DNA of 41,999 nt, taken from assembly GCF_020630935.1 (NCBI RefSeq), contig NZ_JAHDIG010000014.1, positions 6,012 through 48,010 of the forward strand. The letters run 5' to 3'. The stretch's first letter is position 1. Every line of letters begins with the position of its first letter. Source of the DNA: Bernardetia sp. (GTDB lineage: Bacteria > Bacteroidota > Bacteroidia > Cytophagales > Bernardetiaceae). Positions 1 through 41,999 of the stretch are shown one piece after another. Both the position numbers and the translations under genes were made by a program. Below the pieces are notes generated by a model that ran no database searches, was not told where the DNA came from, and worked only from the letters and a program-made list of their open reading frames with translations.

Positions 1-1932
1 GTAAAAGATATTTTAGGGTATTCTATCAACGAAATAGTGGGAAAGTCCCTTCATAGTTTTTTACTTTCAAAAGAAAATCTAGAAAATCTATTTTTTATAC
101 TAAAAGAGCGTAAAAAAATCAAAAACTATGAAATAAAAGTGATTTCAAAGCTAGGAGTAACTAAAAGACTGCTTTGTAATTTTCAAACGATTGAAAATCA
201 ATATTACCAAAATAACAAATTGCTTAGAGACATTGTAGGCATAGAAGGAATTGCTAGAGAGGTAAATGAAACTGAAAAAACAAATAAGGAAACAATAAAG
301 TCGAAAAAAGAAGACATAGAGCGAATCTTAGAAAGCAAAAAACAGTTTTTGGCAGATATGGGTCATGAAATCAGAACTCCTATGAATGGAATCATAGGAA
401 TGATTGATTTGTTGCGAACTACTCCATTAGATAATGAACAAAATAATTATATAAATACTATTGAAGGTGCTTCAAAAAATTTGTTGTCTATCTTAAATAA
501 TGTATTAGATTTATCTAAAATAGAGGCAAATAAAATGCTTTTGAAACCAGAAGTATTTGAAATAGAACCTCTTTTAAACCAACTACCTCTACTTTTTGAA
601 AAAGAACTGCAAAAAAAATCAATCTCACTTTCTATCTCGTTAGAAAAAGGAACTTCTCAATATATAATAGCAGATAAAAGCCGTTTGTTACAAATTTTCA
701 GCAACCTTGTTTCTAATGCTATTAAGTACAATAAGCCAAGAGGAAGTGTTACGGTTTCGGTCAAGACACTCAAAGAAGAAGACAAAAGACTACTCTTACA
801 GGGAGAGGTGAGAGACACAGGAATAGGAATTCCAGAAGAAAACCAAGAGTTTTTATTTGATTCTTTCTCCAAACTGCAACACAACTATCAAAAAACAGTG
901 AGTGGAACAGGTTTGGGACTGACCATAACCAAACAGCTTGTAGAAATAATGGGAGGAACTATACAAGTTTGGTCAAAAGAAAATGAGGGAAGTACATTTA
1001 GTTTTTCGTTTGAGGCTCTAAAAAGCATGGGGCATAATGTTCAAGACAACATAAATACCACAGATGACAACACAACTCAAAATGAGATTAATTCTTCTGA
1101 TTGGGAAAATTCCTTTGTGGGCAATCCTTCCATATTGTTAGTAGATGATAATGCTACAAATTTGCTAGTGGCAGAGATAATACTTACAAAAGCAGGATGT
1201 AAAGTCGTTACGGCAGTAAATGGTAAGGAAGCCATTCAAAAAATAAAAAAAAATCAGTTTGAATTAGTATATATGGATATTCAAATGCCTGAAATGGATG
1301 GTGTAACTGCCACACGCTTCATAAAACGTCTTAAAATCTCTGTTCCTCCTATCATTGCACTGACAGCATTTACGGTAGCTGAAGAAAAAGAACGTTTCAT
1401 TGATGCTGGAATGGATGATTATTTGGCAAAGCCTGTGAAGGCAGAAACTCTTGTTCGCAAAACGAAACAGTGGATAGATTCCCATTTTTACGCTACCAAG
1501 AGTGAGACAAAATCATTAGAAAAACAAAAGCCTACACCAAAGTCAAAGTCTATTAGTCAAACCAATTCAGTTACTGAATCACTAAACACTCTACCTATTG
1601 TCAATACACAAACAGCGCAACAGCTTCAAAAGTGGGGAGGAAGAGAATTGGTAGATGAGTCGTATCAACTTTTTGAAGAAGAAACTACTGGACTCTTAAT
1701 TGAGGCAATAATGGCTTTCAATAAAGGAGATAGAAAAACATTAAAACTTCACGTACATACTATTAAAGGCAGTGCAGCCACATTGGGTATTGATAGAATG
1801 GCTAGTTTAGCTACAGAAGTAGATACTATGCTAAAGGCTGATATTAATGCTGATGTTTCTGACCAAATGCAAGCCTTCGAACATTCCTTTGAAGAATATA
1901 GACTCAATTATAGGATTATCTTGAATTTGTAA
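1..1932 (+). CDS. Hybrid sensor histidine kinase (PAS-HisKA-HATPase-REC-HPt), 5'-truncated by the window
   Basis: The frame is open from base 1, and the first codons read as a PAS-domain end (ILGYS, EIVGKSL), so the true start lies upstream. A GTG at 37 is only an internal codon. After a coiled linker comes a HisKA domain with the phospho-accepting His in MGHEIRTPMNG (codon 364-366). The ATPase follows, with an N-box (NLVSNAIKYN), a G1 box (DTGIGIPEE) and a G2 box (GTGLGL). A receiver domain begins at LLVDDN, with the phospho-acceptor Asp in MDIQMPEMDG (codon 1276-1278) and the conserved Lys in LAKPV. The C-terminus is an HPt domain with HTIKGSAATLG (His codon 1756-1758). This is a tripartite ArcB/BarA-like phosphorelay on one chain, normally His-Asp-His to a separate response regulator, which is not seen here. 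No membrane segment lies in the visible part. The input signal is unknown. Confidence 0.93.
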   Translation, partial: VKDILGYSINEIVGKSLHSFLLSKENLENLFFILKERKKIKNYEIKVISKLGVTKRLLCNFQTIENQYYQNNKLLRDIVGIEGIAREVNETEKTNKETIKSKKEDIERILESKKQFLADMGHEIRTPMNGIIGMIDLLRTTPLDNEQNNYINTIEGASKNLLSILNNVLDLSKIEANKMLLKPEVFEIEPLLNQLPLLFEKELQKKSISLSISLEKGTSQYIIADKSRLLQIFSNLVSNAIKYNKPRGSVTVSVKTLKEEDKRLLLQGEVRDTGIGIPEENQEFLFDSFSKLQHNYQKTVSGTGLGLTITKQLVEIMGGTIQVWSKENEGSTFSFSFEALKSMGHNVQDNINTTDDNTTQNEINSSDWENSFVGNPSILLVDDNATNLLVAEIILTKAGCKVVTAVNGKEAIQKIKKNQFELVYMDIQMPEMDGVTATRFIKRLKISVPPIIALTAFTVAEEKERFIDAGMDDYLAKPVKAETLVRKTKQWIDSHFYATKSETKSLEKQKPTPKSKSISQTNSVTESLNTLPIVNTQTAQQLQKWGGRELVDESYQLFEEETTGLLIEAIMAFNKGDRKTLKLHVHTIKGSAATLGIDRMASLATEVDTMLKADINADVSDQMQAFEHSFEEYRLNYRIILNL

Positions 1933-2027
1933 ATAACCTAACTCATATCTATTACACGCCTTCCTCATCTTCAAAATATTTAACTCTAAAGAAGCTTCAT
2001 CTATTGTTTCATTAAAATTTTTAAGCT

Positions 2028-2666
2028 TTGATAAAAAACGCCTTATTTTTAATCGTCTTATCAATTTTCACCTCTTGTTCAAAAAAATTCTATACAACAA
2101 CTTTAGTAGGATTAGATGCTATTGAAGAAACTCCAATCCCTATCGTAATAAAAAATGACTTAGCAAATAATGTTACTGCCATAATAGAGAAAGAACAAAT
2201 TTTACTCGTTTATAATAAAGATTTTTCAGACAGTGTTGAAGTTGAAATTGAGGAAAACAAGTGTATTTTTATGTATTGGAAATATACTCTATCAGCAGAG
2301 GAAATCATAAAAAACAGAAACAAAACAATAATATTGGATTTTCTAACTACACCCATTTATGAACCTATTGGAATCTACAACTTTGAAAAAAATACGCTTT
2401 TAGATTCTAGTATGAAGTCTGATATTGATATGGTTTATAATACTACTGGAGATATAGAGAATTATGGTGTAGAAATAATGATTTTTTCGCCAAACATAGA
2501 AGCTATTAAATCTTATATCATTTTAGAAGACATCAGAAAATATATTCAGCAAAAAAACTTCAAAAACAAACACATAGAACAGCGATATATTGATTTATCA
2601 AAATTACCTAAAGAAAAACCTTATATCTTAATTCGTCCTTTTTTGGTTTGTGATGAAGAAGAATAG
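2028..2666 (+). CDS. Predicted lipoprotein of unknown function
   Basis: A 212-residue protein opens with a short hydrophobic signal ending in the lipobox-like FTSC (Cys17), so it is probably a lipid-anchored envelope protein. The only start in frame that keeps the signal is TTG at 2028, because a TAA stop lies just upstream at 2022-2024. No Shine-Dalgarno sequence is visible, which is usual in Bacteroidota. The rest is mixed alpha/beta with no motif I recognise. It ends one base before the end of the convergent BatA-like gene. It follows the hybrid kinase by 95 nt on the same strand, but nothing links the two functionally. Confidence 0.6.
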   Translation: MIKNALFLIVLSIFTSCSKKFYTTTLVGLDAIEETPIPIVIKNDLANNVTAIIEKEQILLVYNKDFSDSVEVEIEENKCIFMYWKYTLSAEEIIKNRNKTIILDFLTTPIYEPIGIYNFEKNTLLDSSMKSDIDMVYNTTGDIENYGVEIMIFSPNIEAIKSYIILEDIRKYIQQKNFKNKHIEQRYIDLSKLPKEKPYILIRPFLVCDEEE

Positions 2667-2667
2667 C

Positions 2668-4776
2668 CTATTCCGAAGCTCTACTAAAAATTCTAGCCAA
2701 AACTGCTTCCACTAAAACTGCTATCAAAGCTGCCACAATAAAATATCTCCACAAGGGAATATTTTCATTTTTTTCTTTGAATGTTTTTGCAAACTCTTTT
2801 ACATCGCTATTTCCAAGAGAAAAAACTTGTACATTCGAATTTGCTGCCCATGCTGTTTTAATCTCTTCTTCTGAATGAAAATCAAGATAAGATTCCTCTC
2901 TTGAATAATTGAAAGCTAAAAGAGTTTCTATTTTTTGAGTTTGTTTGTTTCGTATATAATACAAACCAGCCTTTAACGATGAACGAGGAATTTCAAAAAT
3001 CAGTTTATTTCCCGAAATACGCTGTGATGGAATAATAGCTTGACTTTGAGTTGTATTTCCCTGTTCTATATTCTGATTAATAGCAACCAGTTCAAAAATA
3101 GTATTTTTTTGAAGTGAATCTAAAGACAAAATAGCTGTTTGGTCTTCCAAATTGTAGGCTAACAAATCAGCTTGCGAAAGACTACTCAATGCTGTTTTGT
3201 ACATTGTCGGAACGAAAAGAGCATGTTTTCCAAAGCCACTCCAGTTTTCCTCTAATGGAGCTGCACAGACAAAAACATTTCCTTCGGCTGTCTGTTGGCG
3301 CATCAAGAAAGGTTGTCCGTTTCTAAATTTTAAAATAGACTGTCCAGATGAAAGCCCAGACCAAACACTTGTCGCTACTGGCATAGACATAGACGATGAA
3401 ATTTGCTCAAAAACACCATCAAAAAAGGGTTCATTTTCTGATGGAGGTAAAAGGGCTAAACCTACTCCAGCCTCTGCATTCATGCTACGAACAGAAATTC
3501 CCAACGCTGAGTTAAAATCATTAGGCTTTGAGCTAGGAGACGGAAAAACCAAAACATTTCCCCCACCAGAAAGAAACTTTCTTAAAGCTCGTTGCAGAGC
3601 TTCATCCAGCGATGAGATTCCCTCCAAAACTACTAAATCTGTATTTTGAAGGACATTATAATCCAAGTTTTGCGTAGAGGTAGCTGAAAAATTAAAAAAG
3701 TCTGCGTTTGTAAAAACATTTCTAATATAAACTTGCGCTTCACTTTGTCTTTCAAATATATTTAAAATATTTATTTTTGGAGCTATTCTTAGCGTAAAAA
3801 AATAGTCGTTATCAAACAAAATGGGATAATCTTCTATGCTTACTTTTGCTGAAACTGTTCCTGTGGTTTTGGTAACAGAAAAATTCATTTCAATTTCCTG
3901 CACGCTCTGTGCTGCTAGGCTTACTACGCTTGCCGAAACTTGTTTTCCATCAATAAAAAGTTGTAAACTTTTGTTCTCAACAGATTCTGTTCCCAAATTT
4001 CTGACACGAATTGTAATATTTTGTGGTGTATTGGGCTGTACAAACGGATTATCCAACCAAACCGAATCTATAAGCAAAGTCGAAACATTTGTAGGAGAAA
4101 TAGGCAAAACATAATAATTATAAGCTGAATCAAATGCTATTTCATTCAAATTTGGGAGCATTTTTTTCTGAAAATCTGAAACCCAAAATATATGTCCTCC
4201 TTCGCCGTTGGTCTGATTTTGTTTGGCTTCAAAGGTTCGGAGTTGTTTTTTATACACCTCTGAAAAATCACGAGAAATTCCACTAAAATCTATGGTAGAA
4301 AGTTTGTCTGTAATATTGGTTTTGGGATAGAAGAAATTGGTATTTCCTTCAAAAGAATTATCTAAAAGTTGAAAAGTAGCCGATTTTGGAAACAAATCTG
4401 GAACAGTTTGAGCGTATGTAGCACCCAAGTCTAAAAGTCGTTTGTTGTCTTGCTCGTTTTGAAGGCTAAATGAATTATCCAAATAAATAGAAACCCTTTG
4501 GCTAGAAGAGAAAGCAGAACCATCTTTATCATTTTCAGAAGGCAGTACAGGGCGAGCAAAAGCCAACACTAAAAAACCAATAAATGCCATACGAGCCAAC
4601 ATTATCAAGATATGTTTTAGGCGATTTCTTGACTTTGAAATTTGCTGAACTTCCTTTAAAAACTCAACATTGGTAAATAATACCTTTTTAGGACGTTGGA
4701 AGTTGAAAAGGTGAATAATGATTGGAATAATCATCAGAAACAACACCCAAAGAATAGAAGGATAGAGAAATTGCAT
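2668..4776 (-). CDS. BatA/aerotolerance-type membrane protein with degenerate vWA domain
   Basis: The 702-residue protein starts with the BatA-type N-terminal module: a membrane segment at about residues 6-24, the cytoplasmic LFTNVEFL stretch, and a second membrane segment at about 55-75. A von Willebrand A-like region follows, with a DxSxS motif (Asp100, Ser102, Ser104 in LDNSFS). Long periplasmic beta-rich regions lead to a final membrane helix near the C-terminus (about 677-697). In Bacteroidota, proteins of this kind accompany MoxR/Bat operons or stand alone, and their biochemical role is poorly defined. Here no MoxR ATPase or other bat gene is adjacent, so it is a stand-alone member. The family call rests on the N-terminal module and the topology. 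Confidence 0.82.
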   Translation of the reverse strand: MQFLYPSILWVLFLMIIPIIIHLFNFQRPKKVLFTNVEFLKEVQQISKSRNRLKHILIMLARMAFIGFLVLAFARPVLPSENDKDGSAFSSSQRVSIYLDNSFSLQNEQDNKRLLDLGATYAQTVPDLFPKSATFQLLDNSFEGNTNFFYPKTNITDKLSTIDFSGISRDFSEVYKKQLRTFEAKQNQTNGEGGHIFWVSDFQKKMLPNLNEIAFDSAYNYYVLPISPTNVSTLLIDSVWLDNPFVQPNTPQNITIRVRNLGTESVENKSLQLFIDGKQVSASVVSLAAQSVQEIEMNFSVTKTTGTVSAKVSIEDYPILFDNDYFFTLRIAPKINILNIFERQSEAQVYIRNVFTNADFFNFSATSTQNLDYNVLQNTDLVVLEGISSLDEALQRALRKFLSGGGNVLVFPSPSSKPNDFNSALGISVRSMNAEAGVGLALLPPSENEPFFDGVFEQISSSMSMPVATSVWSGLSSGQSILKFRNGQPFLMRQQTAEGNVFVCAAPLEENWSGFGKHALFVPTMYKTALSSLSQADLLAYNLEDQTAILSLDSLQKNTIFELVAINQNIEQGNTTQSQAIIPSQRISGNKLIFEIPRSSLKAGLYYIRNKQTQKIETLLAFNYSREESYLDFHSEEEIKTAWAANSNVQVFSLGNSDVKEFAKTFKEKNENIPLWRYFIVAALIAVLVEAVLARIFSRASE

Positions 4777-4790
4777 ATTTTACGATAACC

Positions 4791-4823
4791 AAACCCTAAG
4801 AACCTTGAAGAATCTTAGGGTTT
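4791..4823. terminator. Perfect 11-bp inverted repeat between genes
   Basis: AAACCCTAAGA (4791-4801) and TCTTAGGGTTT (4813-4823) form a perfect stem with an 11-nt loop. It lies just upstream of the BatA-like gene and 149 nt beyond the end of the minus-strand gene at 4972, so it could end that transcript. The T-rich stretch after it is on the plus side, so polarity is uncertain. Confidence 0.45.
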
Positions 4824-4971
4824 CAATATTTTTTATAAGATAATTCTAAACTAAAAAACGAATTTACATAAATCTTTACTAAGAATTTCCTATAAAACTA
4901 TAAAAGTACTTCTTGTGTTAAAGGTAAGCCGTTTGACCTACAAATCAATCCTTATACTTCTCCTACCCTTT

Positions 4972-5436
4972 TCAATAATATACTTCTTTTAACTTTTCGG
5001 TTATTCGTTCTGTTCCGTATATTTTCACAATAATTCTGTTCTCATCTTGATTATTTGTGATTTTCATTATCCAGTTTTTATTTTTATCAAATAATCCTAT
5101 AATAGTATCTCCACTTTGGTCTGCTGTGTCATTAGTCAGTAATTCAAATATCAATGATAAGTCATTTCTATTTTCAATTTTACCGATTCCCACTAGTTGA
5201 GTTATCGCATTATCAATCATATTGATTTTAAACCAATTAACATCGTTTTGCTGTTTTTTGTCAATTAGTCTTATAGATTTTCTTAAAAACGAATTCAGCT
5301 TTTCTTTATGATTTGTTTCACTGTCATTCAAAGAAATATCAAATAACTTGACACCTTTAGCAACTCTATTTAGAGATAAGTTTTGGTTAAAAATTAGTTC
5401 TTCTCTAATCCAGTTTTCTATTTCCGAAAAATTCAT
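4972..5436 (-). CDS. Hypothetical protein, 154 aa
   Basis: This is a soluble-looking 154-residue protein without signal peptide or membrane segment. It starts at ATG 5436 with MNFSEIENWI. The N-terminal half is predicted helical and charged. The C-terminal half has alternating hydrophobic strands (IIGLFD, WIMKIT, RIIVKIYG). I do not recognise a family. Downstream, at about 4935-4965, a stretch resembles the 3' end and trailer of the next gene upstream (5559-6473). This gene may therefore have been inserted into, or copied with, a small duplication there. Confidence 0.55.
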   Translation of the reverse strand: MNFSEIENWIREELIFNQNLSLNRVAKGVKLFDISLNDSETNHKEKLNSFLRKSIRLIDKKQQNDVNWFKINMIDNAITQLVGIGKIENRNDLSLIFELLTNDTADQSGDTIIGLFDKNKNWIMKITNNQDENRIIVKIYGTERITEKLKEVYY

Positions 5437-5558
5437 TCTCTTTATATTAACATTCTTTTTTATTTACCATTACCAACATTCCAAAAAATAATATCAGTAA
5501 TGGTAAAGCTTTCATTCTCATTGGCATTTCAACAAAGTAATACCTACAAAACCAAAAA

Positions 5559-6473
5559 TTAATCCTTATACTTCCCTTTCGTAAACTCATTATGATTTAC
5601 TTCTACTTTTTGAAACTGCAATATTTTTGAATCATTACACAAATAATCGGTTGCATTAGCTTCAATAAAACAGTGTTGTAAGGTAATAGCATTTGATTGA
5701 TTGACTTTGAAAAGGCTATAATCTGAGTAATTTGAGTTTTCTGTACGATTTTTTTCAAAAGAACAGTTTTTGAAATTTACTCTGCTGCAACTCTGAATAT
5801 TTACCAAATCATAAACACCATTATCTTCAAAGACACAATTCTCAAAACTAATGTCATTTGAACCATTGAGTGTCATAATAGAATAAGTACAACTTCTAAT
5901 AAATGAGTTTACACAAACTAAATTAGAAACGTTGTTTGTTGTGATGCCTTCAATACCACTTCCATACATAATCGTATTTTTGATATAAAAATCTTTACTA
6001 TTTTCTATCTTAAAAACGCCTCCCACACACGAGCCTTTGCTCGCTCCGTGTCCTGCATCTACGTTTTCAATCGTTACGTTTTCACAGTTATTGAACGAGA
6101 TTACATTTCCATAATCTGGGCGTGCATACATACGAACAGGCGTATTTCCTGTTCCTACAATTTTTAAGTTTTTCACATCAGAAATCAGCAATTCGTAGCC
6201 ATCATAGACTTCAACAAAGCTATAATATTTTCCCACCTTATTCGCACTTGCAAGGTCTGAAATAAAAAAGGAATGTCCTTTGAGTTTGATGGTGGTGTTG
6301 GAGGCAATAGAATTTAAAAAACCTTCTACTGTCGTTACCGTAACTACTTTAGTTTTTACGTTTTGGACTCCTCCGTTTTGTTCTTTTTTAGGTGGCACTT
6401 GAGCATAAGAATTGCTATAAATAAAAAAAACAGCAAATAAAAGTAGAGATTTGATAAGTGATGAAGTATTCAT
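5559..6473 (-). CDS. Secreted right-handed parallel beta-helix repeat protein
   Basis: A 304-residue protein with a Sec signal peptide (hydrophobic core about residues 8-22, cleavage probably after SYAQ). The mature part carries successive rungs of the type NVTIENV, DISFENCVFEDN, RVNFKNCSFEKN and ITLQHCFIEAN. This is the periodic N/C/F pattern of right-handed beta-helix proteins of the pectate-lyase-like fold. Such proteins are often polysaccharide lyases or surface adhesins, but no catalytic triad can be assigned here and the substrate is unknown. There is no C-terminal type IX sorting domain. It probably acts in the periplasm or outside the cell. Confidence 0.75.
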   Translation of the reverse strand: MNTSSLIKSLLLFAVFFIYSNSYAQVPPKKEQNGGVQNVKTKVVTVTTVEGFLNSIASNTTIKLKGHSFFISDLASANKVGKYYSFVEVYDGYELLISDVKNLKIVGTGNTPVRMYARPDYGNVISFNNCENVTIENVDAGHGASKGSCVGGVFKIENSKDFYIKNTIMYGSGIEGITTNNVSNLVCVNSFIRSCTYSIMTLNGSNDISFENCVFEDNGVYDLVNIQSCSRVNFKNCSFEKNRTENSNYSDYSLFKVNQSNAITLQHCFIEANATDYLCNDSKILQFQKVEVNHNEFTKGKYKD

Positions 6474-6549
6474 AGAAAATTAGTTTGAAGTTGAGATTTG
6501 CATGTCAAAACCTTTGACTCTTGCACATTTTTTTTTGAATAAAGACTTG

Positions 6550-6557
6550 TATCTTTG
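6550..6557 (+). promoter_or_regulatory. Possible Bacteroidota -7 box TATCTTTG
   Basis: TATCTTTG matches TAnnTTTG, 74 nt before the permease start. No TTG lies at the expected distance upstream, so only half of the promoter is supported. Confidence 0.3.
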
Positions 6558-6584
6558 TTCTTGTATAAATTTTATAAAATTATT

Positions 6585-6609
6585 GGTACTGACCCATCGG
6601 TCTGACCTT
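6585..6609. repeat. Short dispersed repeat (copy A)
   Basis: GGTACTGACC followed by TCGGTCTGACCTT. The same two blocks occur at 30689-30715 with a slightly different spacer. Both copies lie between genes. GACC and GGTC can pair across the spacer, so a small hairpin is possible. Confidence 0.5.
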
Positions 6610-6631
6610 CGCTTAATCAACCAAAAAGATA

Positions 6632-7849
6632 GTGAATTTTTCGCTTTTTATAGCCAAAAGAATCCGAAGCCAAAAAGGAAGCAGTTTTTCAAAAGTCATC
6701 ACACGCATTGCGATTGGAAGTATTGCGCTTGGAATTGCTGCTCTTATTATTTCTATGGCAATTTTTGAAGGATTCAAACAAACTATTTTAGATAAAATAG
6801 TAAGCCAAACAGGTCATATTCAGATTCTTAAATTTGATATGAATAACTCTTTCGAAACCAGTCCACTTTCTACGCAAAGAGATTTTTACGACTATTTGAA
6901 AGAACAAGAATACATTTCTCATATCCAACCCTACACACAAAAACCTGTTTTACTTAGAACAGATGAAGACTTGATGGGATTAGTCTTAAAAGGGGTCGAT
7001 GTAGGATATGATACTACAAGTTTTAAGAAAAACCTAATAGAGGGACGTTTTATTCAGTTTGATACAAGTAATTATTCTAAAGAAATTATTATAAGTCAAG
7101 ACACAAAAAATAAATTGCGTCTTTCAGTTGGCGATGATTTGCTCGCTTTTTTCCTACAAAACCCACCACGCCAAAGAAAATTAGAAATAGTAGGAGTTTA
7201 TCAGACAGGAATAGAAGATTTTGATGAGCGTTTAGTCTATTGCGACCAAGCAATGCTACAACGACTAAATGCTTGGGGCGATACACTTGTGGGTGGCTAT
7301 GAAGTTTTTTTGAAAGATTTTGATGAAATAGATGCTATCTACGATGAAGTAGAATCGAATAGCGACTACGATATGTATCTTCAAAAAGTAACCAATACAT
7401 TCGCACATTTTTTTGAATGGTTTTCGATGGTCAATAAAAATGTAACTATTTTTTTAAGTGTGATTCTATTTGTGGCACTTTTTAACGTTGTATCTGTTTT
7501 GTTAATCTTGATTACAGAACGTGTTACAATGATTGGAATGCTCAAAGCATTAGGTGCAACAAGTAGCCAAATTCTAAAAATATTCTTTCAAAATGGTTTA
7601 ATCATTCTTTGGAAAGGAATTTTGATAGGAAATAGTATTGGAATTTTGTTTTGTTTGATTCAAGATACATTCAAAATTATTCCTTTAGACATTGAAACTT
7701 ACTATATGACAAGCGTTCCTATTTCTTGGAATATTCCTCTAATTCTATTGCTCAATCTAGGCATTATTGCATTGGTTATCTTTATTCTTTGGATTCCTTC
7801 TATTTTTATCAGTAGAATAAAACCTATTAGAGCCATTCGTTTTGATTGA
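6632..7849 (+). CDS. LolC/LolE-like ABC transporter permease (MacB_PCD + FtsX)
   Basis: The 405-residue length is normal for LolC/E permeases. The N-terminus (LFIAKRIRSQKG) precedes a membrane segment at about residues 24-48. A large periplasmic MacB-type domain follows, and then an FtsX core of three segments at about 270-295, 320-345 and 370-397. The typical MIGMLKALGA coupling-helix motif lies between the first two. The family extracts outer-membrane lipoproteins from the inner membrane with the LolD ATPase. No lolD is adjacent, so the ATPase must be encoded elsewhere. The start is GTG 6632, and no better upstream start exists in frame. A related FtsX permease with another substrate cannot be excluded. 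Confidence 0.83.
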   Translation: MNFSLFIAKRIRSQKGSSFSKVITRIAIGSIALGIAALIISMAIFEGFKQTILDKIVSQTGHIQILKFDMNNSFETSPLSTQRDFYDYLKEQEYISHIQPYTQKPVLLRTDEDLMGLVLKGVDVGYDTTSFKKNLIEGRFIQFDTSNYSKEIIISQDTKNKLRLSVGDDLLAFFLQNPPRQRKLEIVGVYQTGIEDFDERLVYCDQAMLQRLNAWGDTLVGGYEVFLKDFDEIDAIYDEVESNSDYDMYLQKVTNTFAHFFEWFSMVNKNVTIFLSVILFVALFNVVSVLLILITERVTMIGMLKALGATSSQILKIFFQNGLIILWKGILIGNSIGILFCLIQDTFKIIPLDIETYYMTSVPISWNIPLILLLNLGIIALVIFILWIPSIFISRIKPIRAIRFD

Positions 7850-7888
7850 ATAACATTGATAGTAACACAGTTTAAATAATCAAAGATA

Positions 7889-8836
7889 TTATCTACTCTG
7901 ACTTCTATAATAATTAGGATAACAGTTTATTTTCTTAAAAAATAGTCTGCTAAATGAAGTGGCGTTTTGAAAACCAAGTTCTAGCGCAATTTGACAAATG
8001 GGAAGATTTGTCTTTTGGAGCAATGTTTTTGCCCTTTCTATGCGTAGATACTGTACGTACTGATAAGGAGAAAAACCAAAAGCAGCTTTGAAAAGTCGTA
8101 GAAAATGAAACTTAGAAAGACATGCCGTAGCTGCCAAGGCTTCTAAATCAATATTTTGATGGAAATAGGTTTGCAGAAAATCCATTGCATAACTCAAACG
8201 CTGATAGATTTCAGTTTGGGTAGTCTTTTTTAGAGCAGGAATACGTTTTATATCAGAAATAATATCTTTTCGCTTAGAAAGTAGATGCAAAAAAAGTGTT
8301 CTCATGTATTCTTCCCAAAAAAGTGAGTTCTGATAGTTTTCCTGATGTGCTTTTTGAAGATGCCATAGAATAGAGAGAAATTGAGGATTTTTTCGGTAAA
8401 GCTGATTGGGAAATTCTATGGTTTTTGAAGCAACATTTGAATTTGAAAAGCTGTAATTTTCTAACAAATCTTCATAAGAAGTGGTAAGTGAGGGCAAAAG
8501 CTGTTCTACAAACTCATCTCCAAAATGAATATTAAACGTCTTGACAGGCTTTTCCATCAAGAGAGAATACGGTTGATCTTTATTGGAAAGACAAAAATAC
8601 TTCAAGGGAATTTTACGCAGTTTGCCGTCTATCACGCATTCACTTTCCCCTTCCAAATTCATAAAAAGTGATAGAGAAGCCTTGATATTTGTTCGCTCTT
8701 CTCGTTTTGTATTGGCTGAAATAATAACGCTTGGAAAACCTTTATGTGTAGTTCCGTGAACTGGATTTTGAAAATATCCTCTCTCAATCTGTGATTTGAG
8801 CCATTTTATATCTGGAAACTGACGAGAAAGTATCAT
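7889..8836 (-). CDS. AraC family transcriptional regulator
   Basis: The 315-residue protein has an N-terminal cupin-like ligand domain (about residues 20-150) and a C-terminal double helix-turn-helix (about 213-312). Diagnostic motifs are LAATACLSKFHFLRLFK in the first HTH and QIALELGFQNATSFSRLFF in the second. It starts 6 nt after the stop of the DtxR-type gene and is almost certainly co-transcribed with it. AraC proteins usually activate a small number of promoters in response to a small molecule, and the ligand here is unknown. In Bacteroidota and Proteobacteria, AraC proteins next to iron-type repressors often regulate metal uptake. That is context only. Confidence 0.9.
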   Translation of the reverse strand: MILSRQFPDIKWLKSQIERGYFQNPVHGTTHKGFPSVIISANTKREERTNIKASLSLFMNLEGESECVIDGKLRKIPLKYFCLSNKDQPYSLLMEKPVKTFNIHFGDEFVEQLLPSLTTSYEDLLENYSFSNSNVASKTIEFPNQLYRKNPQFLSILWHLQKAHQENYQNSLFWEEYMRTLFLHLLSKRKDIISDIKRIPALKKTTQTEIYQRLSYAMDFLQTYFHQNIDLEALAATACLSKFHFLRLFKAAFGFSPYQYVQYLRIERAKTLLQKTNLPICQIALELGFQNATSFSRLFFKKINCYPNYYRSQSR

Positions 8837-8842
8837 AATTTT

Positions 8843-9511
8843 CTAATAACTAACAGACAATTTTTCACATACTTTTTTACTAAGAACTTCCTCTTTTTTT
8901 TGATTTTCTTCCAACAAAAATACTTTCATCGTGCCATCATATTTTTCAATGTCTAAAACTTCTATTTCTAATCCCAAACTTATCTGGCGACTATTCAAAA
9001 ACTGTAAAAACTCCAACGAAGATTCCGAAACGGCTACTATTTTTACTTTATCTCCTACTTTGCATTCACTCAATTTTAATTCAGAACTCATTTTATTTTC
9101 TATCTGTCCGTCTTTATTGGGAATAGGCGAACCGTGTGGGTCAATATTCGGATAGCCTAAAAGTTCGTCCATTTTATCAAAAAAGATAGGCGATTTGATG
9201 TGTTCGATTTGCTCTGCAATGGCGTGGACTTTCTCCCAACCAAAACCCATTTTTTCTACCAAAAACATTTCTGTAAGACGGTGTTTGCGAACAACAAGGG
9301 CAGCCGTTGTTTTCCCTTTTTCAGTCAGTTTGATAGGTTTATATTTTTCATAAATAACCAATTCTTTTTCGTGCAAACGCTTTATCATGCTGTTTGCTGT
9401 GGGCGTACTGACAGAGAGTTTTTTACTAAGCTCCGACAAGCTCACTTCACTTTCTGGAGAGGCAAGTTTGAAAAGTGCTTTTAAGTAATTTTCTTCTGTT
9501 TGAGAGTTCAT
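8843..9511 (-). CDS. DtxR/MntR-type metal-dependent transcriptional regulator
   Basis: This reads as a full metalloregulator. The N-terminal winged HTH (EENYLKALFKL through KLSVSTPTANSMIKRL, VIYEKYKPIKLT) leads to a metal-binding/dimerisation domain with KHRLTEMFL and an E-x2-EH motif in AEQIEHIKS. The C-terminal third is an SH3/FeoA-like domain (KVGDKVKIV, LGLEIEVL). The family represses iron or manganese uptake genes when loaded with metal. The frame can be extended upstream to GTG 9568. ATG 9511 is preferred because MNSQTEENYL matches the usual start just before the HTH, and the extra residues look like leader sequence overlapping the palindrome at 9567. Which metal it senses cannot be told. 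Confidence 0.88.
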   Translation of the reverse strand: MNSQTEENYLKALFKLASPESEVSLSELSKKLSVSTPTANSMIKRLHEKELVIYEKYKPIKLTEKGKTTAALVVRKHRLTEMFLVEKMGFGWEKVHAIAEQIEHIKSPIFFDKMDELLGYPNIDPHGSPIPNKDGQIENKMSSELKLSECKVGDKVKIVAVSESSLEFLQFLNSRQISLGLEIEVLDIEKYDGTMKVFLLEENQKKEEVLSKKVCEKLSVSY

Positions 9512-9566
9512 CGAATTGGTTTTTTTCTGCATTGAATTAAAACTAAAAATACAAATTTTCTTTCTC

Positions 9567-9582
9567 ACATACTAAAGTATGT
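9567..9582. promoter_or_regulatory. Palindrome upstream of the DtxR-type gene, candidate operator
   Basis: ACATACT, two bases, AGTATGT: a perfect 7-bp inverted repeat 56 nt upstream of the preferred DtxR-type start. Its position and symmetry suit autoregulation, but no match to a known DtxR or MntR box is claimed. Confidence 0.35.
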
Positions 9583-9592
9583 TCTACATTTT

Positions 9593-9610
9593 CACACTCT
9601 GAAGAGTGTG
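9593..9610. terminator. 8-bp inverted repeat immediately after the hydrolase stop
   Basis: CACACTCT, GA, AGAGTGTG: a perfect hairpin one base past the hydrolase stop codon on the minus strand. It lacks a T tract, so it could be a weak terminator, an mRNA 3'-stabilising hairpin or an operator. Confidence 0.35.
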
Positions 9611-10540
9611 CTACTTTAGCCATTCTACTATTTTTGGAAAATGGTCGTTTGCAGCGTCTTTGTGTGTAAGCATGTTGTTATGGTCGTAGTCGTGTAGGTT
9701 TTGGTTTTCTTTTGACAAAAGCCAAAACTCATCTTTTTCATTGTCCATTTCTTCTTTGAGGAGTTTGACATCATTCGGATTGCCTAAAATAGTATCATTT
9801 ATGGCAGCAATATGAAGCGTTTTGGGAAAGTATTTTTTCTCATTTTTTAGCTGCTGAAAAGCCTTTTGATAATCAAAACTATCTCTACAAAGCCACTTGT
9901 CTTCATAAATCCATCTGTTGGATTCTCTTATAAATTCTCTACTTTCATTGTCTGTTCCAAACTTAAATTTTGTATTGGGAAAATATCCCATCGTCTTGCT
10001 CAAAATTTTTCCAGTAACATTCCAAACCAAATCTATTTTTACTATTTTTTCTCTTCCCTTTGTTCTGATTCTTCGTTTGCTTCCAAAAAACACCATTTTC
10101 TTTGCTGCTTCGGCGACTTGTGGAAACCGAATCATAAACGGAGGAATCATTACTCCACCCCAAGAGTGCGCTCCCCAATACATTGGAAAACTACCTTTTA
10201 TTTCTCTGACTTTGTTAGCAAAGGCTGGCAAATCTTCCAAAATATATTCTGTCTGCCCAAAAGTAGAGTATTTACTTATATTTGGCGTGCTTTTTCCTTT
10301 GCCTCTAAGGTCTGCTACAAAAACATCAAAACCATTTTGAGCCAAATACGAACCCAACCCTTTTTCATTTTCAGAATAAAAAATACGTCCGTTTTCTACA
10401 CTTCCATGAATGAGAAGAATAGAAGGTAGATTTTGCAATTTTTCCTTATCTATTTCTTGTTTATGGATTCGTTTTAGATGAAGAATGTCATTGCTCTCAT
10501 TTTTTAAATCAATAAAAAAAGATTCATACTTTAATGGCAT
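9611..10540 (-). CDS. Alpha/beta-fold hydrolase
   Basis: A 309-residue cytoplasmic hydrolase. The HG oxyanion motif is in LLIHGS (about residues 42-47). The nucleophile elbow is GAHSWGG with Ser126. The acid is probably the Asp of AINDTILGN, and the base is a His in the C-terminal HNNMLTHKD stretch. Typical substrates of the family are esters or acylglycerols, but the actual substrate is unknown. It lies upstream of the DtxR-type and AraC-type genes on the same strand, with about 100 nt and two palindromes between, so the three may be partly co-transcribed. It is divergent from the M48 peptidase gene. Confidence 0.85.
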   Translation of the reverse strand: MPLKYESFFIDLKNESNDILHLKRIHKQEIDKEKLQNLPSILLIHGSVENGRIFYSENEKGLGSYLAQNGFDVFVADLRGKGKSTPNISKYSTFGQTEYILEDLPAFANKVREIKGSFPMYWGAHSWGGVMIPPFMIRFPQVAEAAKKMVFFGSKRRIRTKGREKIVKIDLVWNVTGKILSKTMGYFPNTKFKFGTDNESREFIRESNRWIYEDKWLCRDSFDYQKAFQQLKNEKKYFPKTLHIAAINDTILGNPNDVKLLKEEMDNEKDEFWLLSKENQNLHDYDHNNMLTHKDAANDHFPKIVEWLK

Positions 10541-10686
10541 TATTTTTTGATTAGTCTTTCTAAAATTTACTATTCACTTATTTTTTTTCAAAACTTTATA
10601 CAAAAAAAGGTGTTTTGAAAGCAACAAACAAGTTTTTATGACTTTTTCTATTTGTTTTCAAATCACTTTTTAAACTCTATTTTTTT

Positions 10687-11505
10687 ATGAAGAAAATATC
10701 TTATCTCTCTTTTATTGTGCTGCTCTACTTTGTAACAGCCTGTGCTACTGCCCCACTCACAGGCAGAAAACAGTTAAAACTTTTACCAGATTCTGAAATT
10801 CATCAGATGAGCTTTCAAGCCTACAACGAAATGCTAAGTCAGCAAAAAGTTGTGAAAGGAACTAGCGAAGCTCAAACTGTACAGCAAGTAGGAGAACGCA
10901 TCCAGTATGCTGTTGAGACCTATTTAAAACAAAATAACCTATCTCATTTGATAGAAGGCTTTAAGTGGGAATATAATTTGGTAGAAGAAGCCTCTGCCAA
11001 TGCCTCTTGTATGCCAGGTGGAAAGGTTGTTTTTCATACAGGCATCATGCCGATTTGCCAAACGCCAACTGGTGTAGGTGTCGTGATGGGACACGAAATT
11101 GCTCACGCTGTGGCAAGCCATGGAAATGAAAGAATGAGTCAAGCTATGGCAGCACAGGGCGTTTTATCACTAGGAGCAGCTTTTATGAACCAAAAGCCAA
11201 CCCTTGCGAATCAGCTTATTTTGCAAGCTGCTGGAATAGGCACACAGGTAGGACTTTTAAAGTTTTCAAGAGACCAAGAATCGGAAGCCGACCGTTTAGG
11301 GCTTATCTTTATGGCAATGGCTGGCTACAACCCCAATGAAGCAGTACCGTTTTGGCAACGTATGAACGCACAAGCAGGAGGACAAGCTCCACCAGAGTTT
11401 TTATCTACTCACCCTCATGCTGATACACGAATAAATAATCTTAAAAAATGGATGCCAGAAGCGATGAAATATTATAATGCTTCGCCGTATAAAGGGAAAC
11501 CTTAA
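10687..11505 (+). CDS. M48 family metallopeptidase, lipoprotein
   Basis: A 272-residue periplasmic zinc peptidase. The signal peptide ends in the lipobox VTAC (Cys19). Downstream the mature protein has the zinc motif HEIAH (His136, Glu137, His140) within VMGHEIAHAVASHG, and the third ligand Glu200 in QESEADRLG. The C-terminal STHPHADTRI segment is typical of the single-domain YcaL/LoiP/BepA-type M48 peptidases. These act in envelope protein quality control. It has no TPR domain, unlike BepA. It is convergent with the gene at 11561, with a strong palindrome between. Confidence 0.93.
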   Translation: MKKISYLSFIVLLYFVTACATAPLTGRKQLKLLPDSEIHQMSFQAYNEMLSQQKVVKGTSEAQTVQQVGERIQYAVETYLKQNNLSHLIEGFKWEYNLVEEASANASCMPGGKVVFHTGIMPICQTPTGVGVVMGHEIAHAVASHGNERMSQAMAAQGVLSLGAAFMNQKPTLANQLILQAAGIGTQVGLLKFSRDQESEADRLGLIFMAMAGYNPNEAVPFWQRMNAQAGGQAPPEFLSTHPHADTRINNLKKWMPEAMKYYNASPYKGKP

Positions 11506-11517
11506 TTTTTATTATTC

Positions 11518-11544
11518 AATTTGTGGGACAGTGTCCCACAAATT
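11518..11544. terminator. Perfect 13-bp palindrome between convergent genes
   Basis: AATTTGTGGGACA, one G, TGTCCCACAAATT. It sits 13 nt after the M48 stop and 17 nt after the end of the opposing gene. It is probably a bidirectional terminator, although no long T run follows. It could also be a dispersed palindromic repeat. Confidence 0.5.
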
Positions 11545-11560
11545 GGGTATTAGCTTCTTT

Positions 11561-12247
11561 TTATCTAATAAATTCTGCTGTTATATCTCTTTGAGTATAA
11601 AAATCATAATATATCTTTTCATCAAAACCATCTTTATATGCTTGTAAAAATAACTTAATAGCATTAAGATTATCTCCCTCTAACTTTTCAATATCAATAT
11701 TTTCGTTAATATATTTTTTTATAGTTTCAACAGAACTCCACTTAAACCATTTCTTTATAATTCTATAACCTGTTATTCCACCATACAAGGAAGTCCAGCG
11801 ATAATCAATAATTAGAGTAGATATTAAAAATTTAAAGAAATACTCTTCGTTTTTAAAGGCTCGCTCTCGTAAACATTTCTTTGAATTTTTATTTGATGCA
11901 ATTATTAAGCAGGTAAGTTGACTAATATCAATATTTTTTTCAGAGACTAGATAACAAATTAGCTCATTTATTTTTTTACTTACTTTATTTTTAGGATTTT
12001 GTATCTGTTTCTTTTCTATAAGATAAAAGAGATGACTGTAAGTTGAAGTATACCTCTCTTCATATTTATCCAAATCCTCTAAAAAACTTATAAGGTCTAA
12101 GAGTGTTATAAATAATTTATTAGATTTGTTAAGTAGTAATTGTTCGACATATTCCATTTGCATTTGACCGTCGAACTCTTTTATGAAGATATGATTTGAG
12201 TAAAATACGAGTATATCCATAGGGCGTTTCATGTAAAACCTCTTCAT
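11561..12247 (-). CDS. C-terminal part of the KAP-type NTPase in a second frame (probable frameshift product)
   Basis: This 228-residue frame lies directly downstream of the KAP NTPase frame and overlaps it by 119 nt in a different frame. It has no signal peptide, no recognisable motif and a helical, Lys/Ile-rich composition like the preceding protein. The ATG at 12247 lies inside the NTPase coding sequence. The most economical reading is that it is the true C-terminus of the NTPase, detached by a single-base insertion. Removing one base from the run at 12179-12182 would join the two into about 720 residues. It could instead be a separate small gene with a long overlap, which is less likely. 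Confidence 0.5.
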   Translation of the reverse strand: MKRFYMKRPMDILVFYSNHIFIKEFDGQMQMEYVEQLLLNKSNKLFITLLDLISFLEDLDKYEERYTSTYSHLFYLIEKKQIQNPKNKVSKKINELICYLVSEKNIDISQLTCLIIASNKNSKKCLRERAFKNEEYFFKFLISTLIIDYRWTSLYGGITGYRIIKKWFKWSSVETIKKYINENIDIEKLEGDNLNAIKLFLQAYKDGFDEKIYYDFYTQRDITAEFIR

Positions 12248-13733
12248 AATGATAAATTAAATACCTATCAATAAAAGTATTTATCGCCTCTAAACAACTC
12301 AAATCTTTTGATTCTATTATTTTTTCTCTTATTCTGTGTCCAAATTTCGTAAATAATTCTGCTGTTTTATTTCGTTTTTCTATATGTTTCAGAACTTCTA
12401 TCTTTTTTTCTATATCAGCCCCTACAAATAGCTGATATTCTTGTTCTGAAATACTATCTTGAGGAATAGATAATGAAAAATAATTATCAAAATAGTATTT
12501 ATTAAATATTCCTTTTTCTATTGAGTAATTCTTTGGCAAACTATAATTTACTGTTTCAGTACCTAGATTGAATAATTGATTAACTATTAACCTAGCATTA
12601 TTTTTCAACTGTTTATAACTCTCTGTTTCCTTTAGTTTTGTTTTAGAAGAATCAATCTGATAAGAGTGCATATAAGCCCCTTGTTGTACTTCAGACTTCA
12701 ATAAACTTGCTTTATTGTTTGGTATAAATTCGTACGCTGATTTATCAAAAACTCTTAGAGCTTCCACAAGCATAAAATGCTTTATGTTTACATCATTATG
12801 TATTCCTTCCAGTCTCAACTTCACAGCATTTATGAATCTGTAAACATCTCTTAAAGTTTGAAAGTAATTTTGCAAGAGAGTATCAGCCTCTGCAAACTCT
12901 TTCAACTCTTTTGTTAATTCAACATTCTTAGAAAAAAGTGTTACTACTTCTTCAACAAATATCTTTTGTATTACAGATTGAGAAACCTTTGGTAGAGTGT
13001 AATCTACTTGTACAATTTTTTCTAAATACTTTTCTCCATTTTCTCCGAATTTACTTTTTAATGCACTAACAACAACATCATAATCATAACATAAAATAAA
13101 AACAGTATTTGCAAAATTTGCATTCAGCTTTACTAATTGAAATATTTCTGTTATTTCATTTGGTGTAAGTCTGTCAATATCATCAATAGTGATGTATATT
13201 TTTAAACCTGTTTCTATTATGCTTTTGTCTATATTTTTTTTATGAGCATGTACATCTTCTATTTTGTTGAGACTATTGATAAAATTTTTAAAAGAACTTG
13301 TTACACGACTTGACGCACCTACTAAAGTAGGATTACTAGCTAGTATATAAGCATTAACAAATAACTCTAAGCTATCTAAAAAAGGAGATAATTTTTTAGC
13401 ATGCTTTTTAACAAAGCCTACATCTTTCGTAATAACTAAATATAATTCTTTAAAAAAGATAGTTTGTAATTCTTTTTGTCCAGAAAACATCCAAGGGTTA
13501 AACCTTATTATAACAGGCTTATAGTCATCATTTTCTGTCAAATCTTCTATTTTCTGAACAATAAAGTTTAATAGTGTTGATTTTCCAGCTCCCCACTGTC
13601 CATTTATTCCAATCACAAGACTTTCATGATTATCAGAAAATGAGTTTACTATTCCATTAGCAATTTGAGTAGCAAATGGTTCTCTACCTAAACGGTCTTC
13701 TTTAATGTCCTTTAGTTCTGCATCTATTTTCAT
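12129..13733 (-). CDS. KAP family P-loop NTPase, probably 3'-frameshifted
   Basis: The protein has a Walker A motif GQWGAGKST (about residues 45-53), the family-typical RFNPWMFSG segment (about 78-85) and a Walker B YITIDDIDRL (about 180-189). This order defines KAP NTPases, which often sit at the membrane and occur in defence or conflict loci. No clear pair of inserted membrane helices is seen in this copy. The last 40 or so residues (after YHYEEVLHETP) become Arg-rich and unlike the rest, and they overlap the frame ending at 11561. A frameshift within about 12150-12240 is therefore suspected. It begins 21 nt after the radA stop and may be co-transcribed with it. Confidence 0.8.
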   Translation of the reverse strand: MKIDAELKDIKEDRLGREPFATQIANGIVNSFSDNHESLVIGINGQWGAGKSTLLNFIVQKIEDLTENDDYKPVIIRFNPWMFSGQKELQTIFFKELYLVITKDVGFVKKHAKKLSPFLDSLELFVNAYILASNPTLVGASSRVTSSFKNFINSLNKIEDVHAHKKNIDKSIIETGLKIYITIDDIDRLTPNEITEIFQLVKLNANFANTVFILCYDYDVVVSALKSKFGENGEKYLEKIVQVDYTLPKVSQSVIQKIFVEEVVTLFSKNVELTKELKEFAEADTLLQNYFQTLRDVYRFINAVKLRLEGIHNDVNIKHFMLVEALRVFDKSAYEFIPNNKASLLKSEVQQGAYMHSYQIDSSKTKLKETESYKQLKNNARLIVNQLFNLGTETVNYSLPKNYSIEKGIFNKYYFDNYFSLSIPQDSISEQEYQLFVGADIEKKIEVLKHIEKRNKTAELFTKFGHRIREKIIESKDLSCLEAINTFIDRYLIYHYEEVLHETPYGYTRILLKSYLHKRVRRSNANGICRTITT

Positions 13734-13754
13734 AATTATATTTTTTGATATTTT

Positions 13755-15140
13755 CTAAAAAACCAACTTAATCACATCTTCCAACGTCTTGGTGAGTTTC
13801 ACTTCAATTTTAAACTTCTTCAAATCTAGTCCCTTAACATTGTATTTTGAAATAACAATCTGCCTAAAACCTAACTTTTCAGCTTCTGAAATGCGTTGTT
13901 CTATGCGCTGAACAGCTCTAATTTCTCCCCCCAAACCCACTTCGGCAGCAAAACAAATATCCGAACTGATAGGCGAGTTTTCTAGCGATGAAATAAGCGA
14001 CGTACAGACAGCCAAATCTAGCGCAGGGTCTTCCACCTTAAAACCACCTGCAATATTCAAGAAAACATCTTGCGTTCCAAATCTAAAACCTCCACGCTTT
14101 TCCAAAACAGCCAAAAGCATATTCAAACGCTTGGCATCAAAGCCTGTACTGCTTCGTTGAGGTGTTCCGTAGGCTGCAATGCTCACTAATGATTGTACTT
14201 CTATCAGCAAAGGACGATTTCCTTCCATCGTTGTGCCGATAGTAATTCCTCCAATGACTTCATCTCGCTGCGACATCAAAATCTCTGATGGATTACTGAC
14301 TTCACGAAGTCCAGTAGATTGCATTTCATAAATTCCCAGTTCGGAGGTAGAACCAAAACGGTTTTTGATAGTACGCAAAATTCTGTACGACATGTGCCTG
14401 TCGCCTTCAAATTGCAAAACGGTATCGACCATGTGTTCCAACACTTTTGGTCCTGCAAGTGAGCCTTCTTTTGTAATGTGTCCAATAAGAAAAACAGGTG
14501 TTCCTGTTTCCTTAGCAAAGCGCAAAAGTTCGGCAGCACACTCACGCACCTGCGAAACGCTTCCAGCCGAGGATTCTATATGTGCTGTATGGAGGGTCTG
14601 AATGGAATCTATTACCAAAACATCTGGCTTAGACTGTTCTATCTGAATAAAAATATTTTGTGTATTCGTCTCGTTCAAAACCAAGCAATTTTCAGAATAG
14701 GCTTCCAGACGCTCGGCACGCAGTTTTATCTGCTGTTCGCTCTCCTCTCCAGAAACGTACAAAACGGTGTGGTCTTTCAAAGCTAAAGCCACTTGCAACA
14801 TCAATGTAGATTTTCCAATCCCTGGTTCTCCTCCTATCAAGACCAAAGAACCCTGCACCAAACCACTTCCCAAGACTCGGTTGAGTTCTCCATCGTGGGT
14901 AGAGATTCTAGCAAAATCTGTTTTTTCAATTTCAGAGAGTTTTTTGGGTTTGTTGGAAGCTCTTCTCTGATTATCGCTTTGCCAAAGTTTTTGAACGTCG
15001 TTTTTGCTTGTTCCTTTATCAATTACTTCTTCTACGAAAGTATTCCATTCCTCACAAGAAGGACATTTTCCCATCCATTTCGGAGATTCGTAACCACATT
15101 CTTGACAAAAATGGGCTGTTTTGGTTTTCTTTTTAGCCAT
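13755..15140 (-). CDS. radA: DNA repair protein RadA
   Basis: At 461 residues this is a full-length RadA (Sms), a RecA-like ATPase that drives branch migration during recombination. The N-terminal zinc finger uses Cys12, Cys15, Cys26 and Cys29. Walker A is GGEPGIGKST (103-112). The RadA signature KNRFG is at 259-263. The C-terminal Lon-protease-like domain includes the FLNIAGGFKVEDPALDLA stretch. All key residues are present. The KAP NTPase gene follows closely. Confidence 0.97.
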   Translation of the reverse strand: MAKKKTKTAHFCQECGYESPKWMGKCPSCEEWNTFVEEVIDKGTSKNDVQKLWQSDNQRRASNKPKKLSEIEKTDFARISTHDGELNRVLGSGLVQGSLVLIGGEPGIGKSTLMLQVALALKDHTVLYVSGEESEQQIKLRAERLEAYSENCLVLNETNTQNIFIQIEQSKPDVLVIDSIQTLHTAHIESSAGSVSQVRECAAELLRFAKETGTPVFLIGHITKEGSLAGPKVLEHMVDTVLQFEGDRHMSYRILRTIKNRFGSTSELGIYEMQSTGLREVSNPSEILMSQRDEVIGGITIGTTMEGNRPLLIEVQSLVSIAAYGTPQRSSTGFDAKRLNMLLAVLEKRGGFRFGTQDVFLNIAGGFKVEDPALDLAVCTSLISSLENSPISSDICFAAEVGLGGEIRAVQRIEQRISEAEKLGFRQIVISKYNVKGLDLKKFKIEVKLTKTLEDVIKLVF

Positions 15141-15220
15141 TTGTTATGCTAATAAATTTAGATTTTTGAATTTAATAATTCAAATTTAGCTAAAAAAATT
15201 AGTTTTTACGACTTTATTTA

Positions 15221-15907
15221 TTAAAAAATTCCGTCTTCAAATAAGTTGATGCGTTGTTTTTCTTCTTTCTTCTTAAACACGTCTTCATAATGTCTTCCTT
15301 GAATTTTTCTTGCAGCTACTGGAAAAATGATTTTAGTGCTATCGTTGATAATCTCTGCATTCTCAATGAGAACTTTGTAATAATTGTCTATAACTTCTGT
15401 TTCTTTTTTAATTAAAAATAATTGTCTGCCATCTCTTAGATGAATAGTAGTGTATTTCCAGTTATTTGTTTCAGAATGTATGGCTCTAATTTGATACTTC
15501 ACAAAAAGATGTCCTATTTTTGATAAAAATATACTGTCACTTTTATTATCTCTTACCCCGACATTGAATCCAAGAATTTCGTGATTTATATCTTCGTCAC
15601 TATCAAATAATTCTAGGTGTCCGTGATAATATATTATATCGTCATCTAAAAAAGTGTAGTTCCAATTCGCTTCAGCATCAACGCTATCAATTTTAGAAGT
15701 ATCTTTTACTACTTTAGATATTTTTATAACAGAATTTTTTATCTGTGTTTCCATTCCCTCCAACTCCCACAAATCTTCCAGTTCTTCTTTTGTAAAATCT
15801 TTATATTCTTTGTCTTTTTCTTGCTTTGGTAGATTTACAAAAATGGTAAAACCAATAATCAGAATCAGTAAAGAAATTCCTGTAAAAGCTGATAGTTTAG
15901 TTTTCAT
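15221..15907 (-). CDS. Membrane-anchored protein of unknown function
   Basis: A 228-residue protein with one N-terminal hydrophobic segment (about residues 9-25, LLILIIGFTIFV), followed by a charged, probably periplasmic domain rich in beta strands. No lipobox Cys is present, so it is probably anchored by an uncleaved signal. I recognise no family motif. It lies upstream of radA on the same strand (80 nt gap) and is divergent from the Ser/Thr kinase gene. Confidence 0.55.
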   Translation of the reverse strand: MKTKLSAFTGISLLILIIGFTIFVNLPKQEKDKEYKDFTKEELEDLWELEGMETQIKNSVIKISKVVKDTSKIDSVDAEANWNYTFLDDDIIYYHGHLELFDSDEDINHEILGFNVGVRDNKSDSIFLSKIGHLFVKYQIRAIHSETNNWKYTTIHLRDGRQLFLIKKETEVIDNYYKVLIENAEIINDSTKIIFPVAARKIQGRHYEDVFKKKEEKQRINLFEDGIF

Positions 15908-16027
15908 TTTTTTCGTAGAGGGTTGTTAAACGTTAAAATTACGACTTTTTTGAGCAATTCTAGGGTTTCGAATACTCCTATTTTGTAAATTGAAAAATAA
16001 TAGACCATTACTCACAGAAACAACGCT

Positions 16028-18685
16028 ATGGACGCACAACGCTGGCAACTCATTCAAGATATTTTTTCAGAAGCATTAGAACTACAAGGAAAGGAGCGAG
16101 AAGATTATATTCAATCCAAAACAGAAGGCGATACAGAACTTAAAGAAGAAGTTGAAAAGCTCATAGCAGGAGCAGAAAAAGCAGATAGTTTTTTTGGAAA
16201 TTTAGAAGATAAGGTATCTGATGTGTGGCAAAAAGCTGCCGAAACTACACTGTTGCAAGAAGGCGAGAAAGTAGGAGTTTATCAGATTGAAAAAGAACTG
16301 GGGCGTGGTGGAATGGCTGTGGTGTATTTAGCAAAGCGAATTGATGGAGAATTTGAGCAGAAAGTAGCGATTAAAGTGATTAAACGTGGAATGGACTCTG
16401 ACGAAGTTTTGAGGCGTTTCATGGCTGAAAAACAGATTTTGGCTTCACTCAATCATCCCAATATTTCAAAAATATTGAATAGTGGGCTTGCGCCAAATGG
16501 TTTGCCTTATTTTGTGATGGAATACATTGAAGGAGATGATTTAGTAGAATATTGCAATAAAAATAATCTTTCCATAAAAGAACGACTGGAAGTTTTTATT
16601 CAAGTATGTAGAACCATTCAGCACGCTCATAGGAATCTTGTTATTCATAGAGATTTGAAACCATCTAATATCATTGTAGAAAATAGCAAAGAGAACCTAC
16701 GTAATTCTTTAAAATTACTAGACTTCGGAATTGCAAAGGTTTTAGATGAAGAAAATGACCTCCGAACCAAAACGGCAATGCGTCTGCTTACGCCAGAGTA
16801 TGCTAGTCCAGAGCAAATACAGGGCGCAGTTATCAGTACGTCAAGTGATATTTATCAGCTTGGTATTTTACTTTTTGAGCTACTTAGTGGGCGACGACCT
16901 TTCGTCTTTGATAAAAATGAATCGGTTTTGGAGTGGGAGAAAAAACTTACTACTTCCCAAACACCAACCCCTTCCAAAATTTATGAGCAGTTTTCAGAAC
17001 AAGAAGCGAAAGAAATAGCCAAACAGCGTAAGACAGACAAAAATCAACTTAAAAAAGTATTAAAATCTGAACTACAATCGATTGTCTTGATGGCACTTCG
17101 AACCGAACCCGAAAGGCGTTACCAGTCGGCAGAACAGTTAGCAGAAGATATTGAGCGTTATCTTACCAATCGTCCAATAATAGCCAAACCCAACTCGTGG
17201 GGTTACAAAACAAGAAAAGCATTTGAGAGAAACAAACTCGCTTGGGTCGGTTTTACACTTCTATTTTTAGCACTTGTTGGAGGAATTTTTGGAACAACTT
17301 ATCAAGCCTACATTGCAAAAAAAGAAAAGCAACGTGCAGAACAGGAAAAACTAAGAGCCGAACAAACCCTAGATTTTATTACCGACTTGTTTAAAAGTCC
17401 AGACCCACGTCTGCAAGACTCAGAAGGAAAAGACATCAAAGTAAGTGATTTTTTGAAGGCAAGTGAGAAGAAAGTATTTAGAAATTTGCAAGACCAACCA
17501 GTTCTTCAAAATGAACTTTTGACAATTCTCTCTAATTTGTATGATAACATGAATCTTGCTAAGGAAGGAACAGAATTAGAGAAAAAACTCTTACCAAAAT
17601 TCATAGAAGAGTATGGAGAAAATTCGCCACAGGCAGCAGAAAGCATACGAAAACTAGCAGCTTGGTCTTTTGAAACTAGCAAAGACGTAGAAAAAACAGA
17701 TTCTATTTTTAATGAAGCCTTTGATATTTTTGAAAAAACGTATGACAAACAGCATCCCAAATATGCAACGTTACTCAATGAATACGGACTATTTTTGCAA
17801 ATTTCAAGAGCTGATGTAGCAAAAGCTGACTCTGTTTTGAAAGTTGCTGGAGAGATATTTATTCAAAATGATACAATAACAGCCGATTATGGAAACAATC
17901 TGTCTTTTCGTGGACTTATTGCCAACCAAATGGGAAGAGTAGATGAAGCACTTGATTTGTATGAAAGAGAATTATTCATTAAGCAAAAAATAAATCAAGA
18001 TTCGGTTGGTCTAGCACTTGTCAAGATAAATATTGCTTCTATTTATTTTAAAAAACAAAATCTTATTCGTGCCGAAGCTCTCAACAAAGAAGCATTGAAA
18101 ATAATGGAAAGAGAATTAGGCACAGAACACAAACACACTCTGACAGCACTTAATAACCTAGCAGCCGTTTATGCAGCGCAGTCTAGGTACGATTTGGGAA
18201 AACCAGTTGCCCTACGTGCTTATCATGAGTTTACAAAAAAATATGGAAGGAAAAATGATAAAACAGCAGCAGCAGCACTCAACACAGGCTTCTATTATGT
18301 AAAACTAAATCAGTTTGATTCTGCCTTAGTTTTGATAAATGAAGCTAACCAAACCTACCAAGAACTTTTTGGAGAAAACCATTATGTTACGGGAGTTCCA
18401 CTTTTGGCTAGAGTAGAAATTTGGTTAGAAAAAAATCAGCCTCAAAAAGCACTAGCAGATGCTCAAGAAGCTGACAAACTTCTTTCCACTCCACCTATTC
18501 CAACTATTCATTATTATAGAGGAATGGTAAACTTTCGCTTAGGAAGTAGTTATGTAGCCTTAAACCAAAAAGAAAAAGGCAAAGAATATCTACAAAAAGC
18601 TGTAGATATTCTAATGCAAAGTAATGGAGAAACTCATTATGCCACAAAAGCTGCTGTAGCAGAATTAAATACTTTGTTTGAGTAA
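16028..18685 (+). CDS. Transmembrane Ser/Thr protein kinase with TPR-like C-terminal region
   Basis: This 885-residue protein has an N-terminal helical region (RWQLIQDIF, typical of bacterial Pkn kinases with TPRs). A complete Hanks-type kinase domain follows: glycine loop GRGGMAVVY, Lys116 in VAIKVI, catalytic HRDLKPSN (207-214), DFG at 232-234 and the SPE variant of APE. After a short linker there is one membrane helix (about 404-426) and then a coiled stretch. About 450 residues of tetratricopeptide-like repeats follow (for example ALNNLAAVYAAQSRYDLG). The kinase therefore faces the cytoplasm and the TPR region the periplasm. The signal and targets are unknown. The 3' end overlaps the convergent Thg1-like gene by 21 nt. 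Confidence 0.93.
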   Translation: MDAQRWQLIQDIFSEALELQGKEREDYIQSKTEGDTELKEEVEKLIAGAEKADSFFGNLEDKVSDVWQKAAETTLLQEGEKVGVYQIEKELGRGGMAVVYLAKRIDGEFEQKVAIKVIKRGMDSDEVLRRFMAEKQILASLNHPNISKILNSGLAPNGLPYFVMEYIEGDDLVEYCNKNNLSIKERLEVFIQVCRTIQHAHRNLVIHRDLKPSNIIVENSKENLRNSLKLLDFGIAKVLDEENDLRTKTAMRLLTPEYASPEQIQGAVISTSSDIYQLGILLFELLSGRRPFVFDKNESVLEWEKKLTTSQTPTPSKIYEQFSEQEAKEIAKQRKTDKNQLKKVLKSELQSIVLMALRTEPERRYQSAEQLAEDIERYLTNRPIIAKPNSWGYKTRKAFERNKLAWVGFTLLFLALVGGIFGTTYQAYIAKKEKQRAEQEKLRAEQTLDFITDLFKSPDPRLQDSEGKDIKVSDFLKASEKKVFRNLQDQPVLQNELLTILSNLYDNMNLAKEGTELEKKLLPKFIEEYGENSPQAAESIRKLAAWSFETSKDVEKTDSIFNEAFDIFEKTYDKQHPKYATLLNEYGLFLQISRADVAKADSVLKVAGEIFIQNDTITADYGNNLSFRGLIANQMGRVDEALDLYERELFIKQKINQDSVGLALVKINIASIYFKKQNLIRAEALNKEALKIMERELGTEHKHTLTALNNLAAVYAAQSRYDLGKPVALRAYHEFTKKYGRKNDKTAAAALNTGFYYVKLNQFDSALVLINEANQTYQELFGENHYVTGVPLLARVEIWLEKNQPQKALADAQEADKLLSTPPIPTIHYYRGMVNFRLGSSYVALNQKEKGKEYLQKAVDILMQSNGETHYATKAAVAELNTLFE

Positions 18686-19432
18686 AAAGCTATTTATAAA
18701 ATTGTTGTATGCATCTTTCATTTCTAGTTCCATATCAATGTGTAGTTTTCTTCTTTCCGAAAACTTTATTTCTTTGGTAATCGGATTGATGCCTTTTTTT
18801 TGATATGTTTTCCAATATATTCCTATACCTCGTTTTTGCCAGTTTGGCAAATCATTGAAGTTAATGCCATAGCTAAAGAGAAGTTCGTTTTTATCAGCTA
18901 CTGATTTCCCTTCAAGAGTTTGAGTAGCTTCTTTTGCTGAAAAGCCATCTTTTCTGAGCATCCAGTAACAGTGTGCATTGAGTGCATTTCTAAAAGCATC
19001 TTCATTTCTCCAACGAAAATAATCAACAACATCTTCTTTTGTTGGTAATTGTGAAATTCTACAATCGAAAGCAGCTAAGTCATTTAGTAGAAGAGAAAAT
19101 TTTGCACTTGCTTCACCTGCCAAAATAGAATTATATTTTCTCGTTTTCCTATTAAATACTGTTTCATCATGACTAAATAAAAGAGAGATTTCATCACTTT
19201 CTGTATAGCCATACACCACATTAAAACCTACATTCATCAAGTGTTTGACTGTCTCTATCATCATATCCCTAAAACGAATATCAAAAGGAGCTTCAAAGTT
19301 GTGTTTTTGTTTCGTCAGTGTTGTAAAATTTCTACCATCTATCCGAGCTACCATGTACACTTTAGGAAGTATGCACACGTCTGAGTTTGTTTCATAAACT
19401 CTCATTTGTTTGTCTAAGTCATCAAATTTCAT
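18665..19432 (-). CDS. Thg1-like 3'-5' RNA polymerase (tRNAHis guanylyltransferase family)
   Basis: A 255-residue member of the Thg1/TLP family, enzymes that add nucleotides to RNA 5' ends in the 3'-5' direction. Metal-binding motifs are intact: MVARIDGRNF with Asp32, and YTESDEIS with Asp80 and Glu81. NAHCYWMLRKDG, NDLPNWQKRGIGIYWK and the KFSERRKLHID tail also match the family. Bacterial members are generally TLPs that repair truncated tRNA 5' ends rather than add G-1 to tRNAHis. It overlaps the upstream P-loop kinase gene by 11 nt, so the two are translationally coupled. Together they could heal and rebuild damaged RNA ends. Confidence 0.92.
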   Translation of the reverse strand: MKFDDLDKQMRVYETNSDVCILPKVYMVARIDGRNFTTLTKQKHNFEAPFDIRFRDMMIETVKHLMNVGFNVVYGYTESDEISLLFSHDETVFNRKTRKYNSILAGEASAKFSLLLNDLAAFDCRISQLPTKEDVVDYFRWRNEDAFRNALNAHCYWMLRKDGFSAKEATQTLEGKSVADKNELLFSYGINFNDLPNWQKRGIGIYWKTYQKKGINPITKEIKFSERRKLHIDMELEMKDAYNNFINSFLLKQSI

Positions 19433-19865
19433 TCTTCAGTTGAGTTAGTTTTGAACTTTCTGCACTAAAAATGTATATTTCATCAAAACCTTCTTCAAAA
19501 GAAGGAAGTTCCATTTTTTTATGAGTAGATAAAATTCCTACTTTGGCAACCTTAGCTTTTCCTATTCTTAGTTCATTTCGTGCTAAAGCTATTTTTAAAT
19601 TTGTATCAAAATATATAGCAACGACTTTAAACTTCCTTTCTTTCAGCTTTTGTATGTACTTTGCTCGTTCTTTTTTTGTTGGATTGGTATTGTCAATAAC
19701 TAAACGCTGCTGAAACTCTAAACAAAAATCTAATAATTTAGCCTCTTTATTTCTTGTATTGAGTAAGTCTAAACTTATTCTGAGATGTGAATTAAAGTAT
19801 TTTTCCTTATAAAAAGTTGATTTTCCACTGCCTTGTATGCCAATAAAAATTATTGCTTCCATCAA
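19422..19865 (-). CDS. PNKP-like P-loop nucleic-acid kinase (AAA_33 type)
   Basis: A 147-residue single-domain kinase. Walker A is GIQGSGKST (9-17). SLD with Asp33 falls where polynucleotide kinases carry the general base. DNTNP (58-62) followed by KKERAKYI is the pattern seen in the kinase domain of PNKP-type 5' end-healing enzymes. An Arg-containing lid (ARNELRIGK) follows. The family phosphorylates 5'-OH RNA or DNA ends, although some AAA_33 members act on small molecules. It is the first gene of a two-gene unit with the Thg1-like polymerase, and this context favours RNA. There is no phosphatase or ligase domain. Confidence 0.8.
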   Translation of the reverse strand: MMEAIIFIGIQGSGKSTFYKEKYFNSHLRISLDLLNTRNKEAKLLDFCLEFQQRLVIDNTNPTKKERAKYIQKLKERKFKVVAIYFDTNLKIALARNELRIGKAKVAKVGILSTHKKMELPSFEEGFDEIYIFSAESSKLTQLKNEI

Positions 19866-19981
19866 TTTATGTTTTAGTAGTTATTACTTTATCTTGATAG
19901 TGTATTGCTCGTTATTTTAACAAATTTTCAATTATTATTTTTTAATTGAAAATTAGCTTATTCTTATCAAAATAATTTCCG

Positions 19982-19989
19982 TATTTTTG
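19982..19989 (+). promoter_or_regulatory. Possible -7 box TATTTTTG
   Basis: Matches TAnnTTTG, 36 nt before the start at 20026, a usual leader length. No TTG is seen at 17-23 nt upstream. Confidence 0.3.
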
Positions 19990-20025
19990 AGTTGTTCTTT
20001 GTTGTCTTAATAAAAATAAAAAACT

Positions 20026-20346
20026 ATGAACGGTTCTATTCGCTATCTACAAACTCGTAAGGATAAAAGTGCTATTTTTTTCAAATGTTTGCCTGAAAAA
20101 GTAGCTGCTATTATCATTAATATACAAGCTGGTGCAAATTTTAATTTTTCAGAAGACGTATTAAAAAATGGTCTTTCAGAAGAACAAGCTCCTTTTGTTT
20201 TGGTAAAAAAACAAGACCTTCCCTATACAGGACAGAGAGAAAAAATAATTGAAAGTCTAATTTCAGATGGTTTTGCAGAATCATCAGCACAGGATTTTGA
20301 GCGTGCAGAAAATATCTATCAACAAACTCAAACCAACAATCAATAA
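20026..20346 (+). CDS. Hypothetical protein, 106 aa
   Basis: A small soluble protein that starts MNGSIRYL and has no signal or membrane segment. Residues 1-60 look alpha/beta. The C-terminal 30 residues are helical and Gln-rich (ENIYQQTQTNNQ). A -7 box lies at 19982. I do not recognise a family. It is divergent from the PNKP-like gene, and its codon use and base composition match the neighbours. Confidence 0.55.
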   Translation: MNGSIRYLQTRKDKSAIFFKCLPEKVAAIIINIQAGANFNFSEDVLKNGLSEEQAPFVLVKKQDLPYTGQREKIIESLISDGFAESSAQDFERAENIYQQTQTNNQ

Positions 20347-20408
20347 ACAGTTAGGCACACCTTCCACATCGTTTGACTTTATTTTTTCCAACAGAATATT
20401 GGCGATTA

Positions 20409-20450
20409 ACTAATAATTAATCACTAATAATTAATCACTGATAATTAATT
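20409..20450. repeat. Three tandem copies of a 14-nt A+T-rich unit before a gene
   Basis: ACTAATAATTAATC occurs twice exactly (20409-20422, 20423-20436), followed by a third, variant copy (20437-20450) that runs into the TTG start of the glycosyltransferase. Similar A+T-rich words precede other genes here (30001-30020, 30135-30175, 22310-22360). Confidence 0.6.
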
Positions 20451-21502
20451 TGCGTATTTCCGTCATCACTCCCTCTTACAATCAAGCGATTTATCTTGAA
20501 AAAACGATTCAGTCTGTTATTTCACAAGGTTATGACGATTTGGAGTATATTCTGATAGACGGAGGAAGCACAGACGGTTCGTTAGAGATTATCAAAAAAT
20601 ATGAAGGATATTTTACTTTTTGGGTAAGTGAAAAAGATAATGGACAAAGCCACGCCATTAATAAAGGCTTTGAAAAAGCTACTGGCGACATTATTACGTG
20701 GCTCAATTCGGACGACCAACTAATGCCTAATGCTTTAAATAGTATTGCAAAAGAGTTTGAAAAAGACACAAATAAGGAAGTTTTTGTAGTCCATGGCAAG
20801 ACGATTCTCTTCGGAGAAAATATGCAAGACAAGGAATTTGGAGCATCACAAACTGATTTTGTAGAACGTTCCTTGGCAGGACTTCCATTTCCTCAACCTT
20901 CTTCATTTTTTAGAAAAGAACTCATAGAAAACTATGGTTTCTTGAAACAAGATTTTCACTTTGGAATGGATTATGAATTTTTTGTGCCTGTTTTTCTCAA
21001 TGAGAAAAGTATCTATGTAGATGATATTTTTTCAAAATACTTGTACCACACGGAAAGCAAAAGTCTGACACAGCAAAGTGGTTTTGCTCGTGATTATGCC
21101 AAGGTGTTTAGTAAAGTGTTGCGTTCGTTTGAGCAAAGTAACGCCCCAAATCATAGAGAAATAGTAAAGCAAACGATTTCAAAGTTTAGAGAACTGGGCT
21201 TTTATACAGAAGGTAAAGATATTTTTGAGATAAAAAATTCTTTTACAGCCAAGCAGCTTCATTTATCGTTCTGTTACAACCTCCTCAACCAACTCATTTT
21301 TTATTACGAAGCCATCGAAACAAAAGATAAAAAAGAACAGTTTCAAAGTTGGCAGCAAGTCAAGAAAATAACGTCTTATTTGGTGCAAAATGAATCTGAT
21401 TTTGTAACAAAACACCCAGAAATTCAGCAAGTGTACAAACGCAGTAAGTTTTTGAATCCTACCATTATGAGCCTTTTGAGGAGAGTGAAGAAGGTTTTAT
21501 AA
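20450..21502 (+). CDS. Glycosyltransferase family 2
   Basis: A 350-residue GT-A fold enzyme. The N-terminus RISVITPSYNQ gives the nucleotide-binding strand. DGGSTDGS carries the nucleotide-contacting Asp. WLNSDDQ provides the acidic metal site. SLAGLPFPQPSSFFRK is the acceptor-loop region typical of the family. It transfers a sugar from a nucleotide donor to a glycan, lipid or protein acceptor, which cannot be specified. The C-terminal region is helical without clear membrane segments. The start is TTG 20450, since no ATG in frame precedes the conserved RISVITP strand. No other glycan genes adjoin. Confidence 0.9.
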   Translation: MRISVITPSYNQAIYLEKTIQSVISQGYDDLEYILIDGGSTDGSLEIIKKYEGYFTFWVSEKDNGQSHAINKGFEKATGDIITWLNSDDQLMPNALNSIAKEFEKDTNKEVFVVHGKTILFGENMQDKEFGASQTDFVERSLAGLPFPQPSSFFRKELIENYGFLKQDFHFGMDYEFFVPVFLNEKSIYVDDIFSKYLYHTESKSLTQQSGFARDYAKVFSKVLRSFEQSNAPNHREIVKQTISKFRELGFYTEGKDIFEIKNSFTAKQLHLSFCYNLLNQLIFYYEAIETKDKKEQFQSWQQVKKITSYLVQNESDFVTKHPEIQQVYKRSKFLNPTIMSLLRRVKKVL

Positions 21503-21563
21503 ACAAAATATAAACATTTGATAATCAAAGACTTAAACCATTTTTAATTTGGTAAAATTATCG

Positions 21564-21571
21564 TAATTTTG
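21564..21571 (+). promoter_or_regulatory. Possible -7 box TAATTTTG
   Basis: Matches TAnnTTTG, 22 nt before the start at 21594. TTTG at 21548 is too close to be a standard -33 element. Confidence 0.35.
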
Positions 21572-21593
21572 TACAGAAAAATTATATAAAATT

Positions 21594-22202
21594 ATGCCAT
21601 ATACACAGTTTAACGCTAGAGAACTTTCCAAAAAATTTGGAATCCAGTTTAAAGCAGAACAACTTTTTGATACTGGAAAAACACCGATGGTTCAAGCTAC
21701 AGATTGGCTCAGTCAAGCAATAGAAAAAGCTATAAAAGTAGGTTTTAGTTCTGAAAAATCTCGTTCAGAGCGTATTGTTTCTCCTATTTTGATGGAACTT
21801 AGTTTGATGAATGATGAACGTTTTACAATTTATTCTGGAATGAATCTAAACGTAGATGAAACAACTGGGTTAAATGGCGAATGTGATTTTATGCTTTCCT
21901 TTAGCAAAATTCAAGATTTTGTAGTTGCGCCTATTTTTGCCATTACAGAAGCCAAAAAACAGGATATTGAAAGTGGTACAATTCAATGTGCTGCCCAACT
22001 CATCGCAGCCAACTTACTCAACAAGGAAGAAGGCTACAATTTCAAAACCCTTTATGGATGCAGTACCACAGGCACAGAATGGCGTTTCCTAAAATTAGAA
22101 AACAACGTTGTTACACTAGATACTGAACGCTATTTCATTACTAATCTACCAAAACTGTTGAGTGTTTTGCAGTTTATTATTGATGAGAGTGGAAAAAGCT
22201 GA
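21594..22202 (+). CDS. PD-(D/E)XK-like (HsdR-N-like) nuclease-fold protein
   Basis: A 202-residue stand-alone protein. The residue pattern of a PD-(D/E)XK fold is visible: Glu60 in the helix SERIVSPIL, Asp98 in NGECDFML, Glu119-x-Lys121 in ITEAKKQ, and Gln131 in the following helix (TIQCAAQLIAA). This resembles the N-terminal nuclease domain of type I restriction R subunits and related stand-alone proteins. No helicase, methylase or specificity gene is near, so it is not part of a complete restriction system here. Whether it cuts DNA is unknown. Confidence 0.65.
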   Translation: MPYTQFNARELSKKFGIQFKAEQLFDTGKTPMVQATDWLSQAIEKAIKVGFSSEKSRSERIVSPILMELSLMNDERFTIYSGMNLNVDETTGLNGECDFMLSFSKIQDFVVAPIFAITEAKKQDIESGTIQCAAQLIAANLLNKEEGYNFKTLYGCSTTGTEWRFLKLENNVVTLDTERYFITNLPKLLSVLQFIIDESGKS

Positions 22203-22278
22203 CAACTTGGAATCTATTGAATTCATAATCCCCTAAAAATCAAGGAACTAAAAATTAGCAAAAAACGATATAGTATTG

Positions 22279-22286
22279 TAATTTTG
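22279..22286 (+). promoter_or_regulatory. Possible mnmG promoter (-7 box TAATTTTG)
   Basis: Matches TAnnTTTG, about 80 nt before mnmG. A TTA rather than TTG lies 20 nt upstream, so the -33 part is imperfect. Confidence 0.35.
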
Positions 22287-22366
22287 CACAATCAATTACG
22301 AGTTAGGTTAGTTATGATTTGTAATTAACTGATTACTGGTAACTGTTTACTGATAACTGAAAAAAT

Positions 22367-24250
22367 ATGTACGACGTAATAATAGTAGGAGCAGGACACG
22401 CAGGCTGTGAGGCAGCCCATACAGCAGCCACTTTAGGCTCAAAAGTTTTGCTCGTAACCATGAATATGCAAACGATTGCTCAAATGAGTTGTAACCCTGC
22501 CATGGGAGGCGTTGCAAAGGGGCAAATCGTAAGAGAAATAGATGCGCTAGGAGGAATGTCTGGAATTATCACAGACAAAACGATGATACAATTCCGAATG
22601 CTCAACCGTTCGAAAGGTGCTGCGATGTGGAGTCCACGTTGTCAGAGCGATAGAATGCGTTTTGCAGAAGAGTGGCGCACAGCTTTAGAAAACAATAAAA
22701 ATATCGACCTTTGGCAAGAAATGGTTGAAGGGTTGGTAGTTCGTGATGGACGTGTGTGTGGTGTAAGAACGCAATTAGGAATTGAGTTTGAAGGAAAAAC
22801 AGTCGTTCTTACCAACGGAACATTCTTAAACGGACTTATTCATATTGGAGAAAAACAATTTGGTGGAGGACGTGCAGGCGAGCGGGCAGCTACTGGAATC
22901 ACAGGGCAGCTTGTGGAACTTGGTTTTGAAGCTGGCAGAATGAAAACAGGAACGCCTCCACGAGTAGATGGCAGAACAATTAATTATGAAGCCATTGAAG
23001 AACAAAAAGGAGATGAAAACCCATCAAAATTTTCATTTTCTGATGAAACACAGTCGTTGAAGCACCAAAGAAGTTGTTATATCACTTATACAAATCCAAA
23101 AGTTCATGAGATTTTGCAAACTGGTTTTGAGAAATCGCCTATGTTTGCAGGACGTATAAAAGGACTAGGGCCAAGATACTGTCCTTCTATTGAGGATAAA
23201 ATTGTTCGTTTTTCGGAGCGTGATAGACACCAAATTTTTGTAGAGCCAGAAGGTTGGGATACGGTAGAAGTTTATGTGAATGGATTCTCTACTTCACTTC
23301 CTTATGAAGTACAACAAAAAGCATTGAACCAAATTGTAGGTTTTGAAAATGCTAAAATGTTTCGTCCAGGCTATGCGATTGAATATGATTTCTTCCAACC
23401 AACGCAACTAAAAGAAACGCTAGAAACCAAGAGAATAGAAAATCTCTATTTTGCAGGTCAAATCAATGGAACTACTGGCTACGAAGAAGCTGCTTGTCAA
23501 GGTCTTATGGCTGGAATAAACGCCCACCAAAAAGCACACGAAAAAGAAGCCTTTACACTTTCTCGTTCGGATGCCTATATCGGTGTTTTGATTGATGATT
23601 TGATTCATAAAGGCACAGAAGAGCCGTACAGAATGTTTACTTCAAGAGCAGAATATCGTATTTTGCTTCGCCAAGATAATGCTGATGTTCGTCTTACACA
23701 AAAAGGTTATGATTTGGGATTGGCTTCAGAAGAACGTCTCAAAAAAGTAAAGCAAAAAGAAGAAGAAGTAAGAGAAGTTATCAAAGTTTTGTCTAAACAA
23801 AGTCTTGATACAGAAACAGCAAATCCTGTTTTGAACAAACTAGGAACATCAGAACTTAAACAAAAAGTAAAAGCAATAGACGTTTTGAAACGTCCACAAG
23901 TTCAATTACAAGATTTAGGTAAAATGGATAGTGAAATTGCCAATCTTCTTGAAAGCTATACAGACACAGAGGAAACAGGCAGAAACAAAGAGGAGATTTT
24001 GGAGCAAGCCGAAATTCAAATCAAGTATTCTGAATATGTAGAAAAGGAAAAGCAACTGGTAGAGAAAATGCAACGCTTAGAAAATCTGCATATTTTTGAA
24101 GGGTTGGATTACCATTCTATGCCATCGCTTTCTATGGAAGCACGAAAAAAACTTACTCAAATTCAGCCTCGCACACTAGGACAGGCATCAAGAATTAGTG
24201 GAATTAGTCCTTCCGATATTTCGGTTTTGATGGTCTATTTGAATAGGTAG
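22367..24250 (+). CDS. mnmG: tRNA uridine-5-carboxymethylaminomethyl modification enzyme MnmG (GidA)
   Basis: At 627 residues this is a full-length MnmG, the FAD- and NADH-dependent partner of MnmE that modifies U34 of certain tRNAs in the cytoplasm. The FAD Rossmann motif GAGHAGCEAA is near residue 8. The signature CNPAMGGVAKGQI is near 42, and GGGRAGERAATG and KTGTPPRV are present. The C-terminal helical domain ends in a typical GISPSDISVLMVYL stretch. mnmE is not in the window. A strong bidirectional terminator follows. Confidence 0.98.
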   Translation: MYDVIIVGAGHAGCEAAHTAATLGSKVLLVTMNMQTIAQMSCNPAMGGVAKGQIVREIDALGGMSGIITDKTMIQFRMLNRSKGAAMWSPRCQSDRMRFAEEWRTALENNKNIDLWQEMVEGLVVRDGRVCGVRTQLGIEFEGKTVVLTNGTFLNGLIHIGEKQFGGGRAGERAATGITGQLVELGFEAGRMKTGTPPRVDGRTINYEAIEEQKGDENPSKFSFSDETQSLKHQRSCYITYTNPKVHEILQTGFEKSPMFAGRIKGLGPRYCPSIEDKIVRFSERDRHQIFVEPEGWDTVEVYVNGFSTSLPYEVQQKALNQIVGFENAKMFRPGYAIEYDFFQPTQLKETLETKRIENLYFAGQINGTTGYEEAACQGLMAGINAHQKAHEKEAFTLSRSDAYIGVLIDDLIHKGTEEPYRMFTSRAEYRILLRQDNADVRLTQKGYDLGLASEERLKKVKQKEEEVREVIKVLSKQSLDTETANPVLNKLGTSELKQKVKAIDVLKRPQVQLQDLGKMDSEIANLLESYTDTEETGRNKEEILEQAEIQIKYSEYVEKEKQLVEKMQRLENLHIFEGLDYHSMPSLSMEARKKLTQIQPRTLGQASRISGISPSDISVLMVYLNR

Positions 24251-24273
24251 TTTGACTTTTGTTTATTCCACCT

Positions 24274-24313
24274 AAAAAATCCATTGCTAATTAAGTTTAG
24301 GAATGGATTTTTT
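24274..24313. terminator. Bidirectional rho-independent terminator between mnmG and the SDR gene
   Basis: AAAAAATCCATT (24274-24285) pairs perfectly with AATGGATTTTTT (24302-24313) around a 16-nt loop. T tracts follow on both strands, as expected between convergent genes. Confidence 0.85.
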
Positions 24314-24336
24314 GATTTTTAAAATTTTAGTTTTGG

Positions 24337-25128
24337 TTATACTGCTCCATAGATATTAGACTGTCCTCCATCAACGGCAATCGTTTGTCCGTTTACATAA
24401 CTACACTCTTCACTCAAAAGAAAACCTACTAAATAGGCTACATCTTTCGGGTCGCCTAATCGCAGTGTTGGATTTGCTTTTGCATATTCTTTTTCTGCTG
24501 ATTTAGGGTCATCTGGATTGATTTTTTTAAAAGCTTCTTCTACCATAGGCGTTAGAATTGCCCCTGGTGCTATGGCATTTGTCATGATTCCATCTTGTCC
24601 GTACTCTAAGGCTGCATTTTTTGTCATTCCAGCAACGGCGTGCTTACTTGCCGTATAAGGCGTTTCATTTTTCACGCCACGAATACCAGCTACTGAAGCT
24701 ACATTTACAATCCTTCCATAATTTTGCTTTTTCATAATCGGAATCGCATGACGCATAGCATAATAAACGCCCATTAGATTAATGTCAATCACTTTTTTGA
24801 AGGATTCCACATTATATTCTGCTAAAAGAGAAGTTTCGCCTTCTATTCCTGCATTATTGTAGAGTCCGTCTATGCGAGAGAACTTTTCTACGGTTTTATC
24901 TATATAATTTTTGACTTGCTTTTCATCAGAAACGTCAGCTACAACAGATAAAAATTTAGCATCTGAGTATTTTTCTGATAATGTTTTTTCAGCTTCTTTA
25001 AGCTTTTCCTCATTATAATCAACTAAAGTGAGATACGCTCCTTGCTCTGCAAAAATTTCGGCAGTCGCATAACCAAGTCCCATAGCTGCACCAGTAATAA
25101 TAATCGATTTTTCTTTCAAACTAAACAT
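24337..25128 (-). CDS. Short-chain dehydrogenase/reductase (classical SDR)
   Basis: A 263-residue NAD(P)-dependent oxidoreductase. The cofactor motif TGAAMGLG is at 12-19, followed by NNAG at 91-94. The catalytic residues are Ser145, Tyr158 and Lys162 (YTASK), and NGQTIAVDGG closes the C-terminus. An Asp at the end of the second strand (VDYNEEK) suggests NAD+ rather than NADP+. The substrate is unknown. It is transcribed alone, and a 550-bp region with a MITE-like element lies upstream. Confidence 0.93.
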   Translation of the reverse strand: MFSLKEKSIIITGAAMGLGYATAEIFAEQGAYLTLVDYNEEKLKEAEKTLSEKYSDAKFLSVVADVSDEKQVKNYIDKTVEKFSRIDGLYNNAGIEGETSLLAEYNVESFKKVIDINLMGVYYAMRHAIPIMKKQNYGRIVNVASVAGIRGVKNETPYTASKHAVAGMTKNAALEYGQDGIMTNAIAPGAILTPMVEEAFKKINPDDPKSAEKEYAKANPTLRLGDPKDVAYLVGFLLSEECSYVNGQTIAVDGGQSNIYGAV

Positions 25129-25679
25129 AAAGTAAAAATTAAAGTGTAAAAAATAAAAATATCATTATATTAAGTGCTGGACGTGATATAAAAAGTTGTT
25201 GGTGTCGCTACGCTAAAACACCAACGAACAGTGTTTTGTTGAATCGCAGAACAGCAAATATCTATGAATGTCCAGTACTCTATCAGAGTATATAATTTAG
25301 TGTATGAACAGACAAGATAGAGGCTTAGTTTTGAAGTTTTGGATAAATTAACTTTGAAGCAATTGAAAAAAATGGGTAGGGTTGTAAGTATTTTTCGTTT
25401 GTAAAAAAACGAAGTTTTGAGGAGTAGTAATGATGAGCTAATCAGTTAGAGTTAGCTAAACAAAATTAGCTCAAATCTTTAGAGCTAAACTCAGCAAATA
25501 ATAATGCAACTGAAATGATAGATAAAATAGAAAAACCTCAAAAAATAAAATTCTTCTTACCTAACTCATAATTCAAACTGTGGATTAGGCTTTAAATTAG
25601 ATAGAACATTTGCCCAAGAAAAGAAAATTATAGATTTTGCACATTCCTTTAAAACAAGAAAGATTTGAAATATCAAACT
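25129..25679. other. Long intergenic region without a convincing gene
   Basis: It holds the MITE-like element at 25173-25279, a small hairpin (TTCGTTT 25394-25400 with AAACGAA 25407-25413) and repeated TTAGCT words at about 25436-25490. No open frame with a plausible start and composition was seen. It contains the promoter regions of the divergent SDR and PD40 genes. Confidence 0.5.
25173..25279. mobile_element. MITE-like element with terminal inverted repeats
   Basis: The ends AGTGCTGGAC (25173-25182) and GTCCAGTACT (25270-25279) are inverted repeats with 9 of 10 matches. Inside is a hairpin, GTTGGTGT (25198-25205) with ACACCAAC (25218-25225), whose loop contains GCTACGC. The total is 107 bp with no coding capacity. 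No clear target-site duplication is seen. Confidence 0.4.
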
Positions 25680-26588
25680 ATGCAAAAATTATTTTCAATA
25701 CTTATTCTATTTTTTATCTGCTCTGCCTGTTTTTCTCAAAGCAAAGTAAGCGATTCTCTGTCTTATTTAGGACAAAAACCTCCTTCTGAAATGCCAGAAA
25801 TATTTGCTCCAAATCTTATTTCAAAATTAGATAGATATGAGTTTGGCTGTACATTTTCAAGAGATGGAAAGGCAATGTTTTTTGGAGTAGATAATAATGG
25901 AACTATGGAAATTTATTCTACTCATTTGGAGAACGGGAGTTGGACAGCACAAGAAAAACTTTTTGGAAATGATACCATCAGTTATAATGACCCAATGCTT
26001 TCGCCAGATGATAAGAAGCTGTTTTTTATTTCGAATAAGCCTATTTCTACCTCCGAAGCTAAAAAAGATATAGATATTTGGTTTGTTGAAAGAACAAAAA
26101 AAGGCTGGTCTGAACCAAAAAATATAGGAATGCCTATCAATAGCTCAAGGAATGAATATTTTGTATCTTTTACAAATGAGGGAACAATATATTTTGCTTC
26201 AAAAGATAGCACAGAAAATGCGCCCCAATATGCGTATGATATTTATAGCTCAGAGCTAAAAAATGGACAATATACAACTCCCAAAAAATTGCCCTCCACT
26301 ATCAATACTAATAGATATGAAGCTGATGTTTTTGTAGCTCCAGACGAATCGTATTTAATTTTTTGTGCTATTCATAGAGATGGTTTGGGGCGTGGTGATT
26401 TGTATATCAGTTTTAAAAATGAAAGTGGAAAATGGTCTGAGGCTGTCAATATGGGCGACACCATAAACTCTGAAAACCACGAACTTTGTCCATTTGTCAG
26501 TAAAGATGGAAAGTATTTTTTCTACACTAGCAATGAAGATATTTATTGGGTAGATGCTAATATTTTAGAAAAATATAAGAAAAAGTAA
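25680..26588 (+). CDS. PD40/WD40-like beta-propeller lipoprotein
   Basis: Starting at ATG 25680 the protein has a compact signal peptide ending in CSAC, so it is probably a lipoprotein. The frame could be extended to TTG 25665, which adds five residues before the signal and is less likely. The mature part has several TolB-type propeller blades, each with a pattern such as SRDGKAMFFGVD, SPDDKKLFFISNK, APDESYLIFCAI or SKDGKYFFYTSN. These blades appear in TolB-like and OmpA-linked envelope proteins of Bacteroidota. There is no OmpA domain here. A binding rather than enzymatic role is likely. Confidence 0.82.
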   Translation: MQKLFSILILFFICSACFSQSKVSDSLSYLGQKPPSEMPEIFAPNLISKLDRYEFGCTFSRDGKAMFFGVDNNGTMEIYSTHLENGSWTAQEKLFGNDTISYNDPMLSPDDKKLFFISNKPISTSEAKKDIDIWFVERTKKGWSEPKNIGMPINSSRNEYFVSFTNEGTIYFASKDSTENAPQYAYDIYSSELKNGQYTTPKKLPSTINTNRYEADVFVAPDESYLIFCAIHRDGLGRGDLYISFKNESGKWSEAVNMGDTINSENHELCPFVSKDGKYFFYTSNEDIYWVDANILEKYKKK

Positions 26589-26612
26589 GACGAGTAATAA
26601 AGATAGATTTCT

Positions 26613-27089
26613 TTAATAATCTACTTTTATTCCATGATAATTTTCTTGTGTTTCATAATCTTTTCGAAGTGGAAAACCTTCCCAGTCGGCTGGCATTAGA
26701 AGTCTTCTGAGGTCTGGATGGTTTTCAAATTGTATTCCTATCATATCGTAGGCTTCTCTTTCATGCCAGTCGGCAGCTTTCCAAATTGAGGTAAGCGAAA
26801 AAACGGTAGGGTTTTCCCTTTCTAATACAACTGCTAATGTCAGAGCATGTTCGTGTGGGTAAGAATAAAGTTGATACACCACTTCAAAAGAATCTTCATT
26901 ATCCAATGCTGTAATACAAACTAGATTATCAAAATATAGTCTCTCATCAGAAAATAAAAAAGTAGCTAGTTTTAGCAATACTTCTTTATTTTCTATCAAA
27001 AGACGAGGTTGTAGAGTTTCCATATTTTGAATAGAAATAGCATCATCAAATTTTTCTGCTACAATTTTTACAATCTCTTCAAAAAGCAT
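26613..27089 (-). CDS. nuoC: NADH-quinone oxidoreductase subunit C (30 kDa)
   Basis: A 158-residue protein with the complex I 30-kDa signature: [33 protein letters not shown]. This subunit sits in the peripheral arm of complex I on the cytoplasmic side of the membrane, next to the Q module. It is normally coded between nuoB and nuoD. Here it stands alone, 67 nt downstream of the DUF2339 gene and convergent with a propeller lipoprotein. The rest of complex I must be elsewhere. It may be the sole nuoC of the genome or a second copy. Confidence 0.93.
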
Positions 27090-27156
27090 AAATTATTTTT
27101 ATTTTTTCGTGATACTACTGGCAAGCCTTTGACCTACCAACATACACCTAAAGCAA

Positions 27157-29982
27157 CTATTCATCATCATCAATTCGGTCTTCCTTGCGAGGAGGTGGAG
27201 GTGGTGGCAAATCTGATAGTTCATCTCGCTCTTTTTGTTTATCCTCTCTGCTCATTGGTGTACCTATGTTTCGGTTAGGATTAGGGCTTTTTCTGTTTTT
27301 GGTTTCATGTGAAGGTCGTCTTTCAGAAGAAATACGCCCTGTTGGAGCTTCTCTAGGTTCATCTACTTCTGGCGTGTTTTGATACACTTCTTGCAGCTCA
27401 TCTTCCATAATTAGTTTTCTAAGACGATTATATTTGTAACCAATTCTGAGCAGTATTGCGCCAATAATCACAAAAGTAATAATGCCTTCTACTCTTCCCA
27501 TGTGCCAAAAATCCCACAAGAAAAACTTAATTAATAAGACAACAAACAAAATCAGAGCAAACAAACGCACTTCTTTTATTTTGTACCTCAACCCTAAAGA
27601 AATAGCAGCTATCGATAACAAAGCCCATAAAATAGGATACCCAAATTGATTATTTGTTTCTAAAATGGCTTCTTTAGCTTCCACACCATCACTCATATCA
27701 TAGAAAAGCCAAACAACAGTATTTCGCAGTTCTAAAGATGAATATGCCACCACAGCAAAACAGAGAATATAAATTGTAGTAGCATAGACCACAGACTTAT
27801 CTCCATCATTGTAGTACACATCACGAGCAAGCAAGACTAAACCAAATATGGTTACAAAAAGATTGATATAATGTCCTAAATATTGAGAAAGTGCATTGCT
27901 ATTAGTAAGCCAGTGTGATTCAGCCGATTTTGTACGGATATGTTCTAAGAGCAAGTCCATTGCTTGAGGCTGTACCAGTATTAAATAAACAAAAGTCATG
28001 AGAAAAACCATTCCTCCCATAATCTGCATTACACCATTCCACTTTACTGTCTTGGCAAACTGCCAAACACCTACGGCATATACAATATTGAAGAGACCTA
28101 TCAGAATCAATCTAAAATCATCGCTTCCAAAGTTATTAGCCTTATGAATAATGAGCTCTAGGTTGCCAATGAAGAATAAAATCATTAGCATAAAACCACC
28201 TAGAAAATTGGTGTACATTCCTATATTAATAAATCCAATATCCTCTTCTTCGTCTTCATCTTTTAATAGATAAATAGAAAAAGCAAGTCCTACCATCGTT
28301 AAGAGACTGCTCAAAACGGCACCATTGAGTAAAAACCTTCGTGTCAAATCATTTTCATACGACCAATATAAATCTAAAAACCATACAAAAATAGATGCTC
28401 CAATCAAGAACATAGAAGCTGTTTTGAAAACACTCATCTGTGAACGAACTCCCACCCAAATCAAGATTACTCCTTCAAAAACAAAACAAACATTGATATA
28501 TTCTTTATCTACTAGAAGTGGAATAGCAATCGTAAAAAATGCTATGGTATAGCCCACGACAGTATAAAAAAGTTTGACATCTGCACTATCAGACTTGTAG
28601 AGTAAGTAAGAATAAATAGAGTTGAAAACTGCCAAGCCAAAAATAAACGCTCCCAAATATCCTAAGCTATCAATCTGATACAAGACATAAAAAATAATGA
28701 CAACATAAGAAATTACATTTGCCAATAACATGGTGTAATTGAATCCCTTTAAGCGTTGTCTAGTTCCCATACTGTACACTATGTTCATTAAGAAAAATGT
28801 AACATAGTAAAGCGTAGAGAAAATCAGTGCTGTACTGACATTATTTTCTACATTAAAGTCAGCCAAAAATACCCAAATATCAAATAAAAGAAGGGAAGTG
28901 AAAAATGTAAAAATATTAATGATATTCCATTCCTTCTTGTAAGCTATGCCTAGAGCAATAATATTGAGTAGTAAAAGGTAGGTAAAAAGGGCAAAATAGT
29001 TTGTTGTCTCAAAGCCTACCACCACAAAAGCTGTAACATATCCTCCTATAATCGAAACTAAAGCAAGCGTTTTCCTATCGTGTGCTATCGCCAAAACAAC
29101 AGCCACAAGAGTAATAAGTAGATTAATAGCATACGCCCAAATCTGACTACCCACAGAATAATACTCAAAAAGTAGCGTGGCTGAATAATAAAGAATTATC
29201 ATACCACCCACTAGATACGTCGCACTAAGTGTTTTGCTACTGTTTCGTTGATGGTGTGAAAGTCCGACTAAAATTCCTCCTACTGTAAAGCCTATAAATA
29301 ACTGTCCTATATTTCCAATAAAGCCAGCATCAATACCAAAATTGATAAGCATAATTATACCCACGACGAGCATAATAATCCCTACTTTATTGAGCAAGTT
29401 TTCTCCTAAATATTCTTCTAAACCTTTTTTACTCTGACTATAAATATTTTCTAATGTACGAGTTTGTTGTTGTAGTGTAGCCTTTTTTGGCTGATAACGG
29501 GCATCAGGTTCTGCCCTTCTTTCTTGTGCTTCTTGTTCATCTTCTCCAAAAACTTTTAAATATACTCTTCTGCCTCGCCCAACCATATCACCTGTCTTGC
29601 GTGCGCCCTCTCGCATTCCCTTATATTCTTTTATTTTATTTTTATAAATGCGTTGGGCAAGTTCATCATCTTCAATAGTCAAATCACTCATCTGGCTAAG
29701 ATGATGATAAATAGGGTCTTTCTTTACAAATTCTTCATATTCTTTATCAAAACGACGCAAATATGAACGAGTTTCCTGTATTTCTTCTCTAAAGCCTTCA
29801 GCAACTTTCAATAAGTCGCTTTCCTCATGTTCTGTTTTTTTAGGTGCAGAAGTATAACGTTTTGGCACAAGATTTTTGGGAATCTGATTTAGATTTTGAT
29901 TGGGAAATTTATCATTCTCATCAAAATTATCTTCACTTTGCTTGTCTTTAGGCTCTTTTTTAGGATTATTTTTATCGTCCAT
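27157..29982 (-). CDS. DUF2339-type polytopic membrane protein
   Basis: A 941-residue protein. About 195 cytoplasmic residues at the N-terminus are charged and partly coiled-coil. More than twenty closely spaced hydrophobic helices follow from about residue 200 to 860. The tail is Pro- and Asp-rich, with a run of prolines near the end. The GENLLNKVGIIMLVVGI-like entry (here LGENLLNKVGIIMLV) and the overall plan match DUF2339, whose function is unknown. The downstream nuoC follows after 67 nt with no terminator seen, so the two may be co-transcribed. Confidence 0.82.
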   Translation of the reverse strand: MDDKNNPKKEPKDKQSEDNFDENDKFPNQNLNQIPKNLVPKRYTSAPKKTEHEESDLLKVAEGFREEIQETRSYLRRFDKEYEEFVKKDPIYHHLSQMSDLTIEDDELAQRIYKNKIKEYKGMREGARKTGDMVGRGRRVYLKVFGEDEQEAQERRAEPDARYQPKKATLQQQTRTLENIYSQSKKGLEEYLGENLLNKVGIIMLVVGIIMLINFGIDAGFIGNIGQLFIGFTVGGILVGLSHHQRNSSKTLSATYLVGGMIILYYSATLLFEYYSVGSQIWAYAINLLITLVAVVLAIAHDRKTLALVSIIGGYVTAFVVVGFETTNYFALFTYLLLLNIIALGIAYKKEWNIINIFTFFTSLLLFDIWVFLADFNVENNVSTALIFSTLYYVTFFLMNIVYSMGTRQRLKGFNYTMLLANVISYVVIIFYVLYQIDSLGYLGAFIFGLAVFNSIYSYLLYKSDSADVKLFYTVVGYTIAFFTIAIPLLVDKEYINVCFVFEGVILIWVGVRSQMSVFKTASMFLIGASIFVWFLDLYWSYENDLTRRFLLNGAVLSSLLTMVGLAFSIYLLKDEDEEEDIGFINIGMYTNFLGGFMLMILFFIGNLELIIHKANNFGSDDFRLILIGLFNIVYAVGVWQFAKTVKWNGVMQIMGGMVFLMTFVYLILVQPQAMDLLLEHIRTKSAESHWLTNSNALSQYLGHYINLFVTIFGLVLLARDVYYNDGDKSVVYATTIYILCFAVVAYSSLELRNTVVWLFYDMSDGVEAKEAILETNNQFGYPILWALLSIAAISLGLRYKIKEVRLFALILFVVLLIKFFLWDFWHMGRVEGIITFVIIGAILLRIGYKYNRLRKLIMEDELQEVYQNTPEVDEPREAPTGRISSERRPSHETKNRKSPNPNRNIGTPMSREDKQKERDELSDLPPPPPPRKEDRIDDDE

Positions 29983-30177
29983 AGCTAACTCAATTATGAA
30001 TTGTTCAATTACGAATTACGAATACATAAACTACGATGTGAGAACTTATTAGATGATGTGATGCTACCTACTTTTTCTGTTTAATAAAAATAAGTAAAAA
30101 GATGCTTGTTAAGTAAAAAAGTCTTCATCTAAATTTAATTCGTAATTCGTAATTTTTAATTCTTAATTAATTTATAT

Positions 30178-30612
30178 TTATACTGATTTTTCTTCTGGCT
30201 GTCTCCAAAGTTCGCTTACTTCTTTTTTATCTACAACAAGTAATAAACGAACAGGGTTAGGCACAAAAACCAAACGAGCATCCATTTTAGGAGCTTTTGC
30301 AATTTCAAACTGAACGGCATCTTGTGGCTTAAAGCTATACTGCTGTCCGTATTCAGTTTCTTCTAATGGCGAATAGTTGCGAGCAATATAGGCGATAGGA
30401 GAAAGAACATCTAACCCTGGGCTATGTTCTTCATACAAATCTTCTAAAATATCTTCTAAATATTCACCATAATTCGACAAAAAGTCGTCTTCAAAATCGT
30501 GTAAAATTTCCTCTGCATCATCATAACTCTCATCATTATAATCCATATCTGAAAGCATGCTACGCTGTTGAATAATTTTTTCAAGGTCTTGATTAAGGGC
30601 ATTAAAGTCCAT
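30178..30612 (-). CDS. Acidic conserved hypothetical protein
   Basis: A 144-residue soluble protein. Residues 20-65 are strongly acidic (DYNDESYDDAEEILHDFEDD) and helical, and the C-terminal half is a small beta-rich domain (ARLVFVPNPVRLLLVVDKK). There is no signal peptide and no known motif. It lies upstream of the DUF2339 gene on the same strand, with 195 A+T-rich bases between. Function unknown. Confidence 0.6.
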   Translation of the reverse strand: MDFNALNQDLEKIIQQRSMLSDMDYNDESYDDAEEILHDFEDDFLSNYGEYLEDILEDLYEEHSPGLDVLSPIAYIARNYSPLEETEYGQQYSFKPQDAVQFEIAKAPKMDARLVFVPNPVRLLLVVDKKEVSELWRQPEEKSV

Positions 30613-30688
30613 AGTCTGATATTGTTTTAGTTTTTAACAGGGCAACTAATTTACAAAAGTTGTTTAAAAATATAGTTGTATAATTGTC

Positions 30689-30715
30689 GGTACTGACCTA
30701 TCTCGGTCTGACCTT
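30689..30715. repeat. Short dispersed repeat (copy B)
   Basis: GGTACTGACC, a short spacer, then TCGGTCTGACCTT. Same blocks as at 6585-6609, again between genes. Confidence 0.5.
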
Positions 30716-30958
30716 AGTCTATTAGGTCATTCTCGCTAGAGCAGACCACAAATAATTTGCTTTTTCTCTATTGGCTTCGCCGACTCTCAAGTCTTAAGAC
30801 AACTTCACAGTATAAAATCTTATACTGGTAAAATAGTTATATAAAAAGTAAATTTATTTCTTGATGTGATTAATTTTCTAATTTACGAATATTTTGTAAT
30901 CAAAACAATTTCATAAAAATAAGCCTACAAAAAAAACTTTTTATCCATTGATTTCGTA

Positions 30959-30966
30959 TAATTTTG
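30959..30966 (+). promoter_or_regulatory. Possible -7 box TAATTTTG
   Basis: Matches TAnnTTTG, 34 nt before the DinB-like gene. No good -33 TTG was found. Confidence 0.35.
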
Positions 30967-31000
30967 GACTAATCATTCCACAATTATAAAACTACATAAA

Positions 31001-31501
31001 ATGGATAATACTATCGTACTTACTTTAGAAGATGAAAGAGTAGAAGAAGCCATCTATTTTCTACAAAAAACTATTCCTTCGGTTACTCCCAAGCTATCGT
31101 CTGTGGCAAAACCTCATTGGGGCAAAATGACGCCTCAACACATGATTGAACATCTTCATACAAGCGTTATTGCCTCTACTATAATCAAAAAAACACCTCC
31201 ACTTCCTCCTAATACAAGTCAAAAAGAAGCCAAACAATTTCTAATTTATTCTCCAGCCGATATGCCTAGGAATTTAGATAACCCCGCCTTTCGTTTTGGT
31301 TTACCAGATTATAAAAACCCATCACTTGAAGAAGCCAAAACAAAGCTGCTTTCTTCTCTAAACCGTTTCTTTGAGATTTATGAGGGCAAAGAGGAGGATT
31401 ATAATTTTAATCTATTTTTTGGAGATTTACATAGAAAAGAAACTATAGTAATGCATCACAAACACTTCAAACATCATTATATGCAATTTGGACTACTTTA
31501 A
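31001..31501 (+). CDS. DinB/DUF1569-like putative metal-binding protein
   Basis: A 166-residue four-helix-type protein. WGKMTPQHMIEHL near residues 40-52 (His51) and the C-terminal HHKHFKHHYMQFGLL supply the His ligands expected for the metal site of the DinB/YfiT superfamily. Bacteroidota members of the DUF1569 branch have a similar layout. Proposed roles include thiol-dependent transferases and damage-inducible enzymes, but the substrate is unknown. It is a single gene, convergent with plsC, with a hairpin between. Confidence 0.68.
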   Translation: MDNTIVLTLEDERVEEAIYFLQKTIPSVTPKLSSVAKPHWGKMTPQHMIEHLHTSVIASTIIKKTPPLPPNTSQKEAKQFLIYSPADMPRNLDNPAFRFGLPDYKNPSLEEAKTKLLSSLNRFFEIYEGKEEDYNFNLFFGDLHRKETIVMHHKHFKHHYMQFGLL

Positions 31502-31558
31502 ATATTACTTTTTCAGATAAGGTAAGCCTTAATCGCTACGCAAATACATGAATTTCAA

Positions 31559-31578
31559 AGCCAATGTACGCATTGGCT
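31559..31578. terminator. 8-bp hairpin between convergent genes
   Basis: AGCCAATG, TACG, CATTGGCT: perfect stem, 4-nt loop. It lies between the ends of the DinB-like and plsC genes. No long T run, so efficiency is uncertain. Confidence 0.5.
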
Positions 31579-31593
31579 CTATCCTTCCATTCC

Positions 31594-32367
31594 TTATTTT
31601 CTGCTTTCCTCTAAGGCTTCTTTGATTCTTTTTTCTGTTTCTGCAATCAAAGATGTTGAGCTTTTTCCCTCTTCTAGCCATACTTTCATGTCAATAGGCT
31701 CTAAAACCTTTAAATAATAATGTATTCCATAAGGAATAGGCTTGAAGTTATAGCGTTGCATTCTCCAAAAGTTATCTACCACCACAGGCACAACAATAGG
31801 AGGAGTTTCTGCCATTGCCTTAAACATCGTCAAGAGTCCTGCTGGCTTAAAATCTAGCATTTTACCATCTTTTGAACGTGTTCCCTCTGGAAAAATACAG
31901 CCTGCATAGTTATTTTCTGCTATGTATTTAGAAAACTTTGTCATTTCTGTCAGAGCTTGTTTCCTATCTTTTCTATCTATAAGCACTGAACCTCCGTGGC
32001 GAAGATTATACGAAATGGCAGGTATTCCATACTCAATCTCTTTTTTGCTGACAAACTTAGGATGATATTTTTTGAACACTCTCATAATAGCTGGAATGTC
32101 GTACATACTTTGGTGATTGGCAACAATCAAAATAGGTCGGTCGGTAGGAAGATTGGGCTGTTTTGAAGAAGGAAGCTTTGCGCCTAATGTATAAAGGGCT
32201 TGCATCAGCCAAAAAATCATATAATCTACACTTTTTTTATGCCCTTTATATCCAAAAAGTTTAAGACCTATAACTTGTGCGACGTGAAAAATACAAAGCG
32301 TACTAAAAAAAGCGACAACGAAGATAGGTGTAACTATCCAAGAAAGAATTTTTTGAAAGGAGTTCAT
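31594..32367 (-). CDS. plsC: 1-acyl-sn-glycerol-3-phosphate acyltransferase (PlsC family)
   Basis: A 257-residue membrane-bound acyltransferase that makes phosphatidic acid from lysophosphatidic acid. Hydrophobic segments lie at about residues 10-35. The catalytic motif is NHQSMYD (His85, Asp90). The glycerol-phosphate-binding motif is FPEGTRS (159-165), and PVVVDN lies further on. Its length and motif order match bacterial PlsC. A related lysophospholipid or ornithine-lipid acyltransferase is possible. It is separated from the upstream imelysin gene by a clear terminator. Confidence 0.9.
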   Translation of the reverse strand: MNSFQKILSWIVTPIFVVAFFSTLCIFHVAQVIGLKLFGYKGHKKSVDYMIFWLMQALYTLGAKLPSSKQPNLPTDRPILIVANHQSMYDIPAIMRVFKKYHPKFVSKKEIEYGIPAISYNLRHGGSVLIDRKDRKQALTEMTKFSKYIAENNYAGCIFPEGTRSKDGKMLDFKPAGLLTMFKAMAETPPIVVPVVVDNFWRMQRYNFKPIPYGIHYYLKVLEPIDMKVWLEEGKSSTSLIAETEKRIKEALEESRK

Positions 32368-32432
32368 CTAACGTATTTTTAAAGTGAGTGTTTTTTTGGT
32401 AATTTTTTCGGTGCAAATTTGGTTAATTTTTA

Positions 32433-32471
32433 GACAAACAAAAAACGCTACTTCAAAATGATTGAAGTAGC
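32433..32471 (-). terminator. Rho-independent terminator of the imelysin-like gene
   Basis: GCTACTTCAA (32447-32456) pairs with TTGAAGTAGC (32462-32471). Read on the minus strand, the stem is followed directly by a T-rich tract (32446-32433). Confidence 0.85.
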
Positions 32472-32527
32472 ATTTTGCACTTACACTAAACCATCAACGA
32501 GCTTATAAGCGTCGTTGAGATGTGAGA

Positions 32528-33631
32528 TTAGTCTCCATCTCCACTATCGTACGTAATTGTAATTCCTAGAAGTGATGTCATTTCACTTTTAAAGAAACGA
32601 GTAAGTTTTTGCATTTCGGTTAGCAAATCGTTGGCTGGTGTTGGGTTAGACTGAATCTGTGTTTGTAATGATTCGTTTGGCAAAGAGTTCATTACTTGAT
32701 TTACGGCTTCTAATTGCGTTTTGGTTTCAGCTACTAAGGTTTCTCCACCTTCTACGCTTTCAAGATATTCCTCAAAGCCAACTCCGTCTTGTCCGTTTAG
32801 TGATTTTCCGTACCATATTCTTTCAATATTTGCAAAATGAGCTTTCAAAAAAGTAACAGATTCTTCACTATAATAGGCTTCTACTAAAGTTGCGTCAGAT
32901 TGTGTTTGTCCTGCACGTCTGCCCAAAGGCAAACCTAGTTTGAAATTTTTGATACTCTCAAAACTTTTGTTCCACTCATTGAACAGAATAGAAACTCCAC
33001 CTCCTGCATCTGTTCCTGTATTGTTTATAAATTCTTGCGTATAGCCATTTTGCCAAGCTGTATTGACTTTTTCTACTTCACTTTTAATGTTTTGTACTAC
33101 GGCAAGCAAATACTCTTTTCTGTTTTGGTCTGTATATTTTTCTAGGATATTTTCATTTGTTTCTTTTCCAAAAAGTAAATATTCTGCACCTAAAAACCCT
33201 CTAGCATCTCTATCAAAATTGCTTAGTGAAGCATCGCCAGCAGCAATATAGTTTTCAATTTTCGTTTGGCTTGCTGGAAAAGTCCCAACATTTTCTGTAA
33301 GTGAACCGAGCGTTCCCTGTGCAGGTCCAAAGTTGTAGGCATTGGCATCTTGAAAAGACAAATAAGCTGTTTTCCACGTATTTTGAGCATTTTCTAAAGT
33401 CGTAATAGAAGGGTTCTGAACAAAACTTTGTATCGCTTCTGCAAAAGATGCTGTATTTGTATTCAGATTTTGATAAGAAGGAACAATCAAGTTCGTAGCA
33501 ATATTTTCTAATAATTCTTTTCTATCAAACTCTGTTTTTTCTGTTTCTGTATCTGTCCCACAGGAAGAAAGCCCTAAAACAGAGAGAGTTGTAAAAAAAA
33601 CAAAGTAACATTTAAAAAAAATATTTTTCAT
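32528..33631 (-). CDS. Imelysin-like (peptidase M75 family) lipoprotein
   Basis: Starting at ATG 33631 the protein has a signal peptide ending in the lipobox LSSC. The longer frame to 33673 adds residues before the signal and is unlikely to be used. The mature helical region carries imelysin features: SFQDANAYNFGPAQG, the GFLGAEYLLFGK helix and the late GRRAGQTQ segment. In the classic GxHxxE motif the His is Leu here (GFLGAE). This suits the imelysin-like lipoprotein branch rather than a working peptidase. Such proteins are linked to iron uptake in Bacteroidota, but no TonB receptor or iron genes adjoin. Confidence 0.85.
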   Translation of the reverse strand: MKNIFFKCYFVFFTTLSVLGLSSCGTDTETEKTEFDRKELLENIATNLIVPSYQNLNTNTASFAEAIQSFVQNPSITTLENAQNTWKTAYLSFQDANAYNFGPAQGTLGSLTENVGTFPASQTKIENYIAAGDASLSNFDRDARGFLGAEYLLFGKETNENILEKYTDQNRKEYLLAVVQNIKSEVEKVNTAWQNGYTQEFINNTGTDAGGGVSILFNEWNKSFESIKNFKLGLPLGRRAGQTQSDATLVEAYYSEESVTFLKAHFANIERIWYGKSLNGQDGVGFEEYLESVEGGETLVAETKTQLEAVNQVMNSLPNESLQTQIQSNPTPANDLLTEMQKLTRFFKSEMTSLLGITITYDSGDGD

Positions 33632-34000
33632 AGATGTAGTTGTATATAAAACAGTATAAGGTTTAAAAATCATTAAAATAAAAACAACTTAGAAAGAGGT
33701 TTTTCCGTACATTATAGAATTAGCCTCATTTCAAAATAAGAATATTTCATTCATTATTTTTGTTTAGACTAATTTTAAATAGCTTGATTCGTGGCGACAA
33801 AAATACGTCTCACGTCTTGATTTTGCAAATCTTGAAAGGCTTTATTGCTTTTATCAAATATTTTGAAACAGAATATTACTACTAAGATGTAGATTTTGGT
33901 TCGCTGCTACGAAGCTGATACTAATTGTATTTTCCTAACTACCAATAGACAGCCCTTACAGGGCTTTTAATTATTCATTTTACATTGTTCATTTACTTCT
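33632..34000. other. Intergenic region upstream of the tandem array
   Basis: No gene was seen. It contains a small GC-rich hairpin, AGCCCT (33951-33956) with AGGGCT (33960-33965), followed by TTTT, 32 nt before the first array gene. This could be a terminator, an attenuator-like leader or a dispersed repeat. No TAnnTTTG box with a -33 TTG was found for the array. Confidence 0.4.
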
Positions 34001-34840
34001 ATGCCCTACTACGCTCATATTTTAAATTCTGACTCACACGCCCACATCATAGCACGCCAAGACCCTATTACTGGAGATTCTGTAGAGGAAAATGATAAGG
34101 TTGTTTTCTGTGCAAGGTGTAAATCTTGTTTTTTGGAAGATAGTTGGCTCTATATGAATGAACAGCACTGCGACCAAACAGAAACACTTGATGCCGTTCC
34201 CAGTATGCCTATGCGATTGGTAGCAAAGAAAAATACTTCTCAACTGATTGCTCAGATGTTCAATACAGGTATTCATCTTGAAGTGGTTTTGAGTTTTACT
34301 ACGGTTCTTTTCTTTATTTCATTTTTTGCTATTAGTTTTATTAATGGCAACTATGGCAAAGAACTTCCTTTTAGTATTGCCTTTCTCATAGCTGGAGTTG
34401 GGTTGGTGGTGTCTAGTATTCTTTCTTCTATTCCCAAAATGAGATTCTTGTTTGGAAATCACCCAAGCGATGTACGCATCATGAAAACCTACATTCAGTT
34501 AGGCAGACAACAATTTTCTCTTGAGTATGTGAAGCAAATAAAATATCAGAGAGAAATTCAAATAGAAATAGTGGATGGCATACGTGAATATTATATTCCA
34601 CTTGAGCCTTGCCTTTTGATTTATTTTCATAGTGGAGACTTCATGATGCACAAACTGCCCACAAGTCAATACAAAACTGTGGCTAAGTTTTTAAAAGAAC
34701 TAGAAAAAGTATCTTATCTGAAAGAGCTTTTCCTGTATAGTGAAAACAAATATGAGTACGAAACCATACAACGCATTCAAGCAAATAGTAATGGACATAT
34801 TGTGGTAGGCGAACCTGCTCGTTTGCTTCATACCTTTTAA
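34001..34840 (+). CDS. Tandem array protein 1: RING-like zinc-finger, two membrane helices, PH-like domain
   Basis: First of six tandem paralogues, 279 residues. The N-terminal module has HAH (13-15), the DPITGD turn, FCARCKSCF (three Cys spaced C-x2-C-x2-C), a Trp, and HC about 13 residues after the last of these Cys. Two hydrophobic helices follow at about residues 95-118 and 125-146. The C-terminal half reads as a PH-like beta domain: DVRIMKTYIQLGRQQFSLE, VKQIKYQRE, LLIYFHSGDF, a helix KTVAKFLKEL, then a conserved tail YEYETIQRIQANSNGHIVV. It is the most divergent in its N-terminal module, so it may be the oldest copy. I recognise no named family. The function is unknown, and a membrane-anchored adaptor or signalling role is inference. 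Confidence 0.75.
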   Translation: MPYYAHILNSDSHAHIIARQDPITGDSVEENDKVVFCARCKSCFLEDSWLYMNEQHCDQTETLDAVPSMPMRLVAKKNTSQLIAQMFNTGIHLEVVLSFTTVLFFISFFAISFINGNYGKELPFSIAFLIAGVGLVVSSILSSIPKMRFLFGNHPSDVRIMKTYIQLGRQQFSLEYVKQIKYQREIQIEIVDGIREYYIPLEPCLLIYFHSGDFMMHKLPTSQYKTVAKFLKELEKVSYLKELFLYSENKYEYETIQRIQANSNGHIVVGEPARLLHTF

Positions 34841-34890
34841 TTTTTTCTACTCTAACTCAATAAAAATGTCATATAAAGCTCATACATTAA
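34841..34890. repeat. 50-bp exact direct repeat (copy 1)
   Basis: Identical to 35711-35760. It covers the intergenic tail, the ATG and the first eight codons of array gene 2, as the other copy does for gene 3. This points to a recent duplication or gene conversion. Confidence 0.85.
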
Positions 34891-35709
34891 CTTCAAGCCA
34901 CTCTCATATCATCGGCAGAACTGACCCTATTACAGGCGATACAGTCAAAGAAAATGATAGAGTAGTGTTTTGTGCTGCTTGTAAGTCTTGTTTTTTTGGA
35001 AGAGAGTTGGGTGTATATGAATAAGCAGCATTGTGAGCAAGCTGAAACACTTGAGAATGTTCCTGTATTAGAAACTAAGCTGGTTGCTAGTAAAAATCAA
35101 CTCATTGCAGAACTTTTGAATACAGGTATTGAAGGTGAATTTGTAATGCGCTTTACCAGTGTGCTTTTTTTTGTGTCTATTATTATCATTACACTCATAA
35201 ACGAAAACTATTACGCTACATATCCTGAAAACCAAAAAATATCTTTCATTTATGTGTTTTTTATCGTTTTTGGAGCTATTATATTTTCAAGTATTATTTC
35301 AACTCTTCCTCAGTTGAGATTTCTAACTGGAAATCATCCAGATGATATACGTATTCTAAAAACTCATATTGAATTAGGGAAAGAACTCTACGTTTTTTTA
35401 GGAATAACACAAATTAAATATAAACGAACAACCAACACGACTAATACAACTCTCACATATAATGATGATTCAAAACCTTATTTGTCAGTTCACTTTACAA
35501 ACGGACGATATGTAGAACATAGTCTTCCTACAAGTGATTACAAAACAATTAGTAGATTTCTTATCAAATTAGGGAAGGTATCCTACTTTACCAAACTCTC
35601 ATTGTATAGCGATAACAAAAATGAGTATGAGACTATAAAACATATTAAGCAAAACAGCAATGGAGATATTGTAGTCGAAGAACCAGCATATTTAGTCAAT
35701 AGTAATTAG
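34866..35709 (+). pseudogene. Tandem array protein 2, frame broken by one extra T
   Basis: From ATG 34866 the reading matches the array N-terminus (MSYKAHTL, IIGRTDPITGD, FCAACKSC), then leaves frame and stops at 35022-35024. The cause is a run of seven T at 34991-34997. All five sister genes have six T at this point. With one T removed the frame continues as SCFLEESWVYMNKQHCEQ and runs without interruption to 35709 (membrane pair, PH-like region, conserved tail). The downstream part is otherwise clean, so the lesion is recent, switchable or a sequencing error. An internal start at 34972 would lack the zinc module. Confidence 0.8.
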
Positions 35710-35710
35710 T

Positions 35711-35760
35711 TTTTTTCTACTCTAACTCAATAAAAATGTCATATAAAGCTCATACATTAA
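35711..35760. repeat. 50-bp exact direct repeat (copy 2)
   Basis: Identical to 34841-34890. It spans the intergenic stretch and the first eight codons of array gene 3. Confidence 0.85.
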
Positions 35761-36605
35761 ACTCAAACCACTCTCATATCATCGGCAGAACTGACCCAAT
35801 TACAGGAGACACAGTAAAAGAAAATGATAGAGTAGTGTTTTGTGCTGTGTGTAAGTCTTGTTTTTTGAAGGAGAGTTGGATTTATATGGGTGGACAGCAT
35901 TGTGAGCAAGCCGAAAATCTAAAAGAACTCCCAAAACTTTCTTCAAGGCTCAACATCAAAAACCGAAGTAATGAGATTATTGCAGAGGTAAAAGATAGTA
36001 TGCTGAACCTATATGTTGTGGGAATTACACTCTTTTCTTTTATATTTTCTATACTTCTTCTAGGAACATCGGAAATGATAATTGCTCAAAATATGATGGT
36101 AGTTCTTCTAGTTTCTTTGTTCATAACTTTTTTTGTGGCTTTACTTTCTCCAATTATAATCTCACAAGATAAAGTAAGAAGTTTTTTGGGAGACGAACTT
36201 AATGACATACGCTTATTTATGAATCGAATAGAAATTGGCAAAGACAGTTTTTCTTGGAATGATATAGAGCAGATAAAATATCAAAGAGAAGTAGATATTG
36301 TTGTATATGATGGAAACAGGGTACAAGTTTACCCATCTGCTCCATACATATTAGTTTATTTTAAAAATGGAAAGTTTACAAGGTTTCTTTCACCTACTAA
36401 AAATTACGACCTTAATAAAAACCTCATTATTGGGATGGGAAAAATCGCTCATCTAACAGAAGTATTTTTCTATACGGAAGATTTAAGAGAATTAAGACTA
36501 ATGCAAAATATTCGTCAGCGAAGAAATGAGAATATAGAAATAGGATACCCTAACAGATTGTATGATAGAAAAGGAAATTTTATGCTTGATTCAGTAGAAA
36601 TATAA
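35736..36605 (+). CDS. Tandem array protein 3: RING-like zinc-finger, two membrane helices, PH-like domain
   Basis: 289 residues. The N-terminal module is nearly identical to copies 2 and 6 (NHSHIIGRTDPITGD, FCAVCKSCFLKESWIYMGG, HCEQ). After about residue 62 it diverges. There is a hydrophobic pair at about 92-112 and 118-142 (LYVVGITLFSFIFSILLLG and a second helix), then DIRLFMNRIEIGKDSFSWND, IEQIKYQREVDI and YILVYFKNGKF. The tail reads RLMQNIRQRRNENIEI. The gene begins 26 nt after copy 2, with the same leader sequence, and ends 4 nt before copy 4. Function unknown. Confidence 0.75.
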   Translation: MSYKAHTLNSNHSHIIGRTDPITGDTVKENDRVVFCAVCKSCFLKESWIYMGGQHCEQAENLKELPKLSSRLNIKNRSNEIIAEVKDSMLNLYVVGITLFSFIFSILLLGTSEMIIAQNMMVVLLVSLFITFFVALLSPIIISQDKVRSFLGDELNDIRLFMNRIEIGKDSFSWNDIEQIKYQREVDIVVYDGNRVQVYPSAPYILVYFKNGKFTRFLSPTKNYDLNKNLIIGMGKIAHLTEVFFYTEDLRELRLMQNIRQRRNENIEIGYPNRLYDRKGNFMLDSVEI

Positions 36606-36609
36606 CAAA

Positions 36610-37398
36610 ATGCCAAATTACCACTCACACATACTAACTTCAAACCACTCTCATATCATTGGAAGAACTGACCCTATCACTGGCGACACAGTCAAAGAAA
36701 ATGATAAAGTAGTGTTTTGTGCTGTGTGTAAGTCTTGTTTTTTAGAAGAGAGTTGGATTTACATGGGTGGACGGCATTGTGAGCAATCTGAAACACTTAA
36801 GGATATTCCTGTTGTTGAGACAAAACTTGTTGCTGGAGGAAAAAAGGAGGAACTAGTTGTAGAACTGAGAGATATAAGTCCAAATGTAATTAGTAAAATT
36901 ATAAATTCGTTTTCTTTCGCTTTTGGTTTCTTAGCTTGTGGTGCATTACTCATCAAATTCTTTCTTATTAAATCACAAGTATTTGAGATATTGCTCTTAG
37001 TTATAAGTTCAATTGCAGGTTTAATTGCAGCATCTATAAGTAGTATTTTGACTTCTAGCAGAAGGTTTAAACAGATTACAAAACGAGACATGAATGATAT
37101 ACGTATTTTTAAAACACATATTAAAGTTGGAAAGAAACGCTACTCTTTAGTAGATATAAAACAAATTGAATATTTAGGACGTGCTAATCCTAGTTTATCG
37201 TTTCATTTTGCAAATGGACAATATATAGAATATGACCTTTTTACTCACAGCTATGACCTACTAGAGCTAGAGAAAGTATCTCATATTACTAGACTATCGT
37301 TACATAGCGATAATAAAGACGAGTATGAAATGATACAGAATATTCAGAAAAGCAGCAATGGAGATATAGTCATACCTGATTATTTTGTCTTTGACTAG
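36610..37398 (+). CDS. Tandem array protein 4: RING-like zinc-finger, two membrane helices, PH-like domain
   Basis: 262 residues, the shortest intact copy. In this copy the candidate metal ligands are His5, His7, His13, His15, Cys37, Cys40, Cys43, His56 and Cys57. The His13-x-His15 pair, the three Cys and the His-Cys pair are shared by all copies. The membrane pair lies at about 98-118 and 124-146. The PH-like region (DIRIFKTHIKVGKKRYSL, LSFHFANGQYIEYDL) lacks the insertion seen in copies 1-3 and 5 between its strands. The tail MIQNIQKSSNGDIVI is conserved. It is spaced 4 nt from copy 3 and 24 nt from copy 5, so it is certainly part of one transcription unit. Confidence 0.75.
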   Translation: MPNYHSHILTSNHSHIIGRTDPITGDTVKENDKVVFCAVCKSCFLEESWIYMGGRHCEQSETLKDIPVVETKLVAGGKKEELVVELRDISPNVISKIINSFSFAFGFLACGALLIKFFLIKSQVFEILLLVISSIAGLIAASISSILTSSRRFKQITKRDMNDIRIFKTHIKVGKKRYSLVDIKQIEYLGRANPSLSFHFANGQYIEYDLFTHSYDLLELEKVSHITRLSLHSDNKDEYEMIQNIQKSSNGDIVIPDYFVFD

Positions 37399-37422
37399 AT
37401 TTATTTTTACTATTAACAAAAA

Positions 37423-38250
37423 ATGCCCAACTACCACTCACACATACTAACTTCAAACCACTCTCATATCATTGGAAGAACTGACCCAATTACAGGCGAC
37501 AGAGTTAAAGAAAATGATAGAGTAGTGTTTTGTACTACTTGTAAATCTTGTTTTTTGAAAGAGAGTTGGGAGTATATGAAAGAAGTACATTGTGAGCAGG
37601 GCAGTACACTTGAGGATATTCCTGTTGCTTATTCAAACTTTGTTGTTAAAAAAGAAAAGTATAGTCCAATATATCAGTTAAAAACACACTCCATCTACAC
37701 AACTATTTTTTCTCCTGTTTTTTACTTTCTAGTTATTTATGGGGTTACTATAAATAATTCTAATCGTTCACTTATGTTTTTAGCTGCAACTGCTTTTGGA
37801 GTTATGTTAGGTACTATTACCTCATTGATTATTAAAAAATTAAAATTACTGACTGTAAAATCAGTATGTCTATTTAAAAACCGAATAGAGATAAAAAGAC
37901 AATCTTTCTTTTTTGATGATGTAGAACAAATTAAATTCCAACGAGAGATGGAAAGCTTTATCTCATCAAATGGTCAATATAATACCACATCAAGGACACC
38001 AACATTATTTATTTATCTTAAAAATGGAATGAGAAAAGATATTAGTTTTCCGACTAAAGACTATAAAACTGTTGATTTATTCTTAAAAGGATTAGTCCAA
38101 GTATCTAATACTATCAGAATATCTTTTTATAGTGAGCAATCACAAGAGTATATAGTTATGAAACAGATTGCAGAAAATTCTAAGAGCAATATAACTGTAA
38201 GGCAGCCTGTCCAACTATTAGATGATACACTCTACCCCCATCAATTTTAA
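37423..38250 (+). CDS. Tandem array protein 5: RING-like zinc-finger, two membrane helices, PH-like domain
   Basis: 275 residues. The first 26 residues are identical to copy 4. The module continues with FCTTCKSCFLKESWEYMKE and HCEQ. The membrane pair lies at about 88-108 and 113-133 (FSPVFYFLVIYGVTI; FLAATAFGVMLGTITSLII). The PH-like region follows with LFKNRIEIKRQSFFFDDV, EQIKFQREM, LFIYLKNGMRK and the helix KTVDLFLKGL. The acidic residue at the head of that region (DIR or DVR in other copies) is replaced by SVC. The tail KQIAENSKSNITV is weaker. Function unknown. Confidence 0.75.
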   Translation: MPNYHSHILTSNHSHIIGRTDPITGDRVKENDRVVFCTTCKSCFLKESWEYMKEVHCEQGSTLEDIPVAYSNFVVKKEKYSPIYQLKTHSIYTTIFSPVFYFLVIYGVTINNSNRSLMFLAATAFGVMLGTITSLIIKKLKLLTVKSVCLFKNRIEIKRQSFFFDDVEQIKFQREMESFISSNGQYNTTSRTPTLFIYLKNGMRKDISFPTKDYKTVDLFLKGLVQVSNTIRISFYSEQSQEYIVMKQIAENSKSNITVRQPVQLLDDTLYPHQF

Positions 38251-38255
38251 AAATA

Positions 38256-39209
38256 ATGACATACCACTCACACATATTAAACTCAAACCATTCTCATATC
38301 ATCGGCAGAACTGACCCAATTACAGGAGACACAGTAAAAGAAAATGATAGAGTGGTATTTTGTGCTGCTTGTAAATCTTGTTTTTTGAAAGAGAGTTGGG
38401 AATATATGAATGAAGTACATTGTGAGCAGAGCAGTACACTTGCAAGCATTCCCCTTTTACAATCTACCATAATTGCTAAAAAGAAACCCAAATTTATTGT
38501 AGAAATAAGGAACAATAATTCTAGTGGTATTTTCAAATTACTCTCTTTCATTTTTACAACTTTCACTATTGGCTTGCCCTTACAATTAATTTTTGCAGTA
38601 GAAAATGCTATGTTATTTGGGTTATTAGCTGGTTTTATAGTTGTTCCGATTGTTTCTCATTTTTCCTCTTCTCAAAAGTTTAAGCATTTTGTGGGAGAAG
38701 ATAAAAAAGATGTTCGTCTATTTACAACACATATAGAATTAGGAGAAAGTGATTATCTTTTAAGCTCTATTAGAGAAATAAAATACCAAAGAGATATAAG
38801 CACTAATTTACCCAGTCTGCTACTTTACTTTCAGAGTGGAGGTTTGATTGTTCACGGTTTGCCTATTGTGGAAGGAGAACAAACTGACAAACTACTAACA
38901 GGGTTAGCCAAAATTTCAAAAATGGTAAAGATAAGTTTCGCTAGTGGAAATAGAGGCGAACTGCGTACTATGCAGAATATTCAGGCTCAAACAGAAGGTA
39001 ATATACAAGTTACAGGATTAGAAAACATCAATGAAAGAAGTGAAAGACAACCTACAAACTATCTACCCAATAGCTTCTACGAGGAGTTTCGTAATGCTGT
39101 AGAAGCTCATCAAAATAGCACTCCTAATGAAATCATAACCACTAGAAACGAATCTACAGAAGAGTACAACAATTATTATGATAGATTTATGGACAACAGA
39201 AGACGCTAA
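38256..39209 (+). CDS. Tandem array protein 6: RING-like zinc-finger, two membrane helices, PH-like domain, extended tail
   Basis: 317 residues, the longest and last copy. The N-terminal module matches copy 3 almost base for base over about 120 nt and shares WEYMxEVHCEQ with copy 5. It therefore looks like a mosaic of its neighbours. The membrane pair is at about 93-113 and 119-138. The PH-like region is DVRLFTTHIELGESDYLLS, IREIKYQRDI, LLLYFQSGGLI. After the conserved tail (MQNIQAQTEGNIQV) there is an extra region of about 65 residues, rich in Asn, Glu and Arg and probably disordered (NRRR at the end). A terminator follows. Function unknown. Confidence 0.75.
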   Translation: MTYHSHILNSNHSHIIGRTDPITGDTVKENDRVVFCAACKSCFLKESWEYMNEVHCEQSSTLASIPLLQSTIIAKKKPKFIVEIRNNNSSGIFKLLSFIFTTFTIGLPLQLIFAVENAMLFGLLAGFIVVPIVSHFSSSQKFKHFVGEDKKDVRLFTTHIELGESDYLLSSIREIKYQRDISTNLPSLLLYFQSGGLIVHGLPIVEGEQTDKLLTGLAKISKMVKISFASGNRGELRTMQNIQAQTEGNIQVTGLENINERSERQPTNYLPNSFYEEFRNAVEAHQNSTPNEIITTRNESTEEYNNYYDRFMDNRRR

Positions 39210-39225
39210 TATAGATTAATACGAA

Positions 39226-39272
39226 AAAAGCATTTCCAAAATCAGTCAGAAACTTTTTTTAGAAATGCTTTT
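39226..39272. terminator. Terminator after the tandem array
   Basis: AAAAGCATTTC (39226-39236) pairs with GAAATGCTTTT (39262-39272). The 25-nt loop contains seven T. It lies 16 nt after array gene 6 and could serve both that transcript and the SRP RNA gene coming from the other side. Confidence 0.65.
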
Positions 39273-39342
39273 AAATAGGATAGAATTGTTTAATTTTCGT
39301 ATGTATAAAACTAATATCAATTCCTGTAATGTCTTAAAAAAT

Positions 39343-39427
39343 GTAGCCAACGCTGACCGCTCAACCATCTACCCTTGCTGCCTTCCGACCCTGGGGGAGT
39401 TCAACAGGAGCTAGTCACGCTGACTAC
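39343..39427 (-). ncRNA. ffs: Signal recognition particle RNA (4.5S-type), copy 1
   Basis: Read on the minus strand the 85-nt RNA carries the conserved SRP apical loop (AGGGTCGGAAGGCAGCAAGG), which in E. coli 4.5S RNA binds Ffh. The 5' and 3' ends pair as a terminal stem (GTAGTCAGCG with CGTTGGCTAC, with G-U pairs allowed). A T6 run (39341-39336) follows the 3' end. Its product pairs with Ffh for co-translational membrane targeting. The ends are estimated from the stem and the promoter position. It is identical to copy 2 over the central 73 nt. Confidence 0.93.
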
Positions 39428-39431
39428 GATG

Positions 39432-39461
39432 CAAAGGTACTATTTTTTTTTGGAGTTGCAA
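39432..39461 (-). promoter_or_regulatory. Promoter of SRP RNA copy 1 (TTG-N19-TACCTTTG)
   Basis: On the minus strand TTG (39461-39459) and TACCTTTG (39439-39432) are separated by exactly 19 nt and end 4 nt before the inferred RNA 5' end. This is a textbook Bacteroidota housekeeping promoter. Confidence 0.8.
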
Positions 39462-39587
39462 GCAAAAACTTCATCTTTTTGCACTTCATTTTCATATTTC
39501 ACAATAAGTACTTAAAAATCATTGAGTTACATTTATTTTATTTTTTAAATAAAAAATTAACTCATTCCGATTTTAGCATAACATAAA

Positions 39588-39620
39588 AAAAGCACTCTTA
39601 AAAAGATTAAGAGTGCTTTT
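39588..39620 (-). terminator. Strong terminator between the two SRP RNA genes
   Basis: AAAAGCACTCTTAA (39588-39601) and TTAAGAGTGCTTTT (39607-39620) form a perfect 14-bp stem with a 5-nt loop. The T run continues on the minus strand. It isolates copy 2 from copy 1. Confidence 0.88.
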
Positions 39621-39640
39621 AAAATGTCTTTATAAAAAAT

Positions 39641-39725
39641 ATAACCAACGCTGACCGCTCAACCATCTACCCTTGCTGCCTTCCGACCCTGGGGGAGTTC
39701 AACAGGAGCTAGTCACGTTGATTAC
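39641..39725 (-). ncRNA. ffs: Signal recognition particle RNA (4.5S-type), copy 2
   Basis: It has the same 85-nt length and the same conserved Ffh-binding loop as copy 1, with 73 central bases identical. The differences are confined to the terminal stem: GTAATCAACG pairs with CGTTGGTTAT. One G-C pair of copy 1 has become A-U by changes on both strands, and a G-U pair has become A-U. Pairing is therefore kept, which argues that both copies are functional. A T6 run (39639-39634) and a strong terminator follow. Confidence 0.93.
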
Positions 39726-39729
39726 GACA

Positions 39730-39759
39730 CAAAGGTACGAATCTTTCTTAGAAATACAA
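39730..39759 (-). promoter_or_regulatory. Promoter of SRP RNA copy 2 (TTG-N19-TACCTTTG)
   Basis: TTG (39759-39757) and TACCTTTG (39737-39730) on the minus strand with a 19-nt spacer, the same spacing and -7 box as copy 1. The spacer sequences differ. Confidence 0.8.
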
Positions 39760-39946
39760 TAGCTTGGATAAATTTTATCGATAAAAATCCTTCAAAAATT
39801 TGCATTTCATTCCTAAGTTACTTATTTTAAGAGGTTTATCTAATCAGTATTTTTATATTTTTTTTCTAAAAAACTAAATAGTTGCTCTCATTGCACAAAT
39901 AATCTAGGTTTGTTGTTGGTCGCTTCAACAAAAGGGCTACCAATTT

Positions 39947-41323
39947 TTATTCTGTCAGACCACCTGTAAGGCGAATGAGTGTCGTATTAGCATCAATTAG
40001 ATTATAAGTAGCTTGTAATTCGTTGAAGGCTGCATTTTGAAACGTATTTTGGATTTGGCGATAATCAAAAGAATTGATAAGTCCAGAGTTGTAACGCTCT
40101 TCCAAGATTTCTAAATTCTGTTCGGCTACTTTCTTACTTTCGGTAGAGAGTTCTAAAAGCTGCTTTCGAACATTGTACAAATCAAAAGCTCTTGCCAAAT
40201 CTCTGGAAAGTGTTAATTGCGTTTGTCCGATAGAAAGATTACCTATATTTTCAGAAATTTTGGCTCTCTGTACGGCTCGTTTTAGTTGTCCTCCATTGAA
40301 AAGTGTAAAGGAAAGATTAAAATTTAAAAAGTAGTTTGTTGTAGTGGCATTTATGGGTTCTGTTGGAGCTGCACGGTCGCCAGAAAAAATAGCTTGGCTC
40401 AAATCCTGTCTATTAAAATTATAAGAGTTTCCTGCCGAGACGGAAAAGCGTGGCGTCATAGCAGCTTGATTGAGAAGAGTAGCATCCTTTAAAATGGCTT
40501 GAGAAATAAGAAGGCGATTCAAATCTGGGTTAGCTTCCAACATTTGTTTTTCCAAATCTTCAAACTGATAACTCTCAGACGGAGCTTCTAGTTTTGCATT
40601 GATTTCATAGACTTTTTCTACTTCCTTTTCTCCCATCAAAACATTCAAATCACGTACAGCATTTCTATAAACGAGTTCTTGATTTATCAAATTTATAGAA
40701 TCTGTCAGAAAATTGGTTTTTGTAAGGAGTGTTTCGGCAGTAGTGGCAGTTCCGAGTTCTATCTGCACTTCTGAATATTTATTTCTATCTCTTGAGTAGT
40801 TTAATACTTTCTTCAAAACATCAATACGTTCTTTCTCCAAAACAACCCTATAATATCCTAAAATAACGGCTTGAATAGTGTTTTGAATTACTATTTCTGC
40901 ATTGCCTTCCGATTCTTCTTGAAGTTTTTCTAGGCGATGTTTTGAAATTTTGGTTCTAAAACCATTAAAAATAACCCAATCTACATTTATAGCAGGCTGA
41001 ACGCTATTATTAATGACATTTCCAGCCAAAAAGGAAGCAGGGTTATCGATATTATTTATCGTATTGTTTTGTTGTAATAAGAGGCTTATAGTTGGGTAAC
41101 GCCCTGTTTCTCCCCAGCTGTTGTTTAGAGTAGCTTGATTGATGCGCTCTCTTTCTATCAAAATTCCATAATTATTTTTTAGACTTTTAGCTATCGCTTC
41201 TTCTAAGGAAAGTGCATCGTTAGTAGTCTTGAATACTTGATTTTGAGCAAATGAAGTAGTGAAAAATAGAGGTACAAGAATAAAGGCAAAATATAGCCAA
41301 AGAGAAGGAAAAATATTTTTCAT
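39947..41323 (-). CDS. TolC family outer-membrane efflux protein
   Basis: A 458-residue protein with a Sec signal peptide (cleavage probably after TSFAQ). Two outer-membrane-efflux repeats begin at LSLEEAIAKSLKNNYGI and at YQFEDLEKQMLEANPDL. The long helices (QRAKISENIGNLSIGQTQL, ILEERYNSGLINSFDYRQ) belong to the periplasmic tunnel. TolC-type trimers give tripartite efflux pumps or type I secretion their outer-membrane exit. No membrane-fusion protein or pump gene is in the window downstream, so the partner is unknown. Two SRP RNA genes lie downstream on the same strand, each with its own promoter. Confidence 0.93.
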   Translation of the reverse strand: MKNIFPSLWLYFAFILVPLFFTTSFAQNQVFKTTNDALSLEEAIAKSLKNNYGILIERERINQATLNNSWGETGRYPTISLLLQQNNTINNIDNPASFLAGNVINNSVQPAINVDWVIFNGFRTKISKHRLEKLQEESEGNAEIVIQNTIQAVILGYYRVVLEKERIDVLKKVLNYSRDRNKYSEVQIELGTATTAETLLTKTNFLTDSINLINQELVYRNAVRDLNVLMGEKEVEKVYEINAKLEAPSESYQFEDLEKQMLEANPDLNRLLISQAILKDATLLNQAAMTPRFSVSAGNSYNFNRQDLSQAIFSGDRAAPTEPINATTTNYFLNFNLSFTLFNGGQLKRAVQRAKISENIGNLSIGQTQLTLSRDLARAFDLYNVRKQLLELSTESKKVAEQNLEILEERYNSGLINSFDYRQIQNTFQNAAFNELQATYNLIDANTTLIRLTGGLTE

Positions 41324-41531
41324 AAAAATAAGAAATCAATAACTTGTAAAATAGTAGAAACAATGGTGTTTTCTAAGGAGTTACAAAACAACTCAATTCC
41401 TTACAAAAGGATAAAAAAATAGAGATAGATTAAGAATTTTTAAAGTTGTAATAGGCTTTAAACAATAATTAGTAATTTGCATCTCTAAAAAAATGAAATT
41501 GAAATCTAAAAATGACACTATCCTAAAAATA

Positions 41532-41993
41532 ATGAAGTTATCTTATCTTATTCTGTATAATTTTTTCCTAATATTTTTTATTTTCTCTCTGAGCAGCTGC
41601 GAAAAAGTAGAAGACGAAGTAGAGAGTGATTCATTTATAGGAAAATGGAACTACACTTGGTTAGATGTAGTCACATATCAAAATGACACTTTAGTTTCAG
41701 AGTTCACTCTTCCTGTGCAACCTAGTTCTTTTATAGAGTTTAGAGAGAATAATACCTACACTTCAGAATTGCTATTGCAAAACTCTATACCAATTTTTAG
41801 TACAGGAAACTGGCAATTTAATGAACAAACAAACACTATTCGTTTGGATGGTAGAGTAGAAGGCACAGAAGATTGGGAAATTCTTTTATTAAACAAAAAT
41901 AATTTCCAAGTGCTTTATACTGATATTATTGAAGGAGGTGCTGATAGCGATTTAGTTCTAAAATTAGAAACCACATATACTTTTAAACGATGA
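41532..41993 (+). CDS. Predicted lipoprotein with lipocalin-like domain
   Basis: From ATG 41532 there is a short signal peptide with lipobox LSSC. An in-frame ATG at 41493 would add 13 residues before it and is possible but less usual. The mature domain begins with FIGKWNYTWLD and has repeated strand patterns (SFIEFRENNTY, STGNWQFNEQTNTIRL, VLKLETTYTFKR). This is the layout of small lipocalin-like lipoproteins common in Bacteroidota. The ligand is unknown. The stop TGA at 41991-41993 overlaps an ATG at 41990 (ATGA), so a further, translationally coupled gene may begin at the window edge. Confidence 0.65.
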   Translation: MKLSYLILYNFFLIFFIFSLSSCEKVEDEVESDSFIGKWNYTWLDVVTYQNDTLVSEFTLPVQPSSFIEFRENNTYTSELLLQNSIPIFSTGNWQFNEQTNTIRLDGRVEGTEDWEILLLNKNNFQVLYTDIIEGGADSDLVLKLETTYTFKR

Positions 41994-41999
41994 AACCCA

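Follow-up and report, generated by a model that had tools for sequence, protein, structure and literature searches.

A conserved kinase–Thg1-like gene pair is a likely RNA 5′-end repair module in Bernardetia

In the 41,999-nt stretch of Bernardetia sp. DNA analysed here (the window), two overlapping genes encode a P-loop kinase of the polynucleotide-kinase fold and a Thg1-like protein (TLP) of the 3′-to-5′ polymerase family. The two probably constitute one translationally coupled RNA 5′-end repair module, which would heal and rebuild RNase-damaged RNA. Support for such a module comes from the gene structure, the protein folds, the conserved catalytic residues, the tight linkage of the two genes and the genome-level co-occurrence with Pnkp.

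Thg1-family enzymes have been described as the only known exception to 5′-to-3′ nucleic acid synthesis (PMC2904730), and TLPs repair 5′-truncated tRNAs (PMC3701042, PMC6471195). Anantharaman, Iyer and Aravind reported in 2010 that a polynucleotide-kinase-family gene is the most persistent neighbour of bacterial Thg1, put forward RNA repair by the kinase and then Thg1, and also described RNA ligase and macro-domain neighbours of Thg1, with Microscilla marina among the abbreviations (PMC2904730). Their neighbourhood combines the same two families under the same logic as the window pair, the kinase making the 5′-phosphate that Thg1 needs, and the parts of the paper compared here reveal no clear difference between the two. 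The original prediction had noted that Thg1 proteins had been proposed in RNA-repair contexts before, and kinase–Thg1 repair is indeed already in that paper. The RNA-repair reading of the pair is partly supported: conservation, fold and context favour it, whereas the idea of a pathway without a ligase fails at the genome level. Neither the pairing nor its interpretation is therefore new; what is added is the overlap length, the co-occurrence counts and the linkage to Hen1–Pnkp, which are absent from PMC2904730 as far as compared. In the literature searched, no paper dealt with both Thg1 and Hen1, and the RNA-repair papers on Pnkp and Hen1 made no mention of Thg1.

The two genes overlap by a nearly fixed length

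Both open reading frames lie on the minus strand, the kinase gene at 19,422–19,862 (146 aa) and the TLP gene at 18,665–19,432 (255 aa). As predicted from the sequence at the outset, they share 11 nt (19,422–19,432, minus strand): the Thg1 start lies within the last codons of the kinase gene, and a second in-frame stop (TGATGA) ends the kinase frame at the overlap. The predicted extents were also correct save for the kinase start, which had been placed at 19,865, a TTG one codon upstream of the ATG at 19,862. We assign the start to this ATG, with Met there in at least 90% of 65 relatives in an alignment whose rows were trimmed by hand to begin at that position. In 66 of 79 other loci, too, the overlap measures exactly 11 nt; the exceptions include overlaps of 14 nt and 4 nt, and in two loci a gene intervenes. 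This arrangement suggests that translation of the kinase and Thg1 may be coupled.

The overlap could instead promote a programmed +1 frameshift, so that a kinase–Thg1 fusion is made as well. Its length is nearly fixed, and the kinase stop frequently reads ATTTGAT or GTTTGAT, which we take to resemble the prfB frameshift site. We consider this extremely improbable: the kinase frame carries the double stop TGATGA in most loci, slippage on the P-site codons ATT and GTT should be inefficient, and the loci with other overlap lengths or an intervening gene do not fit. Moreover, Thg1 genes without a kinase keep the same start motif, so coding constraint in Thg1 alone explains the overlap sequence.

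The kinase resembles polynucleotide kinases

The kinase is a single domain (Pfam AAA_33, 1.7e-10) with a P-loop (GIQGSGKS) and the DNTNP pattern, both as originally described. Residues K14, D32, T59, N60, R66, N96 and R99 are among those invariant in 65 sequences, and the kinase combines the polynucleotide-kinase fold with the P-loop Lys (K14) and an Asp (D32) that aligns with an Asp of PNKP, which we take to be catalytic. Among solved structures, mammalian PNKP is the closest (phmmer 6.7e-10; profile 1.3e-19). An AF2 model (pLDDT 94.7) compared with PNKP gave Z 18.6 and an rmsd of 2.0 over 138 residues, and with the C. thermocellum Pnkp kinase Z 18.4, top scores that are tied with those of two fungal kinases (18.3 and 18.1). 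In fold, P-loop and the Asp aligned to PNKP, the window kinase is thus like T4 Pnkp, mammalian PNKP and the C. thermocellum Pnkp kinase domain; unlike them, it stands alone, without a 3′-phosphatase or ligase domain. At 146 aa and 33 bits against TIGR04075 (cut-off 750), it is not a full bacterial Pnkp of three domains and about 850 aa.

The kinase probably phosphorylates broken RNA ends, although we found no measured activity for it or a close relative, and we infer that RNA, and not a small molecule, is its substrate. Kinases of small molecules or proteins, such as zeta toxins, gluconate kinase and PSTK, share this P-loop fold class (PSTK Z 15.7, zeta toxin 14.9, PFKFB about 14), and on that basis the link to Thg1 could be regulatory or incidental. 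Such a role is most improbable, as PNKP ranks first by both sequence and structure, and an unrelated kinase would hardly be expected to show linkage to an RNA enzyme across phyla with a conserved overlap (see below).

The Thg1-like protein retains its catalytic residues

The partner protein has both the Thg1 catalytic domain (Pfam Thg1, 5.6e-33, 114.1 bits, cut-off 29.2) and the Thg1C domain (9.6e-18, 65 bits, cut-off 26.3), and matches PDB 5axk at 2e-31. Its carboxylates D32, D80 and E81, presumably the known metal-binding ones by the family motif, do not vary across the 89 aligned sequences (the window protein and 88 relatives, with L013 and L059 from the same contig), in agreement with the original reading of intact catalytic acidic residues. 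The bacterial BtTLP (4KGK) and MxTLP and the archaeal TLP (5AXK) belong to the same family, with alignable catalytic and C-terminal domains and the carboxylates present. In BtTLP, ATP activation depends on lysine K43 (PMC3701042). By its place in the alignment, K43 of the window TLP is taken to be the counterpart; in contrast to BtTLP, a lysine is present at this position in only 15 of 89 relatives and a valine in 40 of 89, a hint that much of the clade may activate with GTP.

The pair is conserved across phyla

The original prediction had left the conservation of the pair across Bacteroidota to be checked. Window-type Thg1 and the kinase occur in the same 4 of 395 sampled Bacteroidota genomes, always side by side; the pairing is not due to chance. 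Nor is it unique to the window genome: across nine phyla, the kinase accompanies Thg1 in 71 of 81 related loci. The distance matrices of Thg1 and the kinase, compared over 78 pairs, correlated with r 0.67; the highest value among 2000 permutations was 0.15. In eight related genomes, Thg1 is present while the whole assembly lacks the kinase, which can therefore not be a strict requirement; two of these genomes (L021 and L026) are nearly identical, and incomplete assembly may explain such absences.

The gene tree grouped mostly by phylum, with 14 label changes against the least possible 9, a pattern of limited transfer and not of an element that moves rapidly. A phage origin was considered and rejected: one relative of the clade (L097) was found among 44 pattern matches in IMG/VR, and 122 phage records with Thg1 were all below 60% identity (32–38% among the 20 matches listed). 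A mobile-element origin was likewise rejected, the 19 plasmid records with Thg1 all being below 60% identity. Separately, the gene adjoining the pair, with a weak DUF6495 match, is present in 7 of 7 genomes of the genus and is separated from the pair by about 700 kb in one of them (G003), so the genomic site of the pair is not shared across the genus.

Housekeeping tRNA maturation is very unlikely

Eukaryotic Thg1 and the TLPs of protist mitochondria act in tRNA maturation (PMC6471195, PMC3701042), and the window TLP could similarly add G-1 or edit acceptor-stem mismatches at the 5′ end, with the kinase as an accessory. The sole tRNA-His found in the window genome encodes G-1, opposite C73, and housekeeping G-1 addition is therefore not needed; with G-1 addition redundant, the protein is classed as a TLP rather than a tRNA-His-maturing Thg1. 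In the 42 tRNA matches examined, ARAGORN gave several spurious registers and two tRNAs at contig ends were unreadable; among the cleanly registered stems, judged by eye, pairs 1–3 showed no mismatch except in one Met tRNA, presumably the initiator. Five tRNA predictions have G-U at pair 1, which an editing enzyme might change. The Thg1 gene is itself patchy, being present in 3 of 7 genomes of the genus and 9 of 59 in the order sample, its own included. With these tRNAs and this distribution, we regard both housekeeping G-1 addition and the editing of encoded mismatches as very unlikely.

RNA-repair genes adjoin the pair in some lineages

Among the checked neighbours of the window pair, we found no toxin, ligase or Hen1 gene, and neither protein matched any family of the PADLOC defence models (0 at E up to 1). 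In other loci, repair genes do lie close by. Two cyanobacterial loci (L053 and L068) have the order Hen1–kinase–Thg1–Pnkp, and the Hen1 side of such a cluster was seen at L061. The pair of L048 is flanked upstream by an RNase domain of the barnase family and a barstar gene, and downstream by Hen1–Pnkp; L032 has the order kinase–Thg1–RNA ligase–RNA ligase 2–HD-Pnk; and a Deinococcus plasmid carries a more distant kinase–Thg1 pair with Hen1 and RlaP.

Direct queries placed RNA-repair genes near the pair in 11 of 81 loci (L021, L026, L029, L032, L036, L038, L048, L053, L061, L068 and L085), a raw count in which L021 and L026 are near copies that both lack the kinase, L036 enters by an ADP-ribosylglycohydrolase taken as repair-associated, and L029 (RtcB in two pieces) and L085 are weak cases with the common gene RtcB alone. 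The queries detected no RNA-repair gene in the fetched flanks (up to 6 kb) of the other 70. Clustering of the neighbours gave 43 clusters present in at least three of the 81 loci. A recurrent third gene was rejected on this basis: apart from Thg1 and the kinase, the largest clusters (10 and 7 loci), judged by eye, resemble a common sensor-kinase family and an ABC-transporter family, and many of the rest either come from closely related loci or have the appearance of spurious frames on the antisense strand. The Hen1 cluster comprises four loci (L048, L053, L061 and L068), as does the Pnkp cluster (L038, L053, L068 and L039, the last joining by its phosphatase only).

Pnkp co-occurs with the pair at the genome level

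A search for an RNA ligase elsewhere in the genome, suggested at the outset, succeeded. The window genome encodes Hen1 and a full-length Pnkp with a ligase domain on contig C2, together with an HD-Pnk-like protein and RtcB, so the idea of a repair pathway without a ligase does not survive at the genome level. The pair, on C14, is neither beside nor inside this Hen1–Pnkp operon. The Hen1–Pnkp system includes a 5′-kinase of the same fold, and in some lineages the pair lies in or beside it; unlike that system, the pair includes a reverse polymerase but itself lacks both phosphatase and ligase.

Of the 38 fetched Bacteroidota genomes that carry window-type Thg1, 16 had Pnkp above its cut-off, versus 4 of 391 sampled genomes without this Thg1 (Fisher p 2e-15). 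With the kinase-less L018, L027 and L030 set aside, the count was 14 of 35; by lineage, it was 9 of 22 with Thg1 versus 4 of 167 without (p 4e-7). In the evenly drawn sample, only one of four pair genomes, the window's own, had Pnkp above the cut-off (p 0.05), and the genome of L017, from the same genus, has none. The association could stem partly from shared lineage and large genomes, the two corrections applied being rough ones done by hand.

These ligases bear on an alternative raised in PMC2904730, in which RNA is ligated through a 5′ App end. The TLP would then mainly make a 5′-activated (App or Gpp) RNA end as ligation donor, from the 5′-phosphate supplied by the kinase; ligases adjoin the pair or exist in the same genomes, and an activated end is the first stage of the Thg1 reaction (PMC2904730, PMC3701042). 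We find this unlikely, with the three polymerase carboxylates invariant throughout the alignment, where activation alone may not need them. Furthermore, adenylylation of RNA ends is a reaction that Pnkp and RNA ligases carry out unaided.

Proposed role in RNA repair

For the favoured repair module, we infer both a link to RNase damage and the following order of steps. The damage would be done by a ribonuclease, with a toxin as the most plausible candidate, and would leave a tRNA or another structured RNA with a 5′-OH, which the kinase would convert into a 5′-phosphate. The TLP would then activate this phosphate with ATP or GTP and add nucleotides 3′-to-5′ against the opposite strand, restoring those lost from the 5′ end. 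Any joining of two pieces would fall to separately encoded ligases, here Pnkp–Hen1 or RtcB.

More tentatively, the pair may be the gap-filling arm of bacterial RNA repair, with reverse polymerization at the break before sealing by Pnkp–Hen1, an RNA ligase or RtcB; we regard this extension as possible, though not the likelier outcome. In the Hen1–kinase–Thg1–Pnkp operons, a second kinase is kept beside the kinase domain of Pnkp, which suggests a dedicated hand-over to Thg1.

A 2019 review still treated the in vivo role of bacterial TLPs as open (PMC6471195). A kinase partner that moves with Thg1 as a unit, together with strong co-occurrence with Pnkp, points to a concrete, testable role in the repair of RNase-damaged RNA 5′ ends. 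If gap filling is true, repair could extend beyond simple nicks to RNAs with missing nucleotides, and bacterial TLPs would gain their long-missing in vivo role.

Organization of the kinase–Thg1 gene pair

The Thg1-family gene (255 aa, 18665–19432, minus strand) passed both Pfam cut-offs, and the kinase gene (146 aa, 19422–19862, minus strand) lies directly upstream of it in the reading direction. The kinase reading frame and the 11-nt overlap of the two genes were as originally predicted; the start at 19865 was a TTG one codon before the ATG at 19862. The Thg1-like protein (TLP), the only Thg1 of this genome, has TLP structure 5axk as its closest solved relative (2e-31). Its catalytic acids, expected to be intact, are invariant (D32, D80 and E81) across 89 aligned Thg1 sequences, in which loci L013 and L059 are one and the same contig.

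Of the 79 loci in which both genes are present (again with L013 and L059 as one contig), 66 have an overlap of 11 nt, 8 of 14 nt and 3 of 4 nt. The remaining two have a further gene between kinase and Thg1: in L012 it belongs to the DinB family, and in L036, from an Anaerolineales genome, it is a PemK/MazF-family toxin gene in antisense orientation (L036:5437–5913, minus strand). The usual overlap sequence, (A/G)TGAARTTTGATGA, carries a double stop that ends the kinase and starts Thg1 as MKFD(D/E)LD. The same start motif is retained in Thg1 genes without a kinase, so Thg1 coding constraint accounts for much of the overlap conservation. The simplest reading is translational coupling across the overlap; a frameshift at this position was not supported.

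Pfam places the kinase among the AAA_33 P-loop proteins, and its description as PNKP-like was upheld, mammalian PNKP being its closest solved relative. A model built from 65 sequences (mean pLDDT 94.7) matched the PNKP kinase domain over 138 residues (Z 18.6, rmsd 2.0) and that of C. thermocellum Pnkp (Z 18.4), with two fungal kinases tying as best matches (Z 18.3 and 18.1) and PSTK (15.7), zeta toxin (14.9) and T4 Pnk (14.0) scoring lower. Residues invariant in the 65 kinases include K14, D32, T59, N60, R66, N96 and R99.

Distribution of the pair

Across 395 Bacteroidota genomes, Thg1 of the window's type occurs in four (359–510 bits), and a fifth carries a different type (44 bits). The window-type kinase (204–249 bits) was found in the same four genomes, adjoining Thg1 in 4/4, so the pairing is not confined to the window's genome; remaining kinase matches reached at most 34.5 bits. 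Within the order, 9 of 59 genomes, the window's own included, encode Thg1, and the kinase lies beside it in seven (one with an intervening DinB-family gene, one cut at the contig end). The other two have a different Thg1 type, clustered with genes resembling, by eye, those for RNA ligase, macro, RtcB and ADP-ribosylglycohydrolase proteins. Another Thg1 type of this phylum occurs together with RtcB at L015, L016 and L109; by eye, an RNA ligase, a macro domain protein, an ATP-grasp protein and an ADP-ribosylglycohydrolase also lie near it at L015 and L016.

More broadly, we analysed 81 loci, comprising the best 80 of 401 confirmed relatives in the named-genome collection and one viral contig. 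The kinase is upstream of Thg1 in 71, spanning nine of ten phyla, and in one more (L080) it is cut by the contig end. In eight of the nine remaining loci it is absent from the whole genome; in the L030 genome, the one match is 20 residues long and lies on a different contig. Pnkp, the full kinase-phosphatase-ligase protein, exceeds its cut-off in the genomes of kinase-less L018 and L030, and in the L091 genome, also without the kinase, an 878-aa frame agrees with Pnkp in length only. Kinase and Thg1 distance matrices correlated over 78 pairs with r 0.67, against a maximum of 0.15 in 2000 permutations, so the two genes move as a pair. The gene tree requires 14 phylum changes, the minimum possible being 9.

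On the sole IMG/VR contig found for this clade, a HipA-family gene (Pfam HipA_C, L097:3976–5274) lies ahead of the pair. The neighbour of the pair in the window (20026–20346, plus strand; weak DUF6495 match) is present in 7/7 genomes of the genus. In one of these (G003) it lies ~700 kb away from the pair, so the site of the pair differs within the genus.

RNA-repair context

A repair-type neighbour was present within the fetched flank in 11/81 loci, and none was found there in 70/81; Pfam confirmed the families of the neighbours named in this paragraph. Cyanobacterial contigs L053 and L068 have the order Hen1, kinase, Thg1, Pnkp, and a third, L061, has Hen1, kinase and Thg1 before the contig ends. 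L032 (Pseudobacteroides) has the pair followed by two RNA ligases and HD-Pnk, and on a mobilizable Deinococcus plasmid Hen1 and RlaP, the nucleotidyltransferase that Pfam labels 'RNA repair pathway', come after a pair that is more distantly related (46% and 34% identity). In L048, a Cytophagales MAG, Hen1–Pnkp lies ~2 kb downstream of the pair, and ~4 kb upstream a gene encoding a ribonuclease domain at its C-terminus (PF00545) is followed by a barstar gene, bringing together an RNase with its inhibitor and two repair modules within 13 kb. With a series of other small genes upstream of the pair, L048:62–5479 resembles an array of RNase toxin and immunity genes adjoining repair genes.

Other partners occur at Thg1 genes without a kinase. 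On a Thiodictyon plasmid and in Anaerolineae, such genes are followed by RlaP-type RNA-repair nucleotidyltransferases (L163:4857–5774, L164:7079–7993 and L021:2983–4841), as if one partner substituted for the other; both RlaP and the kinase are present on the Deinococcus plasmid. Genes that look MazF-like by eye are found upstream of Thg1 in L021 and L026, neither of which has the kinase. On the Saprospiraceae contig L030 (1295–3323), an AAA ATPase (Pfam AAA_21) and a gene with no Pfam match, HNH-like by eye, directly precede Thg1; the two genes are PtuAB-like by eye.

At the genome level, Pnkp exceeded the curated cut-off in 16/38 Bacteroidota genomes with this Thg1 versus 4/391 without (Fisher p 2e-15), and in 14/35 once kinase-less L018, L027 and L030 were left out. 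Under rough corrections the association held for collapsed lineages (9/22 versus 4/167, p 4e-7) and for genomes of at least 5 Mb (15/32 versus 1/27 among those listed, p 2e-4). In an evenly drawn sample, only one of four pair genomes, the window's own, had Pnkp (p 0.05), and the L017 genome, of the same genus, had none over the cut-off, so the pair does not depend on Pnkp.

A search for ligases and other RNA-repair genes elsewhere in the window's genome revealed Hen1 next to a full Pnkp (1265 bits against a cut-off of 750) on another contig, an HD-Pnk-like protein (HD domain just below the Pfam cut-off) and RtcB; among the neighbours checked, no ligase gene adjoins the pair.

Proposed role of the pair

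The sole tRNA-His gene found in the window's genome encodes G-1 and C73, so G-1 addition is unneeded. Among the cleanly read acceptor stems, only that of one Met tRNA, presumably the initiator, is mismatched within the first three pairs, so 5′ editing has no evident target. Five tRNA predictions have G-U at pair 1, and the acceptor stem of the tRNA-His (L114:1469–1542) has a U5–U68 mismatch too deep for known 5′ editing.

TLPs are reported to repair 5′-truncated tRNAs in vitro (PMC3701042, PMC6471195), and the characterized Thg1 enzymes are described as acting on a 5′-phosphate (PMC2904730). Ribotoxins are described as leaving mainly 5′-OH and 2′,3′-cyclic phosphate ends (PMC4411300). The kinase would therefore fit just before the TLP, converting 5′-OH to 5′-phosphate. 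BtTLP has a presumed ATP-site lysine that is retained in the window TLP, yet in only 15/89 relatives, so, judging from the alignment, activation in this clade may usually be by GTP. Both BtTLP and MxTLP are reported to be able to use GTP; Myxococcaceae relatives fall inside this clade in the gene tree, and we infer that MxTLP itself is a member.

In the papers searched, the Hen1 linkage of the pair was not found, and none treated both Thg1 and Hen1; a 2016 NAR review on RNA repair systems may cover this linkage. The suspicion that the pair is a variant of a known theme was justified: the kinase–Thg1 association and a kinase-first model appear in a 2010 publication (PMC2904730). The present analysis adds quantitative support for this known association.
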